The notes under the pieces were generated by a model. The model searched no databases and was not told the DNA's origin. It worked only from the letters and a program-made list of their open reading frames with translations. Shown here piece after piece: positions 1-64,000 of a DNA stretch of 64,000 nucleotides. Numbering within the stretch: position 1 is the stretch's first letter; the number at the start of each line of letters is the position of its first letter. The DNA comes from Prauserella cavernicola (GTDB lineage Bacteria; Actinomycetota; Actinomycetes; Mycobacteriales; Pseudonocardiaceae). Made by a program: the position numbers and the translations under genes. The DNA is taken from the NCBI RefSeq assembly GCF_016595675.1, contig NZ_JAENJH010000009.1:1-64000 (forward strand). The letters run 5' to 3'.

Positions 1-119
1 GTTTCGGTGGTTATAGCGGTGGGGTCACGCCCGGTCCCATTCCGAACCCGGAAGCTAAGCCCACCAGCGCCGATGGTACTGCACCCGAGGGGGTGTGGGA
101 GAGTAGGACACCGCCGAAC
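1..119 (+). rRNA. rrf: 5S ribosomal RNA
   Basis: The sequence has the classic 5S pattern: a 5' arm beginning GTTTCGGTGG, the loop CCCATTCCGAACCCGGAAG, the block GATGGTACTGC, and a 3' arm ending CACCGCCGAAC that can pair with the 5' end. It is followed at once by a strong terminator, so this is the distal end of an rRNA operon whose 16S and 23S genes lie upstream of the window. The exact ends are approximate by a few bases. Confidence 0.95.
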
Positions 120-130
120 TTAACTTCTGG

Positions 131-171
131 AGGCCCGTTAGGGTTGGTCTGATGGCCACCCTAACGGGCCT
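131..171 (+). terminator. rRNA operon terminator
   Basis: A perfect 13-bp stem (AGGCCCGTTAGGG pairing with CCCTAACGGGCCT) with a 15-nt loop ends in TTT 12 bp after the 5S gene. It fits an intrinsic terminator for the rRNA operon. Confidence 0.9.
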
Positions 172-214
172 TTAGCATGTCTACGTTCGAGTGCAGTTTT
201 CAGTAGGAGGACAA

Positions 215-1981
215 GTGTCCGAGTTCGGTCGGCGCGACTCACGGGACGACGGCGAGTCCGGTCGACCGCAACGCCGGAATGAGGGCAACCGCGGTTCGTA
301 CCGCAACGACCGCGAGGGACGTCCGAATCGCGGCGGCGGCCGCTTCGACGACCGGCGCGGTGGTTCGCGCGACAACGACCGCAGAGACGACCGTCCTCGC
401 GGCAAGGATCAGCGCCCCTCCCGGGACCGCGACGACCGCAGCCGTGGTGGCGAGCGCCCTTACCGCGACCGCAACGACGACCGTAGCCGTGGTGACCGGA
501 CCTACCGCGGCGGCGACAAGCCGCGCGGCGACCGCCCCTATCGCGATCGCGACGACCGTAGTCGTGGTGACCGGCCGTACCGCGGCGGGGACGACAGGCG
601 CGGCGGCGACCGTTCCTATCGCGGTGGCGATGACCGCGACCGTGGTGACCGTTCCTTCCGTGACGACCGTCCGCGCGGCGATCGGCCTTACCGGGGCGGC
701 GACAAGTCCCGTGGCGACCGTCCCTACCGGAGTGGCGACGACCGGTCGTACCGCGGCGGCGATGACCGTGGCCGGCCGCGTGGCGAGCGTTCCTACCGCA
801 GCGACGACAAACCCCAGGGCAAGCGTTCCTTCCAGGGCGGCGGCGACCGGTCCTTCCGCGACGATCGCAACCGTGGCGACAGGCCTTACCGGGGCGGCGA
901 CGATCGGCGTCGTGACGATCGCTCCTTCCGCGGTGACGACAAGCGTGGCGGCGACCGTCCCTACCGCGGTGGTGAGCGCTCCTTCCGCGGTGGCGACAAG
1001 CCTCGTGGGGACAAGCCCTACCGCAACGATGACAACCGCTCCCGCGACGAGCGGCCCTCTCGGGGTGGCGACTTGTACCGCGGCGAGCGTTCGAGCCAGG
1101 GTGGGGACAAGTCGCGTGGCGAGCGTTCCTTCCACGGCGGAGACAAGGCCCGTGGTGATCGTTCCGACCGGAGCGGAGACAACCGCGGCCGGGACTCCTA
1201 CCGCGGTGGAGACGACAAGTCGCGCGGTGAGCGCTCCTTCCGCGACGACCGGCCGAAGCGGGACGCGCGGCCCGGCGACGAGCGCGGCGACGAGGCCGTC
1301 GCGCGCGAACTGCTCGAAGCGCCGGAGCTGCCCGAAGGCATCGAGTACTCCGACCTCGACCCCGACGCGCGTCGGGAGCTGCGGTCGTTGCCGAAGGCGC
1401 TCGCCGAGCGCATCGGCAGGCACCTGGTCGCCGCGGGCACACTGATCGACGAGGACCCCGAGACCGCGTTCGCGCACGCCAAGTACGCGAAGACGAAGGC
1501 GTCGCGCATCCCGATCGTGCGCGAGGCCGCCGGGCTCGCCGCCTACCACGCCGGCAAGTGGTCCGAGGCGCTCACGGAACTGCGCGCCGTGCGCAGGATG
1601 ACCAGGACCGACGCCCACGTCGCCGTGATCGCCGACGCCGAGCGTGCACTCGGCCGTCCCGAGCGGGCACTCGACATCGCCAAGGAGACCGACGTCGCGA
1701 GCCTGCCGAAGGAGGTCGCCATCGAGCTGCGGATCGTCGCCGCCGGTGCGCGGCGTGACCTCGGTCAGCTCGACGCGGCCGTCGTGGCGCTGCAGGGCGA
1801 CGACCTGGACCCCAAGAACCGGAAGCCGTGGAGCGCCCGGCTCTTCTACGCCTACGCAGACAACCTGGCCGCGGCCGGGCGCGAAGAGGAAGCCATCCGC
1901 TGGTTCCTGCACACCGCGGAGGCCGACAGCGAGGACGAGACGGACGCCGCCGAGCGTGCCGCGGAGCTGGCCGGTGACTGA
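215..1981 (+). CDS. Arg/Gly/Asp-rich disordered repeat protein with C-terminal TPR-like domain
   Basis: 588 aa. The GTG start at 215 is preferred because AGGAGG lies 4 nt upstream; an upstream in-frame GTG at 191 lacks such a site. Residues 1 to about 355 are a low-complexity region built from imperfect repeats of the type DRPYRGGDDRSRG, rich in R, G, D, Y and S and almost certainly disordered. Residues of about 360-588 are helical with A/L/E-rich pairs resembling tetratricopeptide repeats (for example SEALTELRAV, EEEAIRWFLHTAEA). The position, just upstream of the HAD-tlyA-nadK-recN block, matches a TPR protein that I recall at this place in mycobacteria. RGG-like tails often bind RNA, so a link to ribosomes or RNA is an inference. 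It overlaps the next gene by 8 bp, so the two are probably co-transcribed. Function unknown. Confidence 0.85.
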   Translation: MSEFGRRDSRDDGESGRPQRRNEGNRGSYRNDREGRPNRGGGRFDDRRGGSRDNDRRDDRPRGKDQRPSRDRDDRSRGGERPYRDRNDDRSRGDRTYRGGDKPRGDRPYRDRDDRSRGDRPYRGGDDRRGGDRSYRGGDDRDRGDRSFRDDRPRGDRPYRGGDKSRGDRPYRSGDDRSYRGGDDRGRPRGERSYRSDDKPQGKRSFQGGGDRSFRDDRNRGDRPYRGGDDRRRDDRSFRGDDKRGGDRPYRGGERSFRGGDKPRGDKPYRNDDNRSRDERPSRGGDLYRGERSSQGGDKSRGERSFHGGDKARGDRSDRSGDNRGRDSYRGGDDKSRGERSFRDDRPKRDARPGDERGDEAVARELLEAPELPEGIEYSDLDPDARRELRSLPKALAERIGRHLVAAGTLIDEDPETAFAHAKYAKTKASRIPIVREAAGLAAYHAGKWSEALTELRAVRRMTRTDAHVAVIADAERALGRPERALDIAKETDVASLPKEVAIELRIVAAGARRDLGQLDAAVVALQGDDLDPKNRKPWSARLFYAYADNLAAAGREEEAIRWFLHTAEADSEDETDAAERAAELAGD

Positions 1982-2972
1982 CGCGGCGCTGCTCGACCGG
2001 CACGACGCCGTTCTGCTCGATCTCGACGGCACCGTTTACCACGGCCCGCAGCCGATCCCGCACGCCGCCGAGGCCATCGCCTCGGCGCGCGAGCGCGGGA
2101 CTCGGATCCGGTTCGTCACCAACAACGCCTCCAAAGCGCCTGACGCCGTCGCCGAGCACCTGCGCTCGCTCGGCGTCGCCGCCGACGTCGACGAGGTGCT
2201 GACGAGTGCCCAGGCCGCGGCCAGAGTGCTCCGCGAGCATCTGCCCGAGGGCGCGGTCGTACTCGTGGTGGGCGCGGGTGCGCTGGCCGCCGAGGTCGAC
2301 GGCGGCGGCCTGCGTTCGGTGCGCAAGGCGGGCGACGACGTCGCGGCCGTCGTGCAGGGGCATTCGCCCAAGACCGGCTGGGCCGACCTCGCGGAGGCCT
2401 GCATCGCCATCCGCGGCGGCGCGCTGTGGGTCGCGAGTAACACCGACGCGACCCTGCCCACCGAACGGGGCCTGCTGCCGGGCAACGGATCCATGGTCGC
2501 CGCGCTGAAGGCGGCCACGGACCGCGAGCCGATCGTCGCGGGCAAGCCGCAACCGCCCCTGTTCCTGGCGGCGGCCGAATCGGCAGGCGCGACCAGCCCG
2601 CTGGTGGTCGGCGACCGACTGGACACCGACATCGCCGGAGCCGTCGCGGCCGAGGTCGACTCGCTCGTGGTGCTCACCGGGGTCGCGACGCCGGCGAGCC
2701 TGCTCGCGGCGATCCCCGCCGAGCGTCCCCGCTACCTGTCCGCCGACCTCACCGGACTCGACGGCAAGGCCGATGAGCTGGAGATCGGTCCCCGCCCCGG
2801 CTGGCGCGTGGAACCGGGCGATGCCGCACTCGTGGTCACCTCCGACGGCGGGCACGACTCGCTCGAGTTGCTGCGGACGCTGTGCGCCGCGGCGTGGCGG
2901 CACGAGATCACGGCGGTGCGCGAGGGTGACGACGCCTCGGCGGGCGCGCTCGCGGAGCTCGGCCTGACCTGA
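1974..2972 (+). CDS. HAD-superfamily (NagD-like, class IIA) phosphatase
   Basis: 332 aa. HAD motif I LDLDGT (Asp16 and Asp18) lies near the N-terminus, motif II is VTNNAS, the motif III lysine is in GKPQPP and motif IV is VVGDRLDTDI. The long cap between motifs II and III is typical of the class IIA NagD/PGP/4-nitrophenylphosphatase-like family. These cytoplasmic enzymes hydrolyse small phosphomonoesters; the substrate cannot be read here. The C-terminal ~80 residues after motif IV are an extra region. The GTG start overlaps the previous stop by 8 bp, implying translational coupling. Confidence 0.9.
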   Translation: MTDAALLDRHDAVLLDLDGTVYHGPQPIPHAAEAIASARERGTRIRFVTNNASKAPDAVAEHLRSLGVAADVDEVLTSAQAAARVLREHLPEGAVVLVVGAGALAAEVDGGGLRSVRKAGDDVAAVVQGHSPKTGWADLAEACIAIRGGALWVASNTDATLPTERGLLPGNGSMVAALKAATDREPIVAGKPQPPLFLAAAESAGATSPLVVGDRLDTDIAGAVAAEVDSLVVLTGVATPASLLAAIPAERPRYLSADLTGLDGKADELEIGPRPGWRVEPGDAALVVTSDGGHDSLELLRTLCAAAWRHEITAVREGDDASAGALAELGLT

Positions 2973-3013
2973 CGCCTCCGCCGTTGCTCGGCCAGATCGG
3001 ATAGCGTTGAGGG

Positions 3014-3232
3014 GTGCAGGAACAGACGAACCCCGTACCGCGGCCGGTTCCGGGCCCGCCTCCCGGCGTGCCGGGGCCCGCACGGCAGGACACGGACCCC
3101 AGGGCCGGTATCGAGGAGGCCATCGCCGGGCTCGACGAGCTCGACGCACTGCCCCCGGCCGAGCACGTCGAGCGTTTCGACGCGGTGCACACGGAGCTGG
3201 CCGTGGCGTTGTCCAGCATCGACAAGGTCTAG
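3014..3232 (+). CDS. Small conserved hypothetical protein upstream of tlyA
   Basis: 72 aa with a Pro-rich N-terminus and an acidic helical C-terminal half (AIAGLDELDALPPAEHVERF). No catalytic motif is visible. It sits 2 bp before tlyA; a small protein at this place is conserved in actinobacteria. TAGCGT at 3002-3007 leaves 6 nt before the GTG, suggesting a leaderless transcript. GAGGGG directly before the GTG is too close to be a good ribosome-binding site. Function unknown. Confidence 0.75.
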   Translation: MQEQTNPVPRPVPGPPPGVPGPARQDTDPRAGIEEAIAGLDELDALPPAEHVERFDAVHTELAVALSSIDKV

Positions 3233-3234
3233 CG

Positions 3235-4050
3235 GTGCCTCGCAGGGCCCGCCTGGATGCCGAGCTCGTCCGCCGAGGGCTCGCCAGGTCACGGGAACAC
3301 GCCAGCTCGCTCATCGGTGACGGCAAGGTGACCGTTCGCGGCATGGTCGCCCGCAAGGCCGCCACCAGCGTGGAAGCCGACGCCGCCATCGTCGTCAAGA
3401 CCGCCGACGACCCCGGCTGGGCTTCGCGCGGAGCCCACAAGCTGCTCGGTGCGCTGGAAGCGTTCGAGCCGCAGGGGCTCTCGGTGAGTGGACGGCGCTG
3501 TCTCGACGCAGGCGCCTCCACCGGGGGATTCACCGACGTCCTGCTCCGCAAGGGCGCCCGGACCGTCGTCGCCGCCGACGTGGGGCGCGGACTGCTCGAC
3601 TGGCGGCTGCAGACCGACGACCGCGTGGTCGTACTCGACAAGACCAACGTCCGCAGCCTCACGCCCGAGGTGATCGGCGGCCAGGTCGACGTCGTCGTCG
3701 CCGACCTCTCGTTCATCTCGCTGCGCCTTGTGCTGCCCGCGCTCGCCGCGTGCGCGGGTGAGGGCGCCGACCTGCTGCCGATGGTCAAACCGCAGTTCGA
3801 GGTCGGCAAGGAGCGCCTAGGCAGCGGTGGCGTGGTGCGCGACCCCGAGCTGCGCGCCGAAGCCGTGCTCGACGTGCTCGCCGAGGCACAGGGTCTCGGG
3901 CTGAGCGCCCGCGGCGTCGTGGCCAGCCCGCTGCCGGGCCCGTCGGGCAACGTCGAGTTCTTCGCGTGGCTGCGCCGCGCCGAAGCGGGGGAGACCACCG
4001 CCGAGCCCGCCGAGCTCGTCCGCACCGCCGTCCGGGAAGGGCCGTCGTGA
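3235..4050 (+). CDS. tlyA: TlyA-family 16S/23S rRNA 2'-O-methyltransferase
   Basis: 271 aa. An N-terminal S4-type RNA-binding domain (RLDAELVRRGLARSREHASSLI, residues ~6-60) is followed by a Rossmann methyltransferase domain with the SAM-binding motif DAGASTGGF at residues 91-99, DLSFISL, and MVKPQFEVGKE. The family methylates 2'-OH groups of cytidines in 16S and 23S rRNA; in mycobacteria this affects capreomycin sensitivity. Annotation as haemolysin is historical. It overlaps nadK by 4 bp. Confidence 0.93.
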   Translation: MPRRARLDAELVRRGLARSREHASSLIGDGKVTVRGMVARKAATSVEADAAIVVKTADDPGWASRGAHKLLGALEAFEPQGLSVSGRRCLDAGASTGGFTDVLLRKGARTVVAADVGRGLLDWRLQTDDRVVVLDKTNVRSLTPEVIGGQVDVVVADLSFISLRLVLPALAACAGEGADLLPMVKPQFEVGKERLGSGGVVRDPELRAEAVLDVLAEAQGLGLSARGVVASPLPGPSGNVEFFAWLRRAEAGETTAEPAELVRTAVREGPS

Positions 4051-4994
4051 ACGCAGAACGCGAGCAGCGCGAGGTGCTCCTCGTCGTCCACCCAGACCGC
4101 GACACGACGCGAGGAGCGGCCAGAGAGGTCGCGGTGCGGCTCGCCGCGGCCGGGATCTGGCTGCGCGTCATCGACGAGGAGGTCCGCCGCCTCGTCGAAC
4201 CCGAGGACGCCGACATGCCGTGCACGGTCGTCGCGCCGGAGGAGAACCCCGCCAAGGGCGTCGAGCTGGTGCTCGTGCTGGGCGGCGACGGGACGCTGCT
4301 GCGGGCCGCCGAACTCGCCAGGCCGGCCGGCGTGCCGGTGCTCGGCGTCAACCTCGGCCGCGTCGGGTTCCTCACCGAGGCCGACTCCGACGCCCTCGCC
4401 GACACCGTCGACCGCGTGGTGGCGGGCCGCTACCGCATCGAGGAACGGATGACCATCGACGTCGCCGTGACCCTCGACGGAAAGCCGATCGCCGAAACCT
4501 GGGCGCTCAACGAGGCGAGCGTGGAGAAGTCCTCCCGCGAGCGCATCCTCGACGCGCTCATCGAGGTCGACGGCAGGCCGGTGTCGTCGTTCGGCTGCGA
4601 CGGCGTGCTGTGTTCCACGCCCACCGGCTCCACCGCGTACGCGTTCTCGGCGGGCGGCCCCGTGGTGTGGCCCGACGTCGAGGCGCTGCTGGTGGTGCCC
4701 AGCAACGCGCACGCGATGTTCTCCCGGCCGCTCGTGGTGTCGCGCTCGTCGGTGATCACCGTGCAGGTCGATCCCGACGGCTCGCCCGCTGTGCTCACGT
4801 GCGACGGGCTGCGGCACGTCGAGCTCGAGCCGGGAATGCGGGTGAGGGTCGTCGCTGGCTCGGTCCCGGTGCGGCTGGCCCACCTGTGGGACGGCCCGTT
4901 CACCGACCGGCTCGTGCACAAGTTCGCGCTGCCGGTGAAGAGCTGGCGCGAGCGCCACGATCGCCGGGGCAAGCGCGACGCCGAGTCGTTCTGA
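4047..4994 (+). CDS. nadK: NAD kinase
   Basis: 315 aa. The diagnostic GGDGT motif is at residues 79-83, and the second family signature (CSTPTGSTAYAFSAGGP) lies in the C-terminal beta-domain. The enzyme phosphorylates NAD to NADP in the cytoplasm; the actinobacterial form can often use polyphosphate, which cannot be judged here. The GTG start overlaps the tlyA stop (GTGA), so expression is likely coupled. The length is close to the family's usual ~300 aa. Confidence 0.95.
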   Translation: MNAEREQREVLLVVHPDRDTTRGAAREVAVRLAAAGIWLRVIDEEVRRLVEPEDADMPCTVVAPEENPAKGVELVLVLGGDGTLLRAAELARPAGVPVLGVNLGRVGFLTEADSDALADTVDRVVAGRYRIEERMTIDVAVTLDGKPIAETWALNEASVEKSSRERILDALIEVDGRPVSSFGCDGVLCSTPTGSTAYAFSAGGPVVWPDVEALLVVPSNAHAMFSRPLVVSRSSVITVQVDPDGSPAVLTCDGLRHVELEPGMRVRVVAGSVPVRLAHLWDGPFTDRLVHKFALPVKSWRERHDRRGKRDAESF

Positions 4995-5042
4995 TCGAGT
5001 CCGAGTCGCCCGGTTGTCGGTGGCGGCCGCTACGGTGGTGTC

Positions 5043-6860
5043 GTGCTGGCCGAGATGCGTATCCAGGGCCTCGGAGTCATCGAGGACGCCCTGCTCGAAC
5101 TGCACCCGGGATTCACCGTGGTGACCGGTGAGACGGGTGCGGGCAAGACCATGGTCGTCACCGGGCTCCACCTGCTCTCGGGTGGTCGCGCGGAGGCGTC
5201 CAAGGTCAGGACCGGTGCGGGCAAGGCCACCGTCGAGGGCAGGTTCGAGAACGTCACCGCCGAGCAGGCGACGAGGATCGTCGCCGACGCCGGTGCCGAT
5301 GTCGACGAGGACAGCAGCGTCATCGCGCTGCGGTCGGTGAGCCCCGACGGGCGCTCCCGTGCGCACCTCGGAGGGCGTTCCGTGCCGGTAGGGGTGCTCG
5401 CCGACCTGTCCGAGCAGATGCTGGCCGTGCACGGTCAGAACGACCAGCTGCGGCTGCTGCGGGCCGCCGAGCAGCGCGCCGTGATCGACCGGTTCGCCGG
5501 GGAGTCCGTCGCCGCTCCGCTCGCGGACTACCAGCGGGTGCGCGACGAGTGGATCGCCGTCGCCACGGAGCTGAGTGAGCGTTCCAGTCGTTCGCGCGAG
5601 CTCGCGCAACAGGCCGACATGCTGCGCCACGGGCTCACCGAGATCGAGGCCGTCGAACCCGCCCCCGGAGAGGACACCGACCTCACCCAGCAGGTGAAGC
5701 GCCTCGCCGCGGTCGACGAGCTGCGTGCCGCGGCGAGCGCGGCGAGCACAGCCGTGTCCGGCTCCGCCGAGGGCGACCCCGACGTCCCCGGTGCGCTCGG
5801 ACTGCTCGCCGAGGCCAGGCGCAGGCTGGCGGGCTCCGAGGACACCGTGCTCACCGAACTGGAGCCGCGGATCGCCGAGGCCGCCGTGCTGCTGGGCGAC
5901 ATCGGCGCCGAACTCACCACCTACCTCGACTCGCTCGACGCCGACCCCGAGCGGCTCGAGCGGATACTGGCCAGGCAGGCCGAGCTGAAGAAGCTCACGC
6001 GCAAGTACGCGGCCGACGTCGACGGCGTGCTCGCGTGGGCGGACGACGCACGCCAGCGGCTGGAGACGATGGACACCTCCGACGAGGCGCTCGCGCAGCT
6101 CGCGGCCCGCAGGGACGAGCTGGCGAACGAGCTGTCCGGGCACGCCGCCACCGTCACCGCGGCGCGGATCGCGGCGGCCAAGGAACTGGCTGGCGAGATC
6201 ACCGCCGAGCTGGCAGGCCTCGCGATGGGGCAGGCCGAGATCGAGATCACCGTGCGCAGCAGGCCCGCCGAGGCGGGCGATCCGCACGCGCTGCGCGTGG
6301 GTGGCGAGGAGGTGCACGCGGGCTCGGAGGGTGTCGACGAGGTCGAGCTGCTGCTCAAGGCCCACAACGGTGCTCCGCCCCTGCCCGTGCACAAGGCCGC
6401 GTCCGGTGGTGAGCTCTCGCGCGTCATGCTCGCCATCGAGGTGGTGCTCGCCCACGCCGACACGGTCGGCACCCTGGTCTTCGACGAGGTGGACGCCGGG
6501 GTCGGCGGCCGCGCGGCCGTGGAGATCGGCAGGCGGCTGGCGAAACTGGCGCGCAGCCACCAGGTCCTCGTGGTCACCCACCTGCCCCAGGTCGCCGCGT
6601 TCGCCGACCAGCATCTGGTGGTGGACAAGGGAACCTCCGGTGGCGTCACCCGCAGCGGCGTCCAAGTGCTCGCCCAGTCCGACCGCGTAGCGGAGCTGGC
6701 GCGGATGCTCGCCGGGCTCGACGGCACCGAAACGGGTCGCGCACACGCCGAAGAACTACTGAGCGCGGCCGAAACCTTTAAAAAGACACCCGAAACGGTG
6801 ACAAAGGCGCGCTCGTCGCGCGGTGCGAAGAAGAAGTCCGGGGGCGCAAAGAAGTCCTGA
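5043..6860 (+). CDS. recN: DNA repair ATPase RecN
   Basis: 605 aa SMC-like protein. The Walker A motif GETGAGKT is at residues 29-36, a long helical coiled-coil middle follows, and the C-terminal ABC signature SGGELSRVMLAIE precedes Walker B TLVFDEVDAGVGG. RecN acts at double-strand breaks with RecA. The last ~20 residues form a Lys/Ser/Gly-rich basic tail (KKKSGGAKKS). TACGGT at 5031-5036 ends 6 nt before the GTG start, suggesting a leaderless promoter. Confidence 0.95.
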   Translation: MLAEMRIQGLGVIEDALLELHPGFTVVTGETGAGKTMVVTGLHLLSGGRAEASKVRTGAGKATVEGRFENVTAEQATRIVADAGADVDEDSSVIALRSVSPDGRSRAHLGGRSVPVGVLADLSEQMLAVHGQNDQLRLLRAAEQRAVIDRFAGESVAAPLADYQRVRDEWIAVATELSERSSRSRELAQQADMLRHGLTEIEAVEPAPGEDTDLTQQVKRLAAVDELRAAASAASTAVSGSAEGDPDVPGALGLLAEARRRLAGSEDTVLTELEPRIAEAAVLLGDIGAELTTYLDSLDADPERLERILARQAELKKLTRKYAADVDGVLAWADDARQRLETMDTSDEALAQLAARRDELANELSGHAATVTAARIAAAKELAGEITAELAGLAMGQAEIEITVRSRPAEAGDPHALRVGGEEVHAGSEGVDEVELLLKAHNGAPPLPVHKAASGGELSRVMLAIEVVLAHADTVGTLVFDEVDAGVGGRAAVEIGRRLAKLARSHQVLVVTHLPQVAAFADQHLVVDKGTSGGVTRSGVQVLAQSDRVAELARMLAGLDGTETGRAHAEELLSAAETFKKTPETVTKARSSRGAKKKSGGAKKS

Positions 6861-6957
6861 CCGTCCGCTGTGGATCACGACACAGTGCCCGGTAATTGCC
6901 GACAGCGTCCCGGAGTGTCGGCAGAGTTTTGGCGCGCCCGTTTGTCACTATCGGCTC

Positions 6958-8142
6958 ATGAAACTCACCGGTCTGCTCGCACGAACCAAAGAGGCGTTGC
7001 CCGGCGTGAGTGGAGTCGCCAGGGTCGACCGACGCACGCGTGAGCTGCTGCGCAAGCTCGGGCCCGGTGAGATCGCCGTTCTGGACGAGGTGGACCTCGA
7101 CCGCGCCACCGCCGACGCGCTCGTCGAGGCAGGGGTAGCCGCCGTCGTCAACGCGGCACCGTCCATTTCGGGCAGGTTCCCCAATCTGGGTCCGGAAATC
7201 CTTGTGGGCGAAGGAATCCCGCTGATCGACAACGTCGGCGGTGAGGTGATCCGGCGAATCAAGGACGGCAGCCGGGTGCGGGTGCACGAGGGCGTCGTCT
7301 ACTCCGGTGAGAACCGGGTGGCCTCGGGCACCGTGCAGACCAGGGACAGCATCGCCGACCAGATGATCGAGGCCAAGGCGGGCATGTCCACCCAGCTCGA
7401 GGCGTTCTCGGCGAACACCATCGAGTTCCTGCGCCGCGAGCGCACGCTGATCCTTGACGGCGTCGGTGTTCCCGACCTGCGGATCTCCCTGCGCGACCGG
7501 CACGTGCTGGTCGTCGCGCCCGGCAACGGGCACGCCGAGGACCTGCGCGGGCTGAAGAAATATATCGCCGAGCACCGGCCGGTGCTGATCGGCGTGGATG
7601 CCGGCGCCGACACGCTGCGCGCCCACGGCTACACCCCCGACGTGGTCGTCGGCGACCCGAACGGGATCGAGGCCGACACGCTCAAGACCGGCGGTGAGGT
7701 CGTGGTGCCCGCGCAGCCCGACGGGCACGCTCCCGGAGTCCAGCGAATCCAGGACCTGGGCATCGGTGCGGTGACGTTCCCCGCCTCCGGTAATGCCGAG
7801 GACCTCGCACTGCTGCTGGCCGACACCCACGACGCAGGGCTGGTCGTGACGGTCGGATTCCAGGCCACGCTGCGGGAGTTCCTCGACCACGGCCGGTCCG
7901 GGTCGAACCCGTCCACCTTCCTCACGCGGCTCAAGCTCGGCACCAAGCTCGTCGACGGCAAGGCCGTGGCGACCCTGCACCGCGCCAGGGTGTCGCTCGG
8001 TGCCGTGGTGCTGCTGGTGCTCGCCGCGATCGTGGTCGTGATCGCGGCGCTGCTGGTGTCCGACGTCGGCAGCGTCTACCTCGACTGGGTTCGCGACACC
8101 TGGAACTCGTTCACAAGCTGGGTCAAGGGGCTCTTCACGTGA
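6958..8142 (+). CDS. steA: SteA-like cytokinetic-ring membrane protein
   Basis: 394 aa. The middle domain resembles thiamin pyrophosphokinase, with GVDAGADTL at residue 212 and VVVGDPNG after it. A single hydrophobic helix lies near the C-terminus (residues ~345-370), followed by a short amphipathic tail. I recall that SteA and SteB of corynebacteria act at the division septum. It overlaps steB by 4 bp. CACTAT at 6946-6951 lies 6 nt before the ATG, again suggesting a leaderless transcript. Confidence 0.85.
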   Translation: MKLTGLLARTKEALPGVSGVARVDRRTRELLRKLGPGEIAVLDEVDLDRATADALVEAGVAAVVNAAPSISGRFPNLGPEILVGEGIPLIDNVGGEVIRRIKDGSRVRVHEGVVYSGENRVASGTVQTRDSIADQMIEAKAGMSTQLEAFSANTIEFLRRERTLILDGVGVPDLRISLRDRHVLVVAPGNGHAEDLRGLKKYIAEHRPVLIGVDAGADTLRAHGYTPDVVVGDPNGIEADTLKTGGEVVVPAQPDGHAPGVQRIQDLGIGAVTFPASGNAEDLALLLADTHDAGLVVTVGFQATLREFLDHGRSGSNPSTFLTRLKLGTKLVDGKAVATLHRARVSLGAVVLLVLAAIVVVIAALLVSDVGSVYLDWVRDTWNSFTSWVKGLFT

Positions 8143-9086
8143 TTTCTCTGCGGTACCACATCGTCTCGATCGCCGCGGCCTTCCTCGCCCTCGCGATCGG
8201 CGTCGTGCTCGGTTCGACCGCGCTGAACGGGTCGTTGCTGTCCGGGCTCGCCGACGAGCGGGGCGATCTGACCAAACAGGTCAGTGACCTGGAGTCGGAG
8301 CGCAACGCGCTCGACGCCAGGCTGGCCGACGCCGACGCCTTCGCGGGCTCGGTCGGCGGCAAGGTCGTCTCCGGCGCACTCGACAAGCGCTCGGTGGTGC
8401 TCGTGACCACCGCCGACGCCCGGCCGACGGACCGCGACGCGCTCAAGGAGCTGATCGGCAAGTCGGGTGCCTCGGTGACCGGCGAGGTGCAGCTGACCGA
8501 CGCCTTCGCCGACCCGTCCAAGGCCGACCAGCTGCGTGAGGTCGTGACCAGGCTGCAGCCCGCCGGTGCCCAGTTCCCGACCGCGGGCGACCCCGGCACG
8601 CTCGCCGGTGCGCTGCTCGGTTCGGTGCTGATGCTGGACAAGGACTCCGCCGAGCCGCAGTCCTCCGGCGCCGAGCTGGCCGCCGCGATGGGCGGGCTCA
8701 CCGACGGCGGTTTCATCAAGCCGAGCCAGGACGTGCGCCCCGGGCAGCTCGCGGTGGTGCTGACGGGCGGCAAGGCCGACGGCGACGGTGCGGGTGACCG
8801 CGCCGCGACGCTGGCGAGGATGGCCGCGCAGCTCGACCGCTCGGGCGCGGGCGTGGTGCTCGCGGGCGATCCGGCCTCGGCCGAGGGCGCCGGCGCGGTG
8901 GGCGTCGCGCGCTCCGACACGTCGATGACGTCCGTGCTGTCCACTGTGGACAACGTCGACAGCGCCGCGGGCCGCGTGGTGACGATTCTCGCGCTGCGCG
9001 AGCAGCTCGAGGGCAACTCCGGGCGCTACGGCGTCGCGGGCAACGCGCAGGGCCCGGCGCCGGGCGTCAACCAGGAAGGTCAGTGA
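8139..9086 (+). CDS. steB: SteB/MctB-family envelope protein (copper transporter family)
   Basis: 315 aa. An N-terminal transmembrane or signal-anchor segment (residues ~8-30, IAAAFLALAIGVVLGSTAL) is followed by a short coiled coil (LTKQVSDLESERNALDARLADADAF) and a large extracytoplasmic domain. The mycobacterial homologue MctB has been described as a copper transport protein and the corynebacterial one as SteB, partner of SteA; the sequence does not decide between these roles. Translational coupling to steA supports a joint envelope or division function. Confidence 0.82.
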   Translation: MISLRYHIVSIAAAFLALAIGVVLGSTALNGSLLSGLADERGDLTKQVSDLESERNALDARLADADAFAGSVGGKVVSGALDKRSVVLVTTADARPTDRDALKELIGKSGASVTGEVQLTDAFADPSKADQLREVVTRLQPAGAQFPTAGDPGTLAGALLGSVLMLDKDSAEPQSSGAELAAAMGGLTDGGFIKPSQDVRPGQLAVVLTGGKADGDGAGDRAATLARMAAQLDRSGAGVVLAGDPASAEGAGAVGVARSDTSMTSVLSTVDNVDSAAGRVVTILALREQLEGNSGRYGVAGNAQGPAPGVNQEGQ

Positions 9087-9154
9087 CCTCCGGCGACCAT
9101 TTCCAAATCTGGTAACGTTCTCCCCGTCGGATTCTTGCGGGGAGGTGGGTCGGC

Positions 9155-9529
9155 ATGGCGTCGGTGCGGATCGAGGGCGAGGACCTGGTCGTGCGGCTCG
9201 CTCCCTGGGAGCGGCTGTTCGCCGCGCACGGCGGCCTGAGCGTTCCCCTTGCCGCCGTGCTGGAGGTCTCGCCGCTCGACAGGCCGCTGGCCGCAGCGAG
9301 AGGCGGCAGGTGCGGGCTCGTCGTCAGCGGACTGCTCAAGATCGGCACGTGGGGCCTGGGGGCCGGAACGCGCCAGTTCGTGTGTGCGCGGCGCGGCGAG
9401 CACGGCCTGCGGATCCTGCTCGACCGGACCGCGCCCGGGGTGTGCCACGACGAGCTGATCGTGACCGTGCCCGACGCCGAGACCGCACGCGAGCTCGGCG
9501 GCCGTCAGAGCCCCGGTTCGGCCTCGTAG
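9155..9529 (+). CDS. Small PH-like beta-rich hypothetical protein
   Basis: 124 aa, with GGAGG at 9141-9145, 9 nt before the ATG. The sequence is short beta-strands and turns (VRIEGEDLVVRLAPWERLF, LRILLDRT) without hydrophobic helices, reminiscent of bacterial PH-like domains, but no catalytic residues are evident. Its last 25 bp overlap the 3' end of the convergent gene at 9505-10002. Function unknown. Confidence 0.75.
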   Translation: MASVRIEGEDLVVRLAPWERLFAAHGGLSVPLAAVLEVSPLDRPLAAARGGRCGLVVSGLLKIGTWGLGAGTRQFVCARRGEHGLRILLDRTAPGVCHDELIVTVPDAETARELGGRQSPGSAS

Positions 9530-10002
9530 TAGGCCTTCTGCGCCGGGTAGTACTCGTCGAAGCCCGGCAGTGGCGTGTCGTCCACGGCGGCTACGAGCCG
9601 GTCGAGGTAGAACTCCCAGCCCGGACCGATCTCGCCGAGCCCGTCGAGAGAGTCAAGGTGGTGGGTGAACTGCAGCGCCGTCGTGCCCTCGTGCTCGGTG
9701 AGGTGCAGCTCCAGGCGCCACCCTCCGGACTCGTCGCTCATCGTCACGGCGAGGTGGTGTGGCGCGTCGCAGGCGTCGATGCGGACCTCCGCGGGCGGTT
9801 CGCCGTCCTCGGCGGTCAGGTGCACCCGGACGGTGGTGCCCGCGCCGCCCTCGCCCTCCCACGGTCCGAACCATCGTGCGGTCCGCTCCGGCTCGGTGAC
9901 GCTCGCCCAGACCTCGGCGAGTGGATCCTTCAGCGCCCTGGTGAGCAGGAGGTCGTAGCCGCGCTCGGTGCGGATGAGTCTTCCGGTCGGTGGTGCGCTC
10001 AT
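9505..10002 (-). CDS. SRPBCC / AHSA1-like START-fold protein
   Basis: 165 aa. The pattern LTRALKDPLAEVWASVTEPERTARWFGPW at the N-terminus and the C-terminal GPGWEFYLDRLVAAV are typical of the AHSA1-like SRPBCC family, cytoplasmic proteins with a hydrophobic pocket for small ligands. The ligand is unknown. The 3' end overlaps the convergent small gene by 25 bp; upstream lies aroA in the same orientation. Confidence 0.85.
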   Translation of the reverse strand: MSAPPTGRLIRTERGYDLLLTRALKDPLAEVWASVTEPERTARWFGPWEGEGGAGTTVRVHLTAEDGEPPAEVRIDACDAPHHLAVTMSDESGGWRLELHLTEHEGTTALQFTHHLDSLDGLGEIGPGWEFYLDRLVAAVDDTPLPGFDEYYPAQKAYYEAEPGL

Positions 10003-10039
10003 ACCGTGCCTCCTCGGCAGGGACCCGGATGAGCGCAGA

Positions 10040-11314
10040 TTACGCGGGATCGAGCAGCGCGTGCCAGGCCTCGACGAAGCCGGGGAAGGTCTTGCCGACC
10101 GTCGCGGGGTTCTCCACCTCGACGCCCGCGACCCGCAGTCCGAGCACCGCGCCCGCCATCACGAGCCGGTGGTCGTCGTAGGTGTGGAACACGCCCGCGT
10201 GCAGGGGGGCGGGCGTGATGCGCAGGCCGTCCTCGGTCTCGCTGACGTCTCCGCCGAGCGCGGTGAGCTCCGTGGCCAGCGCGGCCAGCCGGTCGGTCTC
10301 GTGCCCGCGCAGGTGCGCGACGCCGGAGATCTCCGACGGCGCGTCGGCGAAGCACAACAGCGCCGCGATCACCGGCGTCAGCTCACCGACTTCGTGCAGG
10401 TCGAACCGGGCGCCCGGCAGCCTGCCGGTGCCCGTCACCGTGAGCCCGGAGTCGTCGAGCGTCACCTCGGCGCCGAGCTCCCGCACCAGGCTGCGCAACC
10501 AGTCGCCGGGCTGGGTCGTCTCTCGCGGCCAGCCCGCGATGCGCACCGTGCCACCCGCCAGCAGCGGCGCGACCACGAACGGCGCGGCCGTGGACAGGTC
10601 CGGCTCGACGGTGTAGTCGGCCAACGACAGCGACGCGGGCGGGACGTGGAACCGGTCGCGATCGCGTTCCGGCGCGGCGCCGAACCGGCGCAGCATGTCC
10701 AGCGTCATCGCGATGTGCGGCTCGCTCGGGGCCGTGCCGACCAGCCGCACAGTGACGCCCGAACTGAACGCGGGCGCCGCCAGCAGCAGGGCGGAGAGGA
10801 ACTGGCTCGACGCCGAGGAGTCCAGCTCCACCTCGCCGCCGGGCAGTCCGCCGCTGCCCCGGATCGTGAACGGAGGGGCGCCCCTGCCGTCGTCATCGAG
10901 GTCGGTGCCGAGTGCGCGCAGCGCCGTCAGCAGAGGGGCGACCGGGCGGCGGCGGATGGCGGCGTCGCCGTCGAAGTGGACGGTGCGCGCGCCGAGCGCG
11001 GCCAGAGCGGGCGTGAACCGGGCCACCGTGCCCGCGTTGCCCAGCGCGATCGACACCTCGCCCTCACCCGGCGTCAGCGGGTGCACCAGCACGCCGTCGG
11101 CGGTGTGCTCCGAGGTGGCCCCCAGTTCGGCCAGCGCGGCGAGCATGAGGCGGGCGTCGCGTGAGTCGAGGGGATCGCGCACGAGCGTCGGCTCGGCCGA
11201 TAGCGCGGCGAGGACGTAGGCGCGATTGGTGATCGACTTCGAGCCCGGGACGCGGATCGTGGCATCGATCTTGTCCCCGGCAACCGGCGCTGTCCAGGAG
11301 TTTTGCTCGGGCAC
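10040..11314 (-). CDS. aroA: 5-enolpyruvylshikimate-3-phosphate synthase
   Basis: 424 aa. It has the N-terminal PGSKSITNR motif at residues 23-31, [23 protein letters not shown], and the C-terminal [14 protein letters not shown]. It catalyses the sixth step of the shikimate pathway (shikimate-3-P plus PEP). The GTG start at 11314 begins VPEQNSW. It is divergent from pyrG with an 84-bp intergenic region and followed by the SRPBCC gene on the same strand. It is a single-gene insertion relative to the mycobacterial steB-pyrG order. Confidence 0.95.
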
Positions 11315-11398
11315 GTCACCACTGTGGCACAGGGGCCGCCACGCGGTGTGGGTGAGGCTCGCGCGCGTTCGCCGGGGGGTGGGATAAGGTGGAAGCCC

Positions 11399-13098
<1,700 letters not shown>

Positions 13099-13102
<4 letters not shown>

Positions 13103-13725
13103 GCGAGCCCGGCTCCCACGAGTTCACGGTGGCGTCCTCTGAGGACGTCCACATCGGACGTGTCGTCGGCCTGCGGGTGGACGAGATCGTGATGCCCGGT
13201 GGCGGCACCGCACGTCGTGAGGTGGTGGAGCACCTCGGCGCGGTGGCCGTGTGCGCGGTGGACGACGACGGCGCCGTGACGCTCGTGCACCAGTACCGGC
13301 ATCCGCTGCGCGACCGGCTGTGGGAGCTGCCCGCGGGCCTGCTGGACACGGACGGCGAGGACCTGCTCGAGACGGCGAGCCGCGAGCTGGTCGAGGAGGC
13401 GGGCCTCGCGGCGCGGCGCTGGGACACGCTCGTGGACGTGGCCGCCTCGCCGGGCTTCACCGACGAGGTGGTGCGGGTGTTCCTCGCGCGTGAGCTGACC
13501 CCGGTGCCGCGCGAGGTCCACGGCGACGAGGAGGCGGACCTGGTGATCGCCAAGGTCCCGCTGACCGAGGCCGTGCGCATGGCGCTGGCGGGCGAGATCG
13601 TCAACGGCGCCACCGTGTCCGGGGTGCTCGCCGCGCAGGCGGTGCTCAGCGGGGCCGAGCAGTCGCGGCCCGCGGACGCGCCGTGGCGCGACCGGCCGAC
13701 GTCGTTCGCCGCCCGGGCGCGCTGA
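13099..13725 (+). CDS. NUDIX hydrolase (ADP-ribose pyrophosphatase type)
   Basis: 208 aa. The Nudix box lies at residues ~80-103, with the metal-binding core [10 protein letters not shown] and the preceding ELPAGLLD that marks the ADP-ribose pyrophosphatase subgroup. [17 protein letters not shown] upstream is also typical. It probably hydrolyses ADP-ribose to AMP and ribose-5-phosphate. ATG overlaps the pyrG stop by 4 bp; the same pairing is found in mycobacteria. Confidence 0.9.
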
Positions 13726-13727
13726 GC

Positions 13728-14210
13728 TCACTCGCGCAGCGGGCGTCCCTGCGCGTCGGTGCCGCCGTTGATCAGCAACATGATGCCGTCGATCAGTGGC
13801 CAGACGGCGCCGACACCGAGCGTGAACAGCGTGACGAGCAGCTGGGCCACCGCCAGTTCGGTGTGCCCGGTGTAGAAACGGCCGGAGCCGAACGGGAGCA
13901 CGATCTGGAGCAGGCCCGCGACGACGTAGGAACGTTCCGACGGCGCGGGCTCGATCACCGGCGGCGCAGGCGGGAGGTCGGGCCACGGCTGCAGCGGCGG
14001 CACCAGGAACACGGGCCGTGGCGCGGGAAGGTCGGCGAACAACGGCCGGATGTCGGCCCTGGTGTGTGCGGCCAGCGCCGTGGTGACGCGGTCCTCGTAC
14101 TCCAGGGGTTGGAGCCTGCCCGCGGAGAGGTGGTCGCTGAGCAGGCGGCACGCTTCCTCGCGCTCAGCGGTGCCGATGCGCAGGATTTCCGGGTCGGAAT
14201 CGCCCCGCAT
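13728..14210 (-). CDS. DUF1707-SHOCT-like and TM2-domain membrane protein
   Basis: 160 aa. The N-terminal [36 protein letters not shown] pattern (residues ~11-48) is the DUF1707 domain common in actinobacterial small membrane proteins. A Pro-rich linker leads to two hydrophobic helices ([17 protein letters not shown]..., [28 protein letters not shown] in parts) of the TM2 type. It is convergent with the nudix gene (2-bp gap) and divergent from xerD. Function unknown. Confidence 0.85.
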
Positions 14211-14257
14211 ATTCCCACGTTACCGGAGGTTTCGGGCCGCGAGTCTACAGTGACCGC

Positions 14258-15193
14258 ATGGTGACCGGGGGTCGTGCGCCGGTGGCCGGGGTGGTGCGCG
14301 CCTACCTCGACCACCTCGTCGTGGAGCGCGGAACCGCGCGCAACACCGTCGAGAGCTACACGCGCGACTTGCGGCGCTACGCGGCGCACCTGGACCGCGC
14401 CGGAGTCACCGATCTGGCCGCGGTCGGGCCCGAGCACATCACCGAGTTCGGGATGGCGCTGCGCGAGGGCGACGACGAGCACCGGCCGCTCGCCGCGTCG
14501 TCGGCGGCGCGGGCCCTCGTGGCCGTGCGGGGCCTGCACCGCTTCGCCCACGCCGACGGCATCACCGAGCAGAACCCGGCCCGCGACGTCAAGCCGCCCG
14601 CCCCGGCACGGCGGCTGCCCAAGGCGCTGCCGGTGCACGACGTGCTGCGGCTGCTCGACCTGCCCGCCACCGAGGGGGAGCGGCCGCTGCGCGACCGTGC
14701 GCTGCTGGAACTGCTCTACTCGAGCGGAGCCCGCATCTCCGAGGCCGTGGGGCTCGACCTCGACGACATCGACCACGACCAGCGCACGGTGCTGCTCGAC
14801 GGCAAGGGCGGGCACCAGCGGCTGGTCCCCGTCGGCAGGCCCGCGCTCGAGGCGCTCGACGCCTATCTCGTGCGGGCCCGGCCCGCGCTCGCGAGCAGGG
14901 GCAGGGGCACAGCCGCGGTGTTCCTCAACGCGCGCGGCGGCAGGCTGTCGCGGCAGAGTGCGTGGCAGGTGCTCAAGACCAACGCAGAGCGGGCCGGGCT
15001 CGCGTCGACCGTCTCGCCGCACACACTGCGCCACTCCTTCGCGACGCACCTCATCGAAGGTGGCGCCGACGTGCGGGTGGTGCAGGAACTGCTGGGGCAC
15101 GCGTCGGTCACGACCACGCAGGTTTACACTCTGATAACGGTGAATACTCTGCGTGAGGTTTACGCGACTGCCCATCCCCGGGCGTTCGGCTGA
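14258..15193 (+). CDS. xerD: Site-specific tyrosine recombinase XerD
   Basis: 311 aa. An N-terminal SAM-like core-binding domain (residues ~8-95) is followed by the catalytic domain with Arg159 (SSGARISE), His255-x-x-Arg258 ([11 protein letters not shown]), the GHAS histidine near 281 and the nucleophile Tyr290. It resolves chromosome dimers at dif with XerC. TACAGT at 14246-14251 lies 6 nt before the ATG. It heads the conserved xerD-parA-scpA-scpB run; no dif-like site is seen nearby. Confidence 0.94.
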
Positions 15194-15296
15194 CCGGCGG
15201 AAAGTACTCCGTTCGCGCCCGGCGAGCCGCTTTGGCCGTGATCTACGTGCCCGAATAGGCTGGCGCCGTCCATGGCCGAATAGGAGCTTTCGCCAC

Positions 15297-16262
15297 ATGT
15301 CGACATCCCAGCAACCGGCACGGCGCGTTCCAGACCATCTCAGCCAGGTGAGCATCGCGACCGAGACCGGCGGCGATAGTGGGGAGTACGACGTGACCGC
15401 GCCGGAGGAGCCGAACGGCAAGGACGCCAAGAACAAGCTCGGCCCGACCGGCCGTCCGCGCAGGGAGATCCCAGAGCCCCCGCTGCTGGACCGCCACGGG
15501 CCCGCCCAGATCGTCGCCATGTGCAACCAGAAGGGCGGCGTCGGCAAAACCACTTCCACGATCAACCTCGGCGCCGCGCTGGCCGAGTACGGCCGGCGCG
15601 TGCTGCTCGTGGACTTCGACCCTCAGGGTGCCCTGTCCGTGGGCCTCGGCATCCAGCCGCACGAGCTGGACCAGACGGTCTACAACGTGATCATGGAACG
15701 CTCCGTGGAGATCGAGGGCGTCGTCCGCAAGACCCGCGTCGAGAACGTGGACCTGCTGCCGAGCAACATCGACCTCTCGGCCGCCGAGGTGCAGCTGGTG
15801 GCCGAGGTGGGGCGTGAGCACACGTTGCTGAGGGTGCTGCGACCCGTGATGGACCAGTACGACTATGTTCTAGTCGACTGCCAGCCGTCGCTCGGGCTGC
15901 TCACCGTCAACGCGCTCACCGCGGCCGACGGCGTGATCATCCCGCTGGAGTGCGAGTTCTTCAGCCTGCGTGGCGTGGCGTTGCTGATCGACACCATCGA
16001 GAAGGTGCGCGAGCGGCTCAACCCCAAACTGGACATCACCGGGATTCTCGCCACCATGTTCGATCCGAGAACCCTGCATTCGAAGGAGGTCATGGCGCGC
16101 GTGGTGGAGGCATTCGGGGACACCGTGTTCGACACGGTGATCAACCGCACCGTGCGATTCCCGGAGACCACCGTGGCCGGCGAGCCGATCACTCGCTGGG
16201 CTCCGCGGTCGGCCGGTGCGGCGGCGTACCGCCAGCTGGCCCGTGAGGTGATCGCTCGGTGA
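15297..16262 (+). CDS. ParA/Soj-family ATPase of the scpAB cluster
   Basis: 321 aa. ATG at 15297 follows AGGAG by 10 nt. An N-terminal extension of ~70 polar residues precedes the deviant Walker A KGGVGKTT at residues 79-86, then LLVDFDPQG and VLVDCQPSLGLLT. This is a chromosome-segregation type MinD/ParA ATPase, distinct from the origin-proximal parAB pair. It overlaps the next gene by 4 bp (GTGA) and lies just before scpA and scpB, suggesting a link with condensin loading. Confidence 0.9.
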   Translation: MSTSQQPARRVPDHLSQVSIATETGGDSGEYDVTAPEEPNGKDAKNKLGPTGRPRREIPEPPLLDRHGPAQIVAMCNQKGGVGKTTSTINLGAALAEYGRRVLLVDFDPQGALSVGLGIQPHELDQTVYNVIMERSVEIEGVVRKTRVENVDLLPSNIDLSAAEVQLVAEVGREHTLLRVLRPVMDQYDYVLVDCQPSLGLLTVNALTAADGVIIPLECEFFSLRGVALLIDTIEKVRERLNPKLDITGILATMFDPRTLHSKEVMARVVEAFGDTVFDTVINRTVRFPETTVAGEPITRWAPRSAGAAAYRQLAREVIAR

Positions 16263-16744
16263 GCAGGCGAGCTTCCCTGCCTGGCGCGTCCGAGCTCTTC
16301 CGCCGGACGAGCAGTCCGGTGTTCGCGGACAGCCCGGTCGTCGAGGAGCCCGCGGCGGCCCGCGACACCGAGACACCCGGGAACGGCAGTGGCAACGGCG
16401 CCGGCAACGGGACCGGCAACGCCGCCGGGCGCAGGTCCGCTGGCTCCGGTTCGGCGCCGGCGTCGAGCGAGCGGCAGCTGGCCCGCTCGGCCGCCGCGCG
16501 ACGGGGCACCGGCAGGCAGAAACACGACTCCAAGATCACGGTCTACGTCTCCGGCGACGAGTTGCTGGCGATGGAGCACGCGCGCCTGACGCTGCGTGGC
16601 TCGCACGACCTCGCCGTCGACAGGGGCAGGCTCGTCCGCGAGGCGGTCGCCGTGCTGCTCGCCGACTTCGACCAGCACGGTGAGGACTCCGTACTGGTGC
16701 GCAGGCTGCGGGACGGCCAGCTCGGTGAGGAAGCCAGCAACTGA
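16259..16744 (+). CDS. Ribbon-helix-helix-like protein coupled to ParA
   Basis: 161 aa. The first ~95 residues are a low-complexity Gly/Asn/Ala/Ser region with GNGSGNGAGNGTGN repeats. The last ~60 residues (KITVYVSGDELLAMEHARL then LVREAVAVLLADF) have the strand-helix-helix pattern of ribbon-helix-helix DNA-binding proteins; that reading is an inference. It overlaps both parA (4 bp) and scpA (1 bp), so it is part of one operon. A ParA paired with an RHH protein resembles plasmid ParA/ParG-type systems. Confidence 0.8.
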   Translation: MSRRASLPGASELFRRTSSPVFADSPVVEEPAAARDTETPGNGSGNGAGNGTGNAAGRRSAGSGSAPASSERQLARSAAARRGTGRQKHDSKITVYVSGDELLAMEHARLTLRGSHDLAVDRGRLVREAVAVLLADFDQHGEDSVLVRRLRDGQLGEEASN

Positions 16745-17619
16745 TGAGCGAGGGGCCCGCGCCCCAGCCCGCCCCCGAGGTGCCCGACCCGGACACACCC
16801 GAGGACGGCGGTTCGGCGTCCCGGTTCAAGGTTCGCCTCGCCAACTTCGAGGGACCGTTCGACCTGCTGCTGCAGCTGATCTCGCAGCACCAGCTCGACG
16901 TCACCGAGGTGGCGTTGCACCGGGTCACCGACGACTTCATCGCCTACACCCGCACCCTGGGCGCGGAATGGGACCTGGACGAGGTCACGGAGTTCCTGGT
17001 CATCGCGGCCACCCTGCTCGACCTCAAGGCTGCGCGGTTGCTGCCCGCCGCCGACGTCGAGGACGAGGACGACCTGGCGCTGCTGGAGGCCAGGGACCTG
17101 CTGTTCGCGCGCGTGCTGCAGTACCGGGCGTACAAGCAGGTGGCGGCGTTGTTCGCCGAGCTCGAGGCCGGGGCGCTGCGGCGCTACCCGCGGTCGGTGT
17201 CGCTGGAGGAGCGCTACCTGGGGCTGCTGCCCGAGGTGATGCTCGGGGTGACGCCGGAGAAGTTCGCCGACCTCGCGCTGACGGTGTTCAAGCCGAAGCC
17301 GCCGCCGACCGTGTCGCTGGACCACATCCACGCCGGGAAGGTGTCGGTGCGCGAGCACGCGGCCGTGCTGCGGCTGCGGCTGGCCGAGACGGGGCTGGCG
17401 ACCTTCAGCGAGCTGGTGTCCGACTGCGAGCACACCCTCGAGGTGGTCGCCCGGTTCCTGGCGTTGCTGGAGCTGTACCGGGAGTCGACGGTCCAGTTCG
17501 ACCAGTCCGAGGCGCTCGCCGAGCTGCACGTGCGCTGGACCGGCGGGAGTGTCGACGAGGCGGCCGCCGAGGCGGAGCGTGACCGCGCCGTCGACGTGGA
17601 GGACGAGGAGTACGGGTGA
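16744..17619 (+). CDS. scpA: Segregation and condensation protein ScpA (kleisin)
   Basis: 291 aa. The N-terminal kleisin pattern VRLANFEGPFDLLLQLISQHQLDV begins at residue ~28, then DEVTEFLVIAATLLDLKAARLLP; the C-terminal winged-helix region contains FLALLELYRESTVQFDQSE. ScpA bridges SMC heads and binds ScpB. The ATG overlaps the stop of the preceding gene, and the stop overlaps scpB by 4 bp. Confidence 0.94.
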   Translation: MSEGPAPQPAPEVPDPDTPEDGGSASRFKVRLANFEGPFDLLLQLISQHQLDVTEVALHRVTDDFIAYTRTLGAEWDLDEVTEFLVIAATLLDLKAARLLPAADVEDEDDLALLEARDLLFARVLQYRAYKQVAALFAELEAGALRRYPRSVSLEERYLGLLPEVMLGVTPEKFADLALTVFKPKPPPTVSLDHIHAGKVSVREHAAVLRLRLAETGLATFSELVSDCEHTLEVVARFLALLELYRESTVQFDQSEALAELHVRWTGGSVDEAAAEAERDRAVDVEDEEYG

Positions 17620-18647
17620 GCGAGCCACACACCGAAGGCACCGGACCGACGGCCGGGATCGAGCCTGCCGACGAGCCGCAGGCCGCGTCGGCCGTCGAGG
17701 CACCGGACGACGAGGCGCCGAGCGAGCCTCGCGACGAGGCCGTCCAGGAGCCGGGCGGCGATGAGGTCGGTGTCGAGGAACCGGATGCTCTCGGCGACGG
17801 AAGCGCTCCGGCACTGGAGCCGGGCGACCCGGCCGAGGGTGCCGGGGAACCGGGTGCGCTCGGGGACGGCACGTCGCCGACCGGCCCGGCCGCGGAGGAA
17901 CCGAGTATCGACGCCCTTGCTCCCGCCGAACGGGACGACCGGGCCGGAGGCGCCGAAACCACTCGGGAGCCCGCGCCGGTGGACCTCGACGACCTGACGG
18001 CCGTCGACGCGATGAGTGACAGTGACGACGTGCTCCCGGTGGACGCGGAACCGGCCGTGGACACCGACCTGGCCACCCTCGCCGCCGACCGGACGCTGCC
18101 CGACGTCGCGGCCTACGACACGCTCGTCTCGGCGCTCGAGGCGCTGCTGCTCGTGGTGGACACCCCGGTGGACGAAGAGGTGCTCGCCGGTGCCGTCGAC
18201 CAGCCCGTCGACCGGGTCACCGAGACCCTGCGCTCCATGGCCGGTGACTACGCCGACCGCTCCAGCGGCATCGACCTGCGGCGCGTCGGCGAGGGCTGGC
18301 GGTTCTACACCCGCGACACCTACGCGCCGTTCGTCGAGAAGATGCTGCTCGACGGGCAGCGCTCCAAGCTGACGCGGGCGGCGCTGGAGACGCTGGCCGT
18401 GATCGCCTACCGTCAGCCGGTGACCCGCTCGCGCGTGGCCGCCGTCCGCGGGGTCAACGTCGACGGCGTGATCCGCACGCTGGTCACCCGTGGACTCATC
18501 GAGGAGTCCGGCACCGATCCCGAGACGGGTGGCACGCTGTACGTGACGACCGAACTGTTCCTGGAGCGGCTGGGCCTGTCGTCGCTGAACGACCTGCCCC
18601 CGATCGCTCCGCTGTTGCCCGAGGTGGACTCGATCGATGACATCTGA
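17616..18647 (+). CDS. scpB: Segregation and condensation protein ScpB with long acidic N-terminus
   Basis: 343 aa, much longer than the usual ~200. The conserved tandem winged-helix part starts at about residue 160 (VSALEALLLVVDTPVDEEVLA) and includes LTRAALETLAVIAYRQPVTR and VNVDGVIRTLVTRGLIEESG. The first ~160 residues are acidic, Pro/Ala/Glu-rich and probably disordered. It acts with ScpA and SMC in chromosome organisation. It overlaps scpA by 4 bp and rluB by 11 bp. Confidence 0.92.
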   Translation: MSEPHTEGTGPTAGIEPADEPQAASAVEAPDDEAPSEPRDEAVQEPGGDEVGVEEPDALGDGSAPALEPGDPAEGAGEPGALGDGTSPTGPAAEEPSIDALAPAERDDRAGGAETTREPAPVDLDDLTAVDAMSDSDDVLPVDAEPAVDTDLATLAADRTLPDVAAYDTLVSALEALLLVVDTPVDEEVLAGAVDQPVDRVTETLRSMAGDYADRSSGIDLRRVGEGWRFYTRDTYAPFVEKMLLDGQRSKLTRAALETLAVIAYRQPVTRSRVAAVRGVNVDGVIRTLVTRGLIEESGTDPETGGTLYVTTELFLERLGLSSLNDLPPIAPLLPEVDSIDDI

Positions 18648-19377
18648 CCAACCCCAAGGCGTGCGCCTGCAGAAGGTGCTCGCACAGGCGGGCGTGGCCT
18701 CGCGCCGCGCATCCGAGGACCTGATCGCACGGGGCCGGGTGAGCGTCGACGGCGAGGTCGTGCGCGAGCAGGGCCGCCGCGTGGATCCCGACAACGCCGT
18801 GATTCACGTCGACGGCCTGCGCGTGATCGTGCGGGACGACCTCGTGTACTTCGCGTTCAACAAGCCCAAGGGCGTGCACAGCACGATGACCGACGACCAG
18901 GGCAGGCCCTGCGTCGGCGACTACGTGCGTGAGCGGCGCGAGCGGCTCTTCCACGTCGGCAGGCTCGACGCCGAGACCGAGGGCCTGCTGCTGCTCACCA
19001 ACGACGGTGACCTCGCACACCGGCTCATGCACCCCTCGTACCACGTGACCAAGACCTACCTCGCCGAAGTCGACGGCTCCGTGCCGCGCGGGCTCGGCAA
19101 GCGGCTGCGGGCCGGGGTAGAGCTCGAGGACGGCCCCGCGAAGGCCGACGAGTTCCGCGTCAAGGACGAGCGCCCCGGCCGCACGCTGGTCGAGGTCGTG
19201 CTGCACGAGGGACGCAAGCACATCGTGCGGCGTCTGCTGGCCGAGGTCGGCCACCCCGTGCGCAAGCTCGTGCGCACCGCGGTGGGCGACGTGCAGCTCG
19301 GCACGTCCAAACAGGGCGCGCTGCGCCCGCTCAACCGCGCCGAGGTCGGTGGTCTCTACCGCGCCGTCGGCCTCTGA
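18637..19377 (+). CDS. rluB: RsuA/RluB-family rRNA pseudouridine synthase
   Basis: 246 aa. The N-terminal S4 domain is RLQKVLAQAGVASRRASEDLIARG; the catalytic motif GRLDAETEGLLLLTNDG contains the active Asp; FNKPKGV and EGRKHIVRRLLAEVGHPV are family signatures. It converts a uridine of rRNA (23S U2605-type in the RluB family) to pseudouridine. The 11-bp overlap with scpB keeps the conserved scpA-scpB-rluB order. Confidence 0.92.
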   Translation: MTSDQPQGVRLQKVLAQAGVASRRASEDLIARGRVSVDGEVVREQGRRVDPDNAVIHVDGLRVIVRDDLVYFAFNKPKGVHSTMTDDQGRPCVGDYVRERRERLFHVGRLDAETEGLLLLTNDGDLAHRLMHPSYHVTKTYLAEVDGSVPRGLGKRLRAGVELEDGPAKADEFRVKDERPGRTLVEVVLHEGRKHIVRRLLAEVGHPVRKLVRTAVGDVQLGTSKQGALRPLNRAEVGGLYRAVGL

Positions 19378-19383
19378 TCGGAC

Positions 19384-20580
19384 CTACGGGGTGTCGGTGG
19401 CCGCCTGCGTGATGCTCGCCGTGCGGCGTTGCAGCGCTCGCGCCACCGGCTCCACCACGCGCGCCGCGATGGGGCCGAGCACGGCCATCAGCAGCACGTA
19501 GGCGGTGGCCAGCGCGGCGAGTTCGCCGTCGACGGCGCCCGCGGTCACCGCGAGCCCGGCGATGACGATCGAGAACTCGCCCCTGGCCACCAGCGCGGCG
19601 CCGGCGCGGGCCTGGCCCAGTCTGCCGATGCCCGCGCGCCGCGCGGCCCACCAGCCGGTGATGACCTTGGTCAGCGTCGTCACCACGGCCAGCGCGACCG
19701 CCCAGACCAGCACGGGCGGGATCGAGGCCGGATTGGTGTTGAGGCCGAAGACCACGAAGAACACGGCGGCGAACACGTCGCGCAGCGGCTCCAGCAGGCG
19801 CGTCGCGTTCTCGGCCGTCGACCCGGAGATCGCGATGCCGAGCAGGAACGCGCCCACCGCGGCCGACACCTGCAGCGCCGAGGCGAACCCGGCCACCAGC
19901 AACGCGGCGCCGAGCACCTTGAGCAGGAAGACCTCGCGGTCCTCGCTGTCGACCAGCGCGGAGACGAAGCGGCCGTAGCGCAGCGCCACCACGAGCACGA
20001 CCGTGATCACGGCCAGCGAGATCCCGACCGCCTGCAGGCCGCCGAGGAAGCTGATGCCGCCCAGTACCGCGGTCAGGATCGGCAGGTAGAGGGCCATCGC
20101 CAGGTCCTCGAACACGAGCACCGACAGCACCACCGGCGTCTCGCGGTTACCGAGCCTGCCCAGGTCGCCGAGGACCTTCGCGATGATCCCCGACGATGAG
20201 ATGTAGGTGACACCGGCCATCACCAGCGCGCCGACCGGGCCCCAGCCCAGCAGCAGCGCCACCGCGGCGCCCGGTGCCGCGTTGAGCACGATGTCGAGCA
20301 GGCCTGCCATCCACGAGCGTTTCAGCCCGGTGAACAGCTCGGCGGCGGAGTACTCCAGACCCAACAGCAACAGCAGCAGGACGACACCGATCTCGCCTGC
20401 CAGCTGGGTGAACTCACCGATGTCGCCGAGCGGGACCACGCCGCCCTGGCCGAAGAACAGGCCGCCGACCAGGTAGAGGGGGATCGGGGAGAGCCCGATC
20501 CGTCCTGCCAGCCTGCCGAGCGCGCCCAGCGCGAAGAAGACCGCGCCCAGTTCGATGAGTTCGAGTGCTGTGTGATCCAC
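19384..20580 (-). CDS. CPA2-family monovalent cation:proton antiporter (KhtU-like)
   Basis: 398 aa with about 12 hydrophobic segments filling the whole length, starting LELIELGAVFFALGALGRLAGRIG and including the family motif GLEYSAAELFTGLK and VLVFEDLAMALYLPIL. No C-terminal TrkA domain is present; that part is encoded by the adjacent gene 4 bp upstream on the same strand. The pair therefore resembles KhtU/KhtT-type K+(Na+)/H+ antiporters. The GTG start at 20580 (VDHTALE) is chosen because an upstream in-frame extension would overlap the regulatory gene. Confidence 0.9.
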   Translation of the reverse strand: MDHTALELIELGAVFFALGALGRLAGRIGLSPIPLYLVGGLFFGQGGVVPLGDIGEFTQLAGEIGVVLLLLLLGLEYSAAELFTGLKRSWMAGLLDIVLNAAPGAAVALLLGWGPVGALVMAGVTYISSSGIIAKVLGDLGRLGNRETPVVLSVLVFEDLAMALYLPILTAVLGGISFLGGLQAVGISLAVITVVLVVALRYGRFVSALVDSEDREVFLLKVLGAALLVAGFASALQVSAAVGAFLLGIAISGSTAENATRLLEPLRDVFAAVFFVVFGLNTNPASIPPVLVWAVALAVVTTLTKVITGWWAARRAGIGRLGQARAGAALVARGEFSIVIAGLAVTAGAVDGELAALATAYVLLMAVLGPIAARVVEPVARALQRRTASITQAATDTP

Positions 20581-20584
20581 GTAC

Positions 20585-21067
20585 TCAGCCGTGCTTGAGG
20601 ATCTTGATGACGGACTCGAGTCCTTCCGCGGTGCCGACAGCGACCAGGAGATCACCTGCCGTGAAGGTGAAGTCCGGTGTCGGCGAGGGATGGACCTGTC
20701 CCGCGCGCATCACTGCGACCACCGACACGCCGGTGCGGGTGCGGATGGCGGCGTCCCCGAGCGTGCGGCCGTCGAACGGCGAACCGCTCCGGATCGGCAG
20801 CTGCTTGGTGTTGATGCCGGGAAGTTCCCGGTGCTCTTCGGTCAGCTGCGCGACCAGCTGGGGCGCACCCAGCAGGTTCGCGAGTGCGCCCGCCTCCTCG
20901 GCGGTGAGTGGCAACGAAGCCAGGCACGCGTCGGGATCGTCGGACTTCGACACGATCAGCTCGATCTTGCCGTCTCGCTGGGTCACGACGCCGACCCGGC
21001 GGCCGTTGCCGATGGCGAAGTCCTTACGGACGCCGATTCCCGGCAGTGGGGTTACTTCGACGTTCAC
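20585..21067 (-). CDS. TrkA-C domain regulatory subunit of the CPA2 antiporter (KhtT-like)
   Basis: 160 aa. The C-terminal half (TRTGVSVVAVMRAGQVHPSPTP... then LLVAVGTAEGLESVIKIL) is a RCK_C/TrkA-C ligand-binding domain; the N-terminal half (EVTPLPGIGVRKDFAI) matches the KhtT-type subunit family. It probably gates the antiporter encoded 4 bp downstream in response to a small ligand (nucleotide or ion); the ligand cannot be read. It is divergent from mrpA, with a 159-bp gap. Confidence 0.88.
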   Translation of the reverse strand: MNVEVTPLPGIGVRKDFAIGNGRRVGVVTQRDGKIELIVSKSDDPDACLASLPLTAEEAGALANLLGAPQLVAQLTEEHRELPGINTKQLPIRSGSPFDGRTLGDAAIRTRTGVSVVAVMRAGQVHPSPTPDFTFTAGDLLVAVGTAEGLESVIKILKHG

Positions 21068-21226
21068 ATACCCCACGGTAACCCATCGGAGGCTCCGGAA
21101 AGCACTCCAGTCAGGCCTCCGACCGGTTTGCGCGGACTGTCCATTTCGGTCAACGCGCGGCCCGTTAAGGCAGGTCCGTAGGATCGAGCAGGATGTCCGC
21201 GGCTGCGCGGGGAGGGGTGAGACAGG

Positions 21227-23590
21227 GTGCTGACGGCCATAGCGGCCCATTTCGTGCTGGCGGCGGTTCTGCCGTTGATCGCGCGCCGGTGGGGAAGGGG
21301 TGCTTTCGTCGTCGGCGCCGTGGCCCCGGCGCTGACACTCGTGCTGGCGGTGAGCCATGCCGACGACGCGCTCGCGGCCCGCCATCCCACCGAGACACTC
21401 GCGTGGGCGCCGGGAATCGGGCTGGAGTTCACCGCGCGCTTCGACGAGCTCGCGCTGCTCATGATCCTGCTGGTGTCGGGTATCGGGGCCCTCGTGCTCT
21501 GTTACTACGCGTGCTACGCCAAACCGGGCGACCGCGCGGTGGGCAGGGACTCGGCGCTGCTGGTGCTCTTCGCGGGCTCCATGCTCGGACTCGTCCTCGC
21601 CGACGATGTGATTTCGCTCTACATCTTCTGGGAGCTCACCACCGTCTGCTCGTTCCTGCTCGTCGGCGGGGACGGACTGACGAAGAAGCTGCGCAAGTCG
21701 GCGACCCAGGCGCTGCTCGTGACGAGCCTCGGCGGGCTGTCGATGCTGCTGGGCCTGATCCTGCTCGCCTCGGCCTCCGGCACGACGCGGATCTCGGAGA
21801 TCCTCGCCGATCCGCCCGGCGGCGGTGTGGTCCCGATCGCGGTGGTGCTGATCCTGCTCGGCGCGTTCACCAAGTCCGCCCAGGTTCCGTTCCACCCGTG
21901 GCTGCCCGGCGCGATGGTCGCGCCCACTCCGGTGAGCGCCTACCTGCACGCCGCGGCGATGGTGAAGGCCGGTGTGTACCTCGTCGCCCGCTTCGCCCCC
22001 GCGTTCTCGGACCTGCCGGCGTGGTGGGTACCGATCGTGGTGCTCGGGCTCTGGACGATGGTGCTCGGCGGATTCCGCGCGCTGCGCCAGCACGACCTGA
22101 AGACCCTGCTCGCCTACGGCACGATCAGCCAGCTCGGGTTCCTCATGGTGCTGGTCGGCGCCGGCACGTGGATCACGGCGCTCGCCGACGTGACGCTGGT
22201 GCTGGCGCACGGCCTGTTCAAGTCGGCGTTGTTCCTCACGGTCGGCATCATCGACAAACGCACGGGGACACGCGACATCCGCGAGCTCTCCGGGCTCGGA
22301 TCGCGCTGGCCGGTGCTGACGGCGTTCGCGACGCTGGCCGTGCTGTCGATGGCGGGAGTTCCACCCCTGCTCGGGTTCGTCGGCAAGGAAGCGGCGATCG
22401 AGGGTCTGCTCACCGGCGACCCCAAGGACCTGGCACTGCTCGCCGGGGTGATGCTCGGCTCGGTCTTCACCGTCGCCTACAGCCTGCGGTTCCTCGTCGG
22501 CGCGTTCGGCACCCGGCCCACGGTGGCGCCCACGAAGGCGCCGCCGTCGGGCGTCGCGATGACGACGATGGTCGGCATCCCCGCCGTCGCCAGCCTGGTG
22601 CTGGCGTTCGCGCCCTGGATCGTCGAGCCGGTACTCGCCGGTTACGCCGACACCTATCCGCTGCCCGCACCCGACTACCACCTCGCGTTGTGGCACGGCC
22701 TCACGTTGCCGCTGCTGATCAGTGCGGTGATCATCGCGGCGGGGTACGCGATGTACCGCGCCTCGCTCGCACCGAAGCTCGCGGGCTGGATTCCGGAGCG
22801 GATGAGCGCCCAGAACGGGTATCGCGCGGCCGTGATGGGACTGGACCGGGGCGCGCTGAGCATCACGGGGCGGCTGCAGGCCGGTTCGCTGCCGACCTAC
22901 CTCGGCATCATCCTCGTGACGATGGTGGTGCTGCCCGGCGCCGGACTGCTGGCGGGCGGCCCGCTGTCGCCCACGGAGCTGCGGGCGTGGGACTCGTGGA
23001 TGCAGCTGCCGCTGGCGGTGCTGGTGCTCGCCGCGGCGGGCACGGTGGTACTCGCGCGGCGACGGCTCACCGCCGTGCTGCTCACCGGTGTGGTCGGCTA
23101 CGGCATCGGCGCTCTGTTCATCGTGGACGGTGGCGCCGACCTGGCACTCGCCCAGTTCCTGGTCGAGTCGCTCACCCTCGTCGTGTTCGTGTTCGTGATC
23201 CGCCGCTTCCCGCCGCGCTTCGTCGATGCCAGGCCCTACTTCCGGCGCGCCCGCTGGGTGAAGGCGGGCATCGCCGCGGTCGCGGGAACGTTCGTGGCCG
23301 TGCTGGCGGTGCTCTACTCCGGCAGCAGGGACGGCCTGCCCGAGGCGAGCCGGTTCTACATCGAGAACGCGGAGAGCGCGACCGGCGCGTCCAACGTGGT
23401 CAACGCCATCATCGTCGACTTCCGCGCGTTCGACACCATCGGCGAGATCGCCGTGCTCGCCGTCGCGGCGACGGGCGCGGCGAGCCTGATCCTCGCCCGC
23501 GCCAGGCAACGCCCTCCCTCCCTGGCCGCGCTGGACGAGACGGACGGGACCGACGAGACCGATGGCGAGCGGACGGAGGTGAAGCGATGA
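21227..23590 (+). CDS. mrpA: Mrp Na+/H+ antiporter subunit A
   Basis: 787 aa. The GTG start follows GGAGGGG. About 20 hydrophobic helices are present; the proton-translocating module has the NuoL-like signatures TKSAQVPFHPWLPGAM and KAGVYLVARFAP, and TLLAYGTISQLGFL. The C-terminal part (after ~560) contains the MrpB-like DUF4040 region (GADLALAQFLVESLTLVVFVFVIRRFP in parts). It is the largest subunit of the heptameric complex that exports Na+ in exchange for H+. Its stop overlaps mrpB by 4 bp. Confidence 0.94.
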   Translation: MLTAIAAHFVLAAVLPLIARRWGRGAFVVGAVAPALTLVLAVSHADDALAARHPTETLAWAPGIGLEFTARFDELALLMILLVSGIGALVLCYYACYAKPGDRAVGRDSALLVLFAGSMLGLVLADDVISLYIFWELTTVCSFLLVGGDGLTKKLRKSATQALLVTSLGGLSMLLGLILLASASGTTRISEILADPPGGGVVPIAVVLILLGAFTKSAQVPFHPWLPGAMVAPTPVSAYLHAAAMVKAGVYLVARFAPAFSDLPAWWVPIVVLGLWTMVLGGFRALRQHDLKTLLAYGTISQLGFLMVLVGAGTWITALADVTLVLAHGLFKSALFLTVGIIDKRTGTRDIRELSGLGSRWPVLTAFATLAVLSMAGVPPLLGFVGKEAAIEGLLTGDPKDLALLAGVMLGSVFTVAYSLRFLVGAFGTRPTVAPTKAPPSGVAMTTMVGIPAVASLVLAFAPWIVEPVLAGYADTYPLPAPDYHLALWHGLTLPLLISAVIIAAGYAMYRASLAPKLAGWIPERMSAQNGYRAAVMGLDRGALSITGRLQAGSLPTYLGIILVTMVVLPGAGLLAGGPLSPTELRAWDSWMQLPLAVLVLAAAGTVVLARRRLTAVLLTGVVGYGIGALFIVDGGADLALAQFLVESLTLVVFVFVIRRFPPRFVDARPYFRRARWVKAGIAAVAGTFVAVLAVLYSGSRDGLPEASRFYIENAESATGASNVVNAIIVDFRAFDTIGEIAVLAVAATGAASLILARARQRPPSLAALDETDGTDETDGERTEVKR

Positions 23591-24180
23591 CCACCGACAG
23601 ACCCACGGAGGAAACGGACCACGACACCGATCCGGTGCCGTGGACGTTCTGGGACCGTCCGCGCGACCGCTGGCTGATGGCCGAGCACAACTGCAACACC
23701 TGGCCGCGGTCGCTGCTGCTCGAGGTGGTCGCCCGCGTCGTCTTCCCGACGGTGCTGATCCTCTCGGTCTACCTGCTCTTCGCCGGGCACAACAACGCGG
23801 GCGGAGGGTTCAGCGGCGGGCTCGTCGCCGGTCTGGCCTTCGTGCTGCGCTACGTCGCGGGCGGCAGTGCCGAACTCGCGGCGATGGTGCGGATCCGGCC
23901 GCCCGTGGTGATCGGCGCGGGCCTGAGCATCGCCATCGTCACGGCGCTCTCGCCCGCCTTCTTCGGGGAGGCGGTGCTGTCGTCGGCGGTCTGGTCGCTG
24001 CACCTGCCGCTGCTCGGCGACCTGAAGATCGCCACCAACCTGTTCCTCGACCTCGGCGTGTACCTGCTCATCGTCGGCGTCGTCATGGACCTGCTCCGCA
24101 CGGTCGGCGCCGGGACGGAGCTGGGCGGTCCAGGCCTCGACGAGGAGACGATGGAGCGGGACGAGGTGGAACGCACGTGA
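23587..24180 (+). CDS. mrpB: Mrp antiporter subunit B
   Basis: 197 aa. A charged N-terminus (~40 residues) precedes four hydrophobic helices with the MrpB pattern FPTVLILSVYLLFAGHNNAGGGFSGG (GHN...GGGFxGG motif) and LGVYLLIVGVVMDLLRT at the end. It overlaps mrpA and mrpC by 4 bp each, as expected of a tightly coupled operon. Confidence 0.93.
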   Translation: MTTDRPTEETDHDTDPVPWTFWDRPRDRWLMAEHNCNTWPRSLLLEVVARVVFPTVLILSVYLLFAGHNNAGGGFSGGLVAGLAFVLRYVAGGSAELAAMVRIRPPVVIGAGLSIAIVTALSPAFFGEAVLSSAVWSLHLPLLGDLKIATNLFLDLGVYLLIVGVVMDLLRTVGAGTELGGPGLDEETMERDEVERT

Positions 24181-24626
24181 CCGTCAACATCACCATGGTC
24201 ATCGTCCTGGCGGGGCTCTACACGGTTGGTTTCTACCTGCTGATGCAGCGCTCGCTGATGCGCGTGATCCTCGGGATCGTGATCCTGGGCCACGGCGCCA
24301 ACCTGTTCCTGCAGGTGGCGGGCGGACCGCCCGGGGAGCCCGCGTTCGTGGGCTCCGCCGTGATCCAGGCGATGGTCGATCCGCTGCCGCAGGCGCTCGC
24401 GCTCACCGCGATCGTCATCACCTTCGCGCTCACCACCTTCCTGCTCGCGCTGGCGTATCGCTCGTGGGCGCTGCTCGGCCACGACGAGGTCCAGGACGAC
24501 GTCGAGGACCGCCGCATCCGCGAGGCGGCCGAGCGGGACGAGGACTCCGACGATTCAGACACGGAACCATCCGAAGCCGTCGCCGGGTTCGAGGCTCCCG
24601 AAGCCAGCGAGGAGGTGCCGAGGTGA
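24177..24626 (+). CDS. mrpC: Mrp antiporter subunit C
   Basis: 149 aa. Three NuoK-like helices are present, with the family features LYTVGFYLLMQRSLMRVILGIVILGHGANL in parts and DPLPQALALTAIVITFALTTF. The last ~45 residues are an unusual acidic, soluble tail (EDSDDSDTEPSEAV) not needed for the NuoK fold. The GTG start overlaps the mrpB stop. Confidence 0.93.
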   Translation: MTVNITMVIVLAGLYTVGFYLLMQRSLMRVILGIVILGHGANLFLQVAGGPPGEPAFVGSAVIQAMVDPLPQALALTAIVITFALTTFLLALAYRSWALLGHDEVQDDVEDRRIREAAERDEDSDDSDTEPSEAVAGFEAPEASEEVPR

Positions 24627-26161
24627 CGGTCCTCGTCGCGCTGCCCGTCCTGCTGCCGCTGTTCGCGGCCGCGCTGTCCCTGATCGCGGGGCGCTCGCCG
24701 CGCGTGCAGCGCCTGCTCGGGGTCGGCGTCCTCACGGCGATCGCCGCGATCGCCGTGGTGCTGTTGCTGGAGACCGACCGCAACGGCCCTGTCGTGCTGC
24801 AGTTCGGCGGCTACGCCGCGCCGTTCGGGATCACACTGGTCGCCGACCGGCTCTCGGCTCTGCTGCTGCTCGTGTCCGCGCTCGTGACGCTCGCCGTGCT
24901 GATCTTCTCGATCGGCCAGCGCATCACCGACTACGGCAGGCAGACCGCGTCCACGGCGTTCCACCCGATGTATCTGATGCTCTGCGCGGGCGTCTCGCTG
25001 GCCTATCTCACCGGTGACCTGTTCAACCTGTTCGTCGCCTTCGAGATCATGCTGGCCTCGTCGTACGTGCTGATCACACGGCGCACCACCGCGGCCCGCG
25101 TGCGGGCGAGCATGACCTACGTGATCGTCAGCCTCACCTCGTCGCTGCTGTTCATCACCATGATCGCGCTGGTCTACGCGGCCACCGGCACCGTGAACCT
25201 CGCGGCGCTGCCCGCGAAGATCGCCGAGCTCGACGCGGGCGTGCAGTCGAGCCTCGCGTTGTTCATGGTCGTGGTGTTCGGCATCAAGGCGGCGCTGGTG
25301 CCCATGCACTTCTGGCTGCCGGACAGCTATCCGACCGCGCCCGCACCGATCACCGCGGTGTTCGCGGGCCTGCTCACCAAGGTCGGCGTCTACGCGCTGA
25401 TCCGCACGCAGACGCTCGTGTTCATCCACGACGCCAGCTGGACAGTGCTGCTGGTGATCGCGATGCTCACGATGATCATCGGCGTGCTCGGCGCCATCGC
25501 GCAGAACGACCTCAACCGGATGTTGTCGTTCCTGCTCGTGAGCCACATCGGCTACATGCTGTTCGGGCTCGCGCTGTTCACCGTGCTCGGCCTGGCCGGG
25601 GTGATCCTCTACGTCGTCCACCACATCACCGTGCAGGCGGCGTTGTTCCTGACCAGCGGTATCATCACGCGCCACACGGGAACGGTGTCGCTGCAGGCGA
25701 TGTCCGGGGTGGCCAAGGCCTATCCGCTCGTGGCGGTGCTGTTCGCACTGCCCGCGCTGAGTCTCGCCGGGATCCCCCCGTTCTCCGGGTTCGTCGCCAA
25801 GATCGCGCTGTTGCAGGCGGGCGCGGCGGTGGGGACTCCCGTCGCCTACGCCGTGACGGCGGCCGCCGTGGTGACGAGCCTGCTGACGCTCTTCGCGGTC
25901 ACCAAGATCTGGGTGGGCGCGTTCTGGGGCAAGGTCGCGGAGCCGCACGCGGACCCCGACCCCACCGACGAGGTGACGGTCGGCACCGGGTCGACGTCCA
26001 AGGGCATGCTGGTGGCCACCGGCGGACTGGTGGCGGTGAGCGTGCTCATCGCGGTGTTCGCCGGGCCGCTGGCGGCGATGAGTGAACGCGCGGCGGCCGA
26101 CCTGCTCGACGGCGGCGCCTATCAGACCGCGGTCCTCGGCGCGGACGGAGGCGGCCGATGA
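24623..26161 (+). CDS. mrpD: Mrp antiporter subunit D
   Basis: 512 aa. About 14 helices are present, with the NuoL/M/N signatures FEIMLASSYVLI, GIKAALVPMHFWLPDSYPTAPAPI and LLTKVGVYALIRT, and a HxxxH-like region FLLVSHIGYMLFG. It is the second proton-channel subunit of the complex. Both ends overlap neighbouring mrp genes by 4 bp. Confidence 0.94.
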   Translation: MTVLVALPVLLPLFAAALSLIAGRSPRVQRLLGVGVLTAIAAIAVVLLLETDRNGPVVLQFGGYAAPFGITLVADRLSALLLLVSALVTLAVLIFSIGQRITDYGRQTASTAFHPMYLMLCAGVSLAYLTGDLFNLFVAFEIMLASSYVLITRRTTAARVRASMTYVIVSLTSSLLFITMIALVYAATGTVNLAALPAKIAELDAGVQSSLALFMVVVFGIKAALVPMHFWLPDSYPTAPAPITAVFAGLLTKVGVYALIRTQTLVFIHDASWTVLLVIAMLTMIIGVLGAIAQNDLNRMLSFLLVSHIGYMLFGLALFTVLGLAGVILYVVHHITVQAALFLTSGIITRHTGTVSLQAMSGVAKAYPLVAVLFALPALSLAGIPPFSGFVAKIALLQAGAAVGTPVAYAVTAAAVVTSLLTLFAVTKIWVGAFWGKVAEPHADPDPTDEVTVGTGSTSKGMLVATGGLVAVSVLIAVFAGPLAAMSERAAADLLDGGAYQTAVLGADGGGR

Positions 26162-26745
26162 GGAGGCTCTCGCCCTCGCTGCTCGTCTGGCTGGTGCTGG
26201 TCTGGGTGAGCCTGTGGGGAACGCTGGACGTCACCACCGTGGTCTTCGGTGTGCTGGTGGCGCTCGGTGTGCTGGTGTTCTTCCCGTTGCCGGTGCATCG
26301 CTGGAACATCTTCGGCCATCCGCTGCGCCTGGCGAGCCTGACCCTGTACGTGGTGTGGGACCTGGTGCTGTCGGCCGTGCGGCTGGCCTGGGACGAGTTC
26401 CGGCACGGCTCGAGCGTCAAGGCCGCGATCGTGGCGGTGCCCGTGCTGTCCGATGTGGACCACGTGATCGCCTCGGCCTCCAACGTGCTGTCGCTGGGAC
26501 CGGGCCGGTTCGTGCTGCAGATCGACCGGGCCAACCGCATCTGGTACGTCTACGCGCTCGGCGTCCGCTCGCGCCTCGCGTGCGACAAGATCCACGACGA
26601 CGCGCTCGACCTGCAGGTCAGGGTGATCCACGCGTTCGGTGCGCCCGACGAGGCCCGCACCGTGCGCGAGCGCGCCGAGGAGGCGAAGCGGCGCAGGGCC
26701 AGGGCCGTCGACGACGGCACGCCGCGAGAGACGGAGGCACCGTGA
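26158..26745 (+). CDS. mrpE: Mrp antiporter subunit E
   Basis: 195 aa. Two or three N-terminal hydrophobic helices (LLVWLVLVWVSLWGTLDVTTVVFG...) are followed by a soluble domain with the MrpE pattern VLSLGPGRFVLQIDRANRIWYVYALG. The tail is Arg/Glu-rich. It overlaps mrpD and mrpF by 4 bp. Confidence 0.92.
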   Translation: MRRLSPSLLVWLVLVWVSLWGTLDVTTVVFGVLVALGVLVFFPLPVHRWNIFGHPLRLASLTLYVVWDLVLSAVRLAWDEFRHGSSVKAAIVAVPVLSDVDHVIASASNVLSLGPGRFVLQIDRANRIWYVYALGVRSRLACDKIHDDALDLQVRVIHAFGAPDEARTVRERAEEAKRRRARAVDDGTPRETEAP

Positions 26746-27008
26746 ACGTCGTCTTCATCATCACGTTCGGACTGCTCGCACTCGCCGGGCTGCTGAGCCT
26801 GGTGCGGCTGATCCGCGGTCCGCGCACACTCGACCGCATCCTCGCGGTGGACGTGCTCGTGGTGCTCATCGTGGCGGGTACCTCGGTGGGCATGGCGATG
26901 TCGCTGCGCGGGATCTACATCGCGCTCGTGGTCTCGGTGGCACTGCTCGGGTTCGTCGCCTCGATCTCGGTGGTCCGGCTCATCGAGCGCAGGGAGGGGT
27001 ACCGATGA
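26742..27008 (+). CDS. mrpF: Mrp antiporter subunit F
   Basis: 88 aa with three hydrophobic helices and the MrpF signature LIRGPRTLDRILAVDVL in the first cytoplasmic loop (the Asp is conserved). The GTG start overlaps mrpE by 4 bp and the stop overlaps mrpG by 4 bp. Confidence 0.93.
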   Translation: MNVVFIITFGLLALAGLLSLVRLIRGPRTLDRILAVDVLVVLIVAGTSVGMAMSLRGIYIALVVSVALLGFVASISVVRLIERREGYR

Positions 27009-27346
27009 CCGTGCGCGACTGGATCTGTGCGGTGCTGTTGCTGTCGGGCGCGCTGTTCTGCGTGATCGGCGCCTACGGGGTGGTGCGTCTTCCCGACGTG
27101 CCGAGCAGGCTGCAGGCGGCCACGAAGCCGCAGACGCTGGGACTGCTGCTGATCCTGGCGGGCACCGCGGTGCGCCTCGAGCCGCAGTACGCGGTGGGCC
27201 TCGTGCTCGCGGGCCTGTTCCAGGTGATCACGGCGCCCGTGCTGTCGCAGCTGTTCGGCCGCACCGCCTACTCGACCGGGGCCGTCGACAAGTCCACGCT
27301 GGTCACCGACGAGCTGGACGAGCGCCTGCGTGCGGAGCGCGGCTGA
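27005..27346 (+). CDS. mrpG: Mrp antiporter subunit G
   Basis: 113 aa with three helices and the MrpG/PhaG signature GVVRLPDVPSRLQAATKPQTLG. It ends the complete seven-gene mrp operon (A-G), all joined by 4-bp overlaps. A 57-bp gap separates it from cmk. Confidence 0.93.
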   Translation: MTVRDWICAVLLLSGALFCVIGAYGVVRLPDVPSRLQAATKPQTLGLLLILAGTAVRLEPQYAVGLVLAGLFQVITAPVLSQLFGRTAYSTGAVDKSTLVTDELDERLRAERG

Positions 27347-27403
27347 CCGGCAGGCAGAATGGGTCCCCGCAACAGGACGGCGAGACAGCGAGGAGAACGG
27401 TCG

Positions 27404-28129
27404 GTGGCGGGAGCCCTACGTGGCGTGGTCGCACTGGACGGTCCATCGGGGACCGGCAAGACCACGGTCGCGCGCATGCTGGCCGCCGAGCTCGGCGCCG
27501 GCTTCCTCGACACGGGTGCGATGTACCGCGTGGTGGCCCTCTCGGCGCTGCGCGAGGGAGTCGACCTCGCCGACGCCGACGCCGTGGCCGCGCTGGCGAG
27601 AAGGGTCCAGGTCGGGATCGGCACCGATCCGGGACAGTCGCGGGTGCTGCTGGACGGTGACGACGTCGCCGAGCAGATCCGCACCGAGCCGGTGAACGTG
27701 GCCGTGTCGCCGGTGTCGGCGGTGCCCGAGGTGCGGCGGCTGCTGGTCGCGGGCCAGCGCGAGATCATCGCCTCCGTGCTCGGCTCGGCGGGCGGGATCG
27801 TGGTCGACGGCCGCGACATCGGCACCGTCGTCGCGCCGGACGCGCCACTGAAGGTCTTCCTCACGGCCTCGGCCGAGGTGCGGGCCGCGCGGCGCACCGC
27901 GCAGGACTCCGCGGCGGGCAGGCAGGCCGACACCGAGGCCGTGCTCGCCTCTGTGCGCCGTCGCGACGAGCTGGACACCACCCGGGCGACCTCGCCCCTG
28001 CGCGCCGCCGACGACGCCGAGGTGCTCGACACCTCCGAGCTCACGATCGACCAGGTCGTGGCGGCGCTGAGCGAGCTTGCGAAGCGGCGGGGCCTGCTGG
28101 GCGGGGAGTTCGTGGAGGCAGGCCGGTGA
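27404..28129 (+). CDS. cmk: Cytidylate kinase
   Basis: 241 aa. GTG at 27404 is chosen because AGGAG lies 8 nt upstream; an in-frame ATG at 27359 is less likely. The P-loop GPSGTGKTT is at residues 13-21, followed by FLDTGAMYRVVAL and VVDGRDIGTVVAPDA. It phosphorylates CMP and dCMP. It overlaps the acyltransferase gene by 4 bp in the usual cmk-plsC-der order. Confidence 0.94.
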   Translation: MAGALRGVVALDGPSGTGKTTVARMLAAELGAGFLDTGAMYRVVALSALREGVDLADADAVAALARRVQVGIGTDPGQSRVLLDGDDVAEQIRTEPVNVAVSPVSAVPEVRRLLVAGQREIIASVLGSAGGIVVDGRDIGTVVAPDAPLKVFLTASAEVRAARRTAQDSAAGRQADTEAVLASVRRRDELDTTRATSPLRAADDAEVLDTSELTIDQVVAALSELAKRRGLLGGEFVEAGR

Positions 28130-28770
28130 CCGGACTGCCCCAGGGCGCGCTGCCCTGGATGCACGACGTGGGCAGGGTGATCGCCCGGTATCTCTACCGG
28201 CCCGCCTTCCGCGTCCGTGTGCACGGGGCGTCCCGGGTGCCGCGTGACCGGGCCGTCGTGCTGGTCGCCAACCACAGCTCGATGATCGAGCCGCAGCTCA
28301 TCTTCGGAATGCTGCCGCGACGTTCGGTGTTCCTCGTCAAGGAGGAGCTGTTCTCCGGCCCGGCGGGCTGGGGGCTGCGACGCATCGGGCAGGTCCCGGT
28401 GAAGCGCGGCGCGCCCGACCGGGACGCACTACGGACGGTGACGGACGTCCTGCGGGCCGGGGGACTGGTCGGGGTGTTCCCCGAGGGCACCCGGGGCGCG
28501 GGGGACGTGGCGCAGGCTCAGCAGGGCGCGGCGTGGCTCGTGCGCGTGACGGGTGCGGTGGTGGTCCCGGTGGCCGTGCGCGGCACGCTGAACCCCGGCA
28601 CCCGCCGGCGGTTCCGGCCGGTGGTCGACGTGCTCGTCGGCGAACCGTTCACTGTGGACGTCGGCAAGGGCCGCGCCGCACTGGCCGAGGGCACCGAGCG
28701 CATCAGGGGAACGCTCGCCGCCCTCGTCGACAGGCTTGACAGGCAACGAGAAGAGAAGCAGAGACAATGA
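28126..28770 (+). CDS. PlsC-type 1-acyl-glycerol-3-phosphate acyltransferase, HX4E variant
   Basis: 214 aa. PlsC blocks are present in order: [11 protein letters not shown] (block I), [11 protein letters not shown] (II), [12 protein letters not shown] (III) and VVPVAVRGT (IV). Block I normally reads NHX4D; here the catalytic-dyad acid is Glu instead of Asp. The family acylates lysophosphatidic acid at the inner membrane face. It is sandwiched between cmk and der with 4-bp overlaps, a common actinobacterial arrangement. Confidence 0.9.
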
Positions 28771-30185
28771 CCGAAGCAGACGGCACCTGGTCCGACGAGT
28801 CGGAGTTCCACTCCCTCGACGCGCACGGCGCCGAGGGAGAGTCCGACGACGGCACCGAGGTCGCCCAGCCCGTGCTGGCCGTCGTCGGCAGGCCGAACGT
28901 CGGCAAGTCCACCCTGGTGAACCGCATCCTGGGGCGCCGGGAGGCCGTCGTGCAGGACGTGCCGGGCGTGACCCGCGACCGCATCGCCTACGACGCGCTG
29001 TGGAACGGCCGCCGGTTCACCGTCGTCGACACCGGCGGCTGGGAGCCCGGCGCCACGGGGCTGCAGGGCTCCGTGGCGGCGCAGGCCGAGCTGGCGATGT
29101 CCACTTCGGACGCCGTGCTGCTGGTCGTCGACGCCTCGGTGGGCGCGACGGCCACGGACGAGGCCGTCGCGAAGGTGCTGCGCCGCTCCAAGCGGCCCGT
29201 GCTGCTGGCCGCCAACAAGGTCGACGACGAGCGGTTGCTGGCCGAGACGGCGTCGCTGTGGTCGCTCGGCCTCGGCGAGCCGCACCCGGTGAGCGCGCTG
29301 CACGGCCGCAGCTCCGGCGACCTGCTCGACGAGATCGTCGGCTCGCTGCCGGAGGCCCCGAGGGACGCCGACCGGCTCGGTGGCGGACCGCGCCGCGTCG
29401 CGCTGGTCGGCAAGCCCAACGTCGGCAAGTCGAGCCTGCTCAACAAGCTCACCGGCGAGGAGCGGGCGGTGGTGGACTCGGTCGCGGGCACCACGGTCGA
29501 CCCGGTCGACTCGCTGGTGGAGCTCGACGGCCAGGCGTGGCGTTTCGTCGACACCGCGGGCCTGCGCAAGCGTGTGCAGACCGCGAGCGGCACGGAGTAC
29601 TACGCCTCGCTGCGCACCCGCACCGCGATCGACGCCGCCGAGGTGGTGATCGTGCTGCTCGACGCCAGTGAGCCGATCTCGGAGCAGGACCTGCGGGTGG
29701 TGACGCTCGTCGCCGAGGCGGGCCGCGCCCTCGTGCTGGCGTTCAACAAGTGGGACCTCGTGGACGAGGACCGGCGGTACCAGCTGGAGCGGGAGCTCGA
29801 CCGCGGCCTGGTGCGCGTGCCGTGGGCAGAGAAGGTCAACGTCTCCGCGCTCACCGGCCGTGCGGTGCGCAAGATGGCGCCCGCGCTGCGCACCGCGCTG
29901 TCGTCGTGGGACCAGCGCGTGCCGACGGGGCAGCTCAACGGCTGGCTCTCCGACCTCGTCGCGGCCACTCCGCCGCCGGTGCGCGGCGGCAAGCAGCCCA
30001 AGGTGCTCTTCGCGACGCAGGCCGGTATCCGGCCCCCGACTCTCGTGTTGTTCACCACAGGTTTTCTCGAGGCGGGCTACCGGCGCTTCGTCGAGCGCAA
30101 GTTCCGGGAACGCTTCGGCTTCCAGGGAACTCCCGTGCGGATCAACGTCCGCGTGCGCGAGAAGAAGCCGAGGAAGGCACGCTGA
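28767..30185 (+). CDS. der: GTPase Der (EngA)
   Basis: 472 aa with two tandem GTPase domains. The first P-loop is GRPNVGKST at residue 41, the second GKPNVGKSS at residue 215; each is followed by a G3 DTxG motif (DTGGW, DTAGL) and an N/T-K-x-D-type G4 (NKVDD, NKWDL). A KH-like C-terminal domain ends in a basic tail (KKPRKAR). It is needed for 50S subunit assembly. Confidence 0.95.
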
Positions 30186-30200
30186 CGAGCGGTCCCCGGC

Positions 30201-30228
30201 GTGACCGGCGGGCGGCGCGGCCGGTCAC
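30201..30228 (+). terminator. Hairpin after der
   Basis: GTGACCGGC and GCCGGTCAC form a perfect 9-bp stem with a 10-nt GC-rich loop, 15 bp after the der stop. There is no T-tract, as is common in this window, so it is called from stem and position only. Confidence 0.55.
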
Positions 30229-30300
30229 TCCGGGTATTGTGGACGGCCGTTGAACGGGCGCCTCATCCGGAGCCGGCCCGCACGAGCCGTGTGAGGCGTT

Positions 30301-33300
30301 GTGACACTCGCGATCGACACCGTCCCTGACCAGTCGCTGCCCGCCGATCCGGGCCGCGCGCTCTTCCTGACGGAGCCGGTGCGGGGCGAGCGGACCCTGC
30401 TGGACGTGCTCGGCGAGACGGCGGCGCGGCACCCCGGGGCCCCCGCGATCGACGACGGCACGGTCACGCTCAGCTATCGCACGCTCGCCGCCGAGATCGA
30501 GGTCGTGCGCGGCAAGCTCACCGCCGCCGGGATCGGCAGGGGCGATCGGGTCGGTGTCCGGATCTCCTCGGGTACCGCCGAGCTCTACGTCGCGATCCTC
30601 GGGGTGCTCTCGGTGGGCGCGGCCTACGTCCCCGTCGATGCCGACGACCCCGACGAGCGCGCCGAGCTGGTGTTCGCCGAGGCAGGAGTGTGCGCGGCCC
30701 TCGGCGACGGCGGAGCGCTCACCCCGCTCGACGCCCCGCACGGCGACCAGGGCGCTCCGAGGCCGTCGGACGACGCCTGGATCATCTTCACCTCCGGCTC
30801 CACCGGCAAGCCCAAGGGTGTGGCCGTCTCGCACGCCTCGGCCACGGCGTTCGTCGACGCCGAGGCCCGGCTGTTCCTCACCGAGGAGCCGATCGGCCCC
30901 GGCGACCGGGTGCTCGCGGGGCTGTCCGTGGCCTTCGACGCCTCGTGCGAGGAGATGTGGCTCGCGTGGCGCTACGGCGCCTGCCTGGTCCCGGCCCCGC
31001 GCGCGCTCGTGCGCACCGGCGTGGACCTGGGCCCGTGGCTCGTGGCCCAGCGCATCACCGTCGTGTCCACCGTGCCGACGCTGGCCGCGCTGTGGCCCGC
31101 CGACGCGCTCGAAGACGTCCGGCTGCTGATCTTCGGCGGCGAGGCGTGCCCTCCCGAGCTGGCCGAGCGCGTGGCCGTCGAGGGTCGCGAGGTGTGGAAC
31201 ACCTACGGCCCCACCGAGGCCACCGTCGTCGCGTGCGGAGCCCAGCTGACCGGTGAGGGCCCTGTCCGCATCGGGCTGCCGCTGGCCGGCTGGCAGCTCG
31301 CCGTCGTGGACGACGACGGCGAGCCGGTGCCGATGGGCGGCACCGGTGAGCTCGTCATCGGCGGCGTGGGCCTGGCCCGTTACCTGGACCCCGCCAAGGA
31401 CGCGGAGAAGTTCGCACCGCTGCCCTCGCTCGGCTGGGAGCGCGCCTACCGCAGCGGCGACCTCGTGCGCGCCGAGCCGGAGGGACTGCTGTTCCTCGGC
31501 AGGGCCGACGAGCAGATCAAGCTCGGCGGCAGGCGCATCGAGCTCGGCGAGGTGGACGCGGCGCTGCAGGCCCTGCCCTGCATCGCGGGCGGCGCGGCGG
31601 CGATCCGCACCACCAAGGCGGGCAACCAGATCCTCGTCGGCTACGTCGCGCCACAGACGGACGCGGAGTTCGACCGCGACGCGGCCGTGGCCAGGCTGCG
31701 CGAGCAGCTGCCCGCCGCGCTCGTGCCGTTGCTCGCCGTGGTCCCCGACCTGCCGACCCGCACGTCCGGCAAGGTCGACCGCGCGGCGCTGCCGTGGCCA
31801 CTGTCCACGGCGGACGAGGCCGTGGACGTGCTGTCGCCGACGGAGGCGTGGCTCGCCGAGATGTGGGGCGAGATCCTCGGCGTCCCGGTGACCGATCCCG
31901 GCGCCGATTTCTTCCGGCACGGCGGAGGCAGCCTCACCGCGGCCCAGTTCGTGTCGCGCATCCGCACGCGCCACCCCACCGTGTCGGTGACCGACGTCTA
32001 CCGGCAGCCGCGCCTCGGCGAGCTCGCCGCGACACTCGACGCGCTCGACGACACCGAGACCAGCCGCAGGGAGGTCACGCCGACCCGTCGCAAGACAGGC
32101 CTGGTGCAGGCGCTGCTGCTGGTGCCGCTGCTGACGCTGCCCGGTCTGCGCTGGAGCACCATGGCCGCGGCCGCGTCCACCCTGCTCGCGCAGTGGGGTG
32201 GCGTCGCCTGGGCGCCGACCGTGCCCTGGTGGCTGCTGGGCGCGGCCTGGCTCGTGCTGTTCAGTCCCGCTGGCCGCATCGCCATCGCGGCGGGCGGCGC
32301 ACGGCTGTTGCTGCGCGACCTCACTCCGGGCTCCCATCCCCGCGGCGGCAGGGTGCACCTGCGCCTGTGGACCGCCCAGCGGCTCGCCGAGCTCAGCGGG
32401 GCCAGCACCGTGGCGGGCGCGTCGTGGATGACGCACTACGCGCGGGCGCTCGGGGCCAAGGTGGGCAAGGACGTGGACCTGCACGCGCCGCCGCCGGTCA
32501 CCGGGCTGCTCAAGCTCGGCAGGGGCGCGGCCGTGGAACCCGAGACCGACCTCTCCGGGTACTGGGTCGACGGCGACGTCGTGCACATCGGCAAGATCCG
32601 GGTCGGGGCGGGAGCCCGCGTCGGCGCGCGCAGCACGCTGCTGCCTGGCGCCCGAGTCGGCAAGAACGCCGAGATCGCGGCGGGCTCGACCGTGCTCGGC
32701 GTGGTGCCCTCGGGCCAGCGCTGGGCGGGCTCGCCCGCGCGCCGCGACGGCAAGGCGGGCGGACAGTGGCCGTCGGACTCCCCGGCGCGCTCGCGCCGGT
32801 GGGCCACGGCCTACGGCGTCACGTCGGTGCTGCTCGGCCTGCTCCCGGCGATCGCCGCGATCCCCGCGCTCGTGCTGCTCGGTGCCGCCGTCGCCGACGC
32901 GGCCGGACCGGGTGCGGCACTCGGAGCTGCGCTGGTGAGCGTCCCGCTGGCCACCGTGATCTACGTCGGGACCTACGCACTGCTCGTGCTGGGCGGGGTG
33001 CGCGCGCTGGGCATCGGCCTGCGTGAGGGCTACCACCCCGTGCACAGCAGGGGAGCGTGGCAGGTGTGGGCCACCGAGCGGCTGATGGACTCGGCCAGGG
33101 TGGTGCTCTTCCCGCTCTACGCCAGCCTGTTCACGCCCGTGTGGCTGCGGCTGCTCGGCGCGAGGGTGGGCCGCGGCGTCGAGGCCTCCACCGTGCTCGC
33201 GCTGCCCAAGATGACCAAGATCGACAGCGGCGCCTTCCTCGCCGACGACACCATGGTGGCCACCTACGAACTGGGCCACGGCTGGTTGCACGTCGCTCCG

Positions 33301-34176
33301 GCGCGCATCGGCAAGCAGGCGTTCCTCGGCAACTCCGGGATGACGGCCGCGGGCCGGTCGGTGCCCAAGCGCGGGCTGGTCGGGGTGCTGTCGTCGACGC
33401 CGGCGAAGGCGAAGAAGGGCTCGTCCTGGCTGGGGATGCCGCCGATGCCGCTGCGCCGCTCGGTGGAGGACGCCGACACCAGCAGGACGTTCGACCCGCC
33501 GCGACGGCTGCGGCTCGCCAGGGCGGCCGTGGAGCTGTGCCGCATCGTGCCGGTGATGTGCGGTGTCGCGCTCGCCGTGCTGGTCGCCGCCGCGTTCATC
33601 GCGCTGATCTCGGCACTGGGCGTCGTCGTGGCCGCGCTGGTCTCCGGCGCGGTGCTGTTCACCGCGGGCGTGCTCGCCGCGGCGCTCGCCACGGCCGCGA
33701 AGTGGTCGCTGGCGGGCAGTTTCCGGGCCACCGAACGTCCACTGTGGAGCTCGTTCGTGTGGCGGGCCGAGCTGGCCGACACCTTCGTGGAGACGCTGGC
33801 CGTGCCGTGGTTCGTCGACTCCGTCACCGGCACCCCGCTGCTGCCCGCCTGGCTGCGGACCATGGGCGCGCGCATCGGCAGGGGCGTGTGGCTGGAGACC
33901 TACTGGCTGCCCGAGTCGGATCTGGTGCGGATCGGGGACGGAGCCACGGTGAACCGGGGCTGTGTGGTGCAGACCCACCTGTTCCATGATCGGATCATGA
34001 GCATGGACACCGTGGTGATCGACGACGGCGCGACACTCGGCCCGCACGGCATCGTGCTGCCGGGGGCCAGCATCGGCGCCCGCACGACCATCGGCCCCGG
34101 CTCGCTGGTGACCAGGGGCGACGAGGTTCCCGCCGACACGCGGTGGCTGGGCAACGCCATCGCGACCTGGCAGTGA
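30301..34176 (+). CDS. Pls-like membrane NRPS (A-T-TM-tandem C-terminal domains), epsilon-poly-amino-acid synthetase family
   Basis: 1291 aa. An adenylation domain (~30-500) shows IIFTSGSTGKPKG at residue ~161, NTYGPTEATV at ~300, YRSGDLV at ~383 and the catalytic Lys491 in SGKVDR. A carrier domain follows with the pantetheine serine 544 in DFFRHGGGSL. The rest has about six transmembrane helices in three pairs (near 600-660, 835-900, 1080-1130), separating three related domains, of which the first and last show hexapeptide left-handed beta-helix turns (VRIGDGATVNRGCVV). No condensation or thioesterase domain is present. This is the architecture of epsilon-poly-L-lysine synthetase (Pls), which links lysines through the side-chain amine without a template. 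The pocket residues read by eye (D213 A214 E217 S256 I277 G279 T301 V309 V310 K491) suggest a basic amino acid. It overlaps the downstream M1 peptidase by 4 bp. The actual product is not known. Confidence 0.88.
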   Translation: MTLAIDTVPDQSLPADPGRALFLTEPVRGERTLLDVLGETAARHPGAPAIDDGTVTLSYRTLAAEIEVVRGKLTAAGIGRGDRVGVRISSGTAELYVAILGVLSVGAAYVPVDADDPDERAELVFAEAGVCAALGDGGALTPLDAPHGDQGAPRPSDDAWIIFTSGSTGKPKGVAVSHASATAFVDAEARLFLTEEPIGPGDRVLAGLSVAFDASCEEMWLAWRYGACLVPAPRALVRTGVDLGPWLVAQRITVVSTVPTLAALWPADALEDVRLLIFGGEACPPELAERVAVEGREVWNTYGPTEATVVACGAQLTGEGPVRIGLPLAGWQLAVVDDDGEPVPMGGTGELVIGGVGLARYLDPAKDAEKFAPLPSLGWERAYRSGDLVRAEPEGLLFLGRADEQIKLGGRRIELGEVDAALQALPCIAGGAAAIRTTKAGNQILVGYVAPQTDAEFDRDAAVARLREQLPAALVPLLAVVPDLPTRTSGKVDRAALPWPLSTADEAVDVLSPTEAWLAEMWGEILGVPVTDPGADFFRHGGGSLTAAQFVSRIRTRHPTVSVTDVYRQPRLGELAATLDALDDTETSRREVTPTRRKTGLVQALLLVPLLTLPGLRWSTMAAAASTLLAQWGGVAWAPTVPWWLLGAAWLVLFSPAGRIAIAAGGARLLLRDLTPGSHPRGGRVHLRLWTAQRLAELSGASTVAGASWMTHYARALGAKVGKDVDLHAPPPVTGLLKLGRGAAVEPETDLSGYWVDGDVVHIGKIRVGAGARVGARSTLLPGARVGKNAEIAAGSTVLGVVPSGQRWAGSPARRDGKAGGQWPSDSPARSRRWATAYGVTSVLLGLLPAIAAIPALVLLGAAVADAAGPGAALGAALVSVPLATVIYVGTYALLVLGGVRALGIGLREGYHPVHSRGAWQVWATERLMDSARVVLFPLYASLFTPVWLRLLGARVGRGVEASTVLALPKMTKIDSGAFLADDTMVATYELGHGWLHVAPARIGKQAFLGNSGMTAAGRSVPKRGLVGVLSSTPAKAKKGSSWLGMPPMPLRRSVEDADTSRTFDPPRRLRLARAAVELCRIVPVMCGVALAVLVAAAFIALISALGVVVAALVSGAVLFTAGVLAAALATAAKWSLAGSFRATERPLWSSFVWRAELADTFVETLAVPWFVDSVTGTPLLPAWLRTMGARIGRGVWLETYWLPESDLVRIGDGATVNRGCVVQTHLFHDRIMSMDTVVIDDGATLGPHGIVLPGASIGARTTIGPGSLVTRGDEVPADTRWLGNAIATWQ

Positions 34177-35486
34177 GGGCAGTCCCGTCGCCCGGCGCCA
34201 CGACGTCGGGCGACTCCTACCTGCCCGCGCACGGCAACGGCGGCTACCGGGTGGGCCACTACGACCTCGAGCTGGACTACCGGCTCGTGTCGAACCGCCT
34301 CGCCGCCAAGGCCCGCATCAGCGCCGTGGCCACCCAGGCACTGTCCCGGTTCAGCCTCGACCTCGCCGACTTCAAGGTCAGCAGGGTGCTCGTGGACGGC
34401 CGCGCCGCGCGCTACGTCCGGCGAGGGCACAAGCTCACCGTCACCCCGGCGCGCTCGATCGCCGAGGGCTTCGAGTTCACCGTCGAGGTGCGCTACTCGG
34501 GCAACCCGAAGCCGCTGCGCTCACCGCAGTGGGGCGACCTCGGCTGGGACGAGCTGACCGACGGCGCGCTCGTCGCGGCCCAGCCCTTCGGTGCGCCGTC
34601 GTGGTTCCCGTGTGACGACCACCCCGCCGCCAAGGCCACCTACCGCGTCAGCGTGGCCACGTCGTCGCCGTACACGGTGCTCGTGACGGGCTCGCCGGTG
34701 TCGCGCAAGCGCGGCGCCAGCACCACCACGTGGGTGTACGAGCAGCGCGTGCCGACGGCCACGTACCTGATGAGCGTGCAGATCGGCCGCTACGTCGAGT
34801 TCGCGCCGGGGGAGAGGCAGCGCGTCGCGGTGCCCGTGGAGCTCAGGGCGCGCGCGGAGGCCGACTTCGCGGTGCAGCCGCGCATGGTCAGGGTGCTCGA
34901 GGACCTCTTCGGGCCCTACCCGTTCGCCGAGTACGTCGTGGTGGTCACCGGCGACGAGCTCGACGATCCCGTCGAGGCGCAGGGAATGGCCGTGTTCGGT
35001 GCCAACCACGTCGACGGCGTCGGAACGCACGAGCGGCTGGTGGTGCACGAGCTGGCGCACCAGTGGTTCGGCAACAGCCTCACGGTGGCCGACTGGCGCC
35101 ACATCTGGCTCAACGAGGGCTTCGCGACCTACGCGGAGTGGCTGTGGTCGGAGGCCTCCGGCGGAGCACCGGCGAGCAGGCACGCCAGGGACTGGCACCG
35201 CGTCGTCGCGGCTGCTCCCGCTGATCTCAGCGTCGCCGACCCCGGTGTGCGCAGGATGTTCGACCAGCGCGTCTACAAACGGGGTGCGCTCACTCTGCAC
35301 GCGTTGCGCACCGAGCTCGGCGACCGCGCGTTCTTCGCGCTCGTCAGGGACTGGACGGACACGTACCGGCACGGCACGGTCACCACCGAGGCGTTCACGG
35401 CGCTGGCCGCCCGGCACGCGGGCCGCTCGCTCGACGGCTTCTTCGCGTCGTGGCTGACGGGCACCGCGCTGCCCGCGCTGCGCTAG
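34173..35486 (+). CDS. M1-family zinc metallopeptidase coupled to the Pls-like synthetase
   Basis: 437 aa. The zinc site HELAHQW gives His292, Glu293 and His296, with the third ligand Glu315 in WLNEGFA, i.e. HEXXH-X18-E of family M1. The N-terminal beta-domain is present, but the C-terminal ARM-like domain of full-size aminopeptidase N is missing. The GXMEN motif that anchors the substrate N-terminus is replaced by QGMAVFG. No signal peptide is visible. The GTG start overlaps the synthetase stop (GTGA). From memory, the epsilon-poly-lysine degrading enzyme of Streptomyces albulus is also an M1-type zinc aminopeptidase, so this gene may trim or protect against the polymer; that is an inference. 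Its stop overlaps the convergent tetR stop. Confidence 0.9.
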   Translation: MRAVPSPGATTSGDSYLPAHGNGGYRVGHYDLELDYRLVSNRLAAKARISAVATQALSRFSLDLADFKVSRVLVDGRAARYVRRGHKLTVTPARSIAEGFEFTVEVRYSGNPKPLRSPQWGDLGWDELTDGALVAAQPFGAPSWFPCDDHPAAKATYRVSVATSSPYTVLVTGSPVSRKRGASTTTWVYEQRVPTATYLMSVQIGRYVEFAPGERQRVAVPVELRARAEADFAVQPRMVRVLEDLFGPYPFAEYVVVVTGDELDDPVEAQGMAVFGANHVDGVGTHERLVVHELAHQWFGNSLTVADWRHIWLNEGFATYAEWLWSEASGGAPASRHARDWHRVVAAAPADLSVADPGVRRMFDQRVYKRGALTLHALRTELGDRAFFALVRDWTDTYRHGTVTTEAFTALAARHAGRSLDGFFASWLTGTALPALR

Positions 35487-36103
35487 GGGCCGGTGAGGAT
35501 CGCCGTGGCGATGCGGACGATCTCGGCGATCACGTCGTCGATCGGGATCTGGTACGCGCCCAGCGCCCAGTGGTACACGAGCTCGTTGACGGCACCGATG
35601 AGCGCGACCGCGCTCAGGTGGAAGTCCCGCGGCACGGCCTCCCCGCGCGCGACCGCGCGGCGCGCCTCGACGACGAGGAACGTCACCCACCGCTCGCGCC
35701 ACGCGAGCCGGTGGCGCTCCACGGCGTCGCTGACCCCCACGATCTCCACATAGGACAGCCGCGCCCAGCGCGGATCTTGCGCCGTCGTGGTGAGGTAGGC
35801 CCGCACGGCGAGCTCGATCCGCGCGGCCAGCGCCTCGTTCTCCGCCGAGGCGAACGCGTCGGTGACCGCCCGCATCGCGCGCTCCAGCACGCGATTGTGC
35901 AGAGTTGTCAGCAGATCCTCGCGTCCGGTGAACTCCTCGTAGAAGTTGCGGGTGGACACTCCGGCCGCCGAGCACAGCCGCTCGATCGACGTGGCGACGT
36001 AGCCCTCGGTGCCGAACAGTTCCAGCCCGGCGTCCATCAGTCGCTCTCTGCGCTCTGCTCTGCGATCGGCCGCCGTCCGGCCACCGTAGACGCGATCGGC
36101 CAT
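35483..36103 (-). CDS. TetR-family transcriptional regulator
   Basis: 206 aa. The N-terminal helix-turn-helix is RRERLMDAGLELFGTEGYVATSIERLCSAAGVSTRNFYEEF in outline (residues ~18-60). The C-terminal ligand domain is not family-specific to the eye. It is convergent with the M1 gene (3-bp stop overlap) and lies 9 bp downstream of the ROK gene on the same strand, so it could be the second gene of a ROK-tetR operon. Target unknown. Confidence 0.9.
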   Translation of the reverse strand: MADRVYGGRTAADRRAERRERLMDAGLELFGTEGYVATSIERLCSAAGVSTRNFYEEFTGREDLLTTLHNRVLERAMRAVTDAFASAENEALAARIELAVRAYLTTTAQDPRWARLSYVEIVGVSDAVERHRLAWRERWVTFLVVEARRAVARGEAVPRDFHLSAVALIGAVNELVYHWALGAYQIPIDDVIAEIVRIATAILTGP

Positions 36104-36112
36104 TCGTTCAGG

Positions 36113-37444
36113 CTAGAGCAGCGGAGTCCGCAATGGGACGTCCACGAGTTCCGGTGCGCCAGCCGGAGATCCCGCCACGACCCAGTGAGCCAGTCGCTCC
36201 GGCGCGAAGAGCTCGTCGATGACCATGAACGCCGCGCCGACGACGCCCGCGGTGTCACTGAGCGAAGAACGAGCGATCCGCAGCTCGCGCGTGGCCAACG
36301 GCAGCGAACGCCGGTACACGGACTCGCGCACGGCGGCCAGCAACAGATCACCGGCGTCGGCCACTCCGCCGCCGATGATGACGAGTGCGGGATTGTAAAA
36401 ACTCACGAGCGTCGCGAGCAGGCTGCCGATCAGTCTGCCCGCCCGCGTGAGCAGTTCCACCGACACGCGGTCGCCGCTCTGGGCGGCGCGTGAGATGTCG
36501 GCCGCGGTGATGGTGCCGGCGGAGTCGAGGACACCGGCCAGGAACTCGCTGCGGCCTTCCTTCGCCGCGTCGAGCCCGTCGCGCGCCAGCGCCGCGCCGC
36601 CCGCGTAGGCCTCGAGACAGCCGGTGTTGCCGCAGCGGCACACGACGGTCGCCTCGTCGGCCACAGCGGCGTGGCCGATGTCGCCGGCGCAGCCCTGGCT
36701 GCCCCGGTGCAGCCGTCCGCCGGACACGAGGCCCGCGCCGATGCCGGTGCCGATCTTGACGTAGAGGATGTCGCTCTGGCCCTTGGCCGTTCCGGCGCGC
36801 AGCTCGCCGAGCGCCATCGTGTTGACCTCGTTGTCGACCCACACCGGCGCGCCGAAGCGGGCGGTGAGCCGGTCGCGCACGGGGTGGCCGTCCCAGCCGG
36901 GCATGATCGGCGGCGCGCTGGGCCGTCCAGTCGCGAACTCGACGGGACCGGGCAGTCCGATCCCGATGCCCCACACGGCCACGTCGCCGTGCTCGGCGCG
37001 CACGTCGTCGAGCAGGGTGTCGAACAGTGCCTCCACCCGGTCGAGCACGGGTTCGGGGCCGAGTGCGATGTCGGTGGGTTCCTCGCGTTCCGCGAGCACG
37101 GTTCCGGCGAGGTCGGTGACGCCCGCGGCGATGCTGGTGGCGCCCAGCTCCGCGGCGAGCACGACGCCAGCCGTGGCACGGAACCGCAGTTCCCTGGGCG
37201 CGCGGCCGCCGCTGGAGGGACCGAGGGCGCCCTCCTCCATGAGTCCGCATTCGGTGAGCTGGTTGACGCGCTGGGTCACGACCGTGCGGCCGAGCCCGGA
37301 ATGCCTGCCGATCTCGGGCCGGGTCCTGGCCGCGCCGGAACGGACGAGATCGAGCACCGTGGTGAGGCTGTCGACGTGCTCAGGGGTCAGTGCGCCCTGG
37401 TTGCGTGGTGTCTTCGGCTCCTGCACGCGAACATCTTCCACCAC
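36113..37444 (-). CDS. ROK-family transcriptional regulator/sugar kinase homologue
   Basis: 443 aa from the first of two adjacent GTG codons; the start could be a few codons later. An N-terminal winged helix (residues ~20-75, GRHSGLGRTVVTQRVNQL) is followed by an ASKHA kinase-like domain with GIGIGLPGPVE and the ROK zinc motif CRCGNTGCLE. Such NagC/XylR-type proteins usually repress sugar catabolism genes and respond to a sugar or sugar phosphate. No sugar operon is adjacent, so the ligand is unknown. Confidence 0.9.
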   Translation of the reverse strand: MVEDVRVQEPKTPRNQGALTPEHVDSLTTVLDLVRSGAARTRPEIGRHSGLGRTVVTQRVNQLTECGLMEEGALGPSSGGRAPRELRFRATAGVVLAAELGATSIAAGVTDLAGTVLAEREEPTDIALGPEPVLDRVEALFDTLLDDVRAEHGDVAVWGIGIGLPGPVEFATGRPSAPPIMPGWDGHPVRDRLTARFGAPVWVDNEVNTMALGELRAGTAKGQSDILYVKIGTGIGAGLVSGGRLHRGSQGCAGDIGHAAVADEATVVCRCGNTGCLEAYAGGAALARDGLDAAKEGRSEFLAGVLDSAGTITAADISRAAQSGDRVSVELLTRAGRLIGSLLATLVSFYNPALVIIGGGVADAGDLLLAAVRESVYRRSLPLATRELRIARSSLSDTAGVVGAAFMVIDELFAPERLAHWVVAGSPAGAPELVDVPLRTPLL

Positions 37445-37539
37445 GCGAACCCGGCGGGCAGATCGATGTGGTGGGATGGATTCCGGACGGCCATGCGTTG
37501 GTATCCGCTTGAGACAGTCAGTCGTAGTCAGGAGGTCGC

Positions 37540-38457
37540 GTGGTGCCGGATCCGGCCGAGTTGTACGAAGTGGATTCCGATGTCCCGGTGCTGGACAGTG
37601 CGGTACTGCTTTTTCACTTCGACGGCTTCATCGACGCGGGCTCCGCGGGCCGCGCCGTCGCCGACCATCTGGTGGAGGAGCTGGACGGCCCGGTCGTGGC
37701 GCGGTTCGACGTCGACCGGCTGCTGGACTATCGCTCTCGGCGGCCCACGATGACCTACTCCGGTGACCGGTGGTCGGACTTCGAGTCGCCGGAGTTGGGC
37801 GTGCGGTTGTTGCACGACGCCGACGAGACACCCTTCCTCCTGTTCACCGGACCCGAACCGGACCACGAGTGGGAGCGGTTCGCGGCCGCGGTGCGGCATC
37901 TGGTCGAGCGCTGGCAGGTGCGGCTGAGCGTGAACTTCCAGGGCATCCCGATGGGCGTTCCGCACACGCGGCCACTCGGGCTGACGGCGCACGCGACGCG
38001 GCCCGATCTGGTGAGCGCGTTCTCGTCGATGTTCAACGAGGTGCAGATCCCCGGTAGCGCGGCGGCACTGTTGGAGCTGCGGCTCGGTGAGGCAGGCCAC
38101 GACGCGCTCGGGTTCGCCGCGCACGTGCCGCACTATCTGGCGCAGGCGCGGTATCCGGCGTCGGCGCTGACGCTGCTCGACGCGATCGAGCGCGCGACGG
38201 GCCTGAGCCTGCCGTCGGACGCGGTGCGGGAGGCGGCACGGCGCACGGACGCCGAGGTCGACCGGCAGGTGCGGGAGTCCGACGAGGTCGCCGAGGTGGT
38301 GACGGCGCTGGAGCGGCAGTACGACACGTTCACGGCGGCGCGCTCGGAGGACAACCTCCTGGCCGACGACACCCCGATGCCCACGGCCGACGAACTGGCG
38401 AGCCAGTTCGAACGCTTCCTGGCGGAACAGGGAAACAACGACCAGAACGACCAGTAG
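37540..38457 (+). CDS. PAC2-family protein
   Basis: 305 aa. GGAGG lies 5 nt before the GTG. The N-terminal pattern VLLFHFDGFIDAGSAGRAVADHLVEEL and PFLLFTGPEPDHEWERFAAAV match the bacterial PAC2 (proteasome assembly chaperone-like) family. The C-terminus is acidic and Gln/Asn-rich. Actinobacteria have proteasomes, but a role for this branch in assembly is not established. It is divergent from the ROK gene and ends before a clear hairpin. Confidence 0.88.
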   Translation: MVPDPAELYEVDSDVPVLDSAVLLFHFDGFIDAGSAGRAVADHLVEELDGPVVARFDVDRLLDYRSRRPTMTYSGDRWSDFESPELGVRLLHDADETPFLLFTGPEPDHEWERFAAAVRHLVERWQVRLSVNFQGIPMGVPHTRPLGLTAHATRPDLVSAFSSMFNEVQIPGSAAALLELRLGEAGHDALGFAAHVPHYLAQARYPASALTLLDAIERATGLSLPSDAVREAARRTDAEVDRQVRESDEVAEVVTALERQYDTFTAARSEDNLLADDTPMPTADELASQFERFLAEQGNNDQNDQ

Positions 38458-38467
38458 CCATGGACGA

Positions 38468-38500
38468 AGGGCACCTTCGAACGAGAATCGAAGGTGCCCT
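38468..38500 (+). terminator. Hairpin terminator after PAC2 gene
   Basis: AGGGCACCTTCGA and TCGAAGGTGCCCT form a perfect 13-bp stem with a 7-nt loop, starting 11 bp after the stop. No T-tract follows. Its AGGGCACC core also occurs in the long hairpin at 55031-55085, suggesting a repeated element family. Confidence 0.7.
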
Positions 38501-38938
38501 GAGAAACGCGAAGCCCGAGCCCCGTCGACAAGGTGCGAGTCCAGATTCCGGTGACCACGGGCGGGGCGTGGGGGTTGCACCTCCACGCCGGTGTCGTTGG
38601 GTGGGTTTGGTTGCCGTTCGATGCGGTTCTGGGCGGTGGGCGCCGCCGTCCAGGCAAGCGTGTTCATCGTGCTGGCCACCCACCCGACCTGCGAGCCGAA
38701 GACGACCGTCTCGACGCCGCCGAGGCCGCTCCGCATCAACCTGGCCCAACAGCCAGTCAGGTTCACACATGACCGGCAGCATCGGGCACCTGCCTCGGGC
38801 CGAACCGGAAATCGCACCGTCGTTCGAACATTGCTTGCGGGCGCGGCCGGTGAGCCGGGCCCCGGCAAAGGCTTTGCCATCGGCAGCGTCAGGCTGGACA
38901 CTCCAACACGACACCAGCAGCAGTCGAAGGAGCACGTG
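38501..38938 (+). other. Gene-free stretch
   Basis: About 440 bp with no reading frame that I can assign on either strand. Open frames exist on both strands, but they show no recognisable motif and lack good ribosome-binding sites. It may be the decayed 5' flank of the orphan gene that follows. Confidence 0.5.
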
Positions 38939-39271
38939 GTGGCGTTAGCCAGAAAGGGGTCCCGGCGCATCGTCGTGGACGGCGACACCTATCGGTGGCG
39001 CATACGTCACAAGCCGAGCTACAGCCAGGGCAACGGCTGGACGCCGTTGACGTTCGCAGTGGAGGCCACAGCAGGCCCTGGAACGGTACTCGTCGTCCGG
39101 ACCGGCCAACCCCACCCTGGGAACTGGTTTGGCCTGCGGTCGAAGCCAGTTCTTCCAACCGACGTCGAACGCGCCATACGAACCGCACGCGTCCAAGGCT
39201 GGACGCCATCGGCCAGTGGCACCCCGTTCGTCCTCGATCTCGCCAACGCATTGGATGACCCTTCGGCATAG
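38939..39271 (+). CDS. Orphan 110-aa hypothetical protein near the tRNA cluster
   Basis: 110 aa. GTG at 38939 follows AAGGAG by 6 nt; an adjacent GTG at 38936 is possible. The protein starts with a basic stretch (ARKGSRRIVVDGDTYRWRIRHK), has a Gly/Pro-rich beta-like middle ending HPGNWFG, and a helix DVERAIRTARVQGW near the end. I recall similar sequences as scattered, uncharacterised proteins in actinobacteria. No catalytic motif is visible. Neighbours give no functional clue; its position next to tRNA genes in a gene-poor stretch suggests an acquired gene. Confidence 0.7.
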   Translation: MALARKGSRRIVVDGDTYRWRIRHKPSYSQGNGWTPLTFAVEATAGPGTVLVVRTGQPHPGNWFGLRSKPVLPTDVERAIRTARVQGWTPSASGTPFVLDLANALDDPSA

Positions 39272-39640
39272 TCACGGTCTCTGCATAGGTCCACATATGC
39301 CGATGTCCAGAGCCCGTTCGCTGGCGCTGTGCGGGGTTGAATTGCCAACGCCACTTCGTATCCGCCATGGCAGGGCGCCGGGTGTTGCTGTGGGCGAACT
39401 GCCGGGGCGGCCACGCGGGTCGTGGTGGGGCGGCCAGCGGGCCCGTTCGCGGCAACGCCGCTGTGGTGTGGCAACCAGTTCCGTGCGATGCCTTGCGATT
39501 GACCCCCGTCGAGTGCCTGTGTGGACGGTCAGATCGCGGTCACGGTCGTCGGGCGCAGTGGGGTCGCCCGTGGTGAACACATGTGTGTGAGTACAAGTAA
39601 GGCATGATCAACTGCTCCCGATCATGCTCCCAAACACGAG
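39272..39640 (+). other. Gene-free stretch with a short inverted repeat
   Basis: About 370 bp without an assignable gene. The only structure seen is a perfect 8-bp inverted repeat, GCATGATC at 39602-39609 and GATCATGC at 39620-39627, with a 10-bp spacer. It lies just downstream of the tRNA transcription unit that is read from the other strand. Confidence 0.5.
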
Positions 39641-39676
39641 AAAACCCCAACCGGCGATGATCACCGTTTGGGGTTT
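39641..39676 (-). terminator. Terminator of the tRNA Gly-Cys-Val transcription unit
   Basis: AAACCCCAA (39642-39650) pairs with TTGGGGTTT (39668-39676). Read on the minus strand the stem is followed by a T-run, giving a standard intrinsic terminator about 18 bp past the tRNA-Val 3' end. Confidence 0.85.
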
Positions 39677-39693
39677 GACCTGCAGAAACAGGT

Positions 39694-39768
39694 TGGTGCG
39701 CGATACTGGGATCGAACCAGTGACCTCTACCGTGTCAAGGTAGCGCTCTCCCGCTGAGCTAATCGCGC
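39694..39768 (-). tRNA. tRNA-Val (GAC)
   Basis: The acceptor GCGCGAT pairs with ATCGCGC, the anticodon loop TTGACAC has anticodon GAC, and the T-loop GGTTCGATCCC is present. The 3' CCA is encoded (39694-39696), unlike in the two neighbouring tRNAs. It is the last gene of a Gly-Cys-Val cluster. Confidence 0.95.
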
Positions 39769-39769
39769 G

Positions 39770-39840
39770 AGGTGGAGACGGGATTCGAACCCGTGTACAC
39801 GGCTTTGCAGGCCGTTGCCTCGCCTCTCGGCCACTCCACC
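39770..39840 (-). tRNA. tRNA-Cys (GCA)
   Basis: The acceptor stem is GGTGGAG/CTCCACC, the anticodon loop CTGCAAA gives anticodon GCA, and the T-loop GGTTCGAATCC is present. The discriminator base is U73, the usual identity element of tRNA-Cys. CCA is not encoded. It starts 1 bp from the tRNA-Val gene. Confidence 0.95.
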
Positions 39841-39867
39841 GTGGGGGCCCGAGTGTGGGCTCTTCCG

Positions 39868-39940
39868 AGCGGACGACGGGACTCGAACCCGCGACCCTCA
39901 CCTTGGCAAGGTGATGCGCTACCAGCTGCGCTACGTCCGC
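39868..39940 (-). tRNA. tRNA-Gly (GCC)
   Basis: The acceptor GCGGACG pairs with CGTCCGC, the anticodon loop TTGCCAA gives GCC, and the T-loop GGTTCGAGTCC is present, with U73 as discriminator. CCA is not encoded. It is the first gene of the three-tRNA unit. Confidence 0.95.
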
Positions 39941-40052
39941 ATTCCGTGGCTTCGGGGCTCGCACCCCGTCGCCTTGGTGTGTGAAGAACTGTATCGGACC
40001 GCCGAAACGCTGTGTGCACTGGGGGTGTCCACAACGTTTCGCATGGCCCTCA

Positions 40053-40478
40053 TCAGCTCAGATCGTTCGGAATCAGGTGGGTCAGTGCGGTGTCGACGTC
40101 GACCCAGAGGTGCTCGTTGCCGGGCAGCACGACGTCGTAGGTGCGGTCGAGGAAGTCGGCGAGCTCCTGTGCCGAGGCCTCGAACATGGCGTGTCCCGAG
40201 GGCGAGTTCAGCTCGATGAGGACGGACTCCGGGTCCTCCACCGACGGCCGGATGCGCACATCGCCGTCACCCGCGTCGGCCAGGAGGCCGTCGGCGAGGA
40301 GGTCGCGTGCGTAGACCCATTCGACCCAGCCGGCCCTGCCGGTGCGGAAGGCGGCCACGACGGCGTAAGGGTCGCGCGTGTCGTAGCGCAGCTCCACCTT
40401 CACCGGAACAGGAGGCGTTCGCGGTGCCAGCAGGTCGAAGACCGCCGTGGACCGGAGCGTCACGTGATCGTTTCGCAT
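40053..40478 (-). CDS. ssgB: SsgA/SsgB-family cell division regulator
   Basis: 141 aa. It matches the SsgA-like family throughout: VPVKVELRYDTRDPYAVVAAF, WVYARDLLADGL, DVRIRP and a C-terminal FLDRTYDVVLPG. The family is restricted to morphologically complex actinobacteria; SsgB helps recruit FtsZ to septation sites in Streptomyces. The lack of other paralogues in the window and the length favour the SsgB type, but the assignment within the family is tentative. It stands alone between tRNA genes. Confidence 0.9.
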   Translation of the reverse strand: MRNDHVTLRSTAVFDLLAPRTPPVPVKVELRYDTRDPYAVVAAFRTGRAGWVEWVYARDLLADGLLADAGDGDVRIRPSVEDPESVLIELNSPSGHAMFEASAQELADFLDRTYDVVLPGNEHLWVDVDTALTHLIPNDLS

Positions 40479-40873
40479 GGTCTTACCCTTCTGCTCCCTT
40501 CCCGGCCGGTTGGCCGAGGTTCGATGGTGAGACGCAGCCGGGTTCCGACTCGCTCGCCGTTTCGGCCGATATCACACTGTCGTGTATCCGCCGGGCCCGT
40601 CTCGACATCGCTCTCGGTTCATCGGCCTCCGTGCGTGGCCCCGTGATCGCTCACGCGTACATAGTGCTCGGTTTGCCGCGCGGGCGATAGAACCGTGTCG
40701 CGAATGTTGCGGGTGACCTCCGTCCCGTTGGCGTCGTCACCCTCCTGGCCGTATGCCCGCTAGCTGGCACTTCTACGCTCCGTGTCAGGCGTTGTGCGGA
40801 CGGTGCGGGGTGGAGACCACCCGTTTGCCGGGTGCGAAACGGCGTCGGGTAGAGTTCCTTTCACACCGCGAGG
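40479..40873 (+). other. Intergenic stretch upstream of ssgB and tRNA-Val
   Basis: About 395 bp without a gene that I can support. It must hold the ssgB promoter (minus strand) and the tRNA-Val promoter (plus strand). Only the latter gives a readable candidate, at 40825-40855. Confidence 0.5.
40825..40855 (+). promoter_or_regulatory. Candidate promoter of tRNA-Val (CAC)
   Basis: TTGCCG at 40825-40830 and TAGAGT at 40850-40855 resemble -35 and -10 boxes with a 19-bp spacer. The predicted start is about 12 bp before the tRNA. Confidence 0.35.
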
Positions 40874-40945
40874 GGGCGATTAGCTCAGCGGGAGAGCGCT
40901 TCGTTCACACCGAAGAGGTCACTGGTTCGATCCCAGTATCGCCCA
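40874..40945 (+). tRNA. tRNA-Val (CAC)
   Basis: The acceptor GGGCGAT pairs with ATCGCCC, the anticodon loop TTCACAC gives CAC, and the T-loop GGTTCGATCCC is present. CCA is not encoded. Its body is nearly identical to the tRNA-Val (GAC) 1.1 kb away, which indicates a duplication with anticodon divergence. Confidence 0.95.
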
Positions 40946-40964
40946 CCGAAAGTCCCCTCAGGTC

Positions 40965-40991
40965 AGGCCCGGCATTCGTGCCGGGCCTTTT
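40965..40991 (+). terminator. Terminator after tRNA-Val (CAC)
   Basis: AGGCCCGGCA and TGCCGGGCCT form a perfect 10-bp stem closed by a TTCG tetraloop and followed by TTTT. It is a textbook intrinsic terminator. Confidence 0.92.
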
Positions 40992-41104
40992 CCGTTTTCG
41001 GGGCATGTTCGGGATTTCCGGACCCGTCGATGTCAACGACGTGCGCTCGCCCGGCATTCCGGGAGGTGGCCCGCGTCGCGATGTGACGTGCTCCACCGTC
41101 GACG

Positions 41105-41196
41105 AAATGTGACAACTCGGGTCTCGTTGTCATAGATCAACTGACTACGTTAGGTAGTTAGTTGAGTCCCACCCATGATCACTCTTCGTCACATTT
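41105..41196 (+). promoter_or_regulatory. Nested inverted repeats upstream of the EPS transferase gene
   Basis: Three inverted repeats lie in this 92-bp segment of an otherwise gene-free 40992-41387 stretch. The outermost is AAATGTGAC (41105-41113) with GTCACATTT (41188-41196). Inside it are TGACAAC (41110-41116) with GTTGTCA (41126-41132), and a 12-bp-armed palindrome with one mismatch at 41137-41165 (TCAACTGACTAC and GTAGTTAGTTGA). They look like operators for one or more dimeric regulators. The rest of the stretch shows nothing else. Confidence 0.55.
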
Positions 41197-41387
41197 GTGG
41201 AACCTCTTCCTGTCCTCGATGTCACTCACGTGGACGCTGCACCGGCCTCTTGCTCTGTAACAACGCGCCGAGCGTGACCGATACCACCGCATGTATTCCC
41301 CGTTTGATTACTGAGCGTGTACCAGTCTTCGTTACTCTGTGGAGTTTTTCTCGGCGCGCTGGGGTTCGTCGAGAGGCCCACAACTGA

Positions 41388-42914
41388 ATGAACGCGGGAG
41401 GCTCGATGGAAGAGTCGGTGTGGCCGTCTACGGGGCCAGAGCACGGAATGCCCCACATCGGCTCCCGACCTGCCTCCCGCTCGTTGCGAGTGGTCGACGG
41501 CAGGTCGCGCGGAGCCGCTCCCACCACGGCGCTGGCCTGGGAGCGCCGCTACCGCGTGTGGGTCATCCTCGCGGACACGCTGGCCACGGCGCTGGTGGTC
41601 GTGGCAGGTGCCCTGTTCATCGGCGACTTCCAGCGCTTCGACGAGCCCCACACGATCGGCACCGCGGCCGCGATCCTGTGCTCACTGCCGGCCAGCCGGG
41701 CCTGGAACAAGCACGGGCTCGGTGAAGGCGCCGAGGAGTTCCGCAGGGTCGGCAGGGGGCTCGTGATCGCCGCGGTGCTCGTGGCGCTCGGCGGACTGCT
41801 CGCGGGCGCGCTGGAGGTCAAGCCGTGGGTCTTCTACGTCGTGCCCGCCGTCGCGCTCGTGATCCTGCCCACTCGGTACGCGCTGCGACGGCTCGTGCAC
41901 CGGCTCCGCCGCCAGGGCCAGTACCTACTGCCCGTGATGGCCGCCGGGCATCCCGACACCGTCCACGACCTCATCGAGCGCACGCGCGCGATGTCCCACG
42001 TCGGCTGGCGGGTGGAGGCCGTGTGCACCCCGTCCGGCACGGGTGACCGCGGCGAGGTGCACGGCGTGCCCGTGATCGGCGCGCTCGACGAGCTCTCCGA
42101 GCACGTCCGCAGGGGTGGCTACCGGGTCGTGGCCGTGACGGCGGACCAGTACTGGACGCCGAAGCGCCTGCAGCAGCTCGCCTGGGACCTCGAGGACACG
42201 GCGGCCGAGCTGGTCGTGGCGCCGGTGCTGATGGAGATCGCGGGCCCGAGGCTCAACGTCTCCGGGGTGTTCGGGATGCCACTGCTGCGCGTCACCGCGC
42301 CCGCGTTCACCGGTGGCCGCCGCGTGGTGAAGGAGATCGTGGACCGCTGCGGCGCGGCGCTGCTGCTGGCCATCGCGGCGCCGGTGATGCTCGGCATCGC
42401 GCTGGCGATCAAGCTCGGCGACCGCGGTCCCGTCATCTACCGGCAGAAGCGGGTGGGGCGCGACGGCGACGCGTTCACCATGTTCAAGTTCCGCACGATG
42501 GTCACCGACGCCGACCGGGTGCGGCAGAAGCTGGCCGCCAGCAACGAGGGCGCGGGCCCGCTGTTCAAGATCCGCAACGATCCGCGCGTGACCAGGGTGG
42601 GCATGCTCCTGCGGCGCTACTCGCTCGACGAGCTGCCGCAGCTGATCAACGTGCTCAGCGGGCAGATGTCGCTGGTGGGGCCGCGGCCGCCGCTGCCGGA
42701 GGAGACGTTGCGGTACGCGCCCGAGGTGCACCGCAGGCTGCTCGTCAAGCCGGGGCTCACGGGTCTCTGGCAGGTCAGCGGGCGCAGCGAGCTCTCGTGG
42801 GAGGAGAGCGTGCGGCTCGACCTGCGCTACGTCGAGGACTGGTCGCTCGCACTCGACGTGGTGATCCTCTGGAAGACGCTGCGGGCCGTCACCTACGGCC
42901 GCGGTGCTTACTGA
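41388..42914 (+). CDS. Exopolysaccharide polyprenyl glycosyl-phosphotransferase
   Basis: 508 aa from ATG 41388; ATG 41406 (MEESVWPS), preceded by GGGAGG, is an alternative. Four or five hydrophobic helices and a soluble CoA-binding-like domain fill the first ~300 residues. The C-terminal bacterial sugar transferase domain has KRVGRDGDAFTMFKFRTM, LRRYSLDELPQLINVLSG, MSLVGPRPP and KPGLTGLWQVSGRS. Such enzymes attach the first sugar phosphate to undecaprenyl phosphate to start polysaccharide synthesis. It is an orphan: no other glycan genes are adjacent. Confidence 0.92.
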   Translation: MNAGGSMEESVWPSTGPEHGMPHIGSRPASRSLRVVDGRSRGAAPTTALAWERRYRVWVILADTLATALVVVAGALFIGDFQRFDEPHTIGTAAAILCSLPASRAWNKHGLGEGAEEFRRVGRGLVIAAVLVALGGLLAGALEVKPWVFYVVPAVALVILPTRYALRRLVHRLRRQGQYLLPVMAAGHPDTVHDLIERTRAMSHVGWRVEAVCTPSGTGDRGEVHGVPVIGALDELSEHVRRGGYRVVAVTADQYWTPKRLQQLAWDLEDTAAELVVAPVLMEIAGPRLNVSGVFGMPLLRVTAPAFTGGRRVVKEIVDRCGAALLLAIAAPVMLGIALAIKLGDRGPVIYRQKRVGRDGDAFTMFKFRTMVTDADRVRQKLAASNEGAGPLFKIRNDPRVTRVGMLLRRYSLDELPQLINVLSGQMSLVGPRPPLPEETLRYAPEVHRRLLVKPGLTGLWQVSGRSELSWEESVRLDLRYVEDWSLALDVVILWKTLRAVTYGRGAY

Positions 42915-43028
42915 CGCGTCCGCGCTCCGGTTGGTGATCCGGTCCACAGTTCCGTCCGTCGCGAAATAGTCAAGCGCTCAACAAGGTTGACGCCGACGAG
43001 CACGATCGCGATGGAAAGGGATCTACCG

Positions 43029-43640
43029 ATGACGTCTGTGACAGCCGAGGACGCGCTGCAGCTGCCCGCCGAGGTGCAGGACCTGCTGTTCCGCGAGGCG
43101 CGCACCGCCAACTCCTTCAGCCCCGAGCCCGTCACCGACGAGCAGCTCGAGGCGATCTACGACCTGGTCAAGTGGGCGCCGACCTCGATGAACATCCAGC
43201 CGCTGCGCGCGCTCGTCGTGCGCACCGACGAGGGCAAACAGCGGCTGCTGCCGCACCTCGCCGAGGGCAACCGGGCCAAGACCGAGGGCGCTCCCGCGAC
43301 CGTCGTGCTGGCCGCCGACACCGAGTTCCACGAGAACCTGCCCAAGATCTTCCCACCGAGGCCCGACGCGAAGGACCTCTTCAGCGACGACGCCCAGCGC
43401 GAGCGGACCGCGAAGTTCAACGCGCTGCTGCAGGTCGGCTACTTCATCCTCGGGGTGCGTGCCGCCGGGCTCGCCGCGGGCCCGATGACCGGGTTCGACG
43501 CCGCGGGCGTCGACGCCGAGTTCTTCGCTGGCAAGCCGTGGAAGTCACTCGTGGTGGTGAACGTCGGCAAGCCCGGCGAGAACCCGTGGTTCGACCGGCT
43601 GCCCCGCCTCGACTACGACGAGGTCGTCACGGCCGCCTGA
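43029..43640 (+). CDS. Nitroreductase-family protein (RutE/HadB-like malonic semialdehyde reductase)
   Basis: 203 aa. ATG at 43029 follows GAAAGGG by 8 nt. FMN-binding nitroreductase features are [36 protein letters not shown] in outline (residues ~24-60), [25 protein letters not shown] and VVVNVGKPG. The pattern and length fit the RutE/HadB group that reduces 3-oxopropanoate with NAD(P)H. No rut operon is nearby, so the physiological role is open. A candidate inverted repeat lies upstream (42969-42991). Confidence 0.88.
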
Positions 43641-43716
43641 CCTGAGAGGGGTCGACGGGCGGCGGCTAGCATCGACGCGTCAGCACACGTGTTCATGCTT
43701 TATGAGGGAGTCCACC

Positions 43717-45747
43717 GTGTCCCAGTCGCCGTCCGCCCAGCTCGTACCCGCCGCACGCGTGGTGGTACCTGCAGGCACCACGGCGGGTACCGCGGTGCGC
43801 GAGGCCGGGTTGCCGGGCAAGGGCGCCGAGGCCGTTGTGGTCGTGCGCGACCCCGACGGCACCCTGCGCGACCTCGCCTGGGCCCCGGACGCCGACGTCG
43901 AGGTGGAGCCCGTCGCGGCCAACACCGAGGACGGTCGCAGCGTCATCCGGCACTCGGCGGCCCACGTGCTCGCCCAGGCCGTGCAGCAGCAGTTCCCCGA
44001 CGCCAAGCTCGGCATCGGCCCGCCGGTGCGCGACGGCTTCTACTACGACTTCGCCGTCGACACGCCGTTCACGCCCGAGGACCTGCAGGCGCTCGAGAAG
44101 CGCATGAAGCAGATCGTCAAGGGCAGCCAGCAGTTCTCCCGTCGCGTCGTCGAGTCCGTCGAGGCGGCCAGGGACGAGCTGGCGACCGAGCCGTTCAAGC
44201 TCGAGCTGGTCGACCTCAAGTCCGATGTGGATACCGACGAGGTGATGGAGGTCGGCGGCGCCGACCTGACGATCTACGACAACCTCGACCCGCGCACCAA
44301 GGAGCGCGTGTGGAGCGACCTGTGCCGCGGCCCGCACGTGCCGACCACCAAGCACATCCCGGCGTTCAAGCTCACCCGCGTGGCCGCCGCGTACTGGCGC
44401 GGTGACGACAAGAACCCGCAGCTGCAACGGATCTACGGCACCGCGTGGGAGTCGGCCGAGGCGCAGGACGCCTACCTGGAGATGCTCGCCGAGGCCGAGC
44501 GGCGCGACCACCGCAGGCTCGGCGCGGAGCTGGACCTGTTCTCCTTCCCCGAGGAGATCGGTTCCGGGCTGCCCGTGTTCCACCCCAAGGGCGGCATCAT
44601 CCGGCGCGAGCTGGAGAACTACTCGCGCACCCGGCACGAGGAGTCCGGCTACGAGTTCGTGAACACCCCGCACATCACCAAGAGCGGGCTGTTCCACACC
44701 TCCGGGCACCTGCCGTACTACGCGGACACGATGTTCCCGCCGATCCCCTTCGAGGGCGAGGACTACTACCTCAAGGCGATGAACTGCCCGATGCACCACC
44801 TGATCTTCCGTTCGCGCGGCAGGTCCTACCGTGAGCTGCCGCTGCGGCTGTTCGAGTTCGGGACGGTGTACCGGTACGAGAAGTCCGGCGTCGTGCACGG
44901 CCTCACCCGCGTGCGCGGGCTGACGATGGACGACTCGCACATCTACTGCACCAAGGAGCAGATGCCGGGCGAGCTGCGGTCGCTGCTGCGCTTCGTGCTG
45001 GACCTGCTCGCCGACTACGGCCTCTCGGACTTCTACCTCGAGCTGTCCACCCGGGGCGACGGCGACAAGTTCATCGGTGAGGACTGGGAGTGGGAGGAGG
45101 CGACCCAGACGCTGCGCGAGGCGGCGGAGGAGTCCGGCCTCGAGCTCGTGCCCGACCCGGGCGGCGCCGCCTACTACGGCCCGAAGATCTCGGTGCAGGC
45201 GCGCGACGCGATCGGGCGCACCTGGCAGATGTCGACCATCCAGCTGGACTTCAACCACCCCAAGCGGTTCGAGCTCCAGTACGCCGCCGCGGACGGTTCG
45301 CGTCAGACGCCCGTGGTGATCCACCGCGCGCTGTTCGGCTCCATCGAGCGCTTCTTCGGCGTGCTCACCGAGCACTACGCCGGCGCGTTCCCCGCGTGGC
45401 TCGCCCCGGTCCAGGTGGTGGGCATCCCGATCGCCGACGAGCACGCCGAGCACCTCCACGGTGTCGAGAAGGCGTTGCGCGCCAAGGGAATCCGCGCCGA
45501 GGTGGACGGCGGCGACGAGCGGATGCAGAAGAAGATCCGCAACCACACCACCCAGAAGGTGCCGTTCATGCTGCTGGCGGGCGGCAAGGACGTGGAGGCG
45601 GGCGCGGTGTCGTTCCGGTTCCGCGACGGCAGCCAGGTCAACAGCGTTCCCGTGGCGACCGCCGTCGAGGCCATCGCCGACTGGATCGGGCGCAGGGAGA
45701 ACGCGTCGCCGACCGCGGAGGCGCTGGAGGCTCTCGTTGGTGAGTGA
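43717..45747 (+). CDS. thrS: Threonyl-tRNA synthetase
   Basis: 676 aa. GTG 43717 is preferred because GAGGGAG lies 6 nt upstream; ATG 43702 is in frame. The order is an N-terminal TGS domain, an editing domain with [10 protein letters not shown], a class II catalytic core with MNCPMHH (zinc Cys and His) and [10 protein letters not shown], and a C-terminal anticodon-binding domain ([22 protein letters not shown]). No T-box leader is seen upstream. It overlaps the HIT gene by 8 bp. Confidence 0.96.
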
Positions 45748-46288
45748 GGACGGGCCGCCCGAGATCGTCGGTCAGGACGGTGTGGGGGTCGAGGACCAGC
45801 TGCAGCGGCTGTGGACCCCGCACCGGCTCGCCTACATCAAGGGGGAGAACAAGCCTGAGGGCGACGAGCCACAGGGCTGCCCGTTCTGCCGTCTCGTGGG
45901 CTCCGACGACGAGACGGCGCTGATCGTCGCGCGCGGCACGAACGTGTACGCGGTGCTCAATCTGTACCCCTACAACCCGGGGCACCTGATGGTCGTGCCG
46001 TACCGGCACGTGGCCGACTACACCGAGCTGACGCCGGCGGAGACGGTCGAGGTCGCCGAGTTCACCCAGCACGCCATGACGGTGGTGCGGGCGGTGTCGG
46101 GCGCGCACGGCTTCAACATCGGCATGAACCAGGGCGTCATCGCGGGCGCAGGCATCGCCGCCCACCTCCATCAGCACGTGGTGCCGAGGTGGGGCGGCGA
46201 CGCCAACTTCATGCCGGTGGTGGGCCACACCAAGGTCCTGCCGCAGCTGCTGGGCGAGACCCGCGAGCTGCTGGCAGGCGCCTGGTAG
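45740..46288 (+). CDS. HIT-family hydrolase/phosphorylase (AP4A-phosphorylase-like)
   Basis: 182 aa. The histidine triad is [10 protein letters not shown], preceded by NIGMNQG, and a zinc-type CPFC motif sits near residue 45. The mycobacterial homologue in this place (next to thrS) is described as an AP4A phosphorylase, as I recall. Its GTG start overlaps the 3' end of thrS by 8 bp, so it is coupled to an enzyme that can make AP4A as a by-product. Confidence 0.9.
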
Positions 46289-46295
46289 GTGGGGC

Positions 46296-46844
46296 TCAGG
46301 CCTGCAGGCCGGCCTCGATGTTCAGCTCGATCTTGATCTTGTCGCTGACGACGGCGGTCGGGATGCTGGCGCCGACGGCGAACTCCGCGCGGCTGATCTC
46401 GGTGGTGGCGGAGACGCCGACCACCGTGCTGCCCTCGGTCATGCCGGGGCCGAAGCCGCCGAGCTCCGCGGCGAGAGTGACGGGCTTGGTGACACCGTGC
46501 AGGGTCAGTTCGCCGTCGATGGCGAAGTCCTCTCCGTCGACGCGGATTCCCTTGGTGTGGAAGGTCAGCGTCGGGAACTGCTCGACGTCGAGGAAGTCGG
46601 CGCTCGTGACGTGACCGTCGCGCTGCTCGTTGTTGGTGTCCACGCTGTGGGCCTGGATGGTGGCCGTCACCGTCGAGTCGGCGATGTTCTGGGCCGTCAC
46701 GATCTCGCCGCCGAACTCGCCGAACCGGCCGCGCACCTTCGAGACGCCGAGGTGGCGAACGGTGAAGGTGACGTCGGAGTGGACGGCGTCGATGGTCCAG
46801 GTGCCGACGGTGTAGCCGGGGATCTCGGTCGTGGGGGCGCTCAT
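46296..46844 (-). CDS. YceI-family lipocalin-like protein
   Basis: 182 aa. ATG at 46844 follows AAGGAG. It has the YceI pattern GTWTIDAVHSDVTFTVRHLGVSKVRGRFGEFGG in outline, FPTLTFHTKGI and LTLHGVTKPVTL. YceI proteins bind polyisoprenoids or amphiphiles. No signal peptide is seen, so this one is probably cytoplasmic. It is divergent from a MarR gene, and its promoter overlaps two MarR-type palindromes. Confidence 0.92.
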   Translation of the reverse strand: MSAPTTEIPGYTVGTWTIDAVHSDVTFTVRHLGVSKVRGRFGEFGGEIVTAQNIADSTVTATIQAHSVDTNNEQRDGHVTSADFLDVEQFPTLTFHTKGIRVDGEDFAIDGELTLHGVTKPVTLAAELGGFGPGMTEGSTVVGVSATTEISRAEFAVGASIPTAVVSDKIKIELNIEAGLQA

Positions 46845-46892
46845 GGTGCTCCTTCTCGAAACGATGGTGCTGTTTTGTGGGGAGCTCGTTGG

Positions 46893-46938
46893 TTGAGCCC
46901 TCAAGTAACAATGTAGCGCAGATTGGTTGAGGGCTCAA
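46893..46938. promoter_or_regulatory. Two MarR-type operators and overlapping divergent promoters
   Basis: Two 12-bp palindromes, TTGAGCCCTCAA (46893-46904) and TTGAGGGCTCAA (46927-46938), are 34 bp apart centre to centre. On the minus strand TTGAGC, a 17-bp spacer and TACATT form a candidate yceI promoter that starts inside the second palindrome. On the plus strand TTGGTT (46923-46928), a 17-bp spacer and TAGTAT (46946-46951) form a candidate promoter for the MarR gene, with a start near its ATG. Confidence 0.75.
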
Positions 46939-46958
46939 CTAGGGGTAGTATGGGTCTC

Positions 46959-47471
46959 ATGTCCGAACCGCGATGGCTCACCGACGAGGAGCAGCGCGTC
47001 TGGCGCGACTTCTACACGGCGGTCGGCATGCTCAGGGCGCACCTGGAGACACAGCTCCAGCAGGACGCGAACATGCCGCACACCTACTACGAGTTGCTGG
47101 TCACGCTGTCCGAGGCCCCGGGGCAGGTGATGCGCATGAGCGACCTCGCCGTCGCCACCCGGTCCTCGCGCAGCAGGCTGTCCCACGCGATCGCGCGCAT
47201 GGAGGACAACGGCTGGGTCCGCAGGCGGGCCTGCGAGACCGACAAGCGCGGCTCGTTCGCGCACCTCACCCAGGCCGGGCTCGCCGCGCTCGAGGCGGCG
47301 GCGCCGGGCCACGTCGAGGCCGTGCGCGCCAGCGTGTTCGACCAGCTCTCGCCCGAGCAGGTACGCCAGCTCGGCGACATCAGCGCCGTGATCGTCGACA
47401 ACCTCAGCCCGCGTTGCGCCGCCGCGGCCGAGGAGCTCGAGCGCCTCGAACGCGACCCCGCGGGAGCCTGA
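46959..47471 (+). CDS. MarR-family transcriptional regulator
   Basis: 170 aa. ATG 46959 is chosen because it falls 7 nt after the candidate -10 TAGTAT (leaderless); ATG 46950 is also in frame. Winged-helix features are MRMSDLAVATRSSRSRLSHAIARMEDNGWVRRR in outline (residues ~60-95) and the wing ETDKRGSFAHLTQAG. It probably represses itself and yceI through the paired palindromes upstream. The ligand is unknown. Confidence 0.9.
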   Translation: MSEPRWLTDEEQRVWRDFYTAVGMLRAHLETQLQQDANMPHTYYELLVTLSEAPGQVMRMSDLAVATRSSRSRLSHAIARMEDNGWVRRRACETDKRGSFAHLTQAGLAALEAAAPGHVEAVRASVFDQLSPEQVRQLGDISAVIVDNLSPRCAAAAEELERLERDPAGA

Positions 47472-47590
47472 CCGGCCACGCCGGGAGAATCACGTGCGAC
47501 ACCCGGGCATCCGTGCAGGTCCGTCCGGTGCGGCTCGATAGGGTTTGGCACGGCAACCCGACCACGCAGCAACCTGCACCCGTAGGACCG

Positions 47591-48199
47591 ATGCTCAACA
47601 TCTTCGCTCGCGCTTCCGTCTCCCGCGTCACCGATCCGATCGGCGCCGCGCTGGTCAGGGCAGGCCTCACCCCGAACGCCATGACGCTGATCGGCACGGT
47701 GGGCGCCTTCGTCTGCGCCCTCGTCTTCTTCCCGACCGGAATGCTGCTGGCCGGCACGTTCACGGTGTGGGGCTTCGCGATGCTCGACCTGCTCGACGGC
47801 GCCATGGCCAGGGTCAAGGGCAGCACCCCGTTCGGCGCCGTGCTCGACGCGACGTGCGACCGGCTCGTCGACGGCGCGCTGTTCGCCTCGATCGCGTGGT
47901 GGGCCTTCGTCGTCGAGGGCAACCTGCGCGCCGCGGCCGCCGCGCTGATCTGCCTCGTGCTGGCCCAGGTCATCTCCTACGTCAAGGCCCGCGCCGAGGC
48001 CTCCGGGCTCGAGGCCGACGGCGGTCTGGTGGAGCGGGCCGAACGGCTGATCATCGCGCTCGTCGGCACCGGTATCCAGGGCCTTGGCCTCCCGTTCGCC
48101 GTCGAGGCGTCTCAGTGGCTGCTCGCGGTGCTGTCCGTCGTCACACTGGTGCAGCGGATCATGGCCGTCTCCCGCGGCGCGCGGAGGGCAGGGCCGTGA
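47591..48199 (+). CDS. pgsA1: Phosphatidylinositol phosphate synthase (CDP-alcohol phosphatidyltransferase)
   Basis: 202 aa with about six helices. The CDP-alcohol phosphotransferase motif is DLLDGAMARVKG...FGAVLDATCDR (the D-G-AR-G-D-D pattern). In actinobacteria this enzyme transfers inositol-1-phosphate to CDP-diacylglycerol. It heads the PIM operon, with patA overlapping by 4 bp. TAGGGT at ~47540 is a possible -10 with a ~40-nt leader. Confidence 0.92.
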   Translation: MLNIFARASVSRVTDPIGAALVRAGLTPNAMTLIGTVGAFVCALVFFPTGMLLAGTFTVWGFAMLDLLDGAMARVKGSTPFGAVLDATCDRLVDGALFASIAWWAFVVEGNLRAAAAALICLVLAQVISYVKARAEASGLEADGGLVERAERLIIALVGTGIQGLGLPFAVEASQWLLAVLSVVTLVQRIMAVSRGARRAGP

Positions 48200-49092
48200 G
48201 CCGGCTCGTGGGCAGGCTCGCCGACCTCGGCTACGCCGCGGGCTGGAAGCTCGTGCCCAAGCTGCCGCGCAAACTCACCTCCTCGGCGTTCTCGTTCGGC
48301 GCCGACCTCGCCGCGCGGCGAGGCGGCCCCGGCGTGCGGCAGCTGCGCGGCAACCTCGCGCGGGTGGTGCCGCAGGCGGGTGAGGCCGAGCTCGACGACC
48401 TCACCCGGCGCGCCCTGCGCTCCTACGCCCGCTACTGGCACGAGGCGTTCGTGCTGCCGACGCTCTCGCCCGCCCAGGTGCTCGAGCACGTCGACCTCTC
48501 CGGCACCGAGTACCTCGACGCCGCACTCGCCGAGGGCAACGGCGCCGTGCTCGCCCTGCCGCACAGCGGCAACTGGGACGTGGCCGGGGTGTGGCTGGTG
48601 AGCCATTCCGGGTCGTTCATCACCGTGGTGGAACGGCTCGAGCCCGAGTCGCTCTACCGCCGCTTCGTCGAGTTCCGCGAGTCGCTCGGGTTCGATGTGG
48701 TCCCCGCCGACGGCAGCGTGTCGTTCCGGGCGCTGCTGCGCGGGCTGCGCGACAACAGGGTGGTGTGCCTCGTCGGCGACCGCGACCTCAGCAAGTCGGG
48801 CCTGCCCGTGACGTTCTTCGGGGAGGAGGCCCGGTTCCCCGCCGGCCCCGCACGGCTGGCCGCGAGCACCGGCGCCGCGCTGCTGCCCGTGGGCGTCTGG
48901 TTCACCGAAAGCGGCTGGTCGGTGCGCATCCACCCGCGGATCAGGGTCAACGCCCGCGACGAGATCCACCCGGCCACCCAGGCGCTCGCTGACGTCTTCG
49001 CCGGCGACATCGCCGCGCACCCGACGGACTGGCACATGCTGCAGAAGTTCTGGGTGAGCGATCTGGCCGGCTACGCGAGCGCGGCGGGGTGA
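48196..49092 (+). CDS. patA: Phosphatidylinositol mannoside acyltransferase
   Basis: 298 aa. It belongs to the LpxL/HtrB-like acyltransferase family, with the HX4D motif in LPHSGNWDVAG and VVCLVGDRDLSKSGLPVTFFG downstream. The mycobacterial PatA acylates the mannose of PIM1/PIM2 at the membrane. Its GTG start overlaps pgsA1 by 4 bp; a 3-bp gap leads to pimA. Confidence 0.92.
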   Translation: MSRLVGRLADLGYAAGWKLVPKLPRKLTSSAFSFGADLAARRGGPGVRQLRGNLARVVPQAGEAELDDLTRRALRSYARYWHEAFVLPTLSPAQVLEHVDLSGTEYLDAALAEGNGAVLALPHSGNWDVAGVWLVSHSGSFITVVERLEPESLYRRFVEFRESLGFDVVPADGSVSFRALLRGLRDNRVVCLVGDRDLSKSGLPVTFFGEEARFPAGPARLAASTGAALLPVGVWFTESGWSVRIHPRIRVNARDEIHPATQALADVFAGDIAAHPTDWHMLQKFWVSDLAGYASAAG

Positions 49093-49095
49093 GAC

Positions 49096-50238
49096 ATGAA
49101 GGTCGGCATCGTCTGTCCGTACTCGTTCGACGTCCCCGGCGGCGTCCAGGGACACATCGTGGACCTCGCCAAGGCGCTGCTGATCCGTGGCCACACGGTG
49201 TCGGTGCTCGCGCCGGCTGACGAGGACGCCGACCTGCCGTCGTTCGTGCACCCCGCCGGTCGCGCTCTCGGCGTCCGGTACAACGGCTCGGTGGCGCGGC
49301 TGCAGTTCGGGCCCGTCTCCTACGCCAGGGTGCGGCGCTGGATCCGCGAGAACGACTTCGACGTGCTGCACCTGCACGAGCCCGCCGCGCCCAGCCTGGC
49401 GCTGCTGGCGCTCAAGGTCGCCGACGGGCCCATCGTGGCGACGTTTCACACCTCGACGCCGCGTTCGCGCACGCTCGCGGCGTTCCAGCCCGTGCTGCGC
49501 CCGCTGCTGGAGAAGATCACCGCGCGCATCGCCGTCTCGGCGCTGGCCAGGCGGGTGCAGGTCGAGCACGCCGGCGGCGACGCGGTGGAGATCCCCAACG
49601 GCGTGGACGTGGGGGTCTTCGCCGACGCCGAACCGCTGGAGGGCTACCCGCGCGCGGGCGGCACCATCGGCTTCGTCGGCCGCTACACCGAGCCGCGCAA
49701 GGGCATGGCCGTGCTGCTGGGTGCGCTGCGCACGCTCGCACCGGTGCTGCCGGAGCTGCGGCTGCTGGTGGTCGGCAGGGGAGACGCCGACAGCCTGCTC
49801 AGGCAGGCGGGGCCCGAGCTCGCCGGGCGGATCGACGTGCTGGGCCAGGTCGACGACGCCACCAAGGCGCGGGCCCTGCGCAGCGTCGACGTCTACTGCG
49901 CGCCGAACACAGGAGGAGAGAGCTTCGGCATGATCCTCACGGAGGCGATGGCGGCGGGCACCCCGGTGGTGGCCAGTGACCTCGACTCGTTCCGCCGGGT
50001 GCTCGACGACGGCCGTTCGGGGGTGCTGACGCCGACCGGCGACTCGGCCGCGCTCGCGGGCGCGCTGCGGGAGCTGCTCGGCGACCCGCGGCGGCGCGCC
50101 CTCTTGTCGGCCGCCGCCACCGAGCGGGTGGCGATGTTCGACTGGCGGACCGTGGTGACCCAGGTGCTGCGCGTGTACGAGACCGCGATCGCCGCCGACC
50201 CGCGCAAAGTCGGCACCGATCAGGACGTGGTCAGGTGA
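49096..50238 (+). CDS. pimA: GDP-mannose-dependent phosphatidylinositol mannosyltransferase PimA
   Basis: 380 aa GT4 (GT-B fold) glycosyltransferase. The N-terminal GIVCPYSFDVPGGVQGHIVDLAKAL carries the glycine-rich acceptor loop, and the C-terminal domain has IGFVGRYTEPRKGMAVLL and the donor motif NTGGESFGMILTEAMAAGTPVVAS in outline (E-x7-E). It adds the first mannose to phosphatidylinositol. It overlaps the next gene by 4 bp. Confidence 0.95.
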   Translation: MKVGIVCPYSFDVPGGVQGHIVDLAKALLIRGHTVSVLAPADEDADLPSFVHPAGRALGVRYNGSVARLQFGPVSYARVRRWIRENDFDVLHLHEPAAPSLALLALKVADGPIVATFHTSTPRSRTLAAFQPVLRPLLEKITARIAVSALARRVQVEHAGGDAVEIPNGVDVGVFADAEPLEGYPRAGGTIGFVGRYTEPRKGMAVLLGALRTLAPVLPELRLLVVGRGDADSLLRQAGPELAGRIDVLGQVDDATKARALRSVDVYCAPNTGGESFGMILTEAMAAGTPVVASDLDSFRRVLDDGRSGVLTPTGDSAALAGALRELLGDPRRRALLSAAATERVAMFDWRTVVTQVLRVYETAIAADPRKVGTDQDVVR

Positions 50239-51227
50239 GCACGCTCGTCGTCGTCCTCGCCGTGCTGGCCGCGCTCGTGGTGGCGGGCGGGCTCTTCCTC
50301 GTGGCCACCGCCAACCGGCTCGACCGCCTGCACGTGCGGATGGACGCCGGCTGGGCCGCGCTTGACGCCGCGCTGGCCCGGCGCGCCGTGGTGGCCAGGA
50401 CCGTCGCGGCGAGCGCGCTGGCGGGACAGGAGCGCGCCGGGGTGCTGCGGGCGACGGCGGAGAGCGCCGAGTCGGCGCCGCGCCCGGAACGCGAGCTCGC
50501 GGAGAACGAACTCACCCGCCTGCTCGCCGAGGTGGACCGCACCGGCCTGCCCGCGCCGCTGGCCGACGAGCTCGCCGACGCCGAACACCGCGTGGTGATC
50601 GCACGCCGCGTCCACAACGACGCCGTGCGCGACGCGCTCACCCTGCGACGGCGGCGCAAGGTGCGCTACTTCAAGCTCGCGGGCACGGCACGTCAGCCCG
50701 AGTACTTCGAGATCGCGGAACCCGAACTGGCCGCGGCACCGGCGGCACCGACCCCGCGCACGTCGGCCAGGGTCGTGCTCGTCGACTCCGAGGGCAGGGT
50801 CCTGCTGTTCAACGGCCGCGACCCGGCCGAGCGGGACTCGTCGTTCTGGTTCACCGTCGGCGGTGGCGTCGAGGACGGCGAGGACCTGCGCGCGGCCGCG
50901 GTGCGCGAGCTGAAGGAGGAGACCGGCCTCGACGCGCCGGCCGACCGGCTGGTCGGGCCGATGTGGCGCAGGCGCGTCGCGTTCACCTTCGACGGACATC
51001 ACTACGACGGCACCGAATGGTTCTTCCTGACCCGGCTGGACCGCGAGCACGCCGTGGACACGTCGGGGTTCACCGAGCTCGAGGTGACCACCATCGACGA
51101 GCACCGGTGGTGGAGCGCCGACGAACTGGGCGCGACCACCGAGACCGTGTTCCCGCTGCAGCTCGCCGAACTGCTGCCGCCGCTGCTGGCCGAGGGCTGG
51201 GACGGGCGGTTGCGCTCCGTTCGCTGA
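50235..51227 (+). CDS. LemA-like membrane domain fused to a NUDIX hydrolase
   Basis: 330 aa. One transmembrane helix (residues ~3-25) is followed by a LemA-like helical region (ANRLDRLHVRMDAGWAALDAAL) to about residue 150. A C-terminal NUDIX domain begins with TSARVVLVDSEGRVLLFNG and has the Nudix box GVEDGEDLRAAAVRELKEETGL. It is coupled to pimA by a 4-bp overlap; a membrane protein with a NUDIX domain also follows pimA in mycobacteria. Substrate unknown. Confidence 0.88.
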   Translation: MSTLVVVLAVLAALVVAGGLFLVATANRLDRLHVRMDAGWAALDAALARRAVVARTVAASALAGQERAGVLRATAESAESAPRPERELAENELTRLLAEVDRTGLPAPLADELADAEHRVVIARRVHNDAVRDALTLRRRRKVRYFKLAGTARQPEYFEIAEPELAAAPAAPTPRTSARVVLVDSEGRVLLFNGRDPAERDSSFWFTVGGGVEDGEDLRAAAVRELKEETGLDAPADRLVGPMWRRRVAFTFDGHHYDGTEWFFLTRLDREHAVDTSGFTELEVTTIDEHRWWSADELGATTETVFPLQLAELLPPLLAEGWDGRLRSVR

Positions 51228-51249
51228 CCGGCGTGCCAGACTTGCCCGC

Positions 51250-51771
51250 ATGGCTGACAACCCGGAGTCCGGTTCGTCCGCGGACACCGCGTGCGACGTC
51301 GCCCACGGCGCGGCGAAGGCCGACACCGTCGAGCGCACGCTCGTCGCCGTGTTCGCCTCTCCGGTGGCCGGGTACCTGCTGGCCTACGGCCGCGACCTCG
51401 GCTACACGCCCGTGCTCGTGGACCCCGATCCGCAGCGGGCGAGTGCGGCGGGCGCCGTCACCACGGTTCCGGAGCTGGACGGCTCCGCCGACGTCGTCGT
51501 GACCGACCACCATCGCGCCGAACTGGGGCCGATGCTGCGCGACGCGCTGCGCGAGCCCGCGCGCTGGATCGGCGTGCTCGGCAACCCGCGCCACGCGGGC
51601 CCGCACGTCGCCGCGCTCACCGAACTCGGCGTGGCCGCAGCCGACATCGCTCGCGTGCACCGCCCCGTCGGGCTCAACATCGGCTCCCGGACCCCGCCGG
51701 AGATCGCCATCGCGACGCTGGCCGGGCTGATCGCCGACCGCAACGGGCGCCCTGGCGGCTTCGAGTTCTGA
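51250..51771 (+). CDS. XdhC-family Rossmann-domain protein
   Basis: 173 aa. It corresponds to the C-terminal Rossmann domain of XdhC/CoxI proteins: VFASPVAGYLLAYGRDLGYTPVLVDPD, then VVVTDHHRAELGP, WIGVLGNPRHAGP and GLNIGSRTPPEIAIATLAGLIADRNG in outline. The usual N-terminal XdhC domain is missing. Family members help insert the molybdenum cofactor into xanthine dehydrogenases, but no such enzyme is encoded nearby. It is convergent with EF-G2. Confidence 0.87.
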   Translation: MADNPESGSSADTACDVAHGAAKADTVERTLVAVFASPVAGYLLAYGRDLGYTPVLVDPDPQRASAAGAVTTVPELDGSADVVVTDHHRAELGPMLRDALREPARWIGVLGNPRHAGPHVAALTELGVAAADIARVHRPVGLNIGSRTPPEIAIATLAGLIADRNGRPGGFEF

Positions 51772-51787
51772 ACCCGGGCCCGTGTGC

Positions 51788-53905
51788 TCAGTGAGTGACG
51801 AGGCTCGCGGGGACGGGGTCGAACCGGACGTGGTGGCGGGTGAAGCTCGCCGTTCCCGACGTCATCGAACGCAGATCGATGGCGTAGCGCAGCAGCTCCG
51901 TCGCGGGAACCTCGGCGCGGATCACGCTCTGGCCGTCGCCCGCCGACTCGGTGCCGAGCACCCGCCCCCGCCGGGACGACAGGTCGCCGAGCACCGTGCC
52001 GAGGTGGTCGTCGGGCAGGTTCACCAGTACCTCGTCGAGCGGTTCGAGCAGCACGATGCTCGTCTTCGCCGCAGCGTCCTTGAGCGCGAGCGCGCCCGCG
52101 GTCTGGAACGCCGCGTCGGAGGAGTCGACGCTGTGCGCCTTGCCGTCGAACAACGTCACGCGCACGTCCACCACGGGATGGTCGTCGACGAGTCCCTTCC
52201 GCAGCTGCGCCCTGACTCCCTTCTCGACGCTGGGGATGAACTGGTGCGGTACGGAGCCGCCGACGACCTTGTCGACGAACTCGAAGCCCGACCCGCGCGG
52301 CAGCGGCTCCACCTCGAGATCGCACACCGCGTACTGGCCGTGGCCACCGGACTGCTTGACGTGCCTGCCGTGCCCGCCCGCCTTGCCCGCGAACGTCGAG
52401 CGCAGGCTGATCCGCACGGGCTCGGTGTCCACCTCGGCGCCGCCGGCGCGCAGCCGGGACAGCACGACGTCGGCGTGCGCCTCGCCCATGCACCACAGCA
52501 CCAGCTGGCTGGTCTCGGGATTGCGTTCCATGCGCAGGGTCGGGTCTCCGGCGACCAGGCGCGCGAGGTTGCGCGCGAGTGCGTCCTCGTCGCTGCGCGT
52601 CTTGGCGACCACGGCCACCGGCAGCAACGGCTCGGGCATCGCCCACGGCCGCATCAACAGCGGATCGTCCGGATAGGACACGGTGTCGCCGGTCTCGGCC
52701 GAGCCGATCTTGGTGAGCGCGCACAGGTCGCCTGCCACGCAGTAGGGCACCTCGCGCAGGTTGGCCCCGAGCGGCGAGTACAGGTGCGCCACGCGCTCGT
52801 CGGAGTCGTGGTCGGCGTGACCGCGCTCGGCGAGGCCGTGGCCGGACACGTGCACGGGCCGTTCCGGGCGCAGCGTCCCGGAGAACACGCGCACGAGCGA
52901 GACGCGCCCGACGTAGGAGTCCACGGCCGTGCGCACGACTTCGGCGGCGAGCGGGCCACCGGGATCGGGGGAGAGCCGGGGGTGCGGCACGCCCTCGGGC
53001 GAGGTCACGTCGGGCAGCTGGTGTTCGAGCGGCGACGGGAAGGCGCGCGCGATGCCGTCGAGGACCTCGGCCAGCCCCAGCCCGGTCTCGGCGCACACCG
53101 GGATCACGGGGTGGAAGGACGCGCGTGCCACCGCGGTCTCCAGGTCGGCGATCAGCGTCTCCTCGGCGATCGGCTCCCCGGCGAGGTAGCGGTCCATGAG
53201 GGTCTCGTCCTCGCTCTCGGCGATGATGCCCTCGATGAGCTCGTTGCGGGCGTCGGCGAGCCGGTCGAGCTCGCTCGCGTCGGGTTCGCCGATCACCGGC
53301 GGATAGCCGTTGGAGTAGTCGAAGAACCGTTGCGTGATCAGGCCGATGAGCCCCTGGCGTTCGCCAACGGCGGGCAGGTACAGCGGCAGCACTCCCGCGC
53401 CGAACGCGTCCTGGCACGCGGCGATCTCGCCCTCGACGTCGGCGCGGGCGTGATCGAGCCGGGACACGATCACGGCTCTGGGCATGGCGACCTCGGCGCA
53501 CTCCTCCCACAGCGCCACGGTGGCCGGATCGACGCCCTCGCCCGCGCACACGACGAACAGTGCGGCGTCGGCCGCTCGCAGGCCGGCCCGCAGTTCGCCG
53601 ACGAAGTCCGCGTAGCCGGGGGTGTCGATGAGGTTGATCTTGATGTCGCCGTGGATCACCGGGGCCACCGCGAGCCCGACCGAGCGCTGCTGCCGCACGG
53701 CGGCGGGATCGTGGTCGCAGACCGTGGTGCCCTCCACGACGGATCCCGCGCGGCCGACCGTCCCCGACGCGACGAGCAGGGCCTCGGTGAGGGTGGTCTT
53801 GCCGGAACCGGAGGGACCTACCAGCACCACGTTCCGTACCTTGCCGGGATCGTCCACAGCGACCGCGGCCCCGGCGTCCCCGTTCTTCGATTGCTTCTCG
53901 GCCAT
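51788..53905 (-). CDS. Elongation factor G-like protein EF-G2
   Basis: 705 aa. ATG at 53905 follows AAGGAG. The P-loop is GPSGSGKT (residues 30-37) and G3 is IDTPGYADFVGEL. The G4 motif, normally NKxD, reads SRLD, and the P-loop lacks the Asp-Ala of true EF-G (GHIDAGKT); both fit the divergent EF-G2 group. Domains II-V of the EF-G fold follow (GGHGRHVKQSGGHGQYAVCDLEVEP in outline). Its role is unknown; it is not the main translocase. Confidence 0.92.
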   Translation of the reverse strand: MAEKQSKNGDAGAAVAVDDPGKVRNVVLVGPSGSGKTTLTEALLVASGTVGRAGSVVEGTTVCDHDPAAVRQQRSVGLAVAPVIHGDIKINLIDTPGYADFVGELRAGLRAADAALFVVCAGEGVDPATVALWEECAEVAMPRAVIVSRLDHARADVEGEIAACQDAFGAGVLPLYLPAVGERQGLIGLITQRFFDYSNGYPPVIGEPDASELDRLADARNELIEGIIAESEDETLMDRYLAGEPIAEETLIADLETAVARASFHPVIPVCAETGLGLAEVLDGIARAFPSPLEHQLPDVTSPEGVPHPRLSPDPGGPLAAEVVRTAVDSYVGRVSLVRVFSGTLRPERPVHVSGHGLAERGHADHDSDERVAHLYSPLGANLREVPYCVAGDLCALTKIGSAETGDTVSYPDDPLLMRPWAMPEPLLPVAVVAKTRSDEDALARNLARLVAGDPTLRMERNPETSQLVLWCMGEAHADVVLSRLRAGGAEVDTEPVRISLRSTFAGKAGGHGRHVKQSGGHGQYAVCDLEVEPLPRGSGFEFVDKVVGGSVPHQFIPSVEKGVRAQLRKGLVDDHPVVDVRVTLFDGKAHSVDSSDAAFQTAGALALKDAAAKTSIVLLEPLDEVLVNLPDDHLGTVLGDLSSRRGRVLGTESAGDGQSVIRAEVPATELLRYAIDLRSMTSGTASFTRHHVRFDPVPASLVTH

Positions 53906-54100
53906 GGCGGATCTCCTTGAGCCGGCGACGATGTGGAGGGTGTGCCCTCGATCACACACCCGATCCGGACGACCGGCAAGGCCACGGCGGAAGCGACGGA
54001 AAGTGGCCTCCCGAGATAGCTGTTCACTGGCACCTTTCAGCGGTCCACGCCGATCGTAGGCTGAGGACATCACCCCTGTTGTGTCCCGAAAGGCCCCCCA

Positions 54101-55015
54101 GTGTCTGACGTTCAGTCCCCGAACTCCTCCCTGCCCGAGACCGGCACCGCGCGCGTGAAACGCGGCATGGCCGAGATGCTCAAGGGCGGCGTGATCATGG
54201 ATGTCGTCACCCCGGAACAGGCGAAGATCGCCGAGGACGCGGGCGCTGTCGCCGTCATGGCACTCGAGCGCGTGCCCGCCGACATCCGCGCCCAGGGTGG
54301 CGTGGCGAGGATGAGCGACCCCGACCTGATCGACGGCATCGTCTCCACCGTCTCGATCCCGGTGATGGCCAAGGCGCGCATCGGTCACTTCGTCGAGGCG
54401 CGGGTGCTGCAGGCGCTCGGCGTCGACTACGTGGACGAGTCCGAGGTGCTGACGCCTGCCGACTACGTCAACCACATCGACAAGTGGGCGTTCACGGTGC
54501 CCTTCGTGTGCGGCGCGACCAACCTCGGGGAGGCGCTGCGCCGCATCAACGAGGGCGCGGCGATGATCCGATCCAAGGGCGAGGCCGGCACGGGCGACGT
54601 GTCGAACGCGACCACGCACATGCGCAAGATCCGTGCGGAGCTGCGCACGCTCTCGTCGCTGCCCGAGGATGAGCTCTACGTGGCCGCGAAGGAACTTCAG
54701 GCCCCCTACGAGCTGGTCAAGGAGGTGGCGGCCACCGGAAAGCTGCCGGTCGTGCTGTTCACCGCGGGCGGCATCGCCACCCCGGCCGACGCGGCGATGA
54801 TGATGCAGCTGGGCGCCGAGGGCGTGTTCGTCGGCTCCGGCATCTTCAAGTCCGGCGACCCGGCCAGGCGCGCCGAGGCCATCGTCAAGGCCACCACGTT
54901 CCACGACGACCCCGACGTGCTGGCGAAGGTCTCGCGTGGGCTCGGTGAGGCGATGGTCGGCATCAACGTCGACGACGTCCCCGAACCGCACCGACTGGCC
55001 GAACGAGGCTGGTAA
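54101..55015 (+). CDS. pdxS: Pyridoxal 5'-phosphate synthase subunit PdxS
   Basis: 304 aa TIM barrel. Typical signatures are [33 protein letters not shown] (first catalytic Lys), [12 protein letters not shown] (second Lys) and [14 protein letters not shown]. It condenses ribose-5-phosphate, glyceraldehyde-3-phosphate and PdxT-derived ammonia into PLP. In many actinobacteria pdxT lies close by; here it is 4.1 kb downstream. A long hairpin follows the stop. Confidence 0.96.
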
Positions 55016-55030
55016 CCCCACGGCTCACCG

Positions 55031-55085
55031 TGCGGTGAAGGGCACCATCACTGCGTTCAATGCAGTGATGGTGCCCTTCACCGCA
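55031..55085 (+). repeat. 24-bp-arm perfect inverted repeat (terminator-like hairpin)
   Basis: Two 24-nt arms are perfectly complementary (55031-55054 and 55062-55085) around a 7-nt loop, GTTCAAT. It contains GTGAAGGGCACC/GGTGCCCTTCAC. It starts 15 bp after pdxS and ends 7 bp before the stop of the convergent tetR, so it can terminate both. No T-tract is present. Confidence 0.85.
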
Positions 55086-55091
55086 TTCGGG

Positions 55092-55769
55092 TCACTGCGG
55101 GTGGGTGGCTTGTGCGGGGTGGAGTTGGTGCACTTCCGGGTCGCCCTGTTGGCGCAGGCTGTGTTCGAGCAGGCGCGGGTAGTCCGTCGCGATGCCCTGC
55201 AGCAGGGTCTCCACCGCGTGCTCGATCTGGGTGTCGCTCGTGGCCGCGTGCCCGAACAGCGCCCGGTAGTGCACCAGTGAGCCGAGCAGGTCGAGGGTCA
55301 GGCCCAGGTCGAGATCCGCGCGCAGGTCCCCGCGCGCCATCGCGCGCACGAGCGTCTGCTCGACGGCCGCCCGCGGTGGTGTGAAGAGCATGGTCATGAA
55401 GTCCTCGCGCAGTCCCGGTTCCGGCGTGCAGTCGGCGAGCAGGGGACCGAGGACTCCCGGCGGCATCCGGTCGAAGGCGGCGACGTACACGCTGAGGCAC
55501 TCGGCGAGGTCGCACATCGTGCAGTCGGTGTCGGGGACCGGCGGGTTGCCGAGCCGCCACGCGAGCGCGGCGAGCACCAGGTGCTGGCGGGTGGGCCAGC
55601 GGCGGTAGATCGCGGGTTTGGTGGTGCCCGCCCTGCGCGCCACCTCTTCGAGCGTGAACCGCGTGTAGCCCGCGGAGTCCAGCACGGCGAGCGTCGCGTC
55701 GAGCACGGCGGCGTCGATCTGCGTGTTCCTCGGCCGTCCTGCCCGCGCCGGTTCACGAGGGGATTGCAT
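55092..55769 (-). CDS. TetR-family regulator of the adjacent MFS exporter
   Basis: 225 aa. The N-terminal helix-turn-helix (residues ~15-65) includes YTRFTLEEVARRAGTTKPAIYRRWP. The C-terminal half carries a CTMCDL pair of cysteines and a His-rich tail (HSLRQQGDPEVHQLHPAQATH). It is divergent from the MFS gene with a 57-bp gap containing a palindromic operator, so it most likely represses that exporter. Confidence 0.92.
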   Translation of the reverse strand: MQSPREPARAGRPRNTQIDAAVLDATLAVLDSAGYTRFTLEEVARRAGTTKPAIYRRWPTRQHLVLAALAWRLGNPPVPDTDCTMCDLAECLSVYVAAFDRMPPGVLGPLLADCTPEPGLREDFMTMLFTPPRAAVEQTLVRAMARGDLRADLDLGLTLDLLGSLVHYRALFGHAATSDTQIEHAVETLLQGIATDYPRLLEHSLRQQGDPEVHQLHPAQATHPQ

Positions 55770-55789
55770 GACGTCGAGCCTACCCGATA

Positions 55790-55811
55790 CATTACGAGCC
55801 GTAACGTAATG
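55790..55811. promoter_or_regulatory. TetR operator between tetR and the MFS gene
   Basis: CATTAC (55790-55795) and GTAATG (55806-55811) form an inverted repeat with a 10-bp spacer. A second palindrome TTACG-AGC-CGTAA (55792-55804) overlaps it. The site lies 15 bp before the MFS ATG. Confidence 0.7.
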
Positions 55812-55826
55812 AAATGAGGTGGCCGA

Positions 55827-57353
55827 ATGACATCGGAGACTCGAGCGGAGCCCGCCCGGCGCGCGGGCCGCCGCGAATGGGCGGGGCTCGCCGTGCTGGC
55901 GCTGCCCACACTGCTGCTGTCGATCGACAACACCGTGCTCTTCCTCGCGCTACCCCAGCTGAGTGCCGACCTCGGCCCCACGGCGAGCCAGGAGCTGTGG
56001 ATCATGGACAGCTACGGCTTTCTCATCGCGGGCTTCCTCGTGGCCATGGGCGGGCTGGGGGACCGGATCGGCAGGCGCAGGCTCCTGCTCATCGGCGCCG
56101 TCGCGTTCGGCGCGGCCTCGGCACTGGCCGCGTACTCGGTCAGCGCGGAGATGCTCATCGTCGCCAGGGTGCTGCTCGGCATCGCCGCGTCGACGCTGAT
56201 GCCGACGTCGCTGGCACTGATCACCACGATGTTTCCCGACCGAGGGCAGCGCAGCCTCGCCATCGGCGTGTTCATCAGCTGTTTCATGGGTGGCGCCGCG
56301 CTGGGACCGCTGGTCGGCGGCGTCCTGCTCGAGACGTTCTGGTGGGGCTCGGTCTTCCTCATCGGGGTGCCCGTGATGCTCCTGCTGCTGGCGGTCGGGC
56401 CACTGGTGCTGCCCGCCGACCGGGGCACCGGCTCCGGCAGGATCGACCTACCGAGCGTGGCGCTCTCGCTGACCGCCGTGCTGCCGGCCGTCTACGGGCT
56501 CAAGGACCTCGCGGGCGACGGGCCGTGGTGGCGCGCGCTGCTCGCCGTCGCCGTCGGCGTCACCGCGGGAGTCGCGTTCGTCCGCAGGCAGAATCGGCTC
56601 GCCGACCCGCTGCTCGACCTGCGGCTGTTCCGGAACAGGGCGTTCAGCGCCGCGCTGGTGATCCTGCTCTGCGGCATGGTGATGCAGGGCGGTGTGTACC
56701 TCGTCATCGGTCAGTACCTGCAGCTCGTGGAGGGGCTCTCGCCGTTGGAGTCCGGACTGCGGCTCGTCGCGCCCGCCATCGCGCTGGTGGCCGGATCGCT
56801 GCTGGCTCCCGTGCTCGCCCGCCGGGTCCGGCCTGCCACCGTGATCGCCGCGGGGATGCTGGTCGCCGTCGTGGGCTGGGTGCTGCTGGCCCAGGCCGGA
56901 TCCGGCGCGGGCCTGACGCTGCTGCTGACCGGGCTGGTCGTCGGTTTCCTCGGCTGCGCGCCGATCGGCGCCCTCGGTACCGAGCTCGTCGTCAGCTCGG
57001 CGCCGTCCGAGCGGGCGGGCTCGGCGTCGTCGGTGTCGGAGACGAGCGGGGAGCTGGGCATCGCGCTGGGAGTGGCGATGCTGGGCACCGTGCTCGGCGT
57101 CGTCTACCGGGGCCAGGTCTCCGGCGCGCTGCCGCCGGGAGCGCCCGAGGCGGCGGAGCACACGCTCGCCGGTGCGGTCACCTCGGCGGAGCAGCTGCCG
57201 CCAGATCTGGCGGGGGAGCTGCTGGACGCCGCGCGCTCCGCGTTCGCGAGCGGACTCAGCACCGTGGCCGTGGTGTGCGCCGTGCTCTCCGCCGGGCTCG
57301 CCGTGCTGGCGGTGTCGGCGTTGCGGCGCCTGCGTCCCGGCGGTGCGAGCTGA
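55827..57353 (+). CDS. MFS drug exporter (DHA2, 14-TMS type)
   Basis: 508 aa with about 14 hydrophobic helices. Motifs are LPTLLLSIDNTVLFLALPQLSADL (motif D1 region), FLVAMGGLGDRIGRRRLLLIGA (motif A) and GVFISCFMGGAALGPLVGG (motif C, antiporter). This is the EmrB/QacA group that expels hydrophobic cations or antibiotics with protons. Regulated by the divergent TetR. It is convergent with the XRE gene (4-bp gap). Confidence 0.93.
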   Translation: MTSETRAEPARRAGRREWAGLAVLALPTLLLSIDNTVLFLALPQLSADLGPTASQELWIMDSYGFLIAGFLVAMGGLGDRIGRRRLLLIGAVAFGAASALAAYSVSAEMLIVARVLLGIAASTLMPTSLALITTMFPDRGQRSLAIGVFISCFMGGAALGPLVGGVLLETFWWGSVFLIGVPVMLLLLAVGPLVLPADRGTGSGRIDLPSVALSLTAVLPAVYGLKDLAGDGPWWRALLAVAVGVTAGVAFVRRQNRLADPLLDLRLFRNRAFSAALVILLCGMVMQGGVYLVIGQYLQLVEGLSPLESGLRLVAPAIALVAGSLLAPVLARRVRPATVIAAGMLVAVVGWVLLAQAGSGAGLTLLLTGLVVGFLGCAPIGALGTELVVSSAPSERAGSASSVSETSGELGIALGVAMLGTVLGVVYRGQVSGALPPGAPEAAEHTLAGAVTSAEQLPPDLAGELLDAARSAFASGLSTVAVVCAVLSAGLAVLAVSALRRLRPGGAS

Positions 57354-57357
57354 CCGC

Positions 57358-57924
57358 TCAAACGTGTTCCGAGACGAGCACGGCGGCGGTGTCGGCCTCG
57401 AGCGCCTCGAACACGTGCGGCACGTCGCCGGGGTAGCTGATGTAGTCGCCGGGGCCGAGTTCGACGGGTTCCTCCGTGAGCCCGACGAGCGCGCGGCCCC
57501 GGCTCAGCACCACGTGCTCGACCACGCCGGGCATGTGCGGATCGGACTGCCTCGGCGTGCCCGGCTGCGCCACGATCTGGAACACGTCGCGGCGCGCGTT
57601 CGGCGGGCTCGACGACAGCAGGGTTGCGACGTAGTCGGCGCGTTCGGCGGAGAACGTCGGCCCCTCGCCGGACCTGATCAGCTGGACCTTCGGCCGCGAG
57701 GGTTCCACGAGCTGCGCGAACGGCACGTCGAGCGCCACACTCAGCGCCCAGAGAGTCTCGACGCTGGGGTTGCCGGTGCCCGACTCGAGCTGGGACAGCG
57801 TCGACTTCGCGATGCCCGCTCGGCGCGCGACCTCGGCCAGTGACAGTCCCGTGCGCCTGCGCTCCCGTTGCAGTGACGCGGCGATCACCGCGAGCGGCGC
57901 TCCGTTCTCCCTGGTCTCCGGCAT
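57358..57924 (-). CDS. XRE-family regulator with C-terminal cupin domain
   Basis: 188 aa. The N-terminal helix-turn-helix (residues ~12-68) has RERRRTGLSLAEVARRAGIAKSTLSQLESG; the cupin barrel (residues ~115-185) has VVEHVVLSRGRALVGL and LGPGDYISYPGDVPHVFEAL. Such proteins sense small metabolites. It is divergent from azlCD, with two inverted repeats in the gap, so it probably controls branched-chain amino acid export. Confidence 0.92.
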   Translation of the reverse strand: MPETRENGAPLAVIAASLQRERRRTGLSLAEVARRAGIAKSTLSQLESGTGNPSVETLWALSVALDVPFAQLVEPSRPKVQLIRSGEGPTFSAERADYVATLLSSSPPNARRDVFQIVAQPGTPRQSDPHMPGVVEHVVLSRGRALVGLTEEPVELGPGDYISYPGDVPHVFEALEADTAAVLVSEHV

Positions 57925-57948
57925 ATCGTTCGCTCCACAAGTCGATGC

Positions 57949-58013
57949 GTTCGCCTTGACGAACAGGTGATCCAGTGTTCAGTATAGGAGCCGATGCGTT
58001 CGATGTGGCGAAC
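57949..58013. promoter_or_regulatory. Two GTTCG-N6-CGAAC operators at the azlC promoter
   Basis: GTTCG-N6-CGAAC occurs at 57949-57964 and again at 57998-58013, each preceded by CGATGC (49 bp apart). The first overlaps a -35-like TTGACG (57956-57961) that is followed 18 bp later by CAGTAT (57980-57985); the second covers the azlC start codon region. They are the likely binding sites of the divergent XRE-cupin protein. Confidence 0.75.
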
Positions 58014-58701
58014 ACTGGACAAGGACCTGGCGCGGGACATCGCCCTGGTCTGCCTCGCCGACGCCGTCGTCGGTGTCTCCTTCGGAGCCATCACGGTGAG
58101 CTCCGGCCTTCCGCTGTGGCTGCCGATGCTGCTCTCGCTCGTCGTCTTCGCCGGTGCGGCCCAGTTCATGTTCGTCGGTCTGGTCGCCTCGGGCGGCAAC
58201 CCGATCGCCGCCGTCATCGCGGGCCTGCTGGTCAACGCCAGGCACGTGCCCTTCGGCTTCGCGGTCGGAGACCTGTTCGGCTCGAGCTGGGCCAAGCGGA
58301 TCGTGGGCAGTCACCTGATGATCGACGAGACCGTGGCGTTCGCGCTCGCGCAGCGCGACGCCGAGCGCCGCAGGGCCGCCTACTGGGTCTGCGGCGTCGG
58401 ACTGTTCGTCTGCTGGAACATCGGCGTGGTGCTCGGCGCGTTCGGCGGCACGGTCGTCAGCGACACCGACGTCTTCGGCCTCGACGCCGCGTTCCCCGCC
58501 GTGCTGCTCGCGCTGGTGCTGCCCTCCCTCAAGGACAGGGCCACCCGCAGGGCCGCGCTCGCCGGAGTCGCGATCGCACTGGCCACGGCGCCGTTCCTGC
58601 CCGCGGGCCTGCCCGTGCTGCTGGCGCTGGCCGGTGTGCTGGTGAGCGGGGTGGGCAGGTCGGGCGACGCGGCCGAGCCCGAGAAGGAGGCGGCGGCGTG
58701 A
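57994..58701 (+). CDS. azlC: AzlC-family branched-chain amino acid exporter large subunit
   Basis: 235 aa with about six helices. It matches AzlC: VSFGAITVSSGLPLWLPMLLSLVVFAGAAQFMFVGL and VNARHVPFGFAVGDLFG, followed by HLMIDETVAFAL. ATG 57994 or 58003 could be the start; the promoter spacing suits either. It overlaps azlD by 4 bp. The pair exports valine/leucine/isoleucine-like or other small amino acids. Confidence 0.92.
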   Translation: MRSMWRTLDKDLARDIALVCLADAVVGVSFGAITVSSGLPLWLPMLLSLVVFAGAAQFMFVGLVASGGNPIAAVIAGLLVNARHVPFGFAVGDLFGSSWAKRIVGSHLMIDETVAFALAQRDAERRRAAYWVCGVGLFVCWNIGVVLGAFGGTVVSDTDVFGLDAAFPAVLLALVLPSLKDRATRRAALAGVAIALATAPFLPAGLPVLLALAGVLVSGVGRSGDAAEPEKEAAA

Positions 58702-59021
58702 TCTCGGCGTCCACCCTGATCATCGCGACCGTCGTCCTCGGCGCGGGCACTTTCGCGTTCCGCTTCGCGGGCCCGGTCCTGCGCGCGAGGGTCGAGCTGT
58801 CCCCGCGCGTCGAGAAGCTCATGGCCGTCGCCGCGGTGACCCTGCTCGCCGCGCTGGTCGGCACGGCGGCGCTGCTGGACGGACACGAGTTCGTGGGCTT
58901 CGCCCGGCCCGCCGGGGTCGCGGTCGGCGGCGTGCTCGCGTGGCGCAAGGCGCCGTTCGTGCTCGTGGTGCTCGCCGCGGCGGCCACCGCGGCCTGCCTG
59001 CGCCTGCTCGGGGTGCCCTGA
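58698..59021 (+). CDS. azlD: AzlD-family branched-chain amino acid exporter small subunit
   Basis: 107 aa with three to four helices, including LIIATVVLGAGTFAFRFAG at the start and LMAVAAVTLLAALVGTAAL. It is the usual partner of AzlC and starts inside its stop codon. Confidence 0.9.
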   Translation: MISASTLIIATVVLGAGTFAFRFAGPVLRARVELSPRVEKLMAVAAVTLLAALVGTAALLDGHEFVGFARPAGVAVGGVLAWRKAPFVLVVLAAAATAACLRLLGVP

Positions 59022-59081
59022 CCGCCCACCGGAGTTCGCACAGTAGGCTTGACCAGGGAATTCCTGGAAAGGTGCTGTCGC

Positions 59082-59702
59082 GTGTCGAAGAACCGGCCGG
59101 TCATCGGGGTGCTCGCCCTGCAGGGCGACGTGCGCGAGCACGCCACGATGCTGGAGCGTGCGGGCGCCACCGCGATCGGGGTGCGCAGGCCCGCCGAGCT
59201 CGCCGAGGTCGACGGTCTGGTGCTGCCCGGCGGTGAGTCCACCACCATGTCGCGGCTGCTGGAGACCTTCGAGCTGCTCGACCCGCTGCGGGAACGGCTG
59301 GCCGACGGCATGCCCGCCTTCGGTTCCTGCGCGGGCATGATCCTGCTCGCGCGCCAGGCGCTCGATGGCAGGGATGACCAGCGTCAGCTCGACGCGCTCG
59401 ACGTCGTCGTGCGGCGCAACGCGTTCGGCAGGCAGGTCGACTCGTTCGAGGGCGACCTGGATTTCACCGGCGTCGACGGCCCTCCGCTGCACGCCGTGTT
59501 CATCCGCGCCCCGTGGGTCGAGAAGACCGGCGACGGCGTTGAAGTGCTAGCCAGGATCCCGCACACCAGGGACGCCCCGGCGGCGGCCGATAGGATCGTC
59601 GCGGTCCGCCAGGGGCCGGTGCTCGCCACCGCGTTCCACCCGGAGCTGACGGGGGACGAACGCGTGCACCGGCTGTTCGTGGGCATCGTGCAGGAAAGAT
59701 AA
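59082..59702 (+). CDS. pdxT: Pyridoxal 5'-phosphate synthase glutaminase subunit PdxT
   Basis: 206 aa. GTG at 59082 follows GGAAAGG. Signatures are [30 protein letters not shown], the nucleophile in [11 protein letters not shown], and the His/Glu pair in [14 protein letters not shown]. It feeds ammonia to PdxS. It sits directly before yebC, but pdxS is 4.1 kb upstream, separated by the TetR-MFS-XRE-AzlCD module. Confidence 0.95.
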
Positions 59703-59715
59703 CTTTGGAGGAGAG

Positions 59716-60468
59716 ATGAGCGGCCACTCCAAGTGGGCCACCACCAAGCACAAGAAGGCCGCCCTCGACGCCAAGCGTGGCAAGCTGTTCGCGAGACTGA
59801 TCAAGAACATCGAGGTCGCCGCGCGAACCGGCGGGGGCGACCCGGACGGCAACCCGACGCTGTACGACGCCATCCAGAAGGCGAAGAAGAACTCCGTCCC
59901 GCAGGACAACATCGAGCGCGCGCGCAAGCGCGGCGCGGGTGAGGAGGCGGGCGGCGCCGACTGGCAGAACATCACGTACGAGGGCTACGGCCCCAACGGC
60001 GTGGCGGTACTGATCGAGTGCCTCACCGACAACAAGAACCGCGCCGCCTCCGAGGTGCGCACCGCGCTGACCCGCAACAACGGCTCGCTCGCCGACCCGG
60101 GTTCGGTCGCGTACCTGTTCAACCGCAAGGGCGTGGTGCTCATGCCCAAGAACGAGCTGTCCGAGGACGACGTGCTCATGGCCGTGCTCGACGCGGGCGC
60201 GGAGGAGGTCAACGACCTCGGCGAGAGCTTCGAGATCGTCTCCGAGGCCGGCGACCTCGTCGCCGTGCGTTCGGCGCTGCAGGAGGCCGGTTACGACTAC
60301 GAGTCGGCCGACGCCAACTTCCTGCCGTCGGTGAACGTGCCGCTGGACGCCGAGGGAGCCAGGAAGGTGTTCCGGCTCATCGACGCGCTCGAGGACTGCG
60401 ACGACGTGCAGAACGTCTACGCGAACTTCGACGTGTCCGACGACGTCCTGGCCGAGGTCGGCGCCTGA
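59716..60468 (+). CDS. yebC: YebC/PmpR-family DNA-binding regulator
   Basis: 250 aa. It begins [30 protein letters not shown], with [31 protein letters not shown] and [10 protein letters not shown]-like [14 protein letters not shown] in outline. GGAGGAG lies upstream. The family has been linked to transcription control and, more recently, to relief of ribosome stalling. It sits in the usual pdxT-yebC-ruvC neighbourhood. Confidence 0.94.
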
Positions 60469-60476
60469 GGGAGGAC

Positions 60477-60502
60477 CTGCCCGCGCGGGTCAGCGCGGGC
60501 AG
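60477..60502 (+). terminator. Hairpin after yebC overlapping the end of the small convergent gene
   Basis: CTGCCCGCGC and GCGCGGGCAG form a perfect 10-bp stem with a 6-nt loop, beginning 9 bp after the yebC stop. The minus-strand small gene's stop codon lies in the loop, so the hairpin can serve both directions. Confidence 0.65.
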
Positions 60503-60663
60503 GAGGAGCAGCCGCCGGAGAACACGGTGTAGGCGAGCAGACGCTGCTCCTCCGCGGTCAGCGGTTCTTCGGTCATCAGCTTCAACTCGGCGGCGAGGAT
60601 CTGGTCCTGCAGGTCTTCGCTGCCGCCCTGCGGTGGCGGGGACTTGAGGGTGCGGTCGGTCAT
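60490..60663 (-). CDS. 57-aa hypothetical protein with a C-terminal CxxC
   Basis: 57 aa, starting MTDRTLKSPPPQGGSEDLQ and ending FSGGCSSCPR. A central acidic helix (ILAAELKLMTEEPLTAEEQRLLAY) precedes the Cys-Ser-Ser-Cys pair near the C-terminus. The ATG has GGAAG 8-9 nt upstream. Third-position GC is high, as expected of real coding sequence here. It is convergent with yebC. The CxxC might bind metal or be redox-active; function unknown. Confidence 0.65.
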   Translation of the reverse strand: MTDRTLKSPPPQGGSEDLQDQILAAELKLMTEEPLTAEEQRLLAYTVFSGGCSSCPR

Positions 60664-60812
60664 GAGAACTTCCGGTCTTGCGGTTTCGGGGATCGATCGA
60701 TGGTAGGGGGCCGCGGCCGCCGGGGTATAGGAACTGCATCACGTACGGCAGCCGGGGATTCCCCGCCGCGCCGGTGCGCAACCCTTGGGCGAGCGGGCCA
60801 CCGTACGGCAGA

Positions 60813-61337
60813 ATGTTCGCCGTGACGCCCGAATCCGTTGTCGACGAGCAGGATCACGAACTCCGCGACTGGATCGTCGCGCAGGCCGAGCGGCGTGGTA
60901 ACGCGGTCATTGCCATTCCCCCCGACGACAACGGCGCGGGCTATGCGTTCACGGTCTGTGCGTGGGCGATGCACGGGGTACCCGAAGCGGTCGTGGTGGG
61001 ACTGCCGCCCGACTTCGCTCCCGTACTGCTCGACGCCTACGTCGATCGCGCCGCCGCGGGCGAGAAGTTCGAGTTCGGCAAGCTGTACGGCGATTTCTTC
61101 GAGGGCGTGCCAGTCACGTTCGAGAAGGTGGCGCGCGGGCACTACCCGGAGTTCTTCGGTAGTGCGTTCCTCGTCTATCCCGACGGCGAATTCCCCGCCG
61201 TGCAGATCGTCGTGCCGACGCCGCAGGGGCACTGGCCGTGGCAGGACGGCGCCCCGGAGGGGTTCGCGGCCTGGCAGCCGGTGCTCACGGTGAGCGGGCG
61301 GCCCGAGAGCTGGACTCCGGGCACCGACGGTCCCTGA
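60813..61337 (+). CDS. DUF4262-family protein
   Basis: 174 aa (ATG 60813; GTG 60822 possible). It shows the pattern YAFTVCAWAMHGVPEAVVVGLPPDFAPVLLDAYVDRAAAGEKF in outline, WPWQDG and W near the end, which match the DUF4262 family. These cytoplasmic proteins have no known function. It lies divergent from the 57-aa gene. Confidence 0.82.
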   Translation: MFAVTPESVVDEQDHELRDWIVAQAERRGNAVIAIPPDDNGAGYAFTVCAWAMHGVPEAVVVGLPPDFAPVLLDAYVDRAAAGEKFEFGKLYGDFFEGVPVTFEKVARGHYPEFFGSAFLVYPDGEFPAVQIVVPTPQGHWPWQDGAPEGFAAWQPVLTVSGRPESWTPGTDGP

Positions 61338-61468
61338 CTGTCCACATCAGACAGCGGTGGGCGGAGTTCCGCCCCTGTTCGCCCAGTGCTCGGCTGAGCG
61401 CAGGTTGCCGCTCATGATCCACGACCAGAGTCCTCCAGGGCACCGTGCCCGCAGGCGAGGAGGATGTC

Positions 61469-62389
61469 GTGGAACAGAGCGGAATGTCGAGGCGTGGCGC
61501 ACTCGGGCTGGCCGGCGCCGCCGGAGCCGCGGGACTGTTGCTCGGGGCGGGCACCGCGAGCGCGGCGGGCCCCGGCAAGGCCCTGATCGGCGAGGCCAAG
61601 GGCGAGCACGTGCACGTGATGTCGTTCAACATCCGGATGGACGCGAACGCCGCGCCCGGAACGCCGGACTCATGGACCGACCGCAGGCCCGTGCTCGCGC
61701 GGTTCCTCGCCGCGGAGCGCCCGACCGTGCTCGGCGTGCAGGAAGCGCTGTACCACCAGGTCAAGCAGATCAGCTCCGACCTGCCCGGTCACTACGACTG
61801 GCTCGGACTCGGCCGCGAGGGTGGCGGCCGTGGCGAGTTCATGGCGATCTACTACGACGCCCGCAGGCTCGAGCCGCTCGACTTCGACCACTTCTGGCTC
61901 TCGGGCACCCCGGCCGTGATCGGCTCGAAGTCCTGGGGCAACAACGTGATCAGGATGGTCACGTGGGTGCGCTTCGCCGACCGTCGCACCGGCGCCGAGT
62001 TCGTGCACGTCAACACCCATTTCGACCACCAGTCGGAGCCGTCGCGCCAGCGCAGCGCGGAGCTGGTGCGCGACCGGATCGCCGGCTTCGATCCCTCGCT
62101 CCCGGTGGTGCTCACGGGTGACTTCAACACCCCGGCGCCCGGGTCCGAGTCGTTCCGCATTCTCACCGACGGCGGGCTCGCCGACACGTGGGACACCGGC
62201 AAGCGGCTGACGCCGGAGTGGGGCACGTTCCCGAGCTACCAGGACCCGGTGCTCGGGGCGAACCGCATCGACTGGGTGCTCGCCAACGACCGCGTCGACG
62301 TGCGAGCCGCCGCCATCAACACCTACCGGCTGCGCGGGCGCTACCCGTCCGACCACGCTCCCGTGCACGCGCTGGTGCGCTTCTCCTGA
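61469..62389 (+). CDS. Exported endonuclease/exonuclease/phosphatase-family protein (Tat substrate)
   Basis: 306 aa. GTG 61469 has GAGGAGG 5 nt upstream. A twin-arginine signal (SRRGALGLAGAAGAAGLLL, ending near GTASAAG) directs export by Tat. The EEP fold motifs are MSFNIRMDAN, GVQEAL, VHVNTHFDHQS, VLTGDFNTP, and IDWVLAN with YPSDHAPV. The enzyme is probably a secreted metal-dependent phosphodiesterase or nuclease; the substrate is unknown. Confidence 0.9.
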   Translation: MEQSGMSRRGALGLAGAAGAAGLLLGAGTASAAGPGKALIGEAKGEHVHVMSFNIRMDANAAPGTPDSWTDRRPVLARFLAAERPTVLGVQEALYHQVKQISSDLPGHYDWLGLGREGGGRGEFMAIYYDARRLEPLDFDHFWLSGTPAVIGSKSWGNNVIRMVTWVRFADRRTGAEFVHVNTHFDHQSEPSRQRSAELVRDRIAGFDPSLPVVLTGDFNTPAPGSESFRILTDGGLADTWDTGKRLTPEWGTFPSYQDPVLGANRIDWVLANDRVDVRAAAINTYRLRGRYPSDHAPVHALVRFS

Positions 62390-62469
62390 CGGCGCGCCTC
62401 GGCCTCCCCTCGCCGCGGACCCGGTAGCCTTCGTGCTCGAACTGGTGTTCGTGGCGAGAGGGAGGCCCG

Positions 62470-63069
62470 TTGCGCGTGCTCGGTGTTGACCCCGGGCTGA
62501 CCCGATGCGGGCTCGGTGTAGTGGACGGCGGTCTCGGCCGCACCGTCTCCTGCGTGGCCGTCGATGTCGTGCGGACACCCGCCGACGCCGACCTCGCCGT
62601 GCGGCTGCTGGAGGTCTCCGACGCCGTCGAACACTGGCTCGACACGTACCGTCCCCAGGCCGTCGCGGTGGAGCGGGTGTTCAGCCAGCACAACGTGCGC
62701 ACCGCGATGGGCACCGCGCAGGCGGGCGGCGTCGTGGCACTGAGCGCGGCCCGCCGGGGGCTGCCGGTCGTCTTCCACACCCCGAGCGAGGTCAAGGCCG
62801 CCGTCACGGGTTCGGGGCGCGCCGACAAGGCCCAGGTCACCGGTATGGTGACCCGGCTGCTCAAGCTCGCCGAGGCGCCGAGCCCCGCCGACGCGGCCGA
62901 CGCGCTCGCGCTCGCGATCTGCCACCTGTGGCGCGAGCCGATGCGGGCGCGGCTGGCCGAGGCCGAGGCGCGGGCGGCCCAGCTCGCGAAGACCCACCGC
63001 GCGCGGCTCGCTGCCGCCGCCAAGCAGAAGGCGCGGGGGACCGGCAACACCCAGGGAGCGAAGCGATGA
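62470..63069 (+). CDS. ruvC: Holliday junction resolvase RuvC
   Basis: 199 aa. It starts at TTG 62470, with GGGAGG at 62459-62464, and reads [14 protein letters not shown] (first catalytic Asp). The other acids are in [10 protein letters not shown] and [11 protein letters not shown]. The C-terminal ~40 residues are a basic, Ala-rich tail. It cuts junctions bound by RuvAB. It overlaps ruvA by 4 bp. Confidence 0.94.
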
Positions 63070-63662
63070 TCTCTTCGGTACGCGGAGAGGTGCTCTCCAT
63101 CGGACTCGACCACGTGGTGGTGGAGGTGAACGGCGTCGGGTTCGCCGTGCAGGCGACGCCGTCGACGCTCGCGACCCTGCGCAGGGGAGAAGAGGTGCGG
63201 CTGTTCACCTCGCTCGTGGTCAGGGAGGACTCGCTGACCCTGTACGGCTTCGCCGACACGGAGGCGCGCGAGCTGTTCGTCCTGTTGCTGACGGTGTCGG
63301 GCATCGGTCCCCGGCTCGCGCTCGCCGCGCTGGCCGTGCTCGACCCGGACAAGCTGCGCACCGCGCTGTCCGAAGGCAACATCACCGTGCTCACCCAGGT
63401 GCCCGGCATCGGCCGCAAGGGTGCCGAGCGGCTCACGCTCGAACTGCGGGACAAGGTGCTCGCCGCCGAACCGTCCGGGGTGACGGGGCAGGCCGGCTCG
63501 CCGAGCGCCGTGCGGTCCGAGGTCGTCGAAGCCCTCGTGGGCCTCGGGTTCGCGGCGAAGCAGGCCGAGGTCGCCGTGGACAAGGTGGTCGCGGCCGACT
63601 CCGCCGGTGACACGTCGAGCGTGCTGCGGGCCGCGCTCACGACCCTCGGAAAGAAGCGCTGA
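63066..63662 (+). CDS. ruvA: Holliday junction DNA helicase subunit RuvA
   Basis: 198 aa. An N-terminal OB fold ([26 protein letters not shown]) is followed by helix-hairpin-helix motifs ([33 protein letters not shown]) and a C-terminal RuvB-binding domain ([20 protein letters not shown]). The ATG overlaps the ruvC stop. Confidence 0.95.
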
Positions 63663-63685
63663 CCCCTCGCATGGACGATGGGCAC

Positions 63686-64000
63686 ATGACCGACTTCGAG
63701 CCCGACGACGCGGCGCTGTCGGCGTTTCCGCAGACCGGTGAGCGCGAGGTCGAGACGGCGCTGCGCCCGCGCAAGCTCGACGACTTCGTGGGCCAGCCCA
63801 GGGTGCGCGAGCAGCTGAGCCTCGTGCTCGAGAGCGCCCGCAAACGCGGCGTGCCGCCCGACCACGTGCTGCTCTCCGGTCCACCCGGCCTCGGCAAGAC
63901 GAGCCTGGCGATGATCATCGCGGCCGAGCTCGACGCGTCGATCCGCATCACCTCCGGCCCCGCGCTGGAACGAGCGGGCGACCTCGCCGCGATGCTGTCC
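63686..64000 (+). CDS. ruvB: Holliday junction branch migration ATPase RuvB (partial)
   Basis: The first ~105 codons only; the gene runs past the window end. ATG 63686 or 63671 (five codons earlier) could be the start. It reads [22 protein letters not shown], with the Walker A motif [15 protein letters not shown] and [18 protein letters not shown] at the edge. It completes the ruvCAB operon. Confidence 0.93.

Follow-up and report, generated by a model that had tools for sequence, protein, structure and literature searches.

A pair of adjacent genes in a 64,000-nucleotide stretch of Prauserella cavernicola DNA (the window) very probably forms a pls–pldII operon, encoding an epsilon-poly-L-lysine synthetase and an M1-family enzyme that degrades its product; we put the probability at roughly 0.9. 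Epsilon-poly-L-lysine is a natural antimicrobial and a food preservative. The original prediction was that the two genes make and trim or detoxify a homopolymer of a basic amino acid, and it is supported by the same two-gene layout in Streptomyces albulus, the epsilon-poly-L-lysine made by a Corynebacterium variabile synthetase, and the lysine-type pocket of the window enzyme. The gene pair itself is already known and ordinary, and what may distinguish this one is where the degrading enzyme works. Features of the locus are shown in Table 1.

Table 1. Features of the predicted pls–pldII locus, in window coordinates.
Feature	Position	Strand	Description
pls, predicted epsilon-poly-L-lysine synthetase	30301..34176	+	1291 aa; GTG start, TGA stop; A domain, carrier, membrane/tandem C-terminal region
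Adenylation (A) domain	30415..31800	+	aa ~39-500; Pfam AMP-binding; alignment to 7wew over 12-504
Carrier (PP-binding) domain	31849..32037	+	aa 517-579, Ser544; Pfam PF00550
Pls-type terminal region	32104..34158	+	aa 602-1286; membrane segments between acyltransferase-like stretches; TIGR02353, Hexapep, hydropathy
GTGA stop/start overlap	34173..34176	+	4 nt; synthetase stop overlaps M1 start
pldII-like two-domain M1 metallopeptidase	34173..35486	+	437 aa; no visible export leader; Pfam M1 and M1_N
E268-A-Q270 (ExQ) at the GXMEN place	34974..34982	+	alignment of pls-linked M1s; paralogue comparison
HELAH zinc-binding motif	35046..35060	+	His292, Glu293, His296; third ligand Glu315

The first gene had been described as encoding a 1291-residue protein with an A domain, a carrier domain with its serine at position 544, and neither a condensation nor a thioesterase domain, and the reading frame, Pfam matches and motif positions confirm this. 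Pfam (E ≤ 0.001) identifies AMP-binding at residues 39–360, PP-binding at 517–579 and Hexapep (best stretch 766–799), with Hexapep_2 below threshold, and neither a condensation nor a thioesterase domain is among its matches. The serine within the HGGGSL motif that begins at residue 540 is Ser544. Beyond residue 580, hydropathy marks seven possible membrane segments (598–616, 645–663, 843–861, 879–897, 934–952, 1085–1103 and 1108–1126), which is compatible with the earlier figure of about six transmembrane helices, although the candidates number seven rather than six and hydropathy alone cannot tell which of them, if one, fails to cross the membrane. Alignment of the C-terminal region, proposed as a check on the Pls architecture, bears that architecture out: the Pls/PosA terminal-domain model TIGR02353 matches over its full length at residues 602–1286 with 735.5 bits (curated cut-off, 423.1), and the region is 52% identical to that of L220, a Streptomyces locus with 93% A-domain identity to 7wew. 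Membership of the window synthetase in the Pls/PosA family (TIGR02353) is thus confirmed at the level of sequence.

The PDB entry closest to the synthetase is 7wew (Epsilon-poly-L-lysine synthase; 688 bits). At the ten positions of the Stachelhaus scheme, the window A domain has D213, A214, E217, S256, I277, G279, T301, V309, V310 and K491 (i.e. DAESIGTVVK), identical at 10 of 10 positions to the crystallised epsilon-poly-L-lysine synthase A domain in 7wew; the window code was extracted by script and that of 7wew was read from a printed alignment. Because all ten residues match, L-lysine is the predicted substrate. Within the Pls/PosA group, lysine-activating enzymes have alanine at pocket position two, as against methionine in PosA and phenylalanine in the diaminopropionate enzyme, according to PMC10522769. 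PosA, the Acinetobacter baumannii delta-poly-L-ornithine synthetase, shares its family and general chemistry with the window enzyme, but its pocket reads DMEHNGTVSK and it is described in that paper as a single-gene operon with no obvious cotranscribed neighbours, whereas the window synthetase is paired with an M1 gene.

If the prediction holds, the A domain would activate L-lysine as lysyl-AMP and then load the carrier arm, and the membrane-bound tandem C-terminal domains would link the lysines by alpha-carboxyl to epsilon-amino isopeptide bonds to give epsilon-poly-L-lysine. The M1 zinc peptidase, probably translated in coupled fashion from its overlapping start, would hydrolyse the polymer and thereby serve in self-protection and turnover.

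An alternative is that the synthetase makes some other cationic isopeptide (from diaminobutyrate, diaminopropionate, ornithine or beta-lysine) and that the M1 enzyme is specific to that polymer. Synthetases for such products do have the same architecture, as the relevant sections of PMC8117764 and PMC10522769 describe, but the identity of the window pocket to that of 7wew, the finding of an M1 gene at none of the 59 host-family loci whose pocket differs or whose A domain is unreadable (see below), and the different gene context that the pertinent section of PMC8117764 gives for three other isopeptide synthetases together make this most improbable.

The four residues originally assigned to the zinc site of the peptidase all lie where they were placed, with HELAH beginning at residue 292 and NEGFATYAE at residue 314 when the GTG at 34173 is adopted as the start (an earlier in-frame GTG exists at 34143). 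The HEXXH-18-E arrangement is kept in all 149 pls-linked M1 relatives. The window M1 lacks a GXMEN motif; ExQ occupies its place, and across the pls-linked alignment, window included, E268 is present in 150 of 150 sequences and Q270 in 146 of 150. It had been suggested that the absence of GXMEN may reflect an isopeptide substrate, but this fails, because two-domain M1s that are not beside pls are also without the motif: E-x-Q is seen in the two paralogues of the window's own genome (LENQT in L234 and LETQG in L235) and in one from Streptomyces fructofermentans (LETQT in L216). The missing motif is thus no evidence for isopeptide cleavage. The two own-genome paralogues are 38% and 33% identical to the window M1, whereas two long M1s from this genome carry GAMEN (L236, 872-aa frame) and GGMEH (L237, 905-aa frame); with 437 residues and ExQ, the window M1 falls outside the long PepN-type class (GXMEN-type motif, about 850 or more residues). 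Its closest PDB entry is 6a8z (34% identity over 415 columns), the two-domain M1 peptidase M1dr from Deinococcus, which is of similar length and likewise without GXMEN, but has no ExQ at the aligned place. Identity to the S. albulus-like M1s L220, L221, L223 and L224 is 42–45% over 436 columns (42% for L220). We regard the window M1 as a PldII homologue, without classing it as an exported PldII.

We surveyed synthetase loci in the host family, where TIGR02353 scores over its curated cut-off in 79 of 120 genomes and some M1 match is present in all 120. The curated cut-off was used because matches at E ≤ 0.001 also arose in 13 of 14 control genomes, only one of which has a match over the cut-off. 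The sample comprised the rows over the cut-off minus the window, plus seven below it (L127–L131, L133 and L134); the script found no synthetase ORF at L134, and L005 and L132 are one locus and were counted once. The window M1 served as query for M1 genes (E ≤ 1e-10, within 1500 bases), such that a very divergent peptidase would escape. Among the 128 distinct loci, window left out, an M1 gene lies behind 59 of 69 lysine-code synthetases and behind none of the 59 others, which consist of 44 whose pockets read differently (four of them seemingly misaligned or unrelated) and 15 with no readable A domain. The contig edge is too close at two of the lysine-code and three of the other loci, and with the comparison restricted to loci with at least 900 bases downstream the counts are 59/67 and 0/56 (Fisher p 1e-26, with related genomes constituting non-independent samples). 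The pairing of pls with the M1 gene is not due to chance. Ten lysine-code loci have no M1 behind them; A-domain identity to the window is 63–72% in nine and 82% in the tenth, and a contig end truncates the tenth and one of the nine.

The pair occurs widely: a scan of named genomes gave at least 590 confirmed synthetase relatives. The best 80 were kept, and a lysine code and an M1 gene are present in all 80 of these named loci, a proportion biased to close relatives by that selection; six of the 80 are also in the host-family sample. Among the matches listed, M1 linkage to lysine-code pls spans many genera, and relatives of the window synthetase include those of Prauserella endophytica (85% identity in the best segment) and P. 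salsuginis (78%). The overlap of the synthetase stop with the M1 start, correctly noted in the original prediction, has in-frame 4-nt counterparts at 39 of the 80 named loci and, in the host family, at 40 of 59, and would provide for translational coupling of the two genes.

In 295 Streptomyces-group genomes, the A domain closest to that of 7wew is 93% identical. Seven of the 16 highest-scoring Streptomyces rows (73–93% to 7wew) were taken as S. albulus-like loci, and six of the seven have the M1 gene. As L229 and some host-family lysine-code loci are without it, the peptidase is not strictly needed. S. albulus PldII is represented in our comparisons by its relatives L220–L225. At L220–L222 (A domains 88–93% identical to 7wew) the M1 ORF measures exactly 1404 bp and overlaps by 4 nt; in S. 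albulus, pldII adjoins pls with a 4-bp overlap in a single operon, according to the gene-organization account in PMC4361855, and the part of PMC9223678 dealing with pldII describes a gene of 1404 bp for the major degrading enzyme, located outside the membrane. The window locus matches this operon in the order of domains and genes, in its lysine pocket and in the 4-nt overlap, but lies in a separate clade, with its A domain 69% and its PldII 42% identical to those of L220.

This separation is seen in both trees. In a quick-method synthetase tree, the window belongs to a group of 20 rows that excludes those of the S. albulus-like kind. With its root set only at the midpoint, the M1 tree has a window-like 20-row group (100/99) and an S. 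albulus-like six-row group (100/100), and the fork uniting these two, together with L082, is weak (84/78). The three M1 paralogues that are not adjacent to pls form one group (100/98), apart from the pls-linked M1s. The M1 enzyme could in principle be a general aminopeptidase that lies behind pls by chance and acts on ordinary peptides, given that the genome has two other two-domain M1 genes and that the substrate does not follow from catalytic motifs alone; however, we consider this very unlikely in view of its association with lysine-code pls across many genera, often with a 4-nt overlap, and the separate grouping of the non-adjacent paralogues.

The M1 partners differ at their N-termini, which we compared using a scripted hydropathy threshold rather than a signal-peptide program. 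All six S. albulus-like M1s have a hydrophobic stretch before the conserved domain start, each preceded by two adjacent arginines (i.e. twin-arginine-like), whereas this test shows no hydrophobic stretch ahead of the conserved domain start of the window M1, and use of the earlier GTG at 34143 would add only the hydrophilic MAGQRHRDLA. Elsewhere, leaders were scored at one of 80 named loci, one of 59 host-family loci and none of four further Streptomyces loci, so that in the named and host-family samples two of 139 partner records (133 distinct) are positive. One of these (L204, named sample) comes from a metagenome-assembled genome in which the frame was read too long, and we judge it to be a probable artefact; the other (L082, host-family sample) has a lipoprotein-like leader and a synthetase outside the window's clade. 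Leaders are also scored in all three non-adjacent M1 paralogues, read from the open frame with no start chosen. We found no paper in the open-access literature on a signal peptide on PldII of poly-L-lysine systems, nor one naming a peptidase M1 downstream of the poly-L-lysine synthetase pls, and the leader difference between the S. albulus-like M1s and other partners may be unreported so far.

As the window M1 has no leader, it may act within the cytosol and not outside the membrane. Together with the separate M1 group and the weak joining fork, this means that both its substrate and its place of action could differ from those of the S. albulus-like M1s. We tentatively raise the idea, which we think possible but doubtful, that there are two kinds of pls–pldII system: an S. 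albulus-like kind with an exported enzyme that trims secreted polymer, and a widespread kind, including the window, with a cytosolic enzyme and polymer that is made and recycled internally, or destroyed before leaking out. Many actinomycetes carry pls and few are known as producers; a cytosolic PldII, if real, could help explain this, and the leader difference bears on whether many pls carriers retain the polymer or recycle it internally.

A further possibility is that no polymer is secreted despite an intact operon, with leaderless PldII destroying the chain inside and the lysine polymer being a transient internal species. The scarcity of leaders outside the S. albulus-like group is consistent with this, as are observations on the C. 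variabile pls–peptidase operon, which is of a lineage other than the window's. In the results of PMC8117764 that concern this operon, C. variabile pls expressed in S. coelicolor gives epsilon-poly-L-lysine of 26–35 residues, while C. variabile itself gives none detectable. However, the location of PldII is a prediction only, Pls was undetected by proteomics in C. variabile, and C. glutamicum carrying C. variabile pls had detectable Pls protein but also no detectable polymer; the same section attributes the difficulty of production to regulation and promoter, and many operons are silent through missing expression. We consider internal destruction unlikely. Because C. glutamicum with pls also lacked detectable product, the Corynebacterium negatives do not settle the location of PldII, and together with C. 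variabile it illustrates that the presence of pls is no guarantee of product.

Scanning positions 29900–36200 of the window, we found no promoter or terminator. A conserved third gene was considered and rejected, as no other cluster is present in more than 11 of the 80 named loci (ORFs of at least 150 aa, ~6 kb). Der is encoded upstream in eight of these 80 loci.

Eight family synthetases with the lysine code (L084, L088, L089, L095, L101, L103, L108 and L126) have no M1 gene behind them, within downstream sequence sufficient to show one. Their A domains are 63–72% identical to that of the window, and a further lysine-code copy accompanied by an M1 gene is present in seven of the eight genomes, the exception being the genome of L101. 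Two kinds of pls also occur together in a Streptomyces-group genome (G362), in which one locus (L229) is S. albulus-like and lacks an M1 gene, and the other (L230) is window-like and is followed by a leaderless M1 gene.

The genes flanking the window operon are listed in the table. Among the 80 named loci, which are the best of at least 590 relatives of the window synthetase, Der lies within 6 kb of pls in eight, all of them in Amycolatopsis or Prauserella, and proteins resembling the TetR-type regulator (E <= 1e-20) are found at two.

Neighbours of the window operon
Feature	Position in window	Strand	Arrangement	Remark
Cytidylate kinase-like and acyltransferase-like genes, Der	27359-30185		directly upstream of pls	kinase and acyltransferase labels assigned by eye
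TetR-type regulator	35483-36103	-	convergent with M1 gene	

Five family loci (L127-L131) form a Pls-like subgroup with the pocket DSECYGGVTK and score under the TIGR02353 cut-off. PMC10522769 reports the same pocket in an enzyme from Bdellovibrionales that is modestly active on arginine.

A further locus in the source genome of the window (C11, L132:2736-11644) carries a second Pls-type gene, consisting of a carrier and terminal region without an A domain and scoring 802 bits against TIGR02353. It is neighboured by an A-carrier-thioesterase NRPS, a TauD-type oxygenase, and homologues of SbnA and SbnB, which correspond to 2,3-diaminopropionate synthesis. The product of this locus is probably derived from diaminopropionate and distinct from that of the window pls.
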